A program made the translations under genes and the position numbers. The notes under the pieces are model-generated. The model was not told the origin of the DNA. It did not search any database and was given only the letters and a program-made list of their open reading frames with translations. DNA of 64,000 bases from Lineolata rhizophorae (taxonomy: Eukaryota; Ascomycota; Dothideomycetes; Lineolatales; Lineolataceae), in assembly GCA_010093515.1 (NCBI GenBank), contig MU001695.1, positions 274,157 to 338,156 of the forward strand. The letters run 5' to 3'. This document shows, piece by piece, positions 1-64,000 of the stretch. The stretch's first letter is position 1, and each line of letters begins with the position of its first letter.

Positions 1-997
1 CGTCCTCATCGGCAACGATGTTAGTCTCCTCCTGCCGCGGCACCTGAATTTTAGCGCCCGACTTCTTGATGATGTTGTTGATAGTCGCGCCACCCTGGCC
101 GATGATGTGGCCACGGACCGCGGCAGGCACCGGGAATTTGATGGTCTTCTTTTGGTAAAGCTCTCTTGCAGCCTCCTTGAGCGCATCGCGAACCGCTTGC
201 TCCGGCCCAAGGCCCTCGATGACGAGTCTGCCGGCCACTCCCTGCTTCATCTCGAGGTTGGCCTTAGAGCGCCGGTTTATGTCGCGGATGACCTCGGTCA
301 CGGGTCGCTTCATCTGTGCGCGCGGTATCATCATAGACGGGTGAATGACGAGCGTCTCCCTGTAGCGGCCAGGAAGGGTGACGGGAGGCCGCTGCATCCC
401 GGCGCCAACCGGCGCCGGAACGGCGGACGCCGGCGTCGACGCACGGGAAGACGCACCGCTCGGGGTAGTAGCTAGCCCGTTTGCGGCGCCGTTGATGCCG
501 TTTGGTGGGGTAGCCGCAGGAAAGGCGGTAGCGGTCGCGGCGGCCGCGGCGGCAGGGGTGGTGGAACCGGAGGCGGGCTTTTTCGCGCCCCACGCGGGTG
601 GAACGACGGGTGCGCGCGGCTTTGGGGCACCGAGGGTAGGGAAGGCCTCCTCGGACTGCGGGTTAAAGGGCACGGCGTCCTCCTTACGCTTAGCCTTGGC
701 AGCCGCACTGGCGGCTGGCTCTTGGTCTTCTTTCATGGGCTGCTTGCCAGCAGCCTTCTCCGACAACGGCGCGGATTCCTCCTGGGCGCCGGCGCTGGCG
801 TCGCGCTCGACGGGCGCCGGCGCCGGCACCGAGTCATGCAGGTGGGCAGACGGAGGTGGGTGCTTGATGTCTTCTTCATCCTCGACCTCTTCCACCGTGG
901 TGCGATGGGCCTCGTCGGCGCTGTGCTTCTGCATGAGGCGCTGGGCCGGAGTCAATGCTTCGCCCGCGACTGCGGCGGGATCCCCATTGGTCGCCAT
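1..997 (-). CDS. SCP160: SCP160/vigilin-like KH-domain RNA-binding protein (5' part)
   Basis: The frame is open from the ATG at 997 to the window edge (332 codons), so only the N-terminal part is here. After a low-complexity Ala/Pro-rich leader with the segment FNPQSEEAFPTLG, the protein reads LVIHPSMMIPRAQMKRP...EVIRDINRRSKANLEM, followed near the window edge by a KH core with its GxxG loop (GHIIGQGGATINNIIKKSGAKIQVP). This order is that of fungal Scp160, a multi-KH protein that binds polysomal mRNA at the ER; that role is family knowledge. No intron is needed in the visible part. The start is the first ATG of the frame and lies just upstream of a good coding segment. Most KH repeats lie beyond position 1. 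Confidence 0.85.
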   Translation of the reverse strand, partial: MATNGDPAAVAGEALTPAQRLMQKHSADEAHRTTVEEVEDEEDIKHPPPSAHLHDSVPAPAPVERDASAGAQEESAPLSEKAAGKQPMKEDQEPAASAAAKAKRKEDAVPFNPQSEEAFPTLGAPKPRAPVVPPAWGAKKPASGSTTPAAAAAATATAFPAATPPNGINGAANGLATTPSGASSRASTPASAVPAPVGAGMQRPPVTLPGRYRETLVIHPSMMIPRAQMKRPVTEVIRDINRRSKANLEMKQGVAGRLVIEGLGPEQAVRDALKEAARELYQKKTIKFPVPAAVRGHIIGQGGATINNIIKKSGAKIQVPRQEETNIVADED

Positions 998-3900
998 GAT
1001 CGATTCGGAGGTAGATATATTGGAAAATTGAGAGAGTAAGGGGTTACGGTTAACGAGGGGGGTGCGGGCGCCGAGGGACCACGTGGAGGTTGAGCGGCGA
1101 TTGGGAGGAGCGACGACGGGCTAGGCGTTGGGGGGAAAAGTTATTACAGGGGTTCTGGGGTCCCCAATTGCGGAGAGATAAGGAGACCAACACAAATGGG
1201 GAGATGCGCAGCTGATATTATTGTATAGCGGGAGTGAATCCTGGAGATTTGGGGAGAGGTTTGGCGGGTGAGCGTAGGGACACCAAAAGGTATACGTACG
1301 AGAGAGGAGCAACAGGAGACAGGGCGAAGAACTAGGACATGGCCACAACGCCAAGCCAAGAGAGTCACCGGGAGACGGAGAGAGAACTGGGGATGGGCAG
1401 ATGCCCGGCGATTGCAGACCGCAGGCGGACGTGAGAGTAGGTGGGGAGAGGCGTCGGGCGAGGGAGAAAGAGACAGAAAGAGCTCGGAGCGTGCAATTAT
1501 TGCCCGCCGAGAGGCTCGAGCGGTCTTCCGGGGGAATTGTTCTTCCACCCACGCACCTCCCGGCACTCGTGTTTCTCTCCACCACCGGAGCCCGGTTCTG
1601 CACTCCGTCCTGTGCAGTTGCGGCCCCAGCTGTCTGCGCGCCTTTGGAACCGTTCGGTCACCAAGCCAAGCTCTACGAATGCTCCCCGCGGCGTTTACCG
1701 TGGGACTCCGTGGTGGGCTTGGGGGTCGAGTCGTCAAACCAGGTTGGACCTCGCCTTCGACTCGAAGGACTCGTTGCCATATCTCAACAACACCATTGAT
1801 TCAGATGTGATCTTAACAAATAGGGTCCAGTATCTGGTCGAACGTATTTAGAGAATCCTTATACACGGTACGCTAGAAGCTGCATAGATACTACGTAGTA
1901 CATACTCGTAGATACTATGCCATACGTTCGGGGCAATGTCGGCCCGGGGTGGAGTGCGACTTCACCTCGTCTAGCTCTGCCTTTGCACGCATATTGCCGG
2001 AGTTTGAGCGGCCGCCCATCTGGCCGCGCCCGTATCATGTGTGTAAATTCTTTCGGCATCTCCGGCGAGCTAGGACTTGACGCCGTCCAATTGGATGGAT
2101 ACGACGACTTCCGTAGCCGCGACACTGTGATGTGGGATTGGTACCAACGTGCGCGCCTGCGTCGTTGGAACGACGCCGTAGTACTTGCCTTTACGCCGGT
2201 CGCGACTTCGTTGCGGGTGGCGCTAGTCCCCCTTCTACTGTCCTAGTTCAGCAATGGCGCTGGGCGCTTTGGCAGGCGCGTCCCGCATGCGGATTTATTG
2301 CAGGCAACAGGCCCCTCATCTTCGACGCTAAACTCTCCAGCAGACACGCAAGTCAGCCTAGACCATTACTCGACAGTGCACACGGGCCAGGGCGGATACC
2401 GGTTCAACAATGGCCACAGACGCCCTTCGGTTGGGAATGGCCGAGACCTTGGGCACAGAAACCCGCGGATGCCAGTGCCGAACCCGTGGATGGGCAGGCG
2501 CGAGCCGCTGGTCCATACCAGGTTATGGCAGGTTCGTCCCGCAACCGCACACGGCAGGTGCCTATCCATACGTGTCTAGTTAGGTGCCTGCCGGGCCAGG
2601 ACGCTGTGCGATTTTCGCAGCGGCAGCCGTGGCGGAGGAGCCGTCCACCCAGTCTGGCGCACTATATAGATCTTCCGCCACCTCGCATCTCTCTTGCGTT
2701 CCTTTTGATCCGCCGCAACCACTTCGCTTCGGGCCGTCTGTTCCTGAGCCAGAGTGTCTTCGGCACTCACAATATTGTAACTTGAGCAGGTGGGGAAGGG
2801 GAATAGCACTGTTAGCATGTATATAGCTCCTAGCCAGCAGCATCGCACTGAAGTGCGATACTGTGCCACTCTTTTGGCCAAGTTGGTTAGTTGCAGGCTA
2901 CGGCATGCTAGTTCTAACCGGCACCGCAGTCACTTTGGGCTCGCCTTACACCAGGCGACGAGAGATCGTTGTGCGAACCAAATTCCACCCCCAGGAGGGG
3001 CCTCACTTGATTCCGGCGGCGCCAACGCGAGACATCGTTCTCGCACCACATTTTTCTCCTGGTACATTACTGGCAATAGAACGAGCGATTTGGACCTTGA
3101 GACTTTCGAAGAGCGCAACGCGGCTCCACGCAACTCCCCAACCGTCACTGCTACCGAGTTAGACGGCGGAAAGCATGCTCGTGATGTGATCTGAGATGAA
3201 GTTCCGAATCACCACTTCTGTCGGGTCTGATTCCTGGGCTAGGAACCTCTTCACTGATCAGGACCGCGACAAGAATTTTGTCCTTGTCGGCAACCTCGGG
3301 GCTTGGCTTCGTCGCCGTCAGAATGCTCGGGAAGTGGTCTGAGATTCTACCGCCTAGTGCGTCGATGAGGGTTAGTGGCAATGGCTGTTCGTGGAACTGA
3401 GGGCTGGAAAGCGGTTTGGGACATGCATGAAACCTCCGACGGTTAGGCACGCTCCAACATCTATGATGGCTTGATAGCGACTTTGCTTTTCTTGGCATCT
3501 TTCTACAGGAGCATCAGATAGATCTATTCAAAATGGAGTTTCGCAGCAATGGGCCTGTTTTAACAGCATAGCTCTAGGAGTCCATTAGCTGTTGGATCTC
3601 AGACGACTGGATAGATTGACGCCTTTACAAAAGCGGGTAATCTCTAAACCTAATAAGATACTACTAGAAGCCACTCCTGAATAATGGGCTCAAATTCGTG
3701 ATTGGTCAGTCCCTGCGGACAGCTCAATGCTATGTACTCCTCCCGACGTCCGTGCTCTTCCGTACACTTCCCCATGCTGCGTGTTCTTTTCTGTGCTGTG
3801 TACTCTTCCCTGTGCCATGCACTCTGCCATATTCTAAGCGCGCCTCCCAGTACTATATAGTCTTTTCTGTGCTGCGTACTATTCCGTATGTCAAGCCAAT

Positions 3901-4230
3901 GAGGAATGAGAGAGCGAGCGCAGCTCGTAATAACGGGTAGATAGGCATTGTATCTCCATCCTACAACTTGCACTATTAGGTCCGCCCAGCGTATAAGAGC
4001 AAGGCAATTAATACCAACAAGTAATTTCTACCCCTATCTCCTGTCTCGGGATTCTGCAACATGTACTTCAAAAGCGAGCTCAGCAGTGAGCAAGCAGATT
4101 GATTGGTAAAACTAACTACTGACTAAAGGACATCGCCCCGTCGAGGGGGTACCTACATGTATGTCGAAGAGGCCCCAGCTTAAAACCCCCCATCACCCCA
4201 AAACTCAGCCGGCCTTAAGCCCACAGCTCT
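998..4230. other. Intergenic, no gene supported
   Basis: About 3.2 kb. 998-1860 is the 5' flank of SCP160. A TAC/GTA-rich motif cluster lies at 1888-1925. The remainder up to 3500 contains only short open frames without recognisable domains or steady codon use. 3720-3870 holds degenerate copies of a roughly 21-bp unit resembling TGCTGTGTACTCTTCCCTG. I see no RNA gene. Confidence 0.5.
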
Positions 4231-4707
4231 TCAGGACTGCCTCCAAGTATCGGGCCGGATCTCCCGCCAGCGCTGCTCGGCCTCGCACAGCGAACACCAA
4301 ACGTGCTGGCAGTAGGTGCACACGTCATCCTTCTCCAGACAGGCCCGCGCGCACAGGCAACACCACCACACCAGCCACTCCTGCTGCGCCTCGCACTCGG
4401 CGCACTGCTCGTGCTGGCAGTACTCGCACGGGTGCCGCCCCGCCGCGCTGCGGTTCTTGCACTGGCAACAATGCCAGCGCCCGCTGACGGTGCGCCGCTC
4501 CCGCGGCTTGGGTAGCTCGGGAGGGTTGCCGGAATCGGGTTGGCTAGCCGGGTTTGGTTGTTTGGGCGGCTTGGGTTGCTTGGGTTGCTTGGGTTGCTTG
4601 GATTGCTTGGGCGGATTGGGTTGCTTGGGTTGCTTGGGCGGATTGGGTTGCTTGGGTTGCTTGGGCGGATTAGGTTGCTTAGGTTGCTTGGGTGGGTTAG
4701 ATGCCAT
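4231..4707 (-). CDS. Small Cys-rich protein with two zinc-binding-like repeats, paralogue A
   Basis: Single exon, 158 aa. Residues 1-60 are a Lys/Gln/Pro tandem repeat (KQPKQPNPP units). Residues 77-150 carry two copies of WxCCxC-x10-CxxCxHxxCxxC, namely WHCCQC...CEYCQHEQCAEC and WWCCLC...CTYCQHVWCSLC. The Cys/His spacing suggests structural zinc binding (inference). The gene at 6465-6794 has the same two-repeat architecture with identical spacing, so this is a tandem paralogue. There is no signal peptide or membrane segment. A TATAAG-like element lies about 120 nt upstream (near 4825). I do not recognise a named family and assign no function. Conservation of the motif between diverged copies argues that the frame is real. 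Confidence 0.75.
   Translation of the reverse strand: MASNPPKQPKQPNPPKQPKQPNPPKQPKQPNPPKQSKQPKQPKQPKPPKQPNPASQPDSGNPPELPKPRERRTVSGRWHCCQCKNRSAAGRHPCEYCQHEQCAECEAQQEWLVWWCCLCARACLEKDDVCTYCQHVWCSLCEAEQRWREIRPDTWRQS
4558..4700. repeat. In-gene tandem repeat encoding KQPKQPNPP
   Basis: On the + strand this is an array of TTGCTTGGG units (9 bp), grouped into 18- and 27-bp higher units with TTGCTTGGGCGGATTGGG. It encodes the N-terminal Lys-Gln-Pro tail of paralogue A. Every unit length is a multiple of three, so copy-number change keeps the frame. Paralogue B has no such array. Confidence 0.85.
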
Positions 4708-6464
4708 GATGAGAGTTAGGGGTGCGTGTGGAGTTCCAGGCTTGAAGAGAAGTGAAGTGGCCTTGTGTGAGAGGGAGACTTGGGAAGCCCGGTGAACATA
4801 ACTGACGAGTCCTGTGGCGCGATACTTATATTCCCAGAAGGTTGAAATGTTTAGTCGGACAATTATAGATATAAGTTGTTATGTTGACGTTGCGGGGGCT
4901 CAATCCACTTCCTCTAAATAATACTTCTGGTCTTTTATTTTGCTTTTGAACGGACAATGTTTTCTGATTGCCATTTCAACCTGTTCAACGTCAGTACTTC
5001 AGGCCGAGCAAATGATTTGAGGCTGAGGCTGGCGGAACTTGCAAGAGAAGCATCTCCAGAACCAATTCGAGCATACTTTCTCATTTCATGTTGCCGTATG
5101 ATGTCTGCAACATACGGCTTTAATAGACAAAATGTGCTAGGTATAAAGCGCTGAATTACTACAAATTTAGTCTAGAATGCAATGTAAAATCGAGCTACAG
5201 AAGGAATCTGTGCGGCGAGACCTTCGGCGGGGTTTATGTGGCAAACTTTGGCTTTGTATTGAGACAAACACGAACCAACCAGAGCGTGTGCTTTCTGCTC
5301 ATTTCCGTACTCTTCAAGAGCCATCAAGCGATCTGAAAAAAAAAAAAAGCCCTTGGAAAATAAAGAAACTTTCCTTTCTGTTCATGTTTTTGCATGATTC
5401 TATACTTAAGGTAACTTGTATTAGCCATATGCACCATCACAAGCCCTAAACTAGATGGGCATAACTATCACTCACTGCTTATGCGCTAGTTGTTAGACGC
5501 TGACGCTGAAATCCCCATTAACCTAGCCTCTCGAATCTCTCGTCGACTAATCCCTCTTCTCACTGCTCCACCCTCCTAAACCTCTTTTCCACCTCCTTAG
5601 TATCGCGCAAGCGTGTATAGCACGCTCAGTGGAAGTTTGCAGTCCCATACAACGGCACCACCCACATCAGCAGGGTGCGTGCAACTAGTACCCGTAATCG
5701 CAGACGTTAGAGGACAAGGGGCACAGTGGTAACACACCTATTTATTGCTAAGCAGGTGAAGTTAGGGATAGCTTATTCTGGGAAGTGTCGAGACCTAAGC
5801 GGGTTGAAACTTGAGAAGGTGGAGTAGCACATCTCTTCTGTAGGTTTGGGTTTCGCTGTGCATTAGTTGTGCATTTGTGCTCCGTCCTCGATAAGGCCTC
5901 TTTATGGTGGCATAACGGTACCATGTTGGTTCTCTTGAATCATTTTCAGTTCAGCGAGAAAAAAGCCATTCCAAAATAGGTGGCTTTTTAGGAAAGCCGA
6001 TTGCTAGTTCATTGTTTACATCAGATTGTACCCCTTACGCTTTATACCAACCAGGTATCTTTAGTCACTAAAATTGGCTAACAGATCTATTGTAGCATTA
6101 CACAACTACAAGATGCCAATACTTCCTTCGCAGGCAAAAATATGATCATGTAGAAAGGATAATCAAGTAGAGTAGTGCAGAAATGAAGAAGACAAGGGGC
6201 AACTGTATGATGGCACCATATTCGAAACTTATTTCTTTTAACCCCAGAATCTTTTTTCTTTTATTTTCAACATTAAATGAAGCTGAGGTCAGAGCCGCAA
6301 ACAAGAGATTCTAAGAGCAGAGAATCCCAACCAAGCTTCAAATGAGCCAAACAGGCAAGACAAGAACAGGAACCGAATCCCTTCCCGCCCCCCAGCACCC
6401 AGCACCCGCCGCAAAGCCATGTAGAATCCCACATCCCTTCCCCTCAGCCGCCCAACCCACTCCC
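4708..6464. other. AT-rich intergenic DNA
   Basis: About 1.75 kb between the two Cys-rich paralogues. It is clearly richer in A/T and TpA steps than the gene-bearing DNA, with no open frame resembling a gene. This is compatible with RIP-mutated repeat DNA, but no element termini are visible. Confidence 0.5.
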
Positions 6465-6794
6465 TCATTCCGAGACGCCGCCCCTCCTCTGCTTCGCGCC
6501 CTCCCTCTGCCCGCCGCCGTCCGTCCTATGCACGCACTCGAGCCACCGCTCGACCGCCAGGCAGTCGACGCAGTGCATGTGCGCGCAGTGCGCGCAGTAG
6601 TGGTCCGCCTCGGCCGTGTCCCTGTTGCAGGCGCAGCAGCGCCAGGCCTGGCGCGCGCGCGCCGTGTCGCAGGCCCTGCAGTGCGCGTGGCGGCACGCCG
6701 TGCAGCGCGGCTGGGCGGGCCCCGGCCGGTGCGAGCACCGGCAGCAGAACCACTCGGCGCGGATCTCGATGCGGTGCGCCGGAGGGGAGGACAT
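6465..6794 (-). CDS. Small Cys-rich protein with two zinc-binding-like repeats, paralogue B
   Basis: Single exon, 109 aa. Two repeats fit WxCCxC-x10-CxxCxHxxCxxC exactly: WFCCRC...CTACRHAHCRAC and WRCCAC...CAHCAHMHCVDC. A conserved RW pair follows the second repeat (VERWLEC here, EQRWREI in paralogue A). The N-terminus is short (about 12 aa) and lacks the KQP repeat tail of paralogue A. The C-terminal tail is basic and Gly-rich. A TATAAAAT element lies on the coding strand near 6961-6971, about 170 nt upstream of the ATG. Function is unknown; zinc binding is inferred from the Cys/His pattern. No signal peptide. Confidence 0.75.
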   Translation of the reverse strand: MSSPPAHRIEIRAEWFCCRCSHRPGPAQPRCTACRHAHCRACDTARARQAWRCCACNRDTAEADHYCAHCAHMHCVDCLAVERWLECVHRTDGGGQREGAKQRRGGVSE

Positions 6795-8059
6795 GGTTGG
6801 TTGGTTAGTTTTTTTCGAGGGGAAGGGCTGAGACGGGAAGGGGGTGGATGGGATGGCTTCTTGTGCTCACTTTGACTGGAGAAGTGAGTGAGTGAGAAGC
6901 TCGTGATCACCTATCGGTGAGGGAGAGAAGATGACGGGATAGGGGATATTTAAGTAGATATTTTATACTATAATGAATAAACAGTGGTAGGGGATTCTCC
7001 TATAGCATAGTCGGCGAATGTTGAGTTATGGGCCGAATATTGCAGTCATTCGAAAACGACCTGCCAGTCCTTCTCGCAGAACAAATCAGTTCAACCGTTC
7101 AATGCCATTTATCTAGCGACAGGCACTCACAACCCTATCAACGCAGCCCTAACCCTAACCCTAGTCCTAGGTCTAACCAGCATCTCAATCTGAAAGCATA
7201 GCTGAATTCCAATTCGCTACAAACAATTCCCACCTAACCTGTACCTGACACCGAACAGGCAAACAGTTGCTCACGTACTACCGTGTCTACTCGATACATA
7301 CTCCACACACACAAGCCCCCCCCCAACCATCCAATCAAATTTTGCCCCTACCAGCCAACTCCCAAGTCTCTCACCAGAACAAAGAAAACACCAATCATCT
7401 CTCTGCTACAAAACATTCAATTTCGTCCCAACGTAACAGCCACACTAGCTAGCCGTACCTACTACCGCCTTCACCTCCACAACTCCTCCTTTTCTTGCAC
7501 ACCCGATCCCTATCCACACAGCATCCACGCCCCGCTCCAAACAACACTCCTCCTCCTCCCCCCTCCAGCAACCCCCGCCAACGTCCTCCCGATTTTATTC
7601 AGCAACCCCAACGTCCCACAACCGCAACACAAAACCGCAAACAAAACCCTTCCAACCAGCCGAGATAGGAACAGAGTGATGAGTAGCCCATTTCCATCCC
7701 ACTCGCACAGAAGAGCCAGCGAGGATGACAAAAAAAATTACATCAAGTAACCTTTGGCCAGAGAAGGGAGGCAAACCGGAAGGAAAAAGGCGAAAACCGA
7801 CAAAGCCCGCAGTGAGATTACAAGGACAAAAGAAGAAGTTGCATTTACGAGCAACGCCGCCGACCACACGTTTTCTCACGCCCGTCACGTGCCTATCTGT
7901 CCTCTTCACCCTCACTCCAACAAGCAGCCCAGACCAGACCGGACAGGACCGGACCAGACCAGCCCGCCTACAACAATCTCCTCAGCGCCCCCATCCACAC
8001 TCCTCCCTCGTCCCTCTCTAACCCCCCTTCACCCTCCCATTTCCCTAACCCCGCACCCC
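6795..8059. other. Intergenic, strongly G-poor on the + strand
   Basis: This is the 3' flank of HSE1 and the 5' flank of paralogue B. From about 7100 to 8060 the + strand is almost all A, C and T, so the HSE1-sense strand is G/T-rich. This looks like 3' UTR and terminator sequence. No gene is supported. A short telomere-like stretch lies at 7147-7164. Confidence 0.55.
7147..7164. repeat. Short telomere-like CCCTAA stretch
   Basis: Two exact CCCTAA units followed by CCCTAG. It is too short to be a telomere. It could be a telobox-type promoter element or chance. Confidence 0.5.
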
Positions 8060-10913
<2,854 letters not shown>

Positions 10914-13216
10914 ATTGCCAGCCACGCGAGAGCTTGGCCGTGTTGCGCAGCGCTGTGCACGAGGGGGAGCGCCCAGGCTATGTTATGTACGCGGCGGCGC
11001 GGTTTCTCGGTCGAGGGCGTCTTGGTAGGGAGGCAGGCAGGTGAAGCGGATGCAGCCGGGTGCGTGTGGTGGTGTGCACGAGGGTGCTCGGCAGCAGGGC
11101 GGAGACTCCAAGGCGCGTCCGTCTAGGCTGCCACGCTCCACTCCCCTCTAGCAGGTAGGCAGGCACGCGAGTATTCCCTCAGCCGCCACACCAGCGAACC
11201 CCAAGGCGGACGAACGCCCCGGACTCGATTCGCGCGCGGCCGAAGGCTCCCCGCCGGTCGCTCGGCCGGCCGGTCGCTCAGGTCTCTCGTCTCTCTGTCG
11301 GTCCGTCGTCAGCGAGTCTCGCGTGCGGCGGCAACGTCGGCGCCATGGGCGGGCCACGTGTGTAGGTACGTACGTACGGTGCGCGTACCTCGGCGGCCGA
11401 GTAGCTGGCCACGGTGTTCAGGCAGACGGGCGGATGCGAGAGCGGGGAAGGAAGGGTGCAGCAGGGCGCGCGCGGTCGACGTTTCGCCTGTCGCGGAGTG
11501 CGAGGCGGCGACGAGAGTGTGCGGGGTACGGCAGGCAATGAGGGAGTGAGGCCGAGAGGTAGGTTGTGGATAGGTAGGTTGGCAATTAGGTGGCCAGGAC
11601 AGACGACTCGGATGACGATGGCTGCAGCCTGGGGGGCGGAGCTAGTGTGGCAGAAGCTTGCGGCTCGACCTGGTGGCTCTCGGCCCGGGCGCCGGTGCTT
11701 GGGGGCGGGGGAAAGCGACGCCGCGAGGGAAGGGAACGGCAGCCCCGCTTCCCCGGGGCTGCCGCGTGCCTAGCGCTGGCACCGCCACACGTCTGCGCAC
11801 CACGCACTCCTCACCTGCTCCAAGTACCTAGTACCACCACGCATAGGCACAGTACGTAGTGCTTGTATGTAGTGCTCGGACTCACAGCCTATGCCCAAAC
11901 TGCACTTTCCATAACCCCTTTCCATTTCATCCTATCCCACAACAACCAACTAGACCGAGAACTTTGAGCCTTCCCGAGGAAGAGGCACCCTAGTGACTTG
12001 TGAGGCAGCGCGCAGCCCATCGCCCATTGCCGCTCGCGCATGCCCAGTTTGATGCTCTAGTCTACAAGAGCTCTCCATAACCCAGCCATCCGTCCGTCCG
12101 TCCGTCCGCCACTCTCTTGAGCCAGGTTTCATCCTTTGCACCAGCCTGCTCAGCCCAGTTCGAAAGTCCGAGCCTAGAACCAGAACCAGAAAAGAAGAAG
12201 AAAATAAAGGACAACAGGACCAAAGAAAGACGGAGAAAAGAGCTCTAAAAAAGGAGCATAGGAGCCTTTGCCCTCCGGCCTTTCCCCCTTCGTTCCAACC
12301 TAAAAGGGAAATGACAAAAAAAGATCAATAAAAAAAAGGAGAGAGAGGGGGGGGAGGGGGAAAGAAAAGAGTCAGCTGACTCGAACGGAGCAGCCGGCCA
12401 CACAATCATTCATCCCGCAAAGCACTTCCTCCGTCTATGACCCATGGCCAGTCTCCCCAAAGCAAAGCCAATGCACGCGTAGGTAGTAGGTGGGTGTACG
12501 CGAGCAGGCCGCCTTGAACAGCATTCATCATCCCTCCCAATGAGGCAACCAAGCACACCTTCCCGCCACAAACCACCCCCCAGCCGACCCACTTCACCCG
12601 CATCAATCCACCCCAATACCAGCAGCACCGGCCCAACCCTCCCGGCTTTTGTTCGACCCGGGGTCGCGACCGTCACCTGGCTTCCGGGGCGCTTCGCACC
12701 CGAATCGCCCCCTAGCACCTCCAACACACTGCATCTGAGAGACATCCATACCGGGAAAAAAAAGCAAAAAAGAAAAAGACGCAAAAAAAGGAGAAATCAC
12801 ACAAGAGTCACAAAGTATTTTTTTTCAGGTTGCAAGCAAAATAAAAAAAAAGAGAAAAGCAAAGAAAACACACTGCCCAGACAATACCAGAGTCCTCATC
12901 ATAGTAGACCCAGTATCCGGACAAGCAAAAAGCCGCAAAGGAGACAAAAAGGCCAAAAAAAAAGAAACAAAATAAAAAGGGTCTAGGCGCAGGCTTATTC
13001 CATGCAAACTCGAACGCTGTGCGTGTGCCTGTATGTATGCGTGTTTCTTTGTGCGCGCTTGTTCGATCCCGGGCCCCCAGCATGTATGACTCTTCTCAAG
13101 TTCAAAAGGAGACAGAATAAAAAAAAAAGGAAAACCGGAACCAAAAAAAAAAAAAAGAAAAAAGGCCAACACGAGCACCTCTCCCAGCCGACGCTTTCAT
13201 CGCCGTCGCATCGTCC
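10914..13216. other. Intergenic between HSE1 and STE20
   Basis: 10914-11870 is the GC-rich 5' flank of HSE1 and contains TAC/GTA motif clusters at about 11360-11400 and 11825-11875. 12180-13200 is A-rich and G-poor on the + strand with many A-runs, as expected of the STE20 3' flank. I see no supported gene. Confidence 0.5.
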
Positions 13217-14528
13217 TCACTGCCCCTGCCTCTCCTTCTTCCGGCGCTCCTCGGCGCGGGCCAGGCGCGCGGCGCGCACCAGCGGCGCCAACGTCGCGAG
13301 CGGATCCGCCGTCTGGATGAAAGGATGCTGTGCGCGCGGAGAAGACGTCTTCGTCAGCAACGCGGGACCGAGCTAGCAGCAGGCACGGGATTAAAGGGGG
13401 GGGGGGGTTTGGGGCAACACTCACGGTCAACAAATCATGCGCGCTCGCCCTCTTCTCCGGGTCCACTTTGAGCGCAAAGTACAAAAAGTCCTTGAAGCAG
13501 GCGGTGAGGTTGAACTCCTCCTTGATCTGGGGAGTGCCGTTGGTGGCGATGAGCCAGAGGGCGCGCAGCGGGCTCTCGTTCAGGTACGGCGGCTCGCCCT
13601 CGATCATCTCGATGGCCATGATGCCGAGCGACCAGATGTCCACCTTGCGGCCGTACTCCTTGCGCGTCACCACCTCGGGCGCCATCCAGTAGGGCGTGCC
13701 GACCATGGTGGTGCGCTTCGTCTGCGACTCGTTGATCTGGGCGCAGAAGCCGAAGTCGGCTGTGCGAAACGTTAGCTTTTCTGTTGGAGAACCAAAAAAA
13801 AAAAAGAAAAAAAAATTTACGACGACTACTTACTCAGCTTGATATTCCCCTCCATAGACAACAGCACATTATCCGACTTGATATCGCGATGGATGACGCC
13901 TTTGGAATGCAGATGCTGGAGCCCGTTCAGCGTCTCGCGACAGACGGCCGCGATCTGGGCCTCGCTCATGACGTTGAACGTGACCACGTCCGTCAGGCTC
14001 CCGCCCTCCATGTACTCCATCACCACCCACAGGTCCCCGCGCACCAGGTAGCTGTCCATGTAGTTGACAATGTTCTTGTGCTTGCTCTCCTTCATCACCA
14101 GGATCTCGTTGATGATGAGGTCCTTCTTTGGCTGCTGGTCCAGGTTCATTTGCTTGATGGCCACGCACTTGTTGGTGCCCACCTCGTACGCCGTGAAGAC
14201 GCCCCCCGACGCACCCTGCCCGATCTTGTTCAAGTTCCGATACCGCGTCGTCGGGTCCTCGGGCGTGCAGATGGCCTGCAACTTGACGATGATGTCGGGC
14301 CCGTCCGTCTGGCGCGGCCGCTGCCGCGCCCGCGGCGCCGGCCCCACCACCGCCCGCGGCGCCTGACCCGGCAGCGGGATGTTCTGCGGATCCGACGCCT
14401 GCGCGAACTGCTGCTGCGGCGTCGGCGGCGACACCTGCGCCGCCATGGGCGGGCCCATCTGCCCCATCTGCTGCTTCTGGCTCCGGCTGCGCTCGAGGCT
14501 GGCCTGGCCATAGGCCGCCGCCTGCTGC

Positions 14529-14563
<35 letters not shown>

Positions 14564-16421
14564 TTGCGGCGGTGGAGCTTGAGGCTGCTGGTACATCTGC
14601 TGTTGCTGCTGCTGCTGTTGGGCCTGTTGGGCCTGCTGATGCTGCTGCCTCTGCTGCTCGTGCTGCTGCTGCCTCTGCGCGATGAGTTTCTGCTGGGCGG
14701 CGCGGATCGCCTCCTCCTGCTGCTGCTGGTACCGCGCCGCAGCAGCAGCCTGGGACTGCTGCTGTTGCTGCTGCTGTGGCGGGTACATGCCAGCTTGGCC
14801 TGTCGTGTTGGAGCGGCTCCGTTGCTGCTGCGCGTTCATGTGTCCGTCGGTGACCGTCGGTGGTGCGTATTGAACGGGAGGATATTCTTCGCCATGGTAG
14901 ATGGGAGGAGACGTGGGTCCGGGAGCCTGCGTAGGCGCCTGGGGAGCCGGACGCTGCGGAATGATGGGCGACGTGACGCCGCCGGGCGGCCTCGGCGCTG
15001 GACGATGCGGGATAAGGTTGCCGTTGAGATTCGGCGACGCCGGGTTGCTTCGCGGGATCGGAGGCGGGGCCCGAGGATTTTCGAAGCTGTCCGGCGCGGC
15101 GCCCGTCTTGGGGAATCGAGGGCTCGTCGGCGGGCTCATCATGGGCGCCATACCGCCAAGGTTAGGATTGGGGGACGGGGCGAGGCCGCCGCCGCTAGGA
15201 TGTTGTGCGCCGGGCTGAGCGTGACCAATCTTGTTCCAAATCTCATCGTCGCCGTGTCCGCCTTGGTTATCATTCCAGAAGTTTACCACGTCCATGACCG
15301 CCTGCGGGTTCTTCTTCTGATCCTGCTCCGATATGCCATTCTGGGAGAGCATGCGCTGCCACTCCGGCGGTAGACCCTACGCATACTTAGTTAGCAGCAA
15401 CATTCCGTTGGTGTGGAAGACCAATTGGCGAAGCCAAAGCCCAAGAGACACGAATACTAGCCAACGCAGTACTACGTCCCATAGGAGAGACGCAAATATA
15501 CCACATCTGCCAGGCCACTCAGATATCCACCGCACCCTCGAGAATGTTTGATCCCGCTCTTATACCCAAGACCAGATAGGCATCAAAAGACAAGAGAACG
15601 AGCAACGAGCTGCTGCTACTCACCGTAAACTGGCCCGTCTCATTATCGTATCCCACATGCGTAACGTGCATCGGGTTCGTCGGCGTGCTTATCTGCCCCG
15701 TCCACCATTGACATCAGCGTTCGATTCTCGCAAGCAAAGCCCACACTGCAACGCTCGGCAACCCGAAGACCCGACAAAAATCAAAAAAAGGAAGAAAGAA
15801 AGAGCACTCACCGTCGGCCGCCGCGGCGACCCCACCAACCCGCTCATAAACTGCGAAAACCCACTTTTCTTCTTACCCACACCCGCCCCAGCCCCAGCCC
15901 CCGCGCCCGCTCCCGCACCTCCCGCGCTCCCACCGCCACCACCACCACCACCACCACCACCACCGCCGCTGCCGCCACCGCCGCCGATACTGCTCTTCCC
16001 CGACCCCGACCCCGACCCCTCGTCCGAATACCGCTGCCTCGCGCCCTTAGCGCCACCCTCAGGCTGGTCCACCGCCATCAGGCCGCCGAAGCCGAAGCCG
16101 CCGAACCCGGCACCCGCTCCTCCTCCTGCTCCTCCTGCTGCTCCTCCTCCCCCGCGCGGCGGCGACACCGTCTCCATGCGGCGGCCCGCGCCCGCGCCCA
16201 GCGCCGCGAACGAGGCCGACTGGCGCAGCTTGGGCGACGCGAACGGATGGCCGTAGTAGCCGGAGCCGGAGCCGTCGGCCGTGAGGGCGTGGGCGAGAGG
16301 CGGCGGGCGCGAGGAGCCGCCGGCGGCGGCGGCGGCCGAAGGCGGAGCCGGCGGCCCGGCCGTGGGCGCCGACGTGCGGTGCTGCTGGTGCTGGTGTGGC
16401 GGCGGTGGCGGCGAGGACAGC

Positions 16422-16454
<33 letters not shown>

Positions 16455-17419
16455 GAGGAAGGCGTCGCGCTTGTGGGCGGCGGCGGAGCCTGCGGGTGGG
16501 CTTGCGGCGGCGTCGGGCCCTGCACTTGGATCGTGTGCTGCGGAGCTCCGGCTGCTTGTTGTTGCTGTTGCTGTTGGAAGAGGTGGTGCTGGTGGTGGTG
16601 CTGTGGGTGTCCGACCGAGGCGTCGATGTTCTGGTACAAAGCGTTGACGTCAAAGGGCGCGCCGATGAGCTCGGCCGACTCCTGCAGCGACTGCCGCGAC
16701 GGGTCGCCGCCGAGGCCGCCGCCGCCGCTACCGCCGCCGCCGCCGCCGCCAGCGCCGCCGCCGGCCAGCGCGAAGCGAGCGTCTCCGAACGCCGTTGTGC
16801 CTGGCACTGCGCCGACCGGCTGCTTCTGCTGCTGCGGCTGTGCCTGGGCTTGTTGTGGTGGCTGCTGCTGTTGTTGTTGATGATGTTGCTGCTGCGGGTG
16901 GTACGCGGGCGCGCCCGTTGTGGCCGTCGTGGTTGCGGCGTTTGCGGACGACGCAGCCGCCGGCGGGAGGTGATGTTGCGACGTGTTCGGGATGAACGTG
17001 TTCGTGGTCGGGCCGGCGTAGGCAGAATCGGTGGGCTGTAGCGGGTGCGTTCCAGTCGGGGCGGACGGCTGCGGCGGTGGCGCGACGCCGTTGCCGTTAT
17101 TGCTGCCGCCGTTGTTGTTGTTGTGGGTGCTCGACGGAGTCAGGTTGTGGGTGCGGTCGAGCGACGACGACGAGGACGACGTGGTGGGGATGGTCGGGCT
17201 GTGCTGGGCGCCGCCGCCAGGCGCGGCGGCAGCGGCGGCGGCGGCGACAGGGTGCTGCTGGTGGCCGCCGCGAGACGACGAGTAGGAGCGCTTGAGCGTC
17301 CGCGGAGGCTGCTTCTCGGACTGCTTCTGCGGCGGCGGCTTGGTGAGACGCCGGTGGCCTTGCTTCTCCTGCTGCTGCTGCTGCTGCTGTTGCTGCTGGT
17401 CGCCGGCGTGGCTGTCCAT
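13217..17419 (-). CDS. STE20: STE20-type p21-activated protein kinase
   Basis: Five exons: 15812-17419, 15624-15692, 13834-15376, 13425-13759 and 13217-13327, giving 1221 aa in continuous phase. Residues 1-536 are low complexity (poly-Gln, poly-Gly) and contain DLIGAPFD-like and [18 protein letters not shown] segments. The second exon encodes the CRIB/p21-binding core [16 protein letters not shown], continued by [10 protein letters not shown]. Another Gln/Pro-rich linker leads to the kinase domain (about 938-1190) with [11 protein letters not shown] Lys967, HRD Asp1057, DFG and the [12 protein letters not shown] activation segment. There is no PH domain, so this is STE20 rather than CLA4. PAKs act below Cdc42/Rac in MAPK and polarity signalling (family knowledge). 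The C-terminus [17 protein letters not shown] is the usual STE20 tail. The gene is unusually long because of homopolymer expansions. Confidence 0.93.
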
Positions 17420-20400
17420 GGTGAAGCTGACGGGCGATGCGCGCGCTTTTGGAGGGGGGGGGAGGGGGTAGGCAAAGCCGGAAGCTTAAAGATAGGTAAG
17501 GTGAGAGCCGCAGGCCAGCAGCAATTACTTGCTGAGGTTCGGCGGCAGGCTGGCAGGGTTTGGCGCCGGAACGGCAAATGGGGAGCGGAATGGAGGGGGG
17601 GAGGGGGTGTGTAGGGATTTGGAGGACGACGAGGACGAGGAGGGGGGACGGGGTGGCCGGCAGGTGCTTGGGCGGCGGCGGCGGGCGAATCTCCAGGCTC
17701 GAGAGCGGGAGCCCGGCGTGGCTGCTTGCGGAGCGCTGCTGCGGTGGCTGATGGCGGAAACGGTCGTCCGGACGCGCGCCGGCGGTCTCCCCACGGCCGC
17801 GGGCGGCGGCGGTGCTACGCTCGCACGCCTCTCCCGTCGCGCGGGATGGCGGCGGACGGGGCTTGGCCGGCGACAGGCGCGCGGGCGGGCGAGTTGCGAC
17901 CGCGACGGGCCGCGGCGAGGTGCGCGGCGCGGGCGGCGGGCGAGCTGCTGCAGGGGCCGAGCGCGGAGCGGGACGGCGCTGGAGACGGCGCGTTGTGCAG
18001 AGCGAGCGGGCGGGCGAGCTGAGGCGGCGACGCAGCGGGCGCGTGTGTGTATCACGACGAGGCGAGGCGGGCGCGTCCGTGGTCGCGGGCGGCTCGCCGG
18101 GCGGGTGCGGGCCCCCAACGGCGCGCCGGGCGGCTTTCGCGGGCCCCGGGGCGACGCCAGAAGCTTCAACCGGCTCGCCCAGCTCCCTCTGGGACCGTCC
18201 CGTCCTTGCACGTGTCGCGGCCACATACGTTCGTAGCGTACCTACATGCCGCACATACCTACACGCCGTCTGCGCCCCCCCATCGTCGGCTGCTGGTGCT
18301 GCTTCCAGGCACACGCCCGCCGATGGCCGAACACACATATCCTCCGTATGCATGCTGCTGCTGCTGCCGCTGCGCTCGCCGCTGCTCGCTGCCCAGGGCA
18401 CGCATATGACAGCTGGCCACCGCCCAAGGCCCGCTCCGGGCTCCACCTACGTCAACACGTGCGCCAAAAATCGCCGACCGCACACCGAGCCGGCCGCAGC
18501 CCCTCTGCCACATACGTACCTACGTAGTATGCACACACCGGCGGTGTGGGCCGGGACACCCGCGTGGGCCAAGCGCTCAGCGCCCGCCTCGCTCCGCGCA
18601 AGCCCACAGCCTGGCATTTTCCGTTGGAAAAGCCCCCCAGAACCCTCCCAAAACCACCACTACGTACTATGTATGTACTCTGTACTCCGTACCTCCCACA
18701 CGCGCTGCTTCCGCGCGAGCGCGAAGTCTGGCCTGTGCGGGCCGCGGCTGTGGCTGGCTAAATTGCCGTGCGGCTTGGCCCGACCGGGGCCCGCTTGTTA
18801 TTTGCTGCTGCTTGCTACATATGCCTACATACTCCGTACTATACCATGCCCATCCCGGCCGTCCCGTAGGGCGGCAGAGAACGCCCCACCTCCCCGCACA
18901 GGCGAGACGGATACCTGCTACGTATGTACATGCCATCTGAAGGGCTGCGTGAAATGGGAGAAGCATCTATGTAACGCCTCGCTCGGTTCGTTCTGGCCGT
19001 GTTGCCGCGAGTCCCTGGGGAGGGAGCCTTGGTCTACCTACGTAGTACGTCGTAGTCAACAAAACCGTAAAAATGGAAACAAAAAAGCGGGGGCGGAATG
19101 GGGAAAATAATTAAACAAGAGAACGGAAAGAAAAGTCACGCGTTTTGCCGGACCCACTCACCCACCGTCTTCGCCACCACGGCTAAGGGAAAGAGAAACC
19201 GATCAACATCATTTGCGAGGAGTGGCATTCACCCCCTAAACAACGCCGTCAAACCGAAAAAAGGGACCGAAGAGAAACCCATAAAAAAAATTCGCAGCGA
19301 GTCGAAGCTGACACGCGGGCATCTGGTTTTATCTGAGAGGGAGTGACAAAGCGCTACACTATTATTACGTGTTTAGACTATCCGTTTCCTCGTTGCTCTA
19401 CCAGACAGATGGGACACGCCCAACCTGGCATTGCCAGCGATGTAAGAAGACAAGTCCCCCTCTATCGTGGTATCACCCACCGATGCAAAATACGATAATC
19501 CAAGAGAAGCCACCCGTTCTCGCACACGGTACAGCGATAACCAAGTCTCTCTCATCTCTCCTTTCTTCATACAAGCACCGTCCGTCCAGGACTCTTATTT
19601 CTTCTTCTTCGGTTCCAACGTCTCCTGTGCCCTCCCATCCCATTCCGTCGTTCATCCTATCCCATAAATCATGTACGCGTGTGTCTCGGAATCGAACACT
19701 GACCACACCAACAATGGGCAACAAAAGGAGTCTTTCCAAGAACCAAGCAACCAAGCAACAAAACAAAACTCCCGTCTATATATGGAATGACGATGCCCCG
19801 CCCAGCCAAAAGCTTCAAAACCCAACCCGCTATCCCACATGTACCCAAAAGCCGCCGAAAACGCCCTCGCGGTAGTAGTATCAATCGTAGCAGCAATCAC
19901 TCACTCGCGAACCCCCCTTTTTTAGCGCTCGCACAGAGCCCACCGCCTCCACCACCCGAAAGCGAGGAAGTCGAAAATGCAAAAAGCCAAGGCAACCAGG
20001 CCTCCTTCTTTGAAAAGGAAACGAATGCAAAATAGACGAGGAGGGAGCGGACGAGAGAGCGAGCACAAAATTATAATTAGAGCCAACGGACGCCGAGAGC
20101 GGAGAGAGAGATATTCATACCGTAGGAAGCCAAGCGGGAATGTAGCTCAAGCCACGATGCAAACCTAAACCTGGCATAGACAAGAGAAATACATGCGTCG
20201 GGTTGGAAGAGAAGAGGGACCGGGAGTTTTGTATGGACAAGCCCTCGTCGAATGGGATTTCTCCCACCCGCCTTGGCGTCATCGCTCGACCTAGGAAAAT
20301 GAGCGCTGTCGATGCATCCATGATAAGAGCCAATTCTCCCCAAGCAACCGCGTCGGCAAGGACGATGGACGCAGGATAAAAAGAAAAGAGTGAGATGGAT

Positions 20401-20621
20401 GCTCCACGGGCTACTCGATTCCCATTGCTCGACCGCTCTCGCTCGCCAAGCCACCCTGCAACCGACCAGTCGTTTTGCCCGCTCACCTCCCGCCTCGCCC
20501 ATCCCATCTCATCCCATCCCATCCGAGTCAGTACGCGAAGTCGCACTACCACGACCACACACGCGCCTCCTCAATCCCAGCTCCAAAAAAAAAAAAAAAA
20601 AAAAAGAATTCCTCCGCTCAC
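17420..20621. other. Intergenic: STE20 5' flank and phytochrome 3' flank
   Basis: 17420-18200 is very GC-rich and open in several frames by composition alone. 18220-19060 is dense in TAC/GTA palindromic motifs. 19080-20600 is A/C-rich and G-poor on the + strand, as expected for the 3' flank of a minus-strand gene, and ends in an A-run at 20586-20604. No gene or RNA is supported. Confidence 0.5.
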
Positions 20622-23600
20622 TCACATCGGCTCCGGACTCGCCACCGTCTCGAGCTTCCCCACACCCACCCCCGCCACCTCCGCCTCCGCCTCAGCCGTT
20701 CTACCCGCCCCGATCCCCAGCGTCGCCGGCGCCGACGAGCTCTTCCCCGCCCCCATGACCGTCTTCCCACTATCCGTGTCCTCGCCCGCGCTGCCGCCCG
20801 GGTCCTCTTCGCCACGCCCTTCGGCGCGCTCCCGCGTCCTCGCCGCCTCCTCTTCCTCCTCCTCCTCCTCCTCCTCCTCCTTGGCCGCCCGCTCCTCGCC
20901 TCCCGCCTCCGACCGCCGCGGCGGCGGCGGCGTCGACGGCGGCGCCACCACCACCGCGCCCGGCCTCTTCCCCGACGGCCGCGTCTCCGCGCTCCACACG
21001 TCCTGCGGGCCCTTATGAAACCAGCCGCCTCTCTCCCAGCACCCGGGCTCGTACAGCGCGCGGGCCCTGGCCTGCTTGTCGACGATGCCCTCGACGAGCT
21101 CGCCGACGCGGGAGAAGGAAATAGGCTTGACGATCCAGCCGTCGAAGCCGGCGGCGGCGTAGGCGGCGCGCTCGCGCTCCTCGAGCGACGCCGAAACGGC
21201 GAAGACGGGGATGCGGCCGTTGAGCGACGCGCGTCGCGAGAGGGGCCGGTCCGGGTGCGCCTTCTCGAAGGAGCGGATCATCTTGACTGAGGAGAGGCCG
21301 TCGACGATGGGCATCTAGAAGCCTGCGTTAGTTTCGTCTCAATTTTGAGAAGTGAATTTGGGAAGGGGGGAAAACAAAAAGAAAAGGATTCTTTAGCTGC
21401 CTGACGCACCTGCATATCCATCAAGACGACATCGAACGCGTCCGGCTGGTCGCCGTACGCGCTGGCGCACTCCTCGCCGTTGACCGTCAAATAAATCTTA
21501 TGCCCAACCTTCTCCAGCCGCTTCTTGACGATCTTGCTATTGACGGGATCGTCCTCGGCCACGAGCACGTGCATGTTCCGCGCTGTCAGTTCGGCCGACT
21601 CGGGCTCGGGCTCGGGTTCTGCCTGCTCGGCCGACGGCAGCTGGGGCGGCTCGACCTCGCCCAGGACGCCCGACGGCGGCCTCCAGCGCGTCGCATCGTT
21701 GAGCGGCGACCCGGCGTTGTCGGGCACCTTGACGGCCTTGACGGGCGTGAGGTCGAACGGCAGCCGCTGCTCTCCGGGCGTGGTGGGCTGCTGCATGCTG
21801 CGTTGATGCTCCGCCTTGTTCATGGCGGACGTGCTTTCGAAGCTCCTCGCCTTGAGCCGACGCTTCTCGGCCGCTATGGGAGACGACGGGCCCCGGCCTA
21901 GCGGGAGCACGCTCTTCGTGCTCGTGGCCCCCGTCGAGCCGCTCTTGCTCTCCTTGAGATGAGGCGTCTTGATGGCGTCGATAAGCCGGTCCACGTCGCT
22001 CTTCGCGCTCGCGCCGCTTCCAGCGCTCTCAACGCTCTTAAAGCTACGCTTGCTCTTGCTGCTGCGGACGCTCTCAGTGCTTTCGCGTCTGACTAAGGGC
22101 GCCGAACCATCGCCGACCGAGCTCGGTCGCTCGTGGTCCTTCTTCACGAGCATGATGTCGTTCTGGAACGGCACCTCCTGCTCCGGACCCGTTGAGCCCG
22201 TCGTCGAGTCCGCGATGCTCCGCTTCTCATCGTCCGGTAGCTCGAAGGGAAACTGGAGGACGAACCGTGACCCCCTGCCCTCCTCGGATTTTAGCCGCAG
22301 CTGCCCGTTCATATTGCGGATGATCCTGGCCACTATGGCGAGGCCGAGACCCAGAGTCCGATCAGCCCCTTCTTGGTTAGCGATGGCTTTCGACTTGGAG
22401 TGCTTGGGCGCGAAAGTCTCCTCCAGAAGCAGGCTCGATTCGGATTGCGCTTGCTCCAGCTCCCTGAAGAGCGCGTCAAGCTTTCGCAAGCTCATGCCCG
22501 CGCCCGAATCCTCCACTGCCACTTCCACTTCGACGTGCGAGTCGACGTGGTCCATGAGGTACATTTCGACCCGTATGTTTCCGGTCGTGGTGTTTTGTAT
22601 GGCGTTGGCGATGATGTTTGTGATTGCCTGTCGGATTTTGCTCTGGTCGCCAATGACCTTCCTCGGCAGCCCTTGGTGCTCGATGACTTCGTACTCGATC
22701 CCTTTTCGTCGGCAGTCGCCGCCAAACGGATCCGCCGCTTCCCTAAAGGCAGCCTGTAAGTCGAACGGCTCCCCCTTCAGCAGATCGCCTCCTTCCTCCG
22801 CCTTGGTAAGATCGAGTAGGTCGTTGATGACGTATATAAGCGATTTGGACGCCGAATGGGATTTGACGAGGTTCTCGCGCGTCTCTTGGTCCAGCGTACC
22901 CTCGAGTGCTATTTCGAGATAGTTGATGACGGCGTTGAGAGGCGTGCGGACTTCGTGAGCGGAGTTCGCCAACAGCAGCCTAGTAAGCTGGCTATTTTGC
23001 AACGCGGCCTCCTTCTGTCGCCACACCTCGATGAACTTGCCGTACACGAGACACAACACCGCCGCCGTTTCCACCTCTTCCTCGGTCCACTCCGTACACT
23101 TCCCGATGACCGTCTCGCTCCACTGCCTGAAACTCTTGCGCGGTTCCAGATAGCCCTCCGTTCCCTCCCGCACGAACTTCTCGTACGGATTTCCGGCCCA
23201 CTTGACTTCTTTCAACTGGCCCTTTCGGAAGAACACTATGAAGTCGTCGCCGACGACGGACAGAGGTACCAGAAGCAACCCCGCGATGTGATGGAATCCA
23301 GGCGCGTACCGCAGATCCGGGAAGTCCTCGATGAGGTCCTGCGACACGGTGACCGACGTGATCCTACGCATCCGCAGGTACTCTAGCATCGCCAGCGCCT
23401 CCTGCGTCTGATCGACTTCTCCAAGGATCTTCGTCTCCCCGCGGATGGACAACAGGCCGAAGTCGGCGTTGAACAACTTCAACAGGTCCTCCGAAGACGC
23501 CACGATATAGCCAGACGGGTTACCTTGCGTCGGCACTGTGTTGATGAGCTTCCTGGCCTGCAACCGCGACGCGTAAGATAGCCTTTCGATGTTCCGCGAC

Positions 23601-25546
23601 GCCGAGTCGCCGACTAACCGACACATCTTGCGGATCGGAAACGAGACCCTCATTCCTTTGGCTCCGTAAGAATGGCACGAGATCAGACCCCAGAGCTCGT
23701 TGAACGCGTTTATCGATATAGACATGGAAGAGCGGACGGCCATGTTGGCCAGGTACTTGAGGTGAATAGGTGACATGGCGCGAAGATAAGAAAACGTGAG
23801 ATCGAGCGGCTTCTCCAAGTCCTCAACCGTCCGACATACCAGGCGCGCGGTCTCCATGTCGCGGTCGTACAGAAGGCGCACCTTGTTGATCTTGTAGAGG
23901 TCCCTGGCTTGCTTCGGGATGTCGGAGGCCGGAAAGTGGAGCCCCTTGTAGAGATCCTTGGTCGCTCTCGGATCAAGCAACTCCGTCACGACCTTTCCGT
24001 TCCAAGCCTGGTCGAACTGGTATATCATCACCCGGTGGAAGCCGGTAAGCTCCTTTACCACACCAACCAGAATCTTCAAAAACTTCTCCAAATTGGGGGC
24101 GGCCGCCAATTGCTCTTGGACTTGAGACATGATATTGAACACTTCCATCGCGGCAGCTTCCCCTTTCCTTTTCCTCGCCGTCCGCAGGACACGCAACGGC
24201 TTGCTCGCGTTCTCCGTGCTCTCGAGGAATTCCTCCGGCGTAGGTTGGCTGTGGAGGGTGTCCTCGGGCAGTTCGGGCGTCGCGTCGTCCGACGGGACCA
24301 AGGGATACGTGCGGTCGTCCTCGAGCTCGAACTCGCAGACGATGACGTCGGCGTTGGACGGGCTCACGTGGACGGCGCACCAGAGCTTCTGCAGCCGCCG
24401 CTTCGGTGTCCGGATCGACATGGTGAAGACCTCGGGCCCGTTGACCTCGACGTCGGTGTCCTCGTCGCGGATGAAGTCGATGTGGTCCATGAGGTTGTCG
24501 GCCTGCTCCTCGGACAGGATGTCGGTGAAGCTCTCGAGCGCGAACAGGTCGCGCGGCGAGTAGCCGATCATGCGCTTCGAGTTCTCGCTCACGACGCGCA
24601 CCACGAGCCGGCCCTCCTTGCCCTCCTGCAGCGCCACCAGCAAGCCGAAGCTCTGCACCGCGCCCGGTATGTGGATCGGCTCGTCCTCGCACCGCTGCAG
24701 CGTCTCGCCGTCGCGGCCCGTGATGATGGCGTGCCCGCCCTCCGACAGCACGTGCTTGAAGCGCGCCGTCACGACGCCGCCCATCTCGTCCACGCTCGAC
24801 AGGCCCGACCGGCCCGACCGCAGCGACGCCGAGCTCATGCCCGCCGACGCCGCCATCTCTTGGTGCTGCAGCGACGTGCCCGCGCTGCTGTTCTCGCTGC
24901 CCACCCGCGCCGACACGATCTCGTTGATCGTCTGCACCGGTATCCGCCTCCTCGGCTGCTCCCGCTGCTCCGGCGGCGCCGTCGCCGCGCCATCCGCCGC
25001 CTCCGCCCCCTCGGCGGTCTCGCGCGAGCCAGGCTCCTCGCCGCCCGGACCGGGGCTGACGGTCCGCGCCGCACTCGCCTCCTGGCGCTGCGTGCCCGCC
25101 GGCGGCGGCTGCGACCCGCCAACGCTCTCGGAGCGCCTCCGCGAGGAGGCCGGCCACGCGCCGGCGCCGCTGCCGCGGCGGCCGCCGCCGGGCCCGCGCA
25201 GATCGAAGTAGTCGGAGCCGCCGGTGCCGGTCCGCGCCAGCGGCGTCTGGCTCGGGTCCACCGACACGACGCTGCGCACGGGGAAGACGCGGTCGACGGA
25301 GCCGGGGCTGAAGGGGTCGTCGTTGCTGTCGCGGCGGGTCTGGGGGCCGGCCGAGGACGGCTGCGCCGGCGAGAAGGCGCGGGGCTGGCCGGGCTCGCGC
25401 CGCGGCGGCCTCAAGGCTGGCGCGCCCGCGTCGGCTCGGGGGCTTTTGGGCGGGGCTGAGGAAGGCGCGATCGTGGCGGCTGTTGCCGTTTCTGGCGGCG
25501 GGGTCTTGGGGCCGGACCCCGGGTCGGGAGGTTGCTGTTCGGCCAT
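20622..25546 (-). CDS. Fungal phytochrome (hybrid sensor histidine kinase)
   Basis: Two exons, 21410-25546 and 20622-21314, joined at the TAG before 21314, giving 1609 aa. Order: a disordered N-terminus, the chromophore-binding Cys286 in RCEDEPIHIPG just before the PAS domain (about 290-410), GAF (about 470-640) with PASDIP at 539-544 and SPIH595, PHY (about 660-840) with the tongue motif PRKSF at 802-806, then the H-box SAHEVRTPLN (His864) and an HATPase domain (DQSKIRQAITNIIANA, EDSGAGM, LGLGLAI). A Ser-rich linker leads to a receiver domain (VLVAEDDPVNSKIV) with phospho-acceptor Asp1377 and continues in exon 2. The key residues seen suggest a biliverdin-binding red/far-red sensor (family knowledge). 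The last 150 residues are an acidic low-complexity tail. The gene resembles Aspergillus FphA and the phytochromes of other Sordariomycetes. Confidence 0.93.
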
Positions 25547-27915
25547 GGTAGAGCGCGGCCGCCCTTTGACCGAGGGGCCTGCCTGCCGGATGAGGAGGTG
25601 CGGTCCACAGGGTCGACGATGGCGCGCGGAAGGGGGAAGGTAGGCGGGTGAGGAAGGCGGAGGAGCAGAGGGGCTTGATGGCGAGGCTCGCGTGCCCTTC
25701 CCGGCTGGCTGGTACGTTGCTGGACCGGCGGAAGACGGCGACGCCGTTCAAGTCGCCATGGGGCGCCTTCGGTGGCAGTGAGGCGTCGGGGAGGCCGATG
25801 GGACTAACTATCTCGGCGAGAAAGGTGGGCAGGTGGCAGGTGGACCGCGAAGGACGGCGCAAAGTGGTCGAAGAGAGGTGACGGTCACGGTCGAAGGTGA
25901 ACGTGAAGGTTGTCGAGCGTCGTCGGTCCACCAGTAGCAGTAGCAGAAGGGGGGGAGCAGGATTGCGCAAGCCGTTCGTGGTTGGCGCGCCGCGCGGGAC
26001 GCGCTGGGGGGTGCTGCTGCGCTGCAGCCGTGTCGATCGATCGAGCCTTCCCGTTACCTGGGGACCCTTCCCTTGGGGGCAGGGAAGAAAGGGTTGTAAT
26101 ATTTGCCACCCGACGGATGTGCGCGGCGCGCGCACGCGCGTGGGGACGCCCCGGCGAAAAGCGATCGAGGCTGGGTCACGGGTTTTGGGGGTGATGCGGC
26201 TGGGTCGAGACCCAGGCGCCCACGGTCAGGGTAGGAATTGGGATTCGTGGTGTTTCGCTCGTTGTTGCTGCTGCGATGGGTGCCCACCCGACGAGGTCGG
26301 TGTTGATGCCCGCGGCGGGCGTCTGGGATGTTGTCCTGGGGTGCTCGATATAAGAAGTTAAGGGTGCCGAGAGGTAGGTAAGCACCCCGTCTGGAGTGGG
26401 AAACCTCGCCTTGCACGGACCCCGGGGGGCGTCTTTTTTATCTTCCCGCGAGGGAAATTGGGGGCCCTGGCGTAGGTAGGTATCCTTTTCCCGCGGCGCA
26501 ACTGGAGGTTTGCCTAGGCCGAGAGAAAGGGGGAGAGAGAGAGAGAGAGAGAGCAATAGGAACGGTAAGATGAGACAAGCAAGTCCAACGAGGGCGGGCA
26601 AGTACTAAGGCGTTGTGGTTCGCGGAGATGTGCGCGAAAATGGGCACGCTGGGGCGAGGATGGCCAGGTGGGCCCGGTTGCCGGTTCGAGGAACCAGGGC
26701 TGCTGGTTTGGGCTAGGGTCGTGTGTCTCTCTGTCGGCCAGCCCAGCAAGCAAGCAAGCAAGGCTCACGGCAATCTCTCGTCTGCTTGCTCTGGGTAAGG
26801 CTCCTAGGCAGAGAGGAGGACGTGGTATAGGGCACGGAAGTCAGAATAGAGAAAAATCATGACGCCGAGTGACGAAATGCAGGCATGTGGGATGACGCTC
26901 TCTCTACTATGTAAATAGACGTCAGAGAGATTCGGCCGAGGAGGAGCTCCAACGAGGGATTCAAAGGCCCAGGTCCGCGGGGCCGCGAAGCACGCCGCAG
27001 TTGGAGGTGCGAGAAACATCAATCGCCGGAGGAGCAGCAGCGAACACTAGGGAGTTCTGGACGGGGCATGGCGCGTGGTCGGGTCGCGGATCCCGCCTCA
27101 GGTGGCGGCCGCATGGATGGACGGACGGGACGAGACCAGGAGGGGAGGGGGAGGGGGGGAGGGGAGCGGCCTTAGCAATTGGGCAGGCACAGAGCAGATT
27201 GGGAGCTCAGGCTGGCGGCCGCGCACACGAGGGAGACTCGAACTTGGGCTCGGAAAAGACGCGTGCTAAGCTACCGTAGATGCTCCCAAGGCGCGAAAGC
27301 GGTTGCGATCATCGTCGACGAGCGGCGAGATCGACGGGGCGGCAGAGGACCACCCCCCTTCCGACCGGGTTGCTTGATTGGCGAGGCGGAGGGGCTGCGT
27401 GGCTTTGCACTGTTTTCCCCTCTGGCTTTGCCACTCGAGAGTCCCGCCTGGTCTGGGATCTAGGAACATCCGTCTTTCTGGCCCATTCACTCGTCGTCGG
27501 CATGCTGGTGTTTGACTGATAAAACCGCGTGGCTGATGCGGGCCGGCCACGCCGGCATACGTGCGTTTGTCGAAGCGGAAGCGCGGAAGGCCAGAAAGCA
27601 GACCATGATCGTCGCCGGAGTACGTACTGCGGGAAAGGGCCGCGCAGCTGACCAGCAACGACCCTAGGTAGCTCTTCTACCTGGCGCTTCGAACAGGCCG
27701 CGATGGAACGGAGCGAGCACACCGACGGCACATATCCAATTCGGCCCCTGCAGGCCCAAAGACCACGAAAAGCCCGCGAAAAAAATAAGAGTGGCTGGCG
27801 GCGCTAGGATCCGGCTCGACCCTGGCATCTTCAAATTCTCGCAAAGCATGGAAATGTTCGAATGCCATGGTTTGAAGGCCCCTCTCTCGGCTACGGCGCC
27901 TTTTAGCGGGGGGAA

Positions 27916-27933
27916 CCCGCGGGCGCCCGCGGG
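27916..27933. repeat. 18-bp perfect GC palindrome
   Basis: CCCGCGGGCGCCCGCGGG equals its own reverse complement. It is isolated in GC-rich intergenic DNA. Confidence 0.8.
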
Positions 27934-28279
27934 CGGGCTCCATAACGCCTCCGGCAGCAGGGCAGGGCAGGCCAAGCCCAGGCCTCCGGGCCAAGCCCGC
28001 CCCACCAGACGTGGCCCTCAGCCACCCGTCTCATTGGGCTCCGCGACGAGACCCGCGCCACAGAGGCGCGCGCGATCGGGCAGGCCGGTCGGTGGGTGGC
28101 GCGGGCGCGTGCGACGGAAGGCGACGGCGCGTCGGCCGTTCTCGCCGGTCCCCACAGTCCCGCCGGAGCTTGTTTGTTGCGAGTCTGGGCACCGGCGCGC
28201 GGTCATTGGCGGCGGGATTGCACCGGTTGTGCCTGTTTAACGGCGCCGCGGCGAAGAGGGTTCGTTCATCAGGAGATGC

Positions 28280-29090
28280 CCAGGTGACGATACCTACCTA
28301 GGCCGACGGCTGGACACAGGAAAGGCAAAATTTGAGCTTGCGTTTTGGCGTGCTTGGCTGGCGCGCTGGTTGATCTTCTCTCCCTCCATTCAGCACGGGC
28401 TGGCCAGATGCTTCCATGACACCCGCCACTGCGGTCCCTTCCTCGTCGCAGGCTGCCTGGCTGGCCCCCGGGGCAACCTCCGCTGCAGGCTGCAATTTGC
28501 CACCCAACGCACACACACATACCTACCTACACTCCCTCCCTCTACCTACACGCGTCTTGCCTGTGCCGCACTCGGCCGACCGTACTACGTAGGCGCCGCG
28601 GCACCGGTCAGCCCAACACCATCGCTACCAGGACTTGAACAAGGCCGCTGTCGCGCATAGCACTAAGACGCGCCTAGGCATGTACCTAGGTAGAGCCCAC
28701 ATACCTCCAGGAGCCGCCACGGCGCCGCCGCCGCCGGTGGAAGAAGGGCTACGCAACGCGTTTTGCACGCACCGGGACCCAAGGGAAACCGCCTGGCCTG
28801 ACACATGCAACGTGCGGAGCCGTACATACAACCGTGCCGTTGAACGCGCCTTGGCCCGCCACTATGGAGACTAGGTACATGTGTACGTACGAGGGATGGG
28901 CTCTCCTCGGCGATATTCGGCTGCCGATTGCACACTACGTATGTATGTACACAGTCGAGGCGACGAACGAGGACGCGGGGAGATCTGTCGCGCCGGCGCT
29001 GATCCCGCTCGGTTCGCGCCGGTGCTTGCCGGGCTATGTAGGTACATACCTATGTATGTATGCATGTATGTATGTGGCTGGCGAAGCGTT
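28280..29090. repeat. Cluster of TAC/GTA palindromic motifs
   Basis: Dense occurrences of TACGTA, CATACCTACCTA, GTACCTAGGTA and TATGTATGTA-type words, for example near 28290, 28520, 28680, 28875, 28940 and 29035-29085. The same vocabulary recurs at 18220-19060, 58195-58440 and in smaller patches, always outside genes. Confidence 0.65.
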
Positions 29091-30009
29091 CGGTCGGGCC
29101 GCGTAGGTCGGGTTGTCTTGCGTGTCCCGGCAGAAATTGGCAGGTATTGTTCTCTCAGTCGCCAGCCTTTTCTCTGTTTATTTCAAGACTTGGAATCTTG
29201 AATTTTGCTTTTCGTCTTCATTCTGTGGCGGACGCTAGGTGAGACTAGCGTTCGCTGTGGGAGCAACTTTCGCAGGTCGGCGCTTCGAACCGCCGACATT
29301 CCCGCTTTCCCAGGAGTGGAAAAAGAGCCATATCCTGCATTCCAACAAAAGCAATCCGGTATATTACTTGAATGCACGAGATTCCTGGGCTGCTACTTAA
29401 ATCACGTGAAGGTCACTTGACAAGGGCGTCCCATTGACATCAGCCCAAAAGTTGCCAGGCGCACGTGCCGCGATACTTTTTTTAGACCCCGTGTCGCTTC
29501 ATTATGCCGATTGGACACGACCACATGGTGTGACAACATACCTCGTTTTCGGGTCAGGAAATCGACAAAGGTCCAAAGGGCAGGATACGAGACCGCGATC
29601 CAACCACATGGCCGTTGCCGAGCTTCCAAGGTCTCGGAAACGGTGGTAGAATGGAACGTACAATAGATTAATCGGCCGGGATCGTACCGAGCGGTGAGAA
29701 ATTCTTACGCGAAGTTTTGGATCTTGGAGTAGCATTAACGGGGCTGAGTCTCGTCGGAATGGCCGCATTGGAGACGCCACGGACACTCGGCTGAACCAAG
29801 ACGAGAGTTCCCTATGTGTTAGCGGCGTTGCCAGCGCAGGGCATCACATCATCGTCCCCTTCTTCGCCCGCCCAAACGATGCGGGTGTGTGGGAACTATG
29901 ATACCATATCGACTGTCTCATAGTGATCACGAGCCTCTAGCTATTTTCGAATACGACGAACCAATACTCTTCATCCGCGATGCTGGGACGAGGCATTGGG
30001 TTCACCATC

Positions 30010-30017
30010 TATATAAG
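30010..30017 (+). promoter_or_regulatory. TATA box of the secreted-protein gene
   Basis: TATATAAG lies 119 nt upstream of the ATG at 30136, a suitable distance for a fungal core promoter with a short leader. Confidence 0.6.
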
Positions 30018-30135
30018 AGTCTCAAGAGATCGTTCAAGATGGGGCTGTTCCTCACCATAACAGATCTAGCAGTCTTACAATCAAACTGCCCATCCAGTCA
30101 TTACTACAACAACAGCACCAATCCCTATAATAACC

Positions 30136-30818
30136 ATGAAGATTCTTCTCTCCGTCCTCTTCGGCGCGGCCACCGCTGCCCTAGCCCAGGACCTCCAGTG
30201 GTGCGGCTCCGCCCGCTACGACCCGGCCCAGTACACGTGCTTCGACGGCGACTTCCTGTGCCCGATCGAGAACGGCGAGCCGACGCTGCGCTGTGGCGAC
30301 GCTTGCTACAAGCAGGACGCATACGGGTGCTCCAACGGCGTGCTCGTGCCCAACGACCCCAGCGACCCGGATCTGCTCCTGAGCTGCGGCGACGCCAAGT
30401 ATAGCCCGTCCCAGGTACGTTGAGTTCCTCGGATCCCACTTCCCTCGAGGAATTTCCTCCCGCCAATTGGAAGGAGAAAAAGGGGGGGCGCCCTTCTTCT
30501 TCCTCTTGGACGGCAACAGCCAAGCAGAGCACCACGCTAACCACTGCCGTTTGTTCCCAGTACGTCTGCTTCGACAACGGCTTCCTCTGCCCCGTCATCA
30601 ACGGCAACCCGACGCTGCGCTGCGGCGACGCCTGCTACAACTACGACCAGTACAAGTGCGAGGATGGGCAGCTCGTCCAGATCCAGGCCCAGGAGCCCCA
30701 GTGCCACGCCGTCTACGACTTCTGCGTCCGCGACGGCATGGTGTATCCGTGCTGCGAGGGCCTGCTGTGCATCGCGACGCGCTGCCGGGATCCGGCCGAC
30801 TTTGATCGGCGCTCGTGA
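30136..30818 (+). CDS. Secreted protein with two carbohydrate-binding (Carb_bind-type) repeats
   Basis: Two exons, 30136-30414 and 30561-30818, giving 178 aa. Residues 1-18 form a signal peptide (MKILLSVLFGAATAALAQ). Two Cys-rich repeats follow: CGSARYDPAQYTC...LCPIENGEPTLRCGDACY and CGDAKYSPSQYVC...LCPVINGNPTLRCGDACY. This pattern matches the carbohydrate-binding domain found at the C-terminus of fungal endo-1,3(4)-beta-glucanases such as Eng1 (from memory of the family). Here it stands alone, with no glycosidase domain. A further Cys-rich tail contains CHAVYDFC and CCEGLLC. The intron falls inside repeat 2, between the Gln and Tyr of its PSQY segment. It is likely a cell-wall or matrix protein, or a small secreted effector-like protein (inference). 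A TATA box lies at 30010. Confidence 0.85.
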
Positions 30819-31370
30819 GGGGCGGACGGGTTGAGCTGTGCTGAGTGAGTGCGTGCGGGGTGGGTTGGAGAGAGGTTGGGGGGATGGGACGGAATGGGTT
30901 GGGCTGGGTTGGTTCATGAATAAACGAGCATTAGCATCGAAATTGCATACCTGGAGCACATACATAGCATTTGGCCGGTCACTCCTTTCTTTGTATATAC
31001 ATCCATATTGCATACACGACATAGCTAGTACGGAGAGTATAATAAACTCACACATTGAGGGCATTGAAGAGGTAAATCTTCGATTCGTATACGAGGTCGG
31101 GCCTTCTACTACCGCCCGTTCGGCGCTGAAAAAACTTCATTACCGGCCTGGCGGCTTGACTTGGGGTCATACAACTGCATCACTGCGTCATCCAATTGAT
31201 TGTTCCTAATTTAGTTCGCTCTCGAGTCTGCTTGTCCAAACAAACGATTGGACGAGTCATTATCAGAGGAATGATTCGACAAGTCCTTGTCAGAGGGACA
31301 ACCGGGCGAGTCTTTGGCAAGGGGAAGACTAGGCCATTTCTGGGCGAGATACCTTGGGGCTGACATGCGA
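30819..31370. other. Intergenic, 3' flanks
   Basis: About 550 bp between the secreted-protein gene and the kinase pseudogene. Composition becomes more AT-rich towards 31370. 31240-31340 contains repeated CGACAAGTC/CGAGTC-like words. No gene is seen. Confidence 0.45.
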
Positions 31371-32000
31371 TTAGCTCCGTGTGTCTCTTCGCCAAGGGCG
31401 TGAACGAAACATACTGGAACGGGTCATCTCTTCAGCCACGTCAGCCGCTGAATTGAAGAAACCGTCGCGTTTCCAACACTTGGCTATTACATCCCCGAGC
31501 GGAAGTTTGCTCACATCAGGGTGCTTGCCCTCTTTTATAAGTTGCTCGACCTCGCGCTCCTGCTCCTCTGGTTTCTCACAAAAAGGTTGCCTGCCCGTCG
31601 CGATCTCGTAGATGGTTGACCCACGGGTATGAATTTCGGCGCGGACGAGTAGGCGGCCGGTATTCTCGCTCGTCCGGACGCCGGAAACCAGTTTCGGCAA
31701 CGATTGTTGTCCGGTCGTCGCATATAGAAGAGGCGGAAAAATCGCAGAGAAGGACATTCTGCGCCGAATCTATCAACAAATTCCTCCCGGATAGATTAGC
31801 GTGGCGGATATTGTCCTGATGATCGTAATAGAGAACTTGGGCAACGTCCCGACACCACTTAATCCTCTCTTCAGGCGTGGGCTTGCCTCCCTCCTTGTAG
31901 TACAGTCGGAGCATCCGGGCCTCCGGAGTGGTAGTTTTCGGCGGTAGAGATTTAGGGTTTTCTCCCAACCGAGTCGCCAGAGACAGCTTTATTGGCGGAA
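31371..32000 (-). pseudogene. Degenerate protein-kinase gene (C-lobe only, frameshifted)
   Basis: Two overlapping frames on the minus strand together resemble a fungus-expanded family of small kinases. The first frame gives YYKEGGKPTPEERIKWCRDVAQ, then the catalytic-loop region IRHANLSGRNLLID (HRD degraded to HAN), then NVLLCDFSASS and an activation-end segment ETGFRRPDE. The second frame, from about 31690 down, continues with RAEIHTRGSTIYEIATGRQPF and KLPLGDVIAKCWKRD. A single-frame shift between the two, at about 31685, breaks the gene. No ATP-binding N-lobe (Gly loop, VAIK) is visible upstream. The catalytic Asp is replaced by Asn, so activity is unlikely even before the break. AT-rich, TpA-rich DNA directly upstream (32050-32640) fits decay by RIP. 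Confidence 0.7.
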
Positions 32001-32915
32001 GAAAAGTGGAAGAATGCGATGATGGCCGCCGAAGGGTAGAATTCCTATCTTCTTAGGGCTCCCGGGGGAGTTGAATGCTCCGTAAGGGCTGTCGAGGGTT
32101 AGAACCAGCTCGTCATTACTGCTAAATTATTAGCTCGAGATGTGGAAATTGTTTCAAACTGCTCGCATACGCGCTTCTGTAAGAGAGAGGGTAGTTGTTA
32201 CTATAGTAATGCTAACCCCCTAGATGTCCGCTAGGAGGTAAAGGGTACCTTCTACCCTTAGCGATTAGTTTGCAATATATCTTACAGCCTCCTTATATTA
32301 TCTATTCATCGAGCATTTATCGTAATTTGACTTATTTTATGACTATTCGCTCCAATTCTCGCTTAGCCCGCTAACACTGAAAAAGTTGCTAAATTAGGCT
32401 AATCAGAAGATGACTTAGGGCTGCCGAATCATTTAGACTGAAGGAAAATGCGTATTAGATTTCAAAAACGGATGTCGATAGCAGCTTTCAAGGTTCACTA
32501 CAGCACATACGAGGAGTGGGGTGGCTGTGGTGTTTTTATGCCGCCCATATCCGAGTCCGCAGCCCTACGGCTGCTGCTGGCCCCACTGACATTAGCCAGC
32601 TAGATATACATGCGTGATACGCCCCAAAAACGAAAGTTAAAACTAGCTCATGTGCGCAACGCGACGACATAAACGCAGGGAACAGGCCAACGGCCCCGGG
32701 GCTCGACATGTAGATGCCCGCTTCGACCAGCCCTTTTGGTCGTAACTATTGCGTCATTATCGGGTTGTTTCACATGCACGGCGCCGACCAATCCAGAGGC
32801 TCCACAAAGTCCCGCCACGACGGCGCAGAAACCAATTCGGCCCAGGCTTTTCGCTCGAACCCTCCAACCTGACGCAGGGACGATCGAGAGCGACACGGGC
32901 GACTGGCGCGAAACG
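32001..32915. other. AT-rich intergenic DNA and promoter of the flavoprotein gene
   Basis: 32050-32640 is notably AT-rich and TpA-rich, RIP-like, with no open frame of note. 32640-32915 is the GC-richer leader of the following gene. An upstream ATG at 32713 opens a short upstream frame that ends before the main ATG. Confidence 0.5.
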
Positions 32916-34826
32916 ATGGCGATGCCGGACGAACCGCGGACGCTGCACATCCTCGTCGCCTCCACGACCTCTCGCGACGTCAAGCTCCCGACCGAAGTGG
33001 CGGCGCGGCTCAAGACGCATGCCGCCGTGACGCTGAAGACGATATCCAACACGGCCCGGACAAGCGCCGGGTACGGCGACGCCGGCGCGACCGTGTCGGC
33101 GCAGCAGCGAAATGCACCTTGTCCGGCTTCCCAGGACGGCGGCGGCGGCGGCGCGGCGCGCATCCAGCACGAGGCGGCGTCGCTCTGCACGTGGGCCGAC
33201 CTGCTCATCCTGGCGCCCATCGACGCCGACTCTATCGCGCGCATGCTGCACGGGCTCGTGGACAACCTGGTGCTCGAGCTGCTGCGCGGCTGGGACGTGT
33301 CCAAGAAGGTGCTGCTGATCCCGGGCATGTCGGGCGCCGAGTGGGAGAACCCCATGACCAAGAAGCAGCTGAGCAAGATCCGACGCAAGTGGAACTGGAT
33401 CCGGGTGCTGCCGCCGCTCCTATGGGGCTTCGACGAGGAGGCGGCGGCGGCGGCGGCGGCGGCGACCAGCGGCGGCGGAGGTCGCGTCGTCGCGCCCTGG
33501 GGCGGCACCCTCGAGCTCGTCGAGTCGGTGCGCAACCTCATCGACCTCATGACCATCGGCCAGGATATGGACCACCTCGCCATGAGGCAGCCGCCGGGCT
33601 GCTTCCCCGCGGCGGCGTACGGCAAGTTCGCCGCCCCCGGGTCCAAGTCGCTGCCGCCGGAGATCTGGACCATCATCCTGGACTTCACGGGCGACTGGGA
33701 GCTGGCCAAGACGCTGCACGTCTACACGACGCTGCCCGTGCCACCCGAGTGGCAGCAGCAGTTCCTGGCCGTCATGAACCCCAACACCATCACGCCGAGC
33801 TTCATGGGCAGCCTCGAGTGGGCCATACTGGCGGGCTCGCTGGCCACGGTGCGCGAGCTGCTGTCCAACAACCCGGCGCCGCGCTGGCTGTCGACGCTGT
33901 GCGTCAAGCTCATCATGCGCTTCGGCCGGGTCGACGTGCTGGCCTACCTCGAGGGCGCCCACAAGGACCTCTTCTGGGCGACCTTCGGGCACGCCTTCCT
34001 GCCCGACAAGGCCTCGGCCGTCTTCGGCCGCGCCGAGATCCTCGAGTACTGGCGCACCAGCCCGGCCTTCCTGACCAAGGAGTACACGGCCGAGGCGCTC
34101 GACGGCGCCTCCAAGGCCGGCTTTGTCCACGTCCTCGACTGGTGGCACCGCTCCGGCCTGCCGCTCAAGTACACCGAGGCCGCGCTCGAGCAGGCCAGCT
34201 CCAAGGGCCACGTCGACGTGCTCGAGTGGTGGAAGGCGGCCAGCATGCACGACGGGGATACCGGCGGCGGCGGCCCCGCCGTCCACCACCACCAGCCCTC
34301 GGCCTCGGCGTCGCTGCAAGCGCACCTCGAGGACCACGCCGTGGCGCCGACGTCGTCGCCATCGCCCGCCACCGCCGCCGCCGCCGCCGCCTCCTCGCGG
34401 CCCCCGCTGCGGCTCAAGCCCGGCAAATCCGTCTCGTACGCGACGCAGTCGGGCCTGCTGCCGGTGCTGCGCTGGTGGGGCACGTCGGGGATCGCGTTCC
34501 CGCACGAGGACACGGTGGCGAAGCTGGCGTCGACGCACGGGCACGTGGCGCTGCTGGGGCTGTGGCACGCGCTGCGGGGCGAGAAGGTCATCTTCGACAA
34601 CCAGGTGCTGGTGGGCGCGACCAAGATGGGGCACCGCGACGTGCTCGAGTGGTGGCGGCGCAGCGGCCTGCGCGTCGAGTACAAGACGTGCGACATCGAG
34701 GAGGCGCTCGAGGACGGCGTCGGCGGCAGGAAGGGGGACGAGGTCAGGAAGTGGTGGGCGAGGAACGGGCTGAATTTGGGCGTCGGCACGAGCGAGTGGA
34801 TGCGGACCAAGGTGCTTACGTCGTGA
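32916..34826 (+). CDS. Flavoprotein (HFCD-like) / F-box-like / ankyrin-type repeat fusion protein
   Basis: Single exon, 636 aa from the ATG at 32916; the frame is open upstream but has no ATG there. Residues about 10-200 match the HFCD flavoprotein fold of phosphopantothenoylcysteine decarboxylase and Hal3 (CTWADLLILAPIDADSIARMLHG, then LLIPGMSGAEWENPMTKKQL). The substrate motif PxMNxxMW is changed to PGMSGAEW, so decarboxylase activity is doubtful. Residues about 240-275 (SLPPEIWTIILDFTGDW) look like an F-box-type helix pair. The rest holds degenerate ankyrin-like repeats with a VLDWWHRSGLPL/VLEWWKAAS signature, interrupted by a His/Ser/Ala-rich insert. The role is unknown; a flavin-sensing scaffold or ubiquitin-ligase adaptor is inference only. 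Downstream it is convergent with cytochrome b5. Confidence 0.8.
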   Translation: MAMPDEPRTLHILVASTTSRDVKLPTEVAARLKTHAAVTLKTISNTARTSAGYGDAGATVSAQQRNAPCPASQDGGGGGAARIQHEAASLCTWADLLILAPIDADSIARMLHGLVDNLVLELLRGWDVSKKVLLIPGMSGAEWENPMTKKQLSKIRRKWNWIRVLPPLLWGFDEEAAAAAAAATSGGGGRVVAPWGGTLELVESVRNLIDLMTIGQDMDHLAMRQPPGCFPAAAYGKFAAPGSKSLPPEIWTIILDFTGDWELAKTLHVYTTLPVPPEWQQQFLAVMNPNTITPSFMGSLEWAILAGSLATVRELLSNNPAPRWLSTLCVKLIMRFGRVDVLAYLEGAHKDLFWATFGHAFLPDKASAVFGRAEILEYWRTSPAFLTKEYTAEALDGASKAGFVHVLDWWHRSGLPLKYTEAALEQASSKGHVDVLEWWKAASMHDGDTGGGGPAVHHHQPSASASLQAHLEDHAVAPTSSPSPATAAAAAASSRPPLRLKPGKSVSYATQSGLLPVLRWWGTSGIAFPHEDTVAKLASTHGHVALLGLWHALRGEKVIFDNQVLVGATKMGHRDVLEWWRRSGLRVEYKTCDIEEALEDGVGGRKGDEVRKWWARNGLNLGVGTSEWMRTKVLTS

Positions 34827-36759
34827 GATGAGGTTTTTTGCCCTGGGACGTGGTCTATAGGAGGCGAGGAGCTTCTGGAAAAGTTTCTCATTTCATTGTT
34901 TATTTTTAACGTGTTCTTCTGCCCTCCGTTTTCCTCTATTGAAATTGCGGCATCGGGATTGGCGCTGGGGGTGTTGGAAAAGGAGCATTGGACGGGATGG
35001 TAGGATTCTTGCTTGAGGGACAGGGTTCTCGGGAAGAGACATGGGCAAGACGACCCTTTCTGATATTTCTATGTGGTGTAGCCCGGTCGAAGGGACGAAT
35101 GAAGCTCAAGCCATGGGGATCTATGTCTCGGGCGTCTCTTAACCTGTGTTCTCTTCGTAGTTTGAGGAATATAATTAAAATGACCGCCTATATGTAGTCT
35201 TAAGTGAGACTTGAATTGAGCGAGCTTTTTACGGGTGATATGTCTTTGCAATTAAACCTTGTATAGTCCATTCACGAGGCTCAGCCTGTTTATGCGAATG
35301 AAATCGATGCCGTCTTAAAACCTCTCTACCCTGTGTTCTCCCTTGACCAGTTTGGACCTGAATTTCCGAGTCACATACGAACGCCAATTCACGTTCCGTC
35401 GATAGGAAGCATAGCGGCCAGCCCTCGAACGTCTTCCCCACCATTGCTCCACGACACCGACGCCGCGAACATAGCCCACACAGAACAACCCTTAGTCGCA
35501 TACAGAGGGACGCGTAATATAGTCCGCCTGCTAGCCGCGGCCCTGCCGCCCCGGCCGCAATAGCCATCCGGCTGCGCCTCGCAGTCCGCAAGCGAGGCCC
35601 GGAGCACCGCATGGTGGCGGTTCGCCGCCGCAGGATCGCATCCCCGTTGACTTGGCGGCCTGGCTGAGCCTGCGAAGCAGACTGGCTGAGCCGGCCTATC
35701 CCGAGTGGCTCCTACGGCTGCCATCATTTCGTCCGCAATAGAGGAGTTCAGGGATGCAGGAGAGAGAGGGGGGGGAGCATGACGGGCGGGATGTGTGAGT
35801 GGGCGGTTGGGTGAGGGGATGGAGAGAGGATGAAAGGAATTTAGGACCGGGACTCGGGTGGTTGGGGTGTTTGGAGGGAGAAGGGAGAAGGGGGGACGGG
35901 CGGCCCGACTTTACGGGACTGCGATGCCCGGGATGCTTTTTGTCATTTTGAAGATGGGATGGTAGTAGTGGTCACGTTTTAAGCAGAGCTAATCGGCATT
36001 TGTCGAACTAGGATAGACGTCGAGCGAACCGTTCCGGCAACATCACGTGGCTGCGGCCGGTTATGCGATTCGTAGGTAGGCGCGGAAAGCTTGACAATTA
36101 GCGGAATCTCATTGGTGGCTGGGCTTCGGAAGGAGATCTAATAATTGTATGCCAGTAAATCCAAGAAAAGAGAAAATAAAAAATCAGCCATAGAAAAGCT
36201 AAAGGATAAGCAAAAAGAAGAAAGGAACAGATTGGCGGTCTTGCGCAGGGGCTTGAGGCTGCGACGCTAGTAGTGGACCGGAGAAGGACCCAATGTGCCA
36301 GTGTGGGGAAAAAAAGCCACTCCAAGTGGGGAAGATTCGGGGAGAACGAAGATCAATGTAGTAGTCGCCCAAAACAAAAGAAAAGGGGAGAACAAAAAAA
36401 ACTTGAGGCGCCCCCAAAGGATTGCTTCAAGAGTCATGCTCGTCTCTACTGTCTTAAAGTGGGAGCTCCGGTTCAACAGAAGAATTGCTCTAGCGTTGTC
36501 CTGCGCTTCCGTTAACGCGATCCTGGACCACTTGCACGCTTGAAGACAGGCCTACCTACCACAGCTTCACACACCGCAGCGCAAATCCTGCCGTTGAGAC
36601 GCACACATGTACACACAAACCCAATCTCCAAAGCGCACCTCTCCTCGACCTTCGTCCTATCACCGCAATGCCAACTCCACAACTCTCTCGTCCATTATCC
36701 CATCCAACCAACCACCCAACAACCGCCGCCCAGACCCCAACACAGATCTACCCCACCGC
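34827..36759. other. Intergenic between convergent genes
   Basis: About 1.9 kb between the flavoprotein-fusion gene and cytochrome b5. Short frames here show no domain or steady codon use. GA-rich purine tracts occur at about 35760-35890. No RNA gene is recognised. Confidence 0.5.
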
Positions 36760-37362
36760 TCACTGCTCGTGCTGCTGCTTGGCCTGTAGGAACTGATAGG
36801 CGCCGAAGGCGAGCGCGCCGCCCACCAGGATGATGGCGTAGAGCCCGACGCCGAAGCCGGCCGCCGAGCCCTGCGGGCCCGGTTTCGCGCCGGCGGCGCT
36901 CGGATCGCCCGCCTTGGGCGCGGGGTCACCGGGCTGGACACGGTTATTCTGCGATTCTTCGGCGCGCACATCGGCGAGGACAGAGGGGGAAAGACCCACC
37001 TGGCGCTTCAGCACGCCCGCCTGCAGCTTCTCGAGGATCTCGCGCGCCTCGTCGCTGTGGCCCACGTCCTCGAAGGCCTCGGTCGCGTCCTGCCCGCTCA
37101 CGTCGAGCAGCACTTCCTCGCCGCCGCTGTACGTATCTCGCGCGCGCGCGCGCCCGGGGGCGCGGAAGGCTGGGCGTTAGTGGTGGTCGGCGGGAATAAA
37201 GAGAGAGAAAAGGTTTAAAAGAGAAGGGGAGGAATCAGGGACGTACGGATGCTCGTCGATGAAGCTCGAGACGTTGTACACCTTGTCGTGGATGACGACC
37301 CAGAGGTCCTTCTTGGTCTTGTGCTCGGCGACGTCCGAGTAGGTGTATTGCTTGTCGGACAT
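36760..37362 (-). CDS. Cytochrome b5 (tail-anchored)
   Basis: Two exons, 37247-37362 and 36760-37126, giving 160 aa. The heme-binding domain is residues 4-80 with axial ligands His38 in the HPGG motif (split by the intron) and His62 in [10 protein letters not shown] Pro/Ala-rich linker precedes a C-terminal membrane anchor (about 133-155, [24 protein letters not shown]) and a short charged tail, typical of ER-anchored microsomal cytochrome b5. It donates electrons to fatty-acid desaturases, sterol enzymes and P450s (family knowledge). The donor is GTACGT and the acceptor TACAG. The start is the only plausible ATG before the heme domain. Confidence 0.93.
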
Positions 37363-39385
37363 GATCGGAGGTGGGGAGCTGGTCGCGGGTGGTGCGGGCG
37401 CGTGGTGGGTATGGCGACGCGGGAGGCTGTTGACAATCTGCCACCGAGGGAGAGTGAAAGACGGAGAGCAGAGTTAGAACTGATTGACGGCGATAGAGGA
37501 GGACGAGGGTGCGGCAGTGGTGATGGCGGCACGTAGTGCTCGATGGATCGGCTGTCGGCGGCAGCGAAAAGGGTAACGCAAGCGAGCGAGGGATGTTTAC
37601 CTTTGCCGGGGATCACAAGCGATTGCGATGTCTGCGGGCAGCGGGCGAGGAGGAGCAAGGCGCGGGGGGAGAGAGAGAAAGTCAGAGAGCGTGTGAGAGA
37701 GAAAGCGCAGCGTCGTTCGAGAAGCTCGCTCGGGTGGGGAGTGGTGGGGACCGCTGAAGTCTGCGAAAAGGGCAAGTCTCGGCTGAGCAGCCCCGAGGGC
37801 CCCGGCCGCGGGACTTGTGTGGGACGGGGACGCGGCTACGTCTCGGTGCCGACGCACTGTGCCTACGCTCAACTCTCAGCGAAGCATGGAAGTGCCTGCC
37901 TGAGACATGCGTATATATTACTGATCTCGCCCGGGTGCCCGGCCCTCACCGCGCTTTGCCTGCGAGCAAATAGTCTTTCGTCCCTATTCTTCTCCCCTCA
38001 TCTCCGCGAGGTCGCCGGCCGGCACCCAAGGGCAGATTGAATCGGCTGCGATGCGATTGGCCGAAGCCCACAGGGCGCAGATCAGGGACGGCCTTCCCAG
38101 TTCCGGCATTCGGTCCTCGGCGGGACGCGCCGGTGCCGAGCAGAGATCCAGGCCCTTTGCGCGCTCGAGAATGCCCCAAGATATCCACCGGGCTGCTTGT
38201 GCCCACAGGCCTCTACGTGGGAACGCGGCGACGAGTATCTTCGTAGAGGGAGGGCTGCATGCTCGAGCACAGCTATGCAAAGCTTGGGACGGGACGGTTG
38301 CGGCCGGGTCTTTCACACCACCATGCATCTCCGCAGTCCGCCCATTTCCCAGTCCAGCGGCAAAACCCGCGGCAAGTGGTATGTAGTGAGTGCCTGATGT
38401 TGAATTCCCGAGGTTCAGCACGTCCGACAATCGAGGTAATTCGTCTCTCTCTCTCTCTCCCTCCCCCTCTCACGTAATATTCACGCGTGCAATACCACTG
38501 TCACTCTCCCAATTCTTCTCTTGGTTGAAGACCTCGGAACTATTCCGGCCTCTGGAAGCTCACTTTGCACTGGACCTCGGAGAGGGGGAATGCCGCGGGA
38601 CTGGCCTGATTTTTTTTTATTACCCCGATGCATGCTACTGGCACTCTCCGGCCTATCCGGCTCACAAGAAATATATATTATATGAGGTCATCCCTACTGG
38701 ACCTAATGTCACGTATGCATTGAATTGCCTGTTGCGATTATCGCTTGCCATTCCGTCCTTCCTCGGCCAAGGCACTCTGATGCCGCAACATCTAATTTCC
38801 TAGAGACGATGCGTGCGCAGAAGAGATGACTGTCTGCTCGCACCTAACAAATAGCTCGCGACACATTGGACTTTCTCCAACACAACACTTTTGCAGCAGC
38901 TCGCACGTACTCGGGTACAAACAGAATTGAAAGCACGATAAATCTCATGACTGAATGCGGAGCTTTGGTCTGTTGCTCGAACAAGCGAGATCGCCAATAG
39001 GCCTGGCCTGCTCAGCAGCCGGTACCTTGAAGAGAAGACATATGTAATGGCAAAGCTAAACTTCGGTTTACTTCTTAAGAATTAATTTGCAATGCTCAAA
39101 TCCAAACGCCATCCCCGCTCTCCGGCGCATGCTTGTAGATGTCCCGGCGGCTAGTCTGCTGCCTGGGCAGTCCCGCCAGTCTGGACGCGAGTCGCTTAAG
39201 CTGTGCCCCTCGGTGGGGCACACCTACTACGTACATGTAGTTACACCGTACTGCATACACAACCTACAACCTACAGCAAACACCACTCTCCAACACCCCT
39301 AACCCATAGCCTCACCACCATCACGCCAATAACCTCCCCTCTCTCTTTCCCTGCCCACATAGCCTCCCCCGACCCCCCCAAAACC
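37363..39385. other. Divergent intergenic region between cytochrome b5 and ATG12
   Basis: About 2 kb shared 5' region. It contains a CT repeat at 38441-38462, A/T-rich patches at 38600-38700 and 39040-39090, and a TACGTACATGTA-type motif patch at about 39223-39265 close to ATG12. No gene is supported. Confidence 0.5.
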
Positions 39386-40085
39386 ATGACCGACCCCTCC
39401 GCCTCCAACCCCGCCGGCGGCGCCGGTCCTCCCGACCCTGCTGGCGCCTCCACCTCCTCCCCCGGCCCCTCGACCAAGAAAACCGCCTCCCCATCGCCGT
39501 CCCCGCCCCGCCCCTCATCCCCATCCTCCTCCTCCTCCTCAAACGCCGACCTCCCCCTCACAACCGCCGCCTCCGCCGTGCTAACCGCGCTCCCCCGCGA
39601 CACGCGCGCCGCGCTCTCCAGCGCCGGCGAGCTCGGCCTCCCGAAAGGTTTGCGCCCTCTCCCGCGGCTCTCTCCGCGCCCACCGCCCAGCTAACCCCAC
39701 CTCCCCGGGCGTACAGTGACGGTGCGGCTGCAGCCGGTGGGCTCGGCGCCGGCGCTGCGCCAGCGCGTCTTCAAGGTGGGCAGCGGCGCGCGCTTCGAGA
39801 CGGTGGTGCGCAGCCTGCGGCGCAAGCTGGGCGCGCGCGACCACGAGAGCGTCTTCTGCTACGTCAACAGCGTCTTCGCGCCGGGGCTGGACGAGGGCGT
39901 GGGCAATTTGTGGCGGGTACGTATGCTGTGCGTGTGCCCCGCCGGCCGGTGGGAGGGGGGGAAGGGGGAGGGGGGTTTGAGAGAAAAAACGGCTTTGGCT
40001 GACGGGTGGAATGCCCCGCGTGCAGTGCTTCAAGACTAAGGATGAGCTCGTCGTCGCGTACTCGGTTACGCCCGCGTTTGGGTGA
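39386..40085 (+). CDS. ATG12: ATG12, autophagy ubiquitin-like modifier
   Basis: Three exons, 39386-39647, 39717-39916 and 40026-40085, giving 173 aa in continuous phase. A Ser/Pro-rich N-terminus (1-80) precedes the ubiquitin-like fold, [21 protein letters not shown]...[39 protein letters not shown]. The protein ends in AYSVTPAFG; the C-terminal Gly173 is the residue conjugated to Atg5 through Atg7 and Atg10 (family knowledge). The Atg12-Atg5 conjugate drives Atg8 lipidation. The first ATG of exon 1 is used. The gene is convergent with PanB, with 277 bp between stop codons. Confidence 0.95.
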
Positions 40086-40362
40086 GGCGAGGCGAGGCGG
40101 GACGAAGCGAACGGACGGGGCCGGCGGTCGGGCGACGAGGGATGAGGCAGATGGAAGAACAAGGTGCAGTCTACGTTTGCGGGACAAAGCGACGCTCACC
40201 CTTCGGCTACGCCTATCTATCTCGGCCACCCATATATATATATATATGCTCATCGACGCCAATCGAATGCGAGTGCGAAGGAGAAAAAGCGATAAGCAAA
40301 CAAACAGTCAGCAAGACAAGCGGGTATGCTCAAGCTAGGAAAAACAGTCCCAAGCCAGTCGA

Positions 40363-41632
40363 CTACTTCTTCTTCTTCTCCTCCTCCTCCTCCTCCTCCT
40401 CCTCTTGCTCCTCAACCCACCTCTCAAACTCCCTCCACTCCTCCTCCGGCATCGGATAGGTATGCTCCTTCCCCGGATACACCCTCTCCTTCACCTCGTC
40501 CCGATACCTCTCAATCGCCCTCAGCGCCTCCCCCCACACATCCCCATACTGCTTGACGAACTTGGGCAGCTTCCTCCCCGGCGGGAAGTTACCGGTCATG
40601 TCCACCTGCACCAGCACCTGGCCGGAGCACCCGGCCCCGGCCCCGATGCCGATGGTCGGCACGCGCAGCTTGCGCGTCACCGCGGCGGCCACCTCGGCCG
40701 GCACCGCCTCGAGCACGACGCCGAAGGCGCCGGCGTCCTGCACGGCCAGCGCGTCGGCCAGGACCGCCCTGGCGCCCTGGGCCGTCTTGCCCTGGACCCG
40801 GAAGCCGCCGAGGGCGTGCTGGCGCTGCGGCGTCAGGCCGACGTGGGCGAGGACGGGGATGCCGGCCGTGGTGATGGCGCGGATGGTGGGCGCGAGGGCG
40901 GCGCCGCCTTCGAGCTTGACGGCCGACATGCGGCCGGCTTTGACGAGGCGGATGGCCGAGGCGAGGGCTTGGGCGGGGGAGATTTCGTAGGAGCCCATGG
41001 GGAGGTCGCCGATCTGTTTGGTGGGTCGTCGTTAGCGATTGGGTTTTTTTTTTTTNNNNNNNNNNNNNNNNNNNNNNNNNNNNNNGGAGGGAGAAGCACG
41101 TATAGGCGCGCGACCCTTTTTGCGCCCGAACAAGAAGCCCAATTTGGGAAAGCAAATAAATAAATAAATAAATAAATAAATAACGCACCGTGAACACGCT
41201 GCGCGTGGCGCGCGCGACGCTCCGACAGTGCAGCTCCATGTCGGCCAGCGTCACCTCGGCCGTGTCGTCCATGCCCAGGGCCACCATGGCCAGGCTGTCG
41301 CCCACGAGCACGCAGTCGACGCCGGCCCGCTCGGCCACGTGCGCCGACGCGAAGTCGTGCGCCGTCACCATCACGATGGGCTCCCCGCGCGCCCGCTGCG
41401 CCGCCAGCGTCCCCACCGTCACCTTGCGCCGCGCCCCGCCCGCCGCCGGCGCCCCCAGCGGCGAGTGCGAGCTGCGCCGCGCTTGCGGGGCGTGCGCGGG
41501 AGCACCGCCGGGCGGGAACGGGGAGGCGGCGCCGGGGGCTGTCGGGCGCGGCGGCGAGGGCCGCGTCCGGCTGGTGGTGGTGGTGGTGAGGCGGCCGCAG
41601 CGGGCGAGGCGGAGGAGGTGGTGGTGGGACAT
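40363..41632 (-). CDS. Ketopantoate hydroxymethyltransferase (PanB), mitochondrial
   Basis: Two exons, 41189-41632 and 40363-41012/13, giving about 364 aa. The N-terminus from the ATG at 41632 is basic and Thr/Ser-rich (MSHHHLLRLARCGRLTTTTT), like a mitochondrial presequence. The enzyme core follows: VTVGTLAAQRARGEPIVMVTAHDF, the metal-site segment VLVGDSLAMVALG, the signature TLADMELHCRSVARA, then IGDLPMGSYEIS, VKLEGG, GHxGLTPQ-like AHVGLTPQR, and IGIGAGAGCSGQVLV. It forms ketopantoate from ketoisovalerate in vitamin B5 synthesis (family knowledge). The C-terminus is an acidic then basic run (poly-Glu/Lys). The intron contains a 30-N gap and a TTTA microsatellite, so its length is uncertain, but both splice sites (GTGCGT, AACAG) are visible. 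Confidence 0.92.
41056..41085. other. Assembly gap (30 N)
   Basis: A run of N inside the PanB intron, beside a T homopolymer on the + strand. Confidence 0.99.
41154..41183. repeat. AAAT microsatellite
   Basis: About seven tandem AAAT units in the PanB intron, directly next to the splice donor. Confidence 0.9.
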
Positions 41633-43000
41633 TTGGTCGCGGGGTTGGCTGGGCGGTCGCAGACGGAGGCGGGACGCGAGGCCTGGCGCGGCGGGACGGC
41701 GGTCACGCAGGGCGGCCGGTCCGGGGCGGGCGGACGAGTCGAGCGGCGGCGGCGGCGGCGGCGGCGGAGGCGGGGACGCGTTCGGCCACGGGGGGCGGAG
41801 AGAGAGGGACAGAGAGACAGAGAGAGATGACGGACCCATCTCGAGTCGGGACGCCGGCCGGCTATGTGCGTATCTAAGGGGGAAAGGGGCGGCAGGGGGA
41901 GGGGGAGAGAGAGGGCCGGCGCGCCGCCGCCCGAGTGCCGAGGCGGAGCGCCCGCGAGGAGGCGCGCAGGCTGAGGTTCGTGATGCTTTCTGCAGCGCAT
42001 TCGTGAGAACAGGGCGCTGGCGGTTTTGGCGGTCGGCGAGCGGGCGGGGCGGTCGGGCGGTCGGCGGACTGGCTGAGCGATCGCCGAGGCCGGCTGAGCC
42101 GGGGGCAGCTAGACAAGGCAAGTCGCGTCGCTGAGCAGTCAAGCGCAGCTGTTCGAGGTGCCGATGGTGATCTTTTTTTTTTTTCTTCCTTTTTGTTTCT
42201 TTCGGTCGTGGAGTTCGTGGGTTGGCTCTCTATTCGGGCGTATCTGCATGTGTTTGAGCGTCAATGGGGTGTTCTCCCAAGGCGAAGCACGTCGCGAGGA
42301 TGGGAACAGGACAATGATGGATTGGGTCTTGTTCGCTGTCAAGTCAATCAACAACAGAGAACAGTCCCGGCAGTCAACTCCCCACCGAAGCCATCACGGT
42401 GACCACAGCCGCTCTTAGCCCGCCCCGAGTACGCGGCCGTGGCACGGAACAGAGTGATGGGTCACCAAGATTCGGCCGATGCCTCACGTTCGACGTCAAC
42501 ATTTGTCAGCGTTTGCCGTATCACGGCATGCCAGGCAGATAGACGTGAGATTCAAGAGACGTCGAAGTGCAGAGTAATATGCGGCAGAACTGAACGACAA
42601 CGGCCCCTCCGCCAGCGGTATACGGCCCCACTCGAGCCCTTTGTAGCAGCGTCGATCCCGGTCCCACGCCGAAGCCCGCAAACGCGGACGCTCCACGTGA
42701 AAGAACAGAAGGCCCAACAAAGCCATGCGGCAGCCAGCCGCCACGAGCACAGAGGTTGCGGGCCCAGAGACACCGGCGTTGGCAGCACGGGGTTGGCCGT
42801 GCGGGCGTTGGCTGCGCGCCGTCCAGCGACCAACGTGCGGAGCCAGCCCAGCCGTAGCACGTAGTACGGGCCGGCCGTGGGTCGTGGCCCCTCGTGCCCC
42901 TCCACGGGTTATCTCGTCGCCGCCATCGTGAGAGCCGACGCGCATCATCTGCCCTCGGGCCCCGTCTTGCTCCAGGTTGCTCCGCTCCGCCTGCCCCTTT

Positions 43001-43043
43001 CTCCTCCTCCTCCTCCTCCTCCTCCTCCTCCTCCTCCTCCTCC
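43001..43043. repeat. CTC microsatellite
   Basis: About fourteen CTC units in the UBC8 upstream region. Confidence 0.9.
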
Positions 43044-43634
43044 CCCCTGTCCCGCCTTCCTCGCTCTCTTACTTTCTCCTCGCCTCTCCGCCGCCATCGA
43101 AGCTTGTCTCCCGCCCGCCCCAGCTCAGCTTGCTCTGCGCCCTGCACCGGCGCAACGTCATCATCGCGTTCCCAACCCAAGCAAAGTCAGCTCGCGCGCT
43201 TACCCACGCCCCGGGGACGCTGCCGAACAAAGGTACTTCCGCCTGCGCGAGAGCGTCCGCCGGCCATTTCCCGTCCTTGCCTTCCGCCCTAGTTCCGCTG
43301 CATCCTTCGTCGTTGAGGACCTTCCTGAGCCCGCGCCGCTGGTTCCAGCCCCGGCGAGCAACAACACTAACAGGCGCCGGCAGGGACCGTTCCTTTTCTA
43401 ACTTCTCACAACGCCAGCTCTTATCCTCACAAAAAGCCGCCGGTACCGGCTCCCGGCCCACTCTTTTTCTCCTTGTGTTATTCTCCGTTTCTTTTTGATT
43501 GTGGAACCGCACACGCAAAGCCCAGCCCGCTTCAGTTTCGGCTGCCGCCGCCTTCACCGCAGAGAGCCGCGCCTCGAGAGTTTTAGTCACCAAACATCAA
43601 CAACGCAAACCAGCCCCCGCTTGCTGCAACCGCC

Positions 43635-43668
43635 GCCACCACCACCACCACCACCACCACCACCACCG
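43635..43668. repeat. CAC microsatellite
   Basis: About eleven CAC units roughly 90 nt upstream of the UBC8 ATG, probably in the leader. Confidence 0.9.
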
Positions 43669-43760
43669 CCTACCCGCCGCTCATCCCTCCTCGGCTTCAC
43701 GCCACACCCGTTTGCGGAGAATTCTCAGGGGTTAGCATAACTAGCGGAAAGCTGGGCAAG

Positions 43761-45059
43761 ATGAGCAGTCCCAAGCGGAGGATCGAGACCGACGTGCGTA
43801 CATTGGCGACTTCGCTTTTGCTTCCTTTTTTGCCACTCCTGGGTTTCCGCTCTGTTAGGGACTATGGACGGAGTAGTCGGCTAACGGGATGATGGCCGTT
43901 CCCCTGGCCTTCGCCTCGCGCCAACAGGTTATGAAGTAGGTATCCAAAGGAGAAAGGAAGAAGGCCTGGAGGCTGGAGTCTCTTTTCTTTCAGCTGAAGG
44001 AGTTAAGGTCGCTTTTTGCTAATGTTTAACGTAGGATGTATGTCTTTTCCCGCCGGCGTCCTTCCTACTCGCCCCGCTGGACACAGCTTCGGTTGCAATG
44101 CTGATCCTTGAACAAGGTTGATGAGCGACTATGAGGTCACCCTGGTCAATGATAACAGTACGCTGTATCCTGCATCCTCCTTTGCAATATTTTCTGGGTT
44201 GTCTTCTTAGCCGCGGCTGACTAGGGTCACAGTGTCCGTCTACATCCTACCCCACCCGATCCCGCGCCATATACTTTTCCTAAGGAGCGCTTGCTGAACG
44301 GCTTTTTTAGGCAAGAGTTCTATGTTCGGTTCAAGGGACCCGAGGAGAGTACGTCACGCCGCTCCCCGGAGCCCAGGATAGTAACGGAGAACGCTGACAT
44401 TCTGGAAGCGCCATTTTCGGGCGGTCTATGGAAGATCCACGTCGAACTCCCCGACCAGTACCCCTACAAGAGCCCCTCGATCGGCTTCGTCAACCGAATC
44501 TTCCACCCGAACATTGACGAGCTGTGCGTACAACGCCCCCCCCTTCCCTCCGGAGCCCATCTCTCGTCGCGCGCGAACGCGTTCTGGAGCCACGTTTAAG
44601 GCTGACCGGGGTGGCCGGGGATTGCTTTTTGTAGATCCGGCTCCGTCTGCCTCGACGTCATCAACCAGACTTGGTCGCCCATGTACGACATGATCAACAT
44701 CTTCGAGGTCTTCCTGCCGCAGCTGCTGCGGTACCCGAACCCGACGGACCCGCTCAACGGCGAGGCGGCCGCGCTGCTCATGCGGGAGCCCAAGTCGTAT
44801 GATGCCAAAGTCAGGGGTACGCGTCGTTCTTCCCCTTACAGCCCTGTTTCATTTGTTTTCTTCTGAGTTCTACTTCTGCTCCTTGCGCCGCGCCCCGTGC
44901 TGACTCGATGCCGCGGCAGAATACGTCCAGAAGTATGCCAGTAAGGACGCGGCGGACGAGAACGGCGAGGACAGCGAGTCGGACGACGAGATGTCGAGCG
45001 TGGGGAGCTACGCGTCGGGAGAGGACGAGGAGCCGGCGGGCACCATGGAGGAGGTGTGA
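43761..45059 (+). CDS. UBC8: UBC8-type E2 ubiquitin-conjugating enzyme with three microexons
   Basis: Proposed nine exons: 43761-43793, 43928-43935 (8 nt), 44035-44037 (3 nt), 44117-44157, 44233 (1 nt), 44311-44348, 44409-44523, 44635-44816 and 44920-45059. The sum is 561 nt and 186 aa, in phase throughout. The protein starts [22 protein letters not shown] and continues [46 protein letters not shown], then [13 protein letters not shown] with the active-site Cys, and ends in an acidic tail. This matches yeast Ubc8 and human UBE2H, which ubiquitinate FBPase and other GID-type substrates (family knowledge). Without the single-nucleotide exon, the canonical GTACGC and TTTAG sites around 44158-44310 would break the frame. 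Several acceptors are AAG rather than YAG (44116, 44408). Confidence 0.85.
43936..44116 (+). other. UBC8: Split intron carrying a putative 3-nt exon (44035-44037)
   Basis: 43936-44034 (99 nt) runs from GTAGGT to GTAG with CTAAT upstream of the acceptor. The exon is GAT. 44038-44116 (79 nt) runs from GTATGT to AACAAG with a CTGAT site. The result is AAG ATG TTG, giving VMKMLMSD. Without it the protein would be one residue shorter but still in frame. Confidence 0.6.
44158..44310 (+). other. UBC8: Split intron carrying a putative 1-nt exon (44233)
   Basis: 44158-44232 (75 nt) runs from GTACGC to CACAG with a CTGAC branch-like site. One T (44233) follows. 44234-44310 (77 nt) runs from GTCCGT to TTTTTTAG with a CTGAA branch-like site. 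Joining A, T and G across the two introns gives the ATG codon for the conserved Met of NDNMQEF. Confidence 0.65.
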
Positions 45060-46524
45060 TGCCGCTCATTCTGTAGCCGAGTCCCCGGGCGACTTCTACT
45101 TACCTTTTTTTCACTTCGGCTCAGGATAGCACCTTTTTTTTTTTTGTCCTTTCATTGCCCACTACAGAGGTGTTATTTGCGCAAATTCCCCAGGGTTGCC
45201 TTTTCTTTTTTTGGACTTCTTTTTTTTTTCCTTCATTTTTTGGTTTGGTATAGCCACCATGGCGTGGGAATGGCGCAAATCTCTACTCTTCATCAATGAA
45301 TTCATTCGGAACGGTCATGGGCAATTATCATTTCCCTTGCCTACCGGGCTTAGATAACGCACCGTCCATTAACTGAAGCGAGCCATGTGGTGAAATTGCT
45401 GGGGGGGTGGCTTACATCCGTACGTTGTTGTTATCGGCTTCGAGAGAGGGCGAATTTGAAAGAGAGCCTTTGGGCATTTTTTTTTTTTATTTCTTCTTCC
45501 TTTTCCTTTATTTGTTTGCTTACTACATACCAGCTTGGGCCCCTTCTGCGTTCATTCGGTTGTTTAGCTGCTTGGTTAGTCGCGTTTCCGGGCTCGAGGC
45601 CGCGGCTTGACCGCGCCGTTTTGCCCGCATGCAGTCTGCGCTGCTTTCCAACGCCGGCCTCCTCGCTCCCTCCCCCCATAGCCCTCCCGGCGCTTTCGCC
45701 CTTGCCCGCGGGCTCGCTCGCCCTGGCCTCCGGTCCGGTTGGCCGCTGGGACGACCGAAGTTGGGACGCGGCGGAGAGCGGTCTTGCGCGTGGCACGGGC
45801 GGACGGTCCGTCGGTCGGGCTGATTGGCTGGGCTGGCTCTCTAGTTTGCCTCTTCTTGCGGTAGGGCGCCGGCGTGCTGAGGCCGGCGGGCGTGGCTGGA
45901 GCGTGGACCAGTGGGCTGGGGGGGTATGGATAGATAGATGGGAATGGAACAAATGATTTTTTTTTTTTTTGCATGGCATTAATTATCGCGCGGGGCTGCG
46001 CCGAGTTGATGAGAACCTGAGAGGCTGCGGGCCTGGCCCGTACTGCTTGCCGACCCGGTGGTTCCTCGGTGGATTAGACATGGGTGCGTACATAGGCCAG
46101 AGGCAAATCAACCTCGCGTGCTACGCTACATCGGTAGCGATGCATAGGCAACAGGACATCACGGGACAGCTAGCGGGACTCTCTATATCTCTCTGTTCTA
46201 TCTTGGGCTTCTAGGGAACCGCCAGGGGGGGTGGGGGGAAGGAGAAATGACGGAACCACACGCGCTCGTCCCGCTCTCCCCGCGGAACACCAGTCGAATG
46301 GAAAAAGGCCGCCTCGGCGACCGCGCCCGCGCCCGACCGCTGATGCCAGCTGCACGACGGGCCGCGAAGACCCAGCCTGGGGCCCGGCCCGCGATACGCA
46401 GGAAGCGAAGCCGGACACAGCCGCGCGTCCGCCGCGGGACGCAGGAGAGGAGAGCGGAAAGCCGCCCGGCGAAAGGACCGCGCCGGCGGTCGTGCGCGCC
46501 GCGTAGGCGCGGCCGCCGCCGCCT
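45060..46524. other. Intergenic between convergent UBC8 and cap methyltransferase
   Basis: About 1.46 kb. Several T-runs (45134-45146, 45219-45231, 45480-45490, 45957-45970) suit UBC8 3' processing. GC-rich frames at 45600-45950 and 46250-46520 show no domain. No gene is supported. Confidence 0.5.
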
Positions 46525-48613
46525 TCAGACCTTGTAGAAGCAGAAGGCGTGGTAGAAGCCTGGGCGGCGACGCTCGTTAGCACACGGCGGCTTTCGCGTC
46601 GCGGCCGCGCGGCGCGCGCGCGGGGAAAACAGAGAGGTGCTTGGAGAAGAAGGGGGTTGGGGGAGGAGGAGGAGGAGGGGAAAGGAACGGACTTGGGGGG
46701 AAGGGGGGGGAGGCGACTCACTGGCGGCGTCGAGCTCCTCCTTGGTGACGCGCAAGGGGCCGCGGTCGCGGTCGCGCACGCCCATGCGCTCGCTCAGGTC
46801 GCCCAGCACCCGGTCGTTCTTGTTGTCCTCCCAGATCTCGTTGAAGGGGCGGCGGTACTGGAGTTCGAGGTTGTAGTCCTCGGCCAGGCTGGCGGGGAGG
46901 AAGAACGGAGATTAGATGGTTCTCGAGGTTTTTCGGTAGGGGGAAAAAAGAAAAAAAGGAAGAGGGTCGGTGCTGCACTTACGCTCGGAACGCCTCCCAT
47001 GGCACCACGTACTCGGGCACCTCCTCGACGGCCTCCTCGAGGAAGTAAAAGTACTTCCAGCCGAAGGGCGGGCGGAAGACGCCGTCCTTGGGCGTCTGGC
47101 CCGGGAACCGCACCTTGTAGATGCTGTTCCCCCACTCGAGCACATTCTGCTGCTCGACCTCGCCGTCTTCCTTGTCCTTCTTCTCATCCTCGGCCGCATG
47201 CGCCGTTGGCGGAGGAGGAGGCTGCGCAGCCGCAGGCGGTGGCTCGTCGTCGACGTCCAAGCTCTTCTCCGGGTCCCAGTCGTCGTCCGAGTCGTACTCG
47301 GCCGGATTGGTGCTACTATTGCCCGCCTTGGCCCCAGCCTCGGCGCCATCCAGCTTCAAGTGGAAGGCCTCGACCTTCTCCGACAGCACGTCCGAGTTGG
47401 GTATGACGCCGAGGAAGCGGCCGCCCTTCTTGAGCGCCCCCGCCACGTTCTTGAGCATCCGCCGCGCCTTGTTCTCGCTCTCGAAGGCGTAGTGCATGCA
47501 GAACATCATGCTGACGACGTCGAAGCCGCCGCCGCCGGTCCAGCGAGTCGGGGCGCCGCCGGGGCCGGCCGTGGGGTCGAAACCGACCTCGCGGATGACG
47601 GGAATGTCGTCGAGGGACTCGCCGAAGCAGTCCTTGACCAGGAAGCGGCCCTCGAAGAGGCGTCGTTGGTGGTGGCGGCGGTTGTTGTTGTTATGCTGGT
47701 TGCGCGGCGTCATGCCGCGATAACGGTCGCGGGCCTGCTCGATGGAGATCTCGGCCGGGTCGAGCCCGACGTACAGATCCACGATGGCCGGGCAGCTCTG
47801 CCACTTCTGCAGATCGCCTCCCTTGCCGCACCCAATATCCAGGACCAAGATGTGCGGTTTCGGCGGCGCGCCCGCGCCCCAACCGTAGTCGTAACCTCCC
47901 CTTTCATGCTGATATTGATGCTGCTGCCGCCCGACCAGATCGCCCTGCGCATCACCGGCCGCGAACTTCTGGATCAGCGCGCTCTTGCACCAGTTGTTGA
48001 AGGAGCGCAGGCCCTTGATCTTGCTGTCCGTCCGCCGCCACTCCTTGCCCCGCTGCGGCACGTTGTTGTAGTGCTGCCGCACCGCGTCGTGCACGCCGCG
48101 CGCGCGCAGCGCCTCACGCCGCTCCTCCTCGCGCCGCGCCTGCCGCGCCGCGATCGAGTCTGCCACTGCCGTCGCCGCCGCCGCCGCCGTCGTCGTCGCC
48201 GGCGCGTGGCCCGCGACGCCCGCGGGCCCGCCCGCCGGACTCGCCGAGCTGCCGGGCCCGACGCTGGCCCCGACGGGGGCTCCTTCGCGGCCGACGCGCG
48301 CCGTCGCGCCGGGGCGCTTGCGTTTGCGTGGCGGCGAACGGGACCGCGAGCGAGACCGCGAGCGCGGCGGCGAGGGCGAGCGCGGACGCGAGGTCTGCGG
48401 CGGCGGGCGCCCCGCGAAGCCGGTCTTGTGCTCGGCAGGGGAGGCGCGGTACTTTGTGGGCGGTGAGGATTGGTTCTTTGCGGCGGAAGAGCCCGGACGA
48501 TGAGGGGTCTTAGTTGAGGCTGTTGCAGAGGAAGGAGGAGGGTTGGGGGACGTGGGCGTGCCGAGACGGCGCTTTTTGGGGTTGGGATCCATGGGCGGGG
48601 ATTCGGAAGGCAT
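46525..48613 (-). CDS. ABD1: mRNA cap guanine-N7 methyltransferase
   Basis: Three exons, 46983-48613, 46722-46888 and 46525-46559, giving 610 aa. The N-terminal 170 residues are disordered and Ser/Arg/Pro-rich (RSRSRSRSRS). The catalytic part begins with YNNVPQRGKEWRRTDSKIKGLRSFNNWCKSALI, then the SAM-binding motif VLDIGCGKGGDLQKW, VGLDPAEISIEQA, FDVVSMMFCMHYAFES and the C-terminal FYHAFCFYKV. It methylates the guanine cap of nascent mRNA in the nucleus (family knowledge). An acidic Pro/Ala-rich insert (about 440-490) sits between the SAM fold and the end, as in other filamentous fungi. The start is MPSESPPMDPNPKKRR; the second Met (48592) is an alternative. The gene is divergent from RPN7 across 392 bp. 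Confidence 0.94.
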
Positions 48614-49005
48614 TTGGTGTTTGGAGTAGTTACGCGGATTCGAAAGGAAATAAGGTTGGTTGTGGGTTCTTTGTTGTCGTGAAGGTTGAAGGGGCAAAGT
48701 CGAAAGACGCGTGAGAGCAGCGGAGGTCTTAAGCTCGGCGAGCACGCGGCTACGTGTGGCGCAGGCGGCGGGCGGTGTGGCTGGAGCTGCAGCTTCCGCC
48801 CCTGCCCCTGCCTTGCGCTTCTAAGCGCAGAGCCGCTGTCCACGTCCGACAGCACCTCACTCTTCGCACCTCAACACGCTACGTCCGCATCCCACAACCT
48901 TTCCGCAGTCCTATTTCGACCTCCTTGTTCTTTTTCACCCATCCCTTCCTTCCAAAAGGGCCCGCCCGTCAGGTCGCTGCCGTCCGCAGCCAAACAGCAC
49001 CCACC
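48614..49005. promoter_or_regulatory. Bidirectional promoter ABD1/RPN7
   Basis: 392 bp separate the two divergent start codons, so both genes must share this promoter region. A CT-rich stretch (48895-48965) lies just upstream of the RPN7 ATG. No TATA box is evident. Confidence 0.6.
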
Positions 49006-50660
49006 ATGGGCGACCCGCTGTACTCCAAATACCCGGACCTCGCCCTCGCGCAGCACATCTTCCACATCACGAACCCGCAGTCGTCTCCCTCGGCTGCGCA
49101 GGCCTCGCTCTCGGCGCTCCAGGATGCCATCAAGACGCATAAGATGGCGCCGCTGTACCGCCACCTAGCGCATCCGGTCGACGGCATCATGAATGCGCCC
49201 GGCGAGGGTACGGCGGCCACTGGGGATCCAACATCACCGGCCATGCATCAGCACCCGGGCGGGCTGCGCCGCGCGTCGAGCAGCGCTGCGAGCCTGCTAG
49301 CGACGCGGCGGCCGCTGCTGCGCGACGTGGGGCTCGGGTGGGACGAGGAGCTGTACGAGGGCCTGAAGCGGGACAACGAGAAGGAGTTGGAGGAGATTCA
49401 GAAGGAGGAGGAGGAGGCGGTGGAGAAGGCGGGCGAGACGGAGATTCAGGGGGCAAGGGGCAAGAGGGCCGAGTTTTGGACGAGGGTGGGGGATAAGGTG
49501 AGAGAAGGCATTCTCTTTTCTATGCGAGCAAACGGCCAGGATATCTAACATGCCCCTAGGACAAGGCCCTTGCCGCGTACGAGACGCTCTTCGAAAACAC
49601 GTCTATCCTGGGCACCAAGATCGACATTGTCCTCGCCATCATCCGTATCGGCCTCTTCTTCGGCGACAAACCCTTCGTCAAGAAACAAATCGAGCGCGCC
49701 ACCTCGCTCGTGGAGTCCGGTGGCGACTGGGACCGCCGCAACCGTCTAAAGGCCTACCAGGGACTGCACCTGCTCACCGTGCGCGCCCATGCCCAGGCCG
49801 CGCCCCTTCTGCTCGATTCCCTGTCAACCTTCACCAGCTACGAGCTCTGCTCGTACGCCGCGCTCGTCGTCTACGCCGTGCTGGCGGGCTGCGTGGCGCT
49901 CAAGCGCGTCGACTTCAAGGCCAAGGTCGTGGACGCTCCGGAGATCAAGGCCATCCTGGGCGATGACGGCGCGGACCGCTTGTCGGCCCTCTCCGGCGCC
50001 GTCTCGTCCGGCCCGTCGGCCGGCGACGAGGAAATGCCCGACACCGGCAAGTCCACGGCCTCGGCCACGCCCGCCGCGGCCTCGGCGCACACCACGGCCG
50101 TCAACCTGACGACGCTCGGCCAGTCGCAAGCCGAGGCGTCGGACGCGGCGAGCGCGGTGGACTTCGGTCCGCTGGCGCGCCTCGTCGGCAGCCTGTACGC
50201 GGGGCACTATCGGGGCTTCTTCGGTGCGCTCGCGCAGGTCGAGGAGCGTTTCTTGGCGCAGGATAGGTACTTGTACGAGCACAAGAACTGGTTCGTGCGC
50301 GAGATGCGCCTCCGCGCATACCAACAGCTGCTGCAGAGCTACCGCGTCGTGGGGCTGGAGAGCATGGCGAGGGACTTTGGGGTCAGCGTGGACTTTTTGG
50401 ACCGGTGAGTCGGACCCTGTTTTCCTGTCGAGGCTATTGAAAGGGTGCTAACGAACGGATTCTGAAGCGATCTGGCTAAGTTCATCGCAGCGGGCCGCGT
50501 GCCCTGCACAATAGACAAGGTCAAGGCCGTCATCGAGACGAACCGTCCCGACGACAAGAACAAGCAGTACAATGACGTGGTTAAGCAGGGTGACCAGCTC
50601 ATCACGAAGCTGCAAAAGTATGGCCAGACGGTCAGGTTGCGGGGGAGCGAGCGGGGATAA
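49006..50660 (+). CDS. RPN7: 26S proteasome regulatory subunit RPN7
   Basis: Three exons, 49006-49497, 49560-50404 and 50468-50660, giving 509 aa in phase. The N-terminus MGDPLYSKYPDLALAQHIFHI leads to a TPR-like helical region (DKDKALAAYETLFENTSILGTKIDIVLAIIRIGLFFGD) and a C-terminal PCI domain ending RVPCTIDKVKAVIETNRPDDKNKQYNDVVKQGD. It is a lid subunit of the 19S particle needed for lid assembly (family knowledge). Two Ala/Ser/Thr-rich insertions, around residues 65-105 and 330-380, lengthen it beyond yeast Rpn7 (about 430 aa). The start ATG is preceded by a CCACC context. Confidence 0.94.
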
Positions 50661-51247
50661 TTTCGGGTCAATGGGGAAATGGGCAAGAAAACTCGTGTTA
50701 GACAGGCTGCGGAGCGTTGGGGAAACGGTTGATGCGGGTGTGCGTGTGCTGCAGATTGTAGAATTATACTAGATAGCCGAGTAATGCGATGCGCATTTAG
50801 TGATCTAGCCCGCTGGCACGTCGATGCTTCGAGGGTTTACACGGTGTACAGATTAGCGCTAAGGGCTCATGGCAAGTTCTAATTTCATTCAGTTCCTAAT
50901 CAGGCTATTCCTGTCCTCCATGCCTGATGCTGCAGTCGCTGCCCCAGCCTCGACAGTCCAAGCGTCCGATCTCATCAAACTAATGTGCCATGCTCTCTTG
51001 CCAGCTCTCGGTCCCAGCAGCCAACTATCGTGAACCTCCCCCCGAATTGATGTGAAAGTGTGTTTATTCCTCCCTCGTTCCTTGCAATTCCAAAACTCGT
51101 TCTCGACAGCCAGAGCAAACAAATCAAAAAGGTCGTCGTCCAGAGGGGCATCCCAGCCGTAGATCCGTATTCCCCGTTTTCGGTACCCTGTCGTCTCAAA
51201 ATCGGACCTCTTCGTCCCAACCCCCTATTCATCCCGAGGGCCACGCT
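50661..51247. other. Intergenic, convergent 3' flanks
   Basis: About 590 bp between RPN7 and the next minus-strand gene. Nothing is recognised. Confidence 0.5.
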
Positions 51248-52410
51248 TCAATTCGTTCGCCTCCCGAAAGCCGACCTAATGCGGTCCACGACGTTCTCAC
51301 CAATAGCGGCCAGCCTATCCCGACGCCGGTTGCGCTCTTCCGTCTGTTCTTCGGTCGCACTATACGCCGGCGGGGGGGTGCCTGGCCGATATGGCGGCGC
51401 CGGCGCCGGCCGCGGATCCAGCAGCGCGCGTCCTCCGATACGCGGGCGGCGCCCAGCGCGGTGGCCGGCGGCTGCGAGATTGGTCTGCGCGCGGCCCTGG
51501 TCCGGTGGGTTGATGTTGGCGACCGGCGAGGGAGGAGACGGCGGCGGGACCTGCGGCTGCGGCCAGGGAGGAGTAGCGGGCGAAGCCGGGCGAGTAGGAG
51601 GTGGTGGGGGGGAGGAGAAGGAGGAGGAGGAAGGATGGCGGGGCGGGGAGGAGAAGGATGAGGAGGAAAGGAGAGGCGCGGCCGGAAGTAGCCCTCCCTG
51701 ATCAAGCCCCGCAGGGCAGCCTCGGGCGAGAAGCCGGAGTCGGCAGGGGCGCGCTCCGGCCAAGGCATGCGCACGAGCGACGTCAGGCGCGGGATCGAAA
51801 TCGCGTTCGTGCGGTGGTGGCCGGGGCGGAAAGGGGGCCGCGGAGGCGGCGACGGAGCGCGCCATCGGACGATTTGGTAGATGGAGCGGCGGGGTTGGTT
51901 GTCGTCGTCGTTCCCGCCATCGTCGGACCGGGCGACAAGCGTGTCGCCGTCCAGCTCATCGTCGCCGTCGTCGTGGCCGCCGTCGCCGTCGTCGTCACCG
52001 CCGTCATCGCCGTCGTCATTGTCGTCACGCTGCTGCTGCTGATGTTGCGGCTGCTGCTGCTCTAGAGGAAGCGTAACTATCAACCTGCCGATTTCAACGC
52101 GGCCGTTCTCGCGGAGTAATTGCCTTAGGCGCGCGATGCTCACGCGCGGAGTTCCTTCTCCGCCGACCGGCTCGGCTTCATCGTCGTCGTCGTCACCGCT
52201 GCCGCCGTCGCCGCCGCCCGCCGAGTCCAGCCAGCGGGCCACCCACCCGCCATGGAGGCGGTGGTGCTCCGCATGGCGCTCGAGCGCCGCGCGTAGGCCG
52301 GGCAGGTCGACGACGGGGCCCGGGAGAGTGAGGGTGGTGGCGGGAGCGCCGTTGGACGCCAGCGGCGAGCCGGCCGGCGTGGCGTTGTCGGTACGCCCCG
52401 GTGAGGACAT
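51248..52410 (-). CDS. Hypothetical protein; intron or frameshift in a CT-rich stretch
   Basis: The first frame runs from the ATG at 52410: MSSPGRTDNATPAG, an LPGLRAALERHAEHHRLHGGW segment, an acidic Asp/Gly run, then RSIYQIVRWRAPSPPP and RLTSLVRMPWPERAPADSGFSPEAALRGLIREGYFRP. The last part is in another frame and ends PAYSATEEQTEERNRRRDRLAAIGENVVDRIRSAFGRRTN at 51248. Two models connect them. One is an intron 51557-51774 (GTGCGC..GCAG, 218 nt, CT-rich 3' half), giving exons 51775-52410 and 51248-51556 and 314 aa. The other is an indel in the CT-rich tract around 51600-51690. I do not recognise the family. There is no signal peptide or membrane segment. Confidence 0.5.
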
Positions 52411-53539
52411 TTTCTCTCTTCTAATTTTGAGGGGCAGCAGTAGAAGGTGAGGAGGGATAGAGAGAGAAAGGTTGTGGAAGAGAGGGAGGAGGTAAGAGAA
52501 GGGAAGAGTGTTGATATTAGGTCTTTTGGGCTAATGTCAGGCGTTTCGCTATAGGCTCAATTCAGAAGGGACGCTTGCTTCAATCGCTTATTGGGTGGAT
52601 CTTCAGTTCAGAATAGGCCTGAAGGCAGGGTGCGCTTGCTGCAAGTGATGCTGCTGCCTTCATGTCTATTTGAAGTCTATTCAGAGCCACGTGGCTGGCA
52701 GGGCTAGTGCTGTTGCTGCCTTATTGTGTAGGACCATCCAAGAATCGCCCTTGGATCATGGGTTTGAAGTGAACACATTATGGCAGGCAATCAGAAGTGG
52801 CTGCCTTTGAATGTTGACATGTGAACTAGCATTGAAGGTCGAAACAGGGGAGTTTCAGTGACGAATGCTAGGAAGGCATTGGATGAACTAAATGCTGGTG
52901 CACAATGCTATCTCATTGCAGAACGCCGAGCAGCATGGGTAGGCAGATCATTCGCACAGAGAGGTGAGTGCATTTTAGTTAACTGGGCGCTTTGTAAGGC
53001 TCTGAGCAGCTACTCATGGCACAAAGTAAAAGGTGCGATACATCCGATGCCTCGTATATCAAGGTATACTCATTATATCTGCCGAGAATACTGCAACTTA
53101 GACACTGTTATGTTTAGCAGTCTGTATACGGCTTTGAAAATCCTACTTGGTGGATAACTCTATCAAAAGATCACATCATGAATAACGCGTTCTATTCTAG
53201 TAAGCGCTTAGGACCGCCATATAGCACACCCTCCTCTAAAGGAAGTGCGCTATGAGGGTCAGTACTACAAGATACATGCAGTTCTGTATGGAGCAGCTAA
53301 TGGACCACCTGGCCTTTTGGCTAGCAAAATGTTCTAAGTGGAGCTTCCCTTCTTCAACTCCACCATCGTACAGAAACTAGTCGTACACATCTTCGCATCT
53401 CATGAAACACTCGGTATCCGCAGGAGGCAATGCAAATCGAGCCTAACAAGAGCAGTGCAAGCTGGTGATCGACTCTCTTCAGCACCTTCGCACCCGCAAC
53501 CACTCTCAGCTTCCCTTTCCAGCCTTAATGGTTCTTCCT
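52411..53539. other. Intergenic, no gene supported
   Basis: About 1.1 kb of moderate to low GC. Short direct repeats of GTGCTGCTGCC-like words occur at 52640-52720. A short open frame at 52858-53157 shows no domain. It may be decayed DNA. Confidence 0.45.
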
Positions 53540-54562
53540 TCAGTCGAGGCCCGTATCCATTTCATTGTCAGATTGCCCGCTAGTGTTCGGCTCCTCGTGT
53601 TCGGACTCTTCAGTATTAACGTCGTCAGATTCAGATTCCTCACTCTCTGAATCGCCATACTCAGAATGTTCCAAAGGGTCGGATTCGAGGCCGTCAGAGC
53701 TGCTGGATTCATGGTCATCGTCTTCGAATTCGCAAAGCGTGTCCGAGTCGTCGTGTACGCTCTGCTGCTCGCTATGTGGCGGCGGCCTGTTGTTTGGGTC
53801 CGGCGGCGGCGGCTCAGGGGCATTCGATGCCGGAGGGCCACGAGCGATGACCATGTCCTGCCCCACCGTCTCGTAGCGCGGCAACGGATCGACGCGGTGA
53901 TAGAACTCGTCGAGCGTCACCAGCGGGCCTCCCCTCTCGCGCTCCACCATGTACAGGCCCGGCTCGCCGTATCGGTGTGTGGCTGCTCCGCGACGCGCCC
54001 GTATCCGGTCCATGGCGGCCGGCAAGCCTTCCTCGTGGAAGACGAGCTCCGTCGCCTCGATGTGCGGGCCGACGACCGTGGGCCCGGAGCGCCGGCTCCG
54101 AACCGCGTTGACCCAGTGCAGGTACAGGGCCGGGCCGGCGACGTCGAACCCGTCCACTGCGAGGGGCGGCCGGCCCTGATGCGGCGCTTCGACGGCGCGG
54201 ATGAGCTCGCGCTGGTCGCACTCCACGTAGAGCTGCTGCGATGGGTTGGCTGGGAGGGGGCGACGAGGCGGCGGTCCGGCCGGGGGTCCGAAGACAGGGT
54301 GAAGGAGTTGAGCGGGCGGGCGTGCCGCTGGTGCCATGGAAGTAAGAGCGGTGGCCGGCGAGGAGCCCGATGGCGCCGCCGCCGCCGCCGATGTCTCCTC
54401 CCCACGACGAACGGGGCTTTGGGAGCGCCCCCGAGATGCTGGGCGATCGCCCTCACGGTCTGGCTCCCGCTGGCGTAGGAGGCGCCCCATCATGGCCCTC
54501 ATGCCCTCCACGTCCCTCTCGATAGCTTCGCGCATCCTGTCGCGAGTGCGACGGAATGACAT
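53540..54562 (-). CDS. Hypothetical protein with acidic C-terminal tail
   Basis: Single exon, 340 aa from MSFRRTRDRMREAIERDVEGM at 54562. Residues 1-35 form a charged helix. 40-125 is Pro/Ala/Ser-rich. About 125-250 is an ordered-looking core (LYVECDQRELIRAVEAP, PALYLHWVNAVRSRR, THRYGEPGLYMVERERGGPLVTLDEFYHRVDPLPRYETVGQDMV). The last 75 residues are Ser/Glu/Asp-rich (SESEESESDD), suggesting a nuclear or chromatin-type acidic tail (weak inference). Third-position GC is consistent through the core. Not recognised. The neighbouring minus-strand gene at 51248-52410 is also acidic and unrecognised, but I see no clear homology between them. Confidence 0.6.
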   Translation of the reverse strand: MSFRRTRDRMREAIERDVEGMRAMMGRLLRQREPDREGDRPASRGRSQSPVRRGEETSAAAAAPSGSSPATALTSMAPAARPPAQLLHPVFGPPAGPPPRRPLPANPSQQLYVECDQRELIRAVEAPHQGRPPLAVDGFDVAGPALYLHWVNAVRSRRSGPTVVGPHIEATELVFHEEGLPAAMDRIRARRGAATHRYGEPGLYMVERERGGPLVTLDEFYHRVDPLPRYETVGQDMVIARGPPASNAPEPPPPDPNNRPPPHSEQQSVHDDSDTLCEFEDDDHESSSSDGLESDPLEHSEYGDSESEESESDDVNTEESEHEEPNTSGQSDNEMDTGLD

Positions 54563-56936
54563 GTTTGGGTGGACGAATGGAGATGGAAGAGGCCTGATGG
54601 AGGGTGGTGGTGAGGGTTGGAAGCTGGACGAGAAGGATAGATCGTGACAAAAGATATAGGACGGCAGGTGCATAGGATGTGATGCGTTGCTACGCGCCGC
54701 AGTTAGTCGGTTAGCAGACTTAACCATGGGCTCGTGTGAATCGGACGGCGGCCTCACTCGCGGACGCAGGGTTGGGTGTGCGTTCTGGTTAACTCAGTTT
54801 ATCCAAGTGATCGAATCTGTGCATTGGATTGTTATTAGGAGATCTCGCTAGGTATTGCAAGCTGCTCTAGCTACACGATAGGTTGGTATATATGCATAAT
54901 CTCAAGTTGGGCTCCTGACTTATTTACTCAATAGGAATGTTGATCTGGAAAAGTGACTTTAGGGGATGTGTCGCACGCCGCTGGTGCGTTGGCGGCATAT
55001 GGCAATTGATATGGTTCATCTTGGCAATCGCACTTTTGCATTCTATCTTTGTATATAGACACGTCTAGAGACCGCAAGCAGGTATGACTACTTAGCTATC
55101 TAATAGGTTTGCAAAATTAGCATTAGGTCCCTAGCTACTGCCGAGGTATCTGATATATGTGAAAGTTTTATGAACATACAGCTACACGTTGCCAGCGGCC
55201 CGATTGCTTAGCAAAGAGCAAACGCTATGCCTAGCTCCTGCTACTATTCATAGGCGCGTACCTTCACAGCAATTTACCATGCGGTAAACTAGGCAGTATC
55301 ATTGTGCCCAATCATAACTATGACCACGTATTTGTCCTGCGGCAGTACATTATATAATCGGCTACGCTTTTGCACTACGTGATGTATTTCGCCTCCTTAA
55401 CCAATTTGGAATTTCATCCACGTAGAGTAACTTGTTTATTAAGATTATGTCGCTTGCCCAGATATGAATGTAAAGCGTAATTCAAAGGATATCTATATAT
55501 GTTAGTATAAAAAAAGCACTATAGTTCCTGAGTTCAGGTTCGAACCCGTTGTCTCTTTCTACATCCCAACAGCTACTTTCTATAAGTTACAATCTGCTTC
55601 TTTGCTAGGAGCATGGCTTGTGTAACCAGACAAAAAGGCATTTGCTCGTAAAAGGTACTAGATGCAGAAAGTGTAGTGAAGTATGTCTTGAAACGTTGTT
55701 CACGGTTTCGCATATCAGTCTACAGTAGAGTGATTGACTATGAAAACGCTCATTACTTTCTTTCGATCTTCTGCTGGTGGGTAGGCTACAGGGGAACAGG
55801 GAATATGGACAGCCAAAGCGTTATAACTCTTAGTAGGCTATTACTCTATCCTATGTATAAAATTACTTGTGGAAATCGTCCTCGAGACTATGATCATGAC
55901 CCTGCTAAGGGGAGGGTGGGGAGGATTGGGGTTATTTAGAGGCGTGGAACTCCAAAAACTCCTAGCGGTAGGAGCAATGCGTTATTGCAATGTGTAGAAG
56001 CATGGAAGCTAGATTCGCAGACTTTCCCGTTCGACTGGATACCTTAAGCGATCCCTGGGTGGCATATCTTAGGAACTATTTGCTGCATTAGCAAATATGC
56101 TGCTAGCGCACTGAAAGTATACATACCACGAATATCTTGTGTGTCGGTGGCGATGCTACCCGCTAAGAGATATATACTTCGCTTTGTATAACCAGCAATT
56201 CCGTTAAGGCCACTACTCAGGAGTGAGCACACATAACCAATTGTCTTCGCCTATACTGCCACCAACCCACTGTCCAGCAAACAAAATTCTATGTTAGTTT
56301 TTATTTTAAGCCCACACTTCCAGTTTGTATATATCAAGCTTGCAAGGGTGTAAGAGCTAATAATAACAAAACATTTCAACCACTCGCCATCTGGCCCTCT
56401 AGGGCGACGATTTCGCTTTTCCTAACATACGACCTGCCCCCATCCTGAATCTTTGAGAATCCTTGGGCTGGTCCCCGCTTTCCACCCACGAGCAAAACCC
56501 AAAAAAAATCAAGAACATTTCCCCACTGCGTTATTCTGACAGCTTTTTGCCCCGGCAATACGCAACTCCAACGATCCTTAATGCAACCACCGAGCTGGAG
56601 GAAGTGAAAATTCCCGGCAAAAGCGCAGCCAAGGGCAAACACAATCATGATGGCACGCAGCGAAATCTGCAGCGCGCTCGTGGGGTGCACGGCTAAGTTC
56701 ATACCCCCCGGAGAAGGGCTTCCGGCGGTTTCGGGGCGGATCACGGCGCGGGAGTCGTGGGGTGGTGGGTTTATGGAGGTGGCTGCGGACCCCGGGGGGG
56801 GGGAGGATACTGAATGTGGTTCTGGGACAGGCGAAGCGCGAGCGTTTTGCGCGGATATGTGCTAGCTTGGCCGAAGGTGCTGTAGCGAGGTGAACGGCGT
56901 GCCAAAAGCGGTTGTTCCCTGAGGAAGGTTTGACGG
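54563..56936. other. AT-rich intergenic DNA
   Basis: About 54780-56400 is AT-rich and TpA-rich with no long open frames, like RIP-mutated repeat remains. A tRNA-like fragment (GTTAGTATA...GGTTCGAACCC) lies at about 55499-55548. 56376-56744 (minus) contains one open frame with a hydrophobic segment that I do not consider a supported gene. Confidence 0.5.
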
Positions 56937-57192
56937 TGTCACGGGCCCCTATTCACCAATCTACATTCACCTAGAACTTTCCAGTTGTTACTCTAAGTGT
57001 TACCGCAAATAACGTGATCTATGCGTGTTACTGCTGCCGGGAACTTTCCTGGCCCATGTATATAAGGCCCGTCCGGCCCACTATTCTTCCTTTCCTTCTC
57101 TTTTCTTTTTCTTCTTTGTGTAAGCTCTTGTCAATTAGCTCGAATTCAAGGTTTTCCTTCGGGAATTTCTGCTTGTCTTCCAGACCGTGACA
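56937..57192. mobile_element. Solo LTR of an LTR retrotransposon
   Basis: 256 bp bounded by 8-bp inverted ends TGTCACGG and CCGTGACA (TG..CA). It is flanked on both sides by the direct repeat GACGG (56932-56936 and 57193-57197), a 5-bp target-site duplication. A TATA element (TATATAAG, 57059-57066) lies inside, followed by a pyrimidine-rich tract, as expected for an LTR promoter. No internal coding region or second LTR is visible in the window, so it is a solo LTR left by recombination between two LTRs. The superfamily (Gypsy or Copia) cannot be told from the LTR alone. Intact ends and a perfect duplication suggest a fairly young insertion. Confidence 0.82.
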
Positions 57193-59350
57193 GACGGTGG
57201 ACAGGCGAGAAGATTATGCGCCCAGCCGCTCCTGAATACGGCGGAGAATTGGAAGAAGTTCTAGCTCAGGTCAAAATTAAACCCAGCCGCGGTCCACCTC
57301 CTATTGAATATGATGCTCATGGTGCGGTGTAGTCCCTGGCAATGCTCTTGGTGGTGTCTCATTCTGCTATGGTAGTAATCGCGTATCACGTGTAGCTCGC
57401 TCGGACTTTGTCGATCTATGAAACAATAGCACCAGTACGCGCTGTATAGGGAATAATAGAATGCCGGAGCAAGAAAAAGAAAGAAAGAAAATGATGTTAC
57501 TATGGAAATCAAAACGCCTAAAGGAGTGAAGGGAAGAAAAAAAATAAATTTCGTCTTGCAATCAGGAGGAGTCGAACGTACCGCACTCAGGATTTGTCTT
57601 GACACCACCTCAAGGGTGGCTATGGCTGAGTGTGCTTCTCCTGAATGCAAGACTGACCTTGACCGGGAACAAACCAATAAATAAAGCCAATGAAACGGAG
57701 AAAAATAAATGTGCGAGATATGAGAGGTTCAATTGCCGACGACTGACGCAACGGGCGATTCACCGTGCAGCGTGCCCACGGCCCTAGCAAAGAAAGCGGA
57801 CTTATTCACTGCATTTTTATTTTCCGCGCGTCACCATAAATGACGACTTTCCGAGCACCGGAGCCGGTGCAGGGCGCGTCACATACACGCAAAAAGGGGA
57901 CGGGATCTCGAGGAGCACATGTATTCGACTACGAAGAACCGGCTAGCGGGCAGGCTCGTCGTCTTAAAGTTTTGGGAACTAGTGGGCGCCAAGGTGCGAA
58001 GGCGCCAAGGCGGGCCGGCGTCAAATAGAACTCGCACGCTATTGGTCGAGCCGCGGAGCTCTGTCGCGGGGCTTTCCCTTTTGCGGCCACCGGGCCCACA
58101 CTGGTACGGTTTTGGTGCTGGGCCGTTGGCTGGCAAGACGTTTGGAGGACGGTTCCGCGAGTCGGCCCGATCCGTATGCATGTACCGCAGAAGGAAGTAC
58201 CCACCTACATAGCAGGCGAGGAAGAGGGTGCTCCTTCCTCTCTCCGCCCGGCCGTACTCCGTATGCACCCTCGGAGTGCTCCGCCAGCCCTGCCTATCCC
58301 AGACCCGCTCCTTCCTATATCCTTCGCACATACCCACCTACATACGTAGTACAACCACCGAAAACGTCCGTCCCGCAGTGCCGAACCTGGCACACCCACA
58401 CACGCTTCCCCCCTCCCCCTGGCCGCGTACGTAGTAGAGCCACCTCAGCCCGCAGCGCGGCCCATCCAAGCGCTCGGGTCCGGCGTCCCCCAACCGAACG
58501 GCTTCGCCGCACAACCGCAAACCGTGCGACCCTCGAGCTCGGCCCTCCTGCCTCCGTCCGGCCTGCCCTCCGCACGCCCAGCTCCCCGGGCCGCGCCACC
58601 CTTTACACGCTGCGGCCGCGACGGACAGCGAACACATGCCCGAGTACGGGCGCCGTCGGAAGCCCGGCCAACGCCTCCTCGAGGCCCTCTCTCGTCCGCC
58701 CGCAACCACCTTGTGCGCAACGCATGCCTGCGCACGAGCAGCGCGTGCAACGGCATAGCCGCCCGGGGCGCGCGCGCCCTAGGTCTCCAAAAACTGCCGC
58801 GCCGCTCGCTTCGCGTCGAACGAGCCAAAAAAGCCAAGGCGGGGCGGGCGCGGAAGCGGCTGCGGGAGATGCCGTTTTGGGCGGGGCGCGCCGCTCGGTA
58901 CATAGGTACTGTACATACATGGGAGGGGGTGTGGGTCGCGGCGCCCCCGGGGGGGGGGAGGGCAGGCGGCAAGACCCGAGTGCCCCCCCCGCGCGCGGCT
59001 GCGCGGGCGGGCGACTGCGAGAGCGACTGACTTGATGTCAATCCATCGACGGACTGCGAACGAGCGAGACGAGAGTCCCGACAGTATGGGTATTTGTTGT
59101 CTCGTCGAACCGGGGGAACGGCGACGGAGGTGGAGGAGAAGAGGGATTCTTCTACCCCCTCTTCTGCCCCGGTCGTTTCCTTTTTCTCTTTCTCTTTCTC
59201 TTTTCATTTCTTTTGGCCTTTCTGTAGGCTTGGCTTGTGTGACCGTCGTTCTCGAGGTGCCGATTGCTGATTTCGGACTTTTAATTCCCTGCATATTCTC
59301 GGCCCTTTCCGTCACGCAAACGAAATAGGGACCCGTGAGCCACAGCAACC
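57193..59350. other. Intergenic, methyltransferase 5' flank
   Basis: About 2.1 kb. Contains the hairpin repeat at 57553-57653, TAC/GTA motif clusters at 58195-58440 and 58895-58925, and a GC-rich stretch 58440-59030 whose open frames look compositional. The CT-rich tract at 59140-59215 lies in the promoter of the downstream gene. No gene is supported. Confidence 0.5.
57553..57653. repeat. Hairpin-forming inverted repeat
   Basis: Arms GTCTTGCAATCAGGAG (57553-57568) and CTCCTGAATGCAAGAC (57638-57653) are complementary at 15 of 16 positions, with partial pairing continuing inward (CGCACTCAGG against GGCTGAGTGTG). It could be a small MITE or a structured RNA. No clear target duplication was seen. 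Confidence 0.7.
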
Positions 59351-60986
59351 ATGACGTCTGCTGCCGTGGATCCTGAGCACGCGGCCACCCACAACGTCGA
59401 GGTCGACACCGCTGCGATCGGGGTACGTGAAGAAAAGAATCGGGCTCGATGGCGGGTTGCCAGCGGAGCCTGAGCAGCCCATCCTTGTCCGGGAGCTCCT
59501 GCTGCGCAATGCAAGGGGGGACGAAAATGTGATCAGTCGATTTTGCTGATTAAGTTTTCTGCGTACGGAGTAGAGCGATAGCGATTCGGCCTATGACGAG
59601 GGCGAACTGTACGTGCGGCAGGGGTCTTTGATCCTTGTGGAAGCATTTGCGTGCTTATTTCGGATAGGATTCCATTGTAGCTGACGAGAATAAATCGAGC
59701 AAAGGAAGAGCTACACAACCAGTCTCGCGTCGAGCGTTTTGAACTTCCCCGTCGAACATGGCCGTCGCTACCACAAGTTCCGCGAGGGGTGTACGTACCG
59801 AGTTCGAGTTTTCTTTAATCTCACTTCTCAACTCCCAACATGTAAAGACCGAAGAGACTGAAAGGAAACCCCCGCTCGCGCAGCCTACAACTTCCCCAAC
59901 GACGAAAAAGAGCAGGACCGCCTCGACTTCATGAGCTACATCACGCGCCTCATGACGGACGGCAAGCTGCACCAGACGCCGTTCCCCAAGTCGGCGCCGC
60001 CCAAGCGCATCCTCGACGTGGGCACCGGCACCGGCATCTGGGCCATCGACGCGGCCGAGGAGTACCCGGACGCTGAGGTTACGGGCAACGACCTGTCGCC
60101 CATCCAGCCCAAGTGGGTGCCGCCCAACGTGCAGTTCGAGGTGGACGACGTCGAGTCGGAGTGGGCGCCGCGCGCGGCGCCCTACGACTTCGTCTTCGCG
60201 CGCTACCTCGCCGGCAGCATCAAGGACTGGCCGCGGCTCGTGGGCCAGATCCACCGCAACACGAGGCCGGGCGGCTGGGTCGAGTTCCAGGACTACGCGG
60301 CGCCCTACAGCCAGGGCGGCGCCGCCAGGCCCGACTCGCCCTTCTTCCGCATGTACGACCTGCTCACCCAGGTGATTGGAAAGATGGGCAGGGAGATGTG
60401 GCCGGGCCCGAAGCTGGAGGGCTGGGTCAAGGACGCCGGCTTCACCAACGTGACGCACAAGGTGTTCAAGCTGCCCATCGGGGCCTGGCCCAAGGATCCT
60501 ACCCTGGTTAGTTTTTTTTATTTTTATTTTTATTTATATTATTATTATCTTTGGTCGGGGTTTTGAGGCTACCCAGTCACCACCATTTTAGCGTTTATGT
60601 CGCGGAAAAGAGCGGAGCAAACTTTCTCCCCCCCCCCCCCCCCCCTCAAACAGCTAACAGCTAACACAAACGTAGAAATACGTCGGCGGCCTCAACCTCG
60701 TCCAGTTCCTCGAGGGCTGCGAGGCCTACATCATCGGGCCCTTCACCCGCGGCCTGGGCTGGACCATGGACGAGTGCCAGGTGCTGCTCGCCCAGGTGCG
60801 CGACGACGTCAAGAAGAAGAACGTCTACTACCTCGCCGACTAGTGAGTTGCTTGAAAAAAACTGCCCTCCCCTCCCTTTTCCTGTTTTTTGCGCAGAGGG
60901 CCATGGCCTGCCGGTGCTAGGGCCGTGCTGACGCGCCTTTCTCCGGCCAAAGCCACGTTGTTTACGCGCAGAGGCCGCCCGAGTGA
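59351..60986 (+). CDS. LaeA-like SAM-dependent methyltransferase
   Basis: Six exons, 59351-59422, 59574-59608, 59705-59790, 59884-60506, 60676-60842 and 60953-60986, giving 338 aa in continuous phase. An acidic N-terminus (SDSDSAYDEGELKSYTTSLASSVLNF) and GRRYHKFREGSYNFPNDEKEQDRLDFM match the fungal LaeA/UMTA-type family. The SAM-binding motif I is ILDVGTGTGIWAID, followed by GNDLSPIQPKWVPPNVQFEVDD, YDFVFARYLAGSIKDW and RPGGWVEFQDY. It ends YVVYAQRPPE after a Val/His variant. Members act on diverse or unknown substrates, some as regulators of secondary metabolism; no gene cluster surrounds this one, so its target is unknown. Two acceptors are AAAG. Confidence 0.88.
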
Positions 60987-61627
60987 GGTCGGGTTTGGGG
61001 CTCTCCGGTCGGGTCTGACGGGTAACCGCGCCCGAGACCGTGGTATCGAGACGTTGGACCCACGGGCTTGGGGATTTTTAGATGGGTTGAATTTCTGGGT
61101 GTCTGGGACACATGCATGCATGGACGACGTAATGATTAATTCCATATAACCGAAGGCCAAGCGAAGGCTCGAGCAATCGTTTCGATATCCATTCGATCAA
61201 GTCTTGCGAATAAGTCTACAGCAAAACGGCCCGAACCCGGTTCTAAACGGTGAAAAAAAAAAGCCATTTTTTATAATCCCAATTCCAATCCCGTGGATCG
61301 GTCCACATGCAAATCGATGACTTTATCCGTGCGGGGCTTTTGTGAACAAATTTCCCATTTAGGTAAGAACGCATAAGCGGCCAGGGTATACAGGATTCGA
61401 AAAAGGTCTAAGAACACCGGCAAAAACGTCCCATCTATCAAAAAAAAAAAGCCCAACTCTTCAATCTAGCAACACCAGTGTCCATATACCCCCCTAAACT
61501 CCAGGCCCAGACCCAAAAACGAAACCACAAAGGCGAACAGAAAGGAAAATGCAACCCCTTACACACCCGCCGCATCCNNNNNNNNNNNNNNNNNNNNNNN
61601 NNNNNNNNNNNNNNNNNNNNNNNNNNN
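60987..61627. other. Intergenic, convergent 3' flanks and gap
   Basis: 3' flanks of the methyltransferase and DUG2. An assembly gap at 61578-61627 hides the end of DUG2. Nothing else is recognised. Confidence 0.5.
61578..61627. other. Assembly gap (50 N)
   Basis: A run of N that removes the last codons of DUG2. Its true length is unknown, so the frame beyond it cannot be trusted. Confidence 0.99.
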
Positions 61628-64000
61628 CCACCCCCCCAAACACCATCCTAAAAATCTCCCTGCTCTTGTACAAGTTCAGCAGCCGCAGCCGCTCGTTGTC
61701 CAGGTGGGCGCTGTCGCTCGCCTGCCCGCACGGCAGGTGCGCCGCCGGCGCCCCGAACTCCTTCTCCAGGAACCGTATCGCCGGTATCGAGCCCCCCTCG
61801 CGGATGTACAGCGGCCGCCGCCGCCGCTCCCGCCGCCGGCGGCTCTGCTGCTCCTCGTGCTCGTGCCCGTGCCCGTGCTCGTGCGAGCCCTGGCTGCCGC
61901 CGCGAGCTCGCGCCCCTAGCCGCCCCGCCGCGGCCGCGGCGGGCGCGCAACCGCGTCCCCGGCCCCGTCCGGCTGGCGCCGGCGCGGCCTCGGCCGGTTC
62001 CGCCGCGCCGCGGCGTCCGCCCGGGGCGGCCCCCGCTGCGTCGGCCTGGCTCGGCCCCGCGCCCTCGGCGTCGCTCGCCGAGTCGTCGGCCAGCGGGGTG
62101 GCGCTGCCGTTGGCGAGCGCGGACGACGTCGGCGGCGAGGGCTTCTTGGGCGGTCCGGTGGCGGCGGCATCGAGCGGGACCGCGGCGGGCGCGTCCGGAC
62201 GGGCGGGCTCGCTGGCGCCCGACGACGGGCGTCGCGGCGCGCGGGCGGCGGCGGGGCCGCGCCCGGCGGACGCGGCGGCGGCCAGGGAGCTCCTGCGGCG
62301 CTCGCGGGCGGCCATGACGGGGCCCCAGACGGCCATGACGGCGCGCTCGAGGGTGCGGAAGACGTCGTTGGCGGTGTCGCCGAGCCAGGGCTCGGCGACG
62401 TGGTCGAGCGAGACGTCGAGGGCGTTGCTGGAGCCGAGGGCGGCGAACTGGGCGGCCAGGAAGCGGCGCAGCGCGTCGGCGACGGCGGCGGCGTCCTGGT
62501 TGGGCACGAGGCGCAGCGACAGCGCCGCGCGCGCCAGCCGCGGGATGATGGTCGAATTGTCCGGGCCCGACGTGTGGATGCGGTGCATGGTGAGCGAGGC
62601 CTCGCGCCAGCGGCGCTTGAGGCTGGCGGCGAGCGCGTCGGCGGGGCCGAGCGCCGGGTTACGCGCCACGAGCGTGCGCGTGATGTCGGCGTAGAGGCGC
62701 TCCTCGTCGGGCGTGAGCGGCAGGACGGCGTCGTAGAAGCCCGGCAGCTCGACCCGGCCGTGCGGGCCCGTCAGCTTGGATAGTAGCGTGACGAGGTCCT
62801 TGAGCGACTCGTCGAGCAGCGCGCTGCCGTCGACGCCGCTGTGCAGGTCCGGGTGCGCGCTCGACACCTGCACCGTCGCGTGGATGACGCCGCGCAGGCC
62901 GTACGTCAGGCAAGGGACGTGGTCGTCGAGCCAGTAGCTGTTGGCCAGGAGGATCCAGTCGACGTCGCCGATGAGCTTCTTGTGCTCGCGGACGGCCTTG
63001 TAGAAGCCGCGGGAGCCGCACTCCTCCTCGCCTTCGATCAGGAAGACGATGTCCGAGTCGAGCGACTGGCTGGCCGTCAGATCTGCCACGGCATATATCG
63101 CCGCCATGATGGGGCCCTTGTTGTCGGACACGCCGCGCCCGTAGAGGTACCCGTTGATACCCTCCATCGTGAAGGGGTCCGAGATCCAGCGGCCCTGCTC
63201 GTTCTCCGCCGCGATTACGTCGTAGTGGCCGTAGAACAGGATCCTCCTGCGAGGCGTGTTCTTGGCCGGATTGCCTCTGAACTTGGCGAAGATGATCGGG
63301 TTGCAAGGCTCCTGCGTCTTGAGCATCTCCGTGGCGGCGCCAAAATTCTTGAATACCGACCGCAGGTAAGATGCGCCTCTTCGGCAGTCGCCTTTGTACC
63401 TCTCGTCGGAGGAGACCGTCCGATACGAGATGAAGTGCTTCAGCGATTCAGTGAGTTGTTCTAGACGCTTGGTTAGCGGAGTCGGTCGGGGGAGATTTTC
63501 CAAACAAGCATACCGTTCGATGTCTTGCCGCCAGCCACGGGCGCCGACAGGCAATCTTTGACGTCCCAGATCGCTACCGTACCGTCGTTGCTTCCGGTGA
63601 CGAATATGGGATGGTTGTTGTAGGTTGCGAATGCCGAGGCCATTATACGGCCCTTGTGTGCCTGAAAATGCGTCACGGAATCGTACTGGCGATTGAATTT
63701 CTGAACGGGTCCAAGTCAGCAAAAACAAAAACGAATTTGAAAACGAAAAACAAAAAAAACAAAAAAAAAACGAAGAAAAAAACCGCAAGTTACCTCGACT
63801 ACGCCCGACACGCCGGCGGTGAAGAGGAACGGCCCTCCGACAGACAACGTGAGCACGTCATCGGTCCGCGCCCTGAGGTTCCGCAGCAGCTGCCTCGTCT
63901 CGAGATCCCAGACGTTGACCTCGCCCCCGAGCCGGCCGCTGTACAAGAAGGACCCATCCAGCGCGAGCGACAGCACCGGCTCGCCGGCCTCGCGCCCGTC
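61628..64000 (-). CDS. DUG2: DUG2-like WD40 / M20 peptidase (glutathione degradation), both ends missing
   Basis: Three visible exons, 63794-64000 (continuing past the window), 63514-63700 and 61628-63460. The N-terminal part holds WD40 repeats (FLYSGRLGGEVNVWDLETRQL, FVTGSNDGTVAIWDVKD). The C-terminal part is an M20 metallopeptidase: FYGHYDV (metal His and the adjacent Asp), GRGVSDNKGP (bridging Asp), EGEEECGS (Glu pair), SSAHPDLHSGVDG and the ending GQASDSAHLDNERLRLLNLYKSREI. WD40 plus M20 is the architecture of Dug2, which with Dug3 cleaves glutathione in the gamma-glutamyl-cycle-independent pathway (family knowledge). A low-complexity insert of about 190 residues, rich in Ala/Arg/Pro, sits before the last motif. 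The C-terminus falls in the N gap and the start lies beyond 64000. Confidence 0.88.

Follow-up and report, generated by a model that had tools for sequence, protein, structure and literature searches.

A probable one-nucleotide exon in the UBC8 gene of Lineolata rhizophorae and its trace in the proteins of other Pezizomycotina

The T at position 44233 of the window (the whole stretch of 64,000 nucleotides of Lineolata rhizophorae DNA analysed here) is very probably a fungal exon of one nucleotide, unusually widespread for its kind and new in UBC8, with exons of 3 and 8 nt as its neighbours. We hold it highly likely that codon 29 of this gene is split over three exons with the T in the middle, that the two introns around it would be removed sequentially, and that the arrangement is old and conserved.

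Gene structure, reading frame and competing splice solutions

A UBC8/UBE2H-type E2 gene occupies 43761-45059 on the plus strand, and its nine exons encode a product of 186 residues. In a profile search the Pfam family UQ_con matches this product at 135 bits; among PDB entries, yeast Ubc8 (8pmq, over query residues 1-177) and UBE2H (8pjn, 2z5d) match it best, and these matches identify the predicted product as a Ubc8/UBE2H-type E2, the fungal counterpart. The parts of the gene are as follows.

43761..43793, plus strand: exon 1, 33 nt coding, in agreement with yeast Ubc8
43794..43927, plus strand: intron 1, 134 nt, GTGCGT...CAACAG
43928..43935, plus strand: exon 2, 8-nt microexon GTTATGAA, encoding V, M and two bases of K
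43936..44034, plus strand: intron 2, 99 nt, GTAGGT...GCTAAT...CGTAG
44035..44037, plus strand: exon 3, 3-nt microexon GAT, the third base of K14 and the first two of M15
44038..44116, plus strand: intron 3, 79 nt, GTATGT...CTGAT...ACAAG
44117..44157, plus strand: exon 4, 41 nt, with the 3' end GTCAATGATAACA (AACA), the last base being the first of the putative M29 codon
44158..44232, plus strand: intron 4, 75 nt, donor GTACGC, branch-like CTGAC, acceptor CACAG
44233..44233, plus strand: exon 5, putative one-nucleotide exon T, second base of the M29 codon
44234..44310, plus strand: intron 5, 77 nt, weak donor GTCCGT, branch-like CTGAA, acceptor TTTTTTAG
44311..44348, plus strand: exon 6, 38 nt, starting GCAAGAGTTC, its initial G being the third base of the putative M29 codon
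44349..44408, plus strand: intron 6, 60 nt, ordinary; control junction J6
44409..44523, plus strand: exon 7, 115 nt
44524..44634, plus strand: intron 7, 111 nt; control junction J7
44635..44816, plus strand: exon 8, 182 nt, containing SGSVCLDV
44817..44919, plus strand: intron 8, 103 nt; control junction J8
44920..45059, plus strand: exon 9, 140 nt, with the acidic C-terminal tail and the TGA stop at 45057-45059

We take the Cys of SGSVCLDV to be the E2 active site. The 8-nt and 3-nt exons are additional to what an earlier sequence-only reading of this DNA had described; omission of the 3-nt exon, which lies between CGTAG and GTATGT, keeps the frame and loses the second M of VMKML.

That reading had placed a lone T between CACAG and GTCCGT, and its coordinates proved exact: the boundaries at 44158, 44232, 44234 and 44310 were reproduced, the single base sits within CACAG-T-GTCCGT (44228-44239), and the introns on both sides have the ordinary sizes of 75 and 77 nt that it gave, each with its own branch-like site and acceptor (CTGAC with CACAG in intron 4, CTGAA with TTTTTTAG in intron 5). 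Its further claim, that NDN joined directly to QEF is off frame, held as well, in that no single intron keeps the frame without altering the protein. With the T, ATG is completed, the frame is restored and the protein reads NDN-M-QEF, placing a Met at the yeast Ubc8 position as had been said; yeast Ubc8 (8pmq) reads NDSMQEF across this junction. If exon 4 is joined directly to exon 6, the frame shifts and a stop soon follows; the conserved E2 would therefore require inclusion of the T. A cDNA with the ATG formed by T inclusion would read AACATGCAAGAG, and the join lacking the T would read AACAGTACGCAAGAG. Retention of either intron 4 or intron 5 leads to a stop in this species.

The chance of such a pattern was estimated from 5000 dinucleotide-preserving shuffles of the 153-nt interval, with six bases kept at each end and AG-N-GT counted where both introns were at least about 45 nt. 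Some one-nucleotide exon appeared in 10.1% of the 5000 shuffles, a T-type one in 2.46%, and a T exon whose two acceptors are both preceded by a CTRAH branch-like site in 2/5000 (0.04%). By itself, then, AG-T-GT would be only a mild surprise, and the weight of the argument is carried by the comparison across species. Enumeration of the in-frame solutions, with internal exons up to 30 nt, showed that the interval holds rivals to the T: the G at 44225, which yields R, two longer exons of 7 and 13 nt that start at 44225 as well, and several joins by a single intron. Because these alternatives exist, the sequence alone is not decisive.

Donor strength was scored in three runs of a model built on some 31-36 introns inferred in this genome, with the UBC8 region left out, a small and unsupervised sample. 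By this model GTCCGT, at the start of intron 5, is a weak donor: a C in position +3 accounts for 0.8-1.8% of the weight, and just 4.5-8.5% of the introns have a score that low. For GTACGC, the stronger donor of intron 4, the corresponding share is 18.9-27.9%. A smaller model (about 14 introns, UBC8 region included) rated GTCCGT equal to GTACGC; we rely on the less favourable result, that GTCCGT is weak, over this second one.

Three related arrangements were considered and set aside. Fungal stwintrons resemble the present case in having two U2 introns at one position with stepwise removal, but a stwintron leaves no base, whereas here the first intron begins A|GT and not G|GT ([D1,2]) and the T would stay; the G|GT is missing at the first donor, and when the T is omitted, the join either loses the frame or changes the protein. 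An acceptor-split stwintron with 44232-44310 as its internal intron is out of frame by arithmetic. Recursive splice sites of long animal introns, also mentioned in PMC4674806, have acceptor and donor back to back, with zero-length exons; sequential removal would be common to both, but here the introns are short and one coding base would stay, a T separating AG and GT at 44233.

Homologous proteins at codon 29

Three protein searches, with the best 120 of more than 4600 matches taken from each, gave 240 distinct homologues, which were split by source into 182 proteins from annotated genomes (two plant rows dropped) and 56 proteins from short contigs without an NCBI source. The short-contig proteins are uninterrupted open reading frames on contigs mostly of about 0.9-3 kb (the largest 7.3 kb, one without a length), and for this reason they are probably mostly cDNA. 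Two of the three search queries had aberrant junctions, which could favour aberrant relatives and bias the sample, so the count was repeated on the search with the Met query alone.

An indel at most 3 residues from codon 29 was present in 145 of the 182 listed annotated homologues, which are phylogenetically non-independent, and one at most 3 residues from the 3-nt exon in 118. The same 182 proteins had indels in 7 (J6), 3 (J7) and 4 (J8) cases at the control junctions and in none at four non-junction sites; J1 had 27, in a range shared in part with the 3-nt exon. By contrast, codon 29 was free of indels in the listed short-contig proteins (0/56), all of which have a plain Met there (56/56), and none of the 50 that cover the 3-nt exon had an indel at it, in a set that is not free of noise given J7 indels in 4/56. 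Only the T, among the enumerated solutions, yields the Met of these 56 proteins, and the one-nucleotide exon put forward in the sequence-only reading gains support from this. At J7 (44523/44635), the short-contig proteins P0004 and P0016 read DESGS without the L and are one residue short, perhaps through alternative acceptors.

Repeated on the Met-query search alone, the count gave indels at codon 29 in 48 of 69 listed proteins, at the 3-nt exon in 30/69, at J1 in 4/69, at J6 in 1/69 and at J7 and J8 in 0/69 each. Over the full set, plain Met at codon 29 was found in 21 of the 182 listed annotated models (P0151 included) and was missing from 161; the 21 may be evidence-based models, cases of intron loss or luck.

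Nearest pairs of short-contig and annotated proteins were ranked by C-terminal similarity, and the best 30 were inspected. Four pairs have 100% identity over 139-141 C-terminal columns, a conserved region in which identity is not proof of the same species: P0003/P0054 (SMRSPQM), P0159/P0142 (TPFLP...), P0011/P0051 (KFYV) and P0009/P0100 (MYVV...). The short-contig member has Met in all four and the annotated model does not. At 99% or more (eight pairs among the best 30), the annotated partner was aberrant in six and had Met in two (P0059, P0122).

Aberrant gene models and rival readings

Error classes were assigned by a parser over the 182 listed annotated proteins. Insertions beginning with S, as if the first donor had been translated, made up 41; the next-AG type K-F[YF]V, 20; a donor moved by 4 bases, with S and one of K, T, M, E, G and R ahead of QEF, 19; M followed by other residues, 19; plain M, 19 (21 after the hand recount mentioned in the totals above); R at codon 29, 5; and a class of others, 25 (with P0111 among them, which is really plain Met). 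The remaining 34 were unparsed. Many of these errors look like escapes of gene finders from a one-nucleotide exon.

Models that read through the T are informative about the DNA behind them, as a T followed by an intron starting with GT requires that the next codon start with T. The motif V[N/H]DN was present in 154 of the 182 listed annotated homologues, and in 26 of these 154 NDN-M was not continued by QEF or SEF. The next residue was Y in 20, F in 3 and S in 1, so that 24 of the 26 read-throughs fit T|GT, with a T-initial codon certain for Y and F and possible for S; the two that do not fit have H (P0043) and P (P0216). For comparison, F and Y together make up 4.6% of the residues when the window is translated in all six frames. 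V was the third residue in 17/26, as T|GTNNGT demands, and the read-through of the window itself would be M-S-V, as in Septoria linicola P0068. The 3-nt exon left similar marks among the 182 listed annotated homologues: 53 are one residue short there, and 18 have KM[YFSC], as GAT|GT demands. The UBC8 proteins of many moulds in the database appear to be wrong at codon 29, probably because gene finders miss the one-nucleotide exon.

These counts also bear on the possibility that a base was lost by an error of sequencing or assembly and that the true gene is interrupted here by one intron of about 150 nt. The interval beside the acceptor does contain a T homopolymer, but independent errors could hardly explain a disruption of codon 29 in 145 of 182 listed models from many genera, and the T|GT boundary fits 24 of the 26 read-throughs; we give this explanation next to no chance.

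Somewhat more serious, though still very unlikely in our judgement, is one long intron with a shifted donor, either 44162-44310 (GC-AG, NDN-ST-QEF) or 44165-44310 (GTATCC, NDN-STL-QEF), in which case the extra residues would be tolerated and no microexon would exist. Both introns are in frame without stops, and the models of other species in the 4-base-shift class (19/182 listed), Cenococcum with NDN-ST-QEF included, resemble the first of them; the donor GTATCC even scored slightly above GTCCGT in one of the three donor-model runs. It scored below GTCCGT in the other two, however, and with either of these introns the conserved Met would be lost. GCTGTA is a poor GC donor by consensus, which counts against the GC-AG form. 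The inserted residue, moreover, varies between K, T, M, E, G and R from model to model, as an artefact would, and all 56 listed short-contig proteins have a single Met.

A second base could in principle form the exon. The G at 44225, in GACTAG|G|GTCACA, is in frame and would give A+G+G, AGG, and NDN-R-QEF, and R does occur in 5/182 listed annotated models. Against it, GTCACA scored far under GTCCGT in all three runs and was the lowest of the donors compared, the branch-like A precedes its acceptor by only about 4 nt, and R is seen in 0/56 listed short-contig proteins, M29 in 56/56, which leaves this G a most improbable exon. Use of the next acceptor (44158-44315) would give NDN-KFYV, with Lys in place of Met-Gln-Glu; that join, too, is in frame and has parallels in 20/182 listed annotated models. 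It would remove conserved residues, no indel at codon 29 is seen among the 56 listed short-contig proteins, and over 139 C-terminal columns the Met-bearing short-contig protein P0011 does not differ from P0051, the Penicillium model with KFYV; we regard this join as close to negligible.

Order of splicing, breadth and known counterparts

With the T as exon 5, the ATG of codon 29 would take its A from the end of exon 4, its T from exon 5 and its G from the beginning of exon 6. Introns 4 and 5, which each have a donor, a branch-like site and an acceptor to themselves, would be removed one after another; CACAG and GTCCGT are one base apart, which makes two spliceosomes there together unlikely and the removals, in consequence, presumably sequential. 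Whichever intron went out first, a usable site would remain for the other. For fungal introns of such length, intron definition is the accepted mode of recognition. From the base pattern, the need of the frame and the protein comparison we infer that the T is used in splicing and that the two removals follow each other.

Constitutive inclusion of the T is the simplest reading, and regulation is possible. A bolder proposal would have the one-nucleotide and 3-nt exons kept since before the split of the classes, the former as the most widely conserved one-nucleotide exon known outside plants, and persisting because T inclusion is regulated and sets the level of Ubc8; we consider this whole doubtful. 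Under it, an mRNA without the T would be out of frame, so that splicing efficiency would set the Ubc8 level, and the activity of the GID/CTLH pathway would presumably follow.

Searches for orthologue DNA gave no match in viral contigs and only three prokaryotic E2-like loci in genome contigs, and no UQ_con match was found in 14 control genomes; conservation was therefore read from proteins, and at the DNA level it is a conjecture from them. A T|GT boundary is readable in Dothideomycetes (Coniosporium, Septoria), Sordariomycetes (Beauveria), Eurotiomycetes (Aspergillus), Lecanoromycetes (Lasallia) and Coniocybomycetes (Sclerophora), and Tuber (Pezizomycetes) has an apparent 4-base shift, SE. 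Being traceable in database proteins of at least five classes of Pezizomycotina, the arrangement would be an old one, and we infer that the exon arose before those classes split. It is very probably real and widely conserved in Pezizomycotina, as judged from these proteins. None of the best 120 of more than 4600 matches of the first search is marked as the window's own protein or as identical to it. The earlier suggestion that the related fungi are Sordariomycetes was not borne out: in a tree on residues 36-186 of this one protein, the window's E2 groups with those of Coniosporium (Dothideomycetes; P0018 and P0080) with a group support of 0.94, which makes a dothideomycete host probable.

One-nucleotide exons had been described in the sequence-only reading as known from one plant gene; the occurrence in plants stands, but the number was too low, since both APC11 and VPS55 are known, and Fusarium CYP621A has to be added. 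PMC4674806 describes a constitutive one-nucleotide exon in Arabidopsis APC11, within a 422-nt stretch annotated as one intron, for which reporter constructs were tested in 2015. According to PMC8831610, the one-nucleotide exons of APC11 and VPS55 are well conserved in land plants, that of VPS55 being variable, and were missed by annotation. The present case differs from these two in gene and lineage, in its fungal introns under 80 nt and in the 3- and 8-nt exons upstream. In PMC12940212 (2026), the one-nucleotide exon of the Fusarium P450 gene CYP621A is a G, shared by 20 orthologues, rarely expressed and confirmed by RNA reads; it lies in an apparent intron of 139 nt in F. graminearum, most database models are wrong there, and the authors count it as the second such exon on record and as the first for a fungal gene. 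The UBC8 exon would resemble it in being one base between AG and GT, in a nuclear gene of a fungus, that is needed for the frame of a conserved motif; in both, database models are mostly wrong at the site. Unlike that of CYP621A, it is a T in a conserved E2 gene, has left a trace in at least five classes and is predicted from sequence. Among the papers listed, with subscription titles largely outside the scope, none describes a microexon in the UBC8 of a fungus.

Should transcripts confirm the T, the smallest possible exon would be more than an oddity of some plant genes and a single Fusarium P450: many filamentous ascomycetes would have it in the gene of a conserved enzyme, and its AG-T-GT core would offer numerous natural variants, in fungi amenable to experiment, for studying how the spliceosome copes with an acceptor and a donor one base apart. 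Most of the listed UBC8 records appear wrong at one or two codons, which suggests their use as a benchmark for gene finders and aligners.

As to the surroundings of the gene, a tRNA scan of the window found none, and runs of N lie at 41056-41085 and 61578-61627. A locus elsewhere in the genome (C13) that shares an exon boundary with UBC8 resembles another E2 and was rejected as a second UBC8. On the minus strand, the open reading frames at 40592-42142 and 46979-48745 near UBC8 match ketopantoate hydroxymethyltransferase and mRNA cap guanine-N7 methyltransferase, respectively. A CCG/CCA-type trinucleotide run of mostly ACC repeats spans 43630-43667, ahead of the UBC8 start and presumably within the 5' leader, and the 12-mer CACAGTGTCCGT has three occurrences in the genome.
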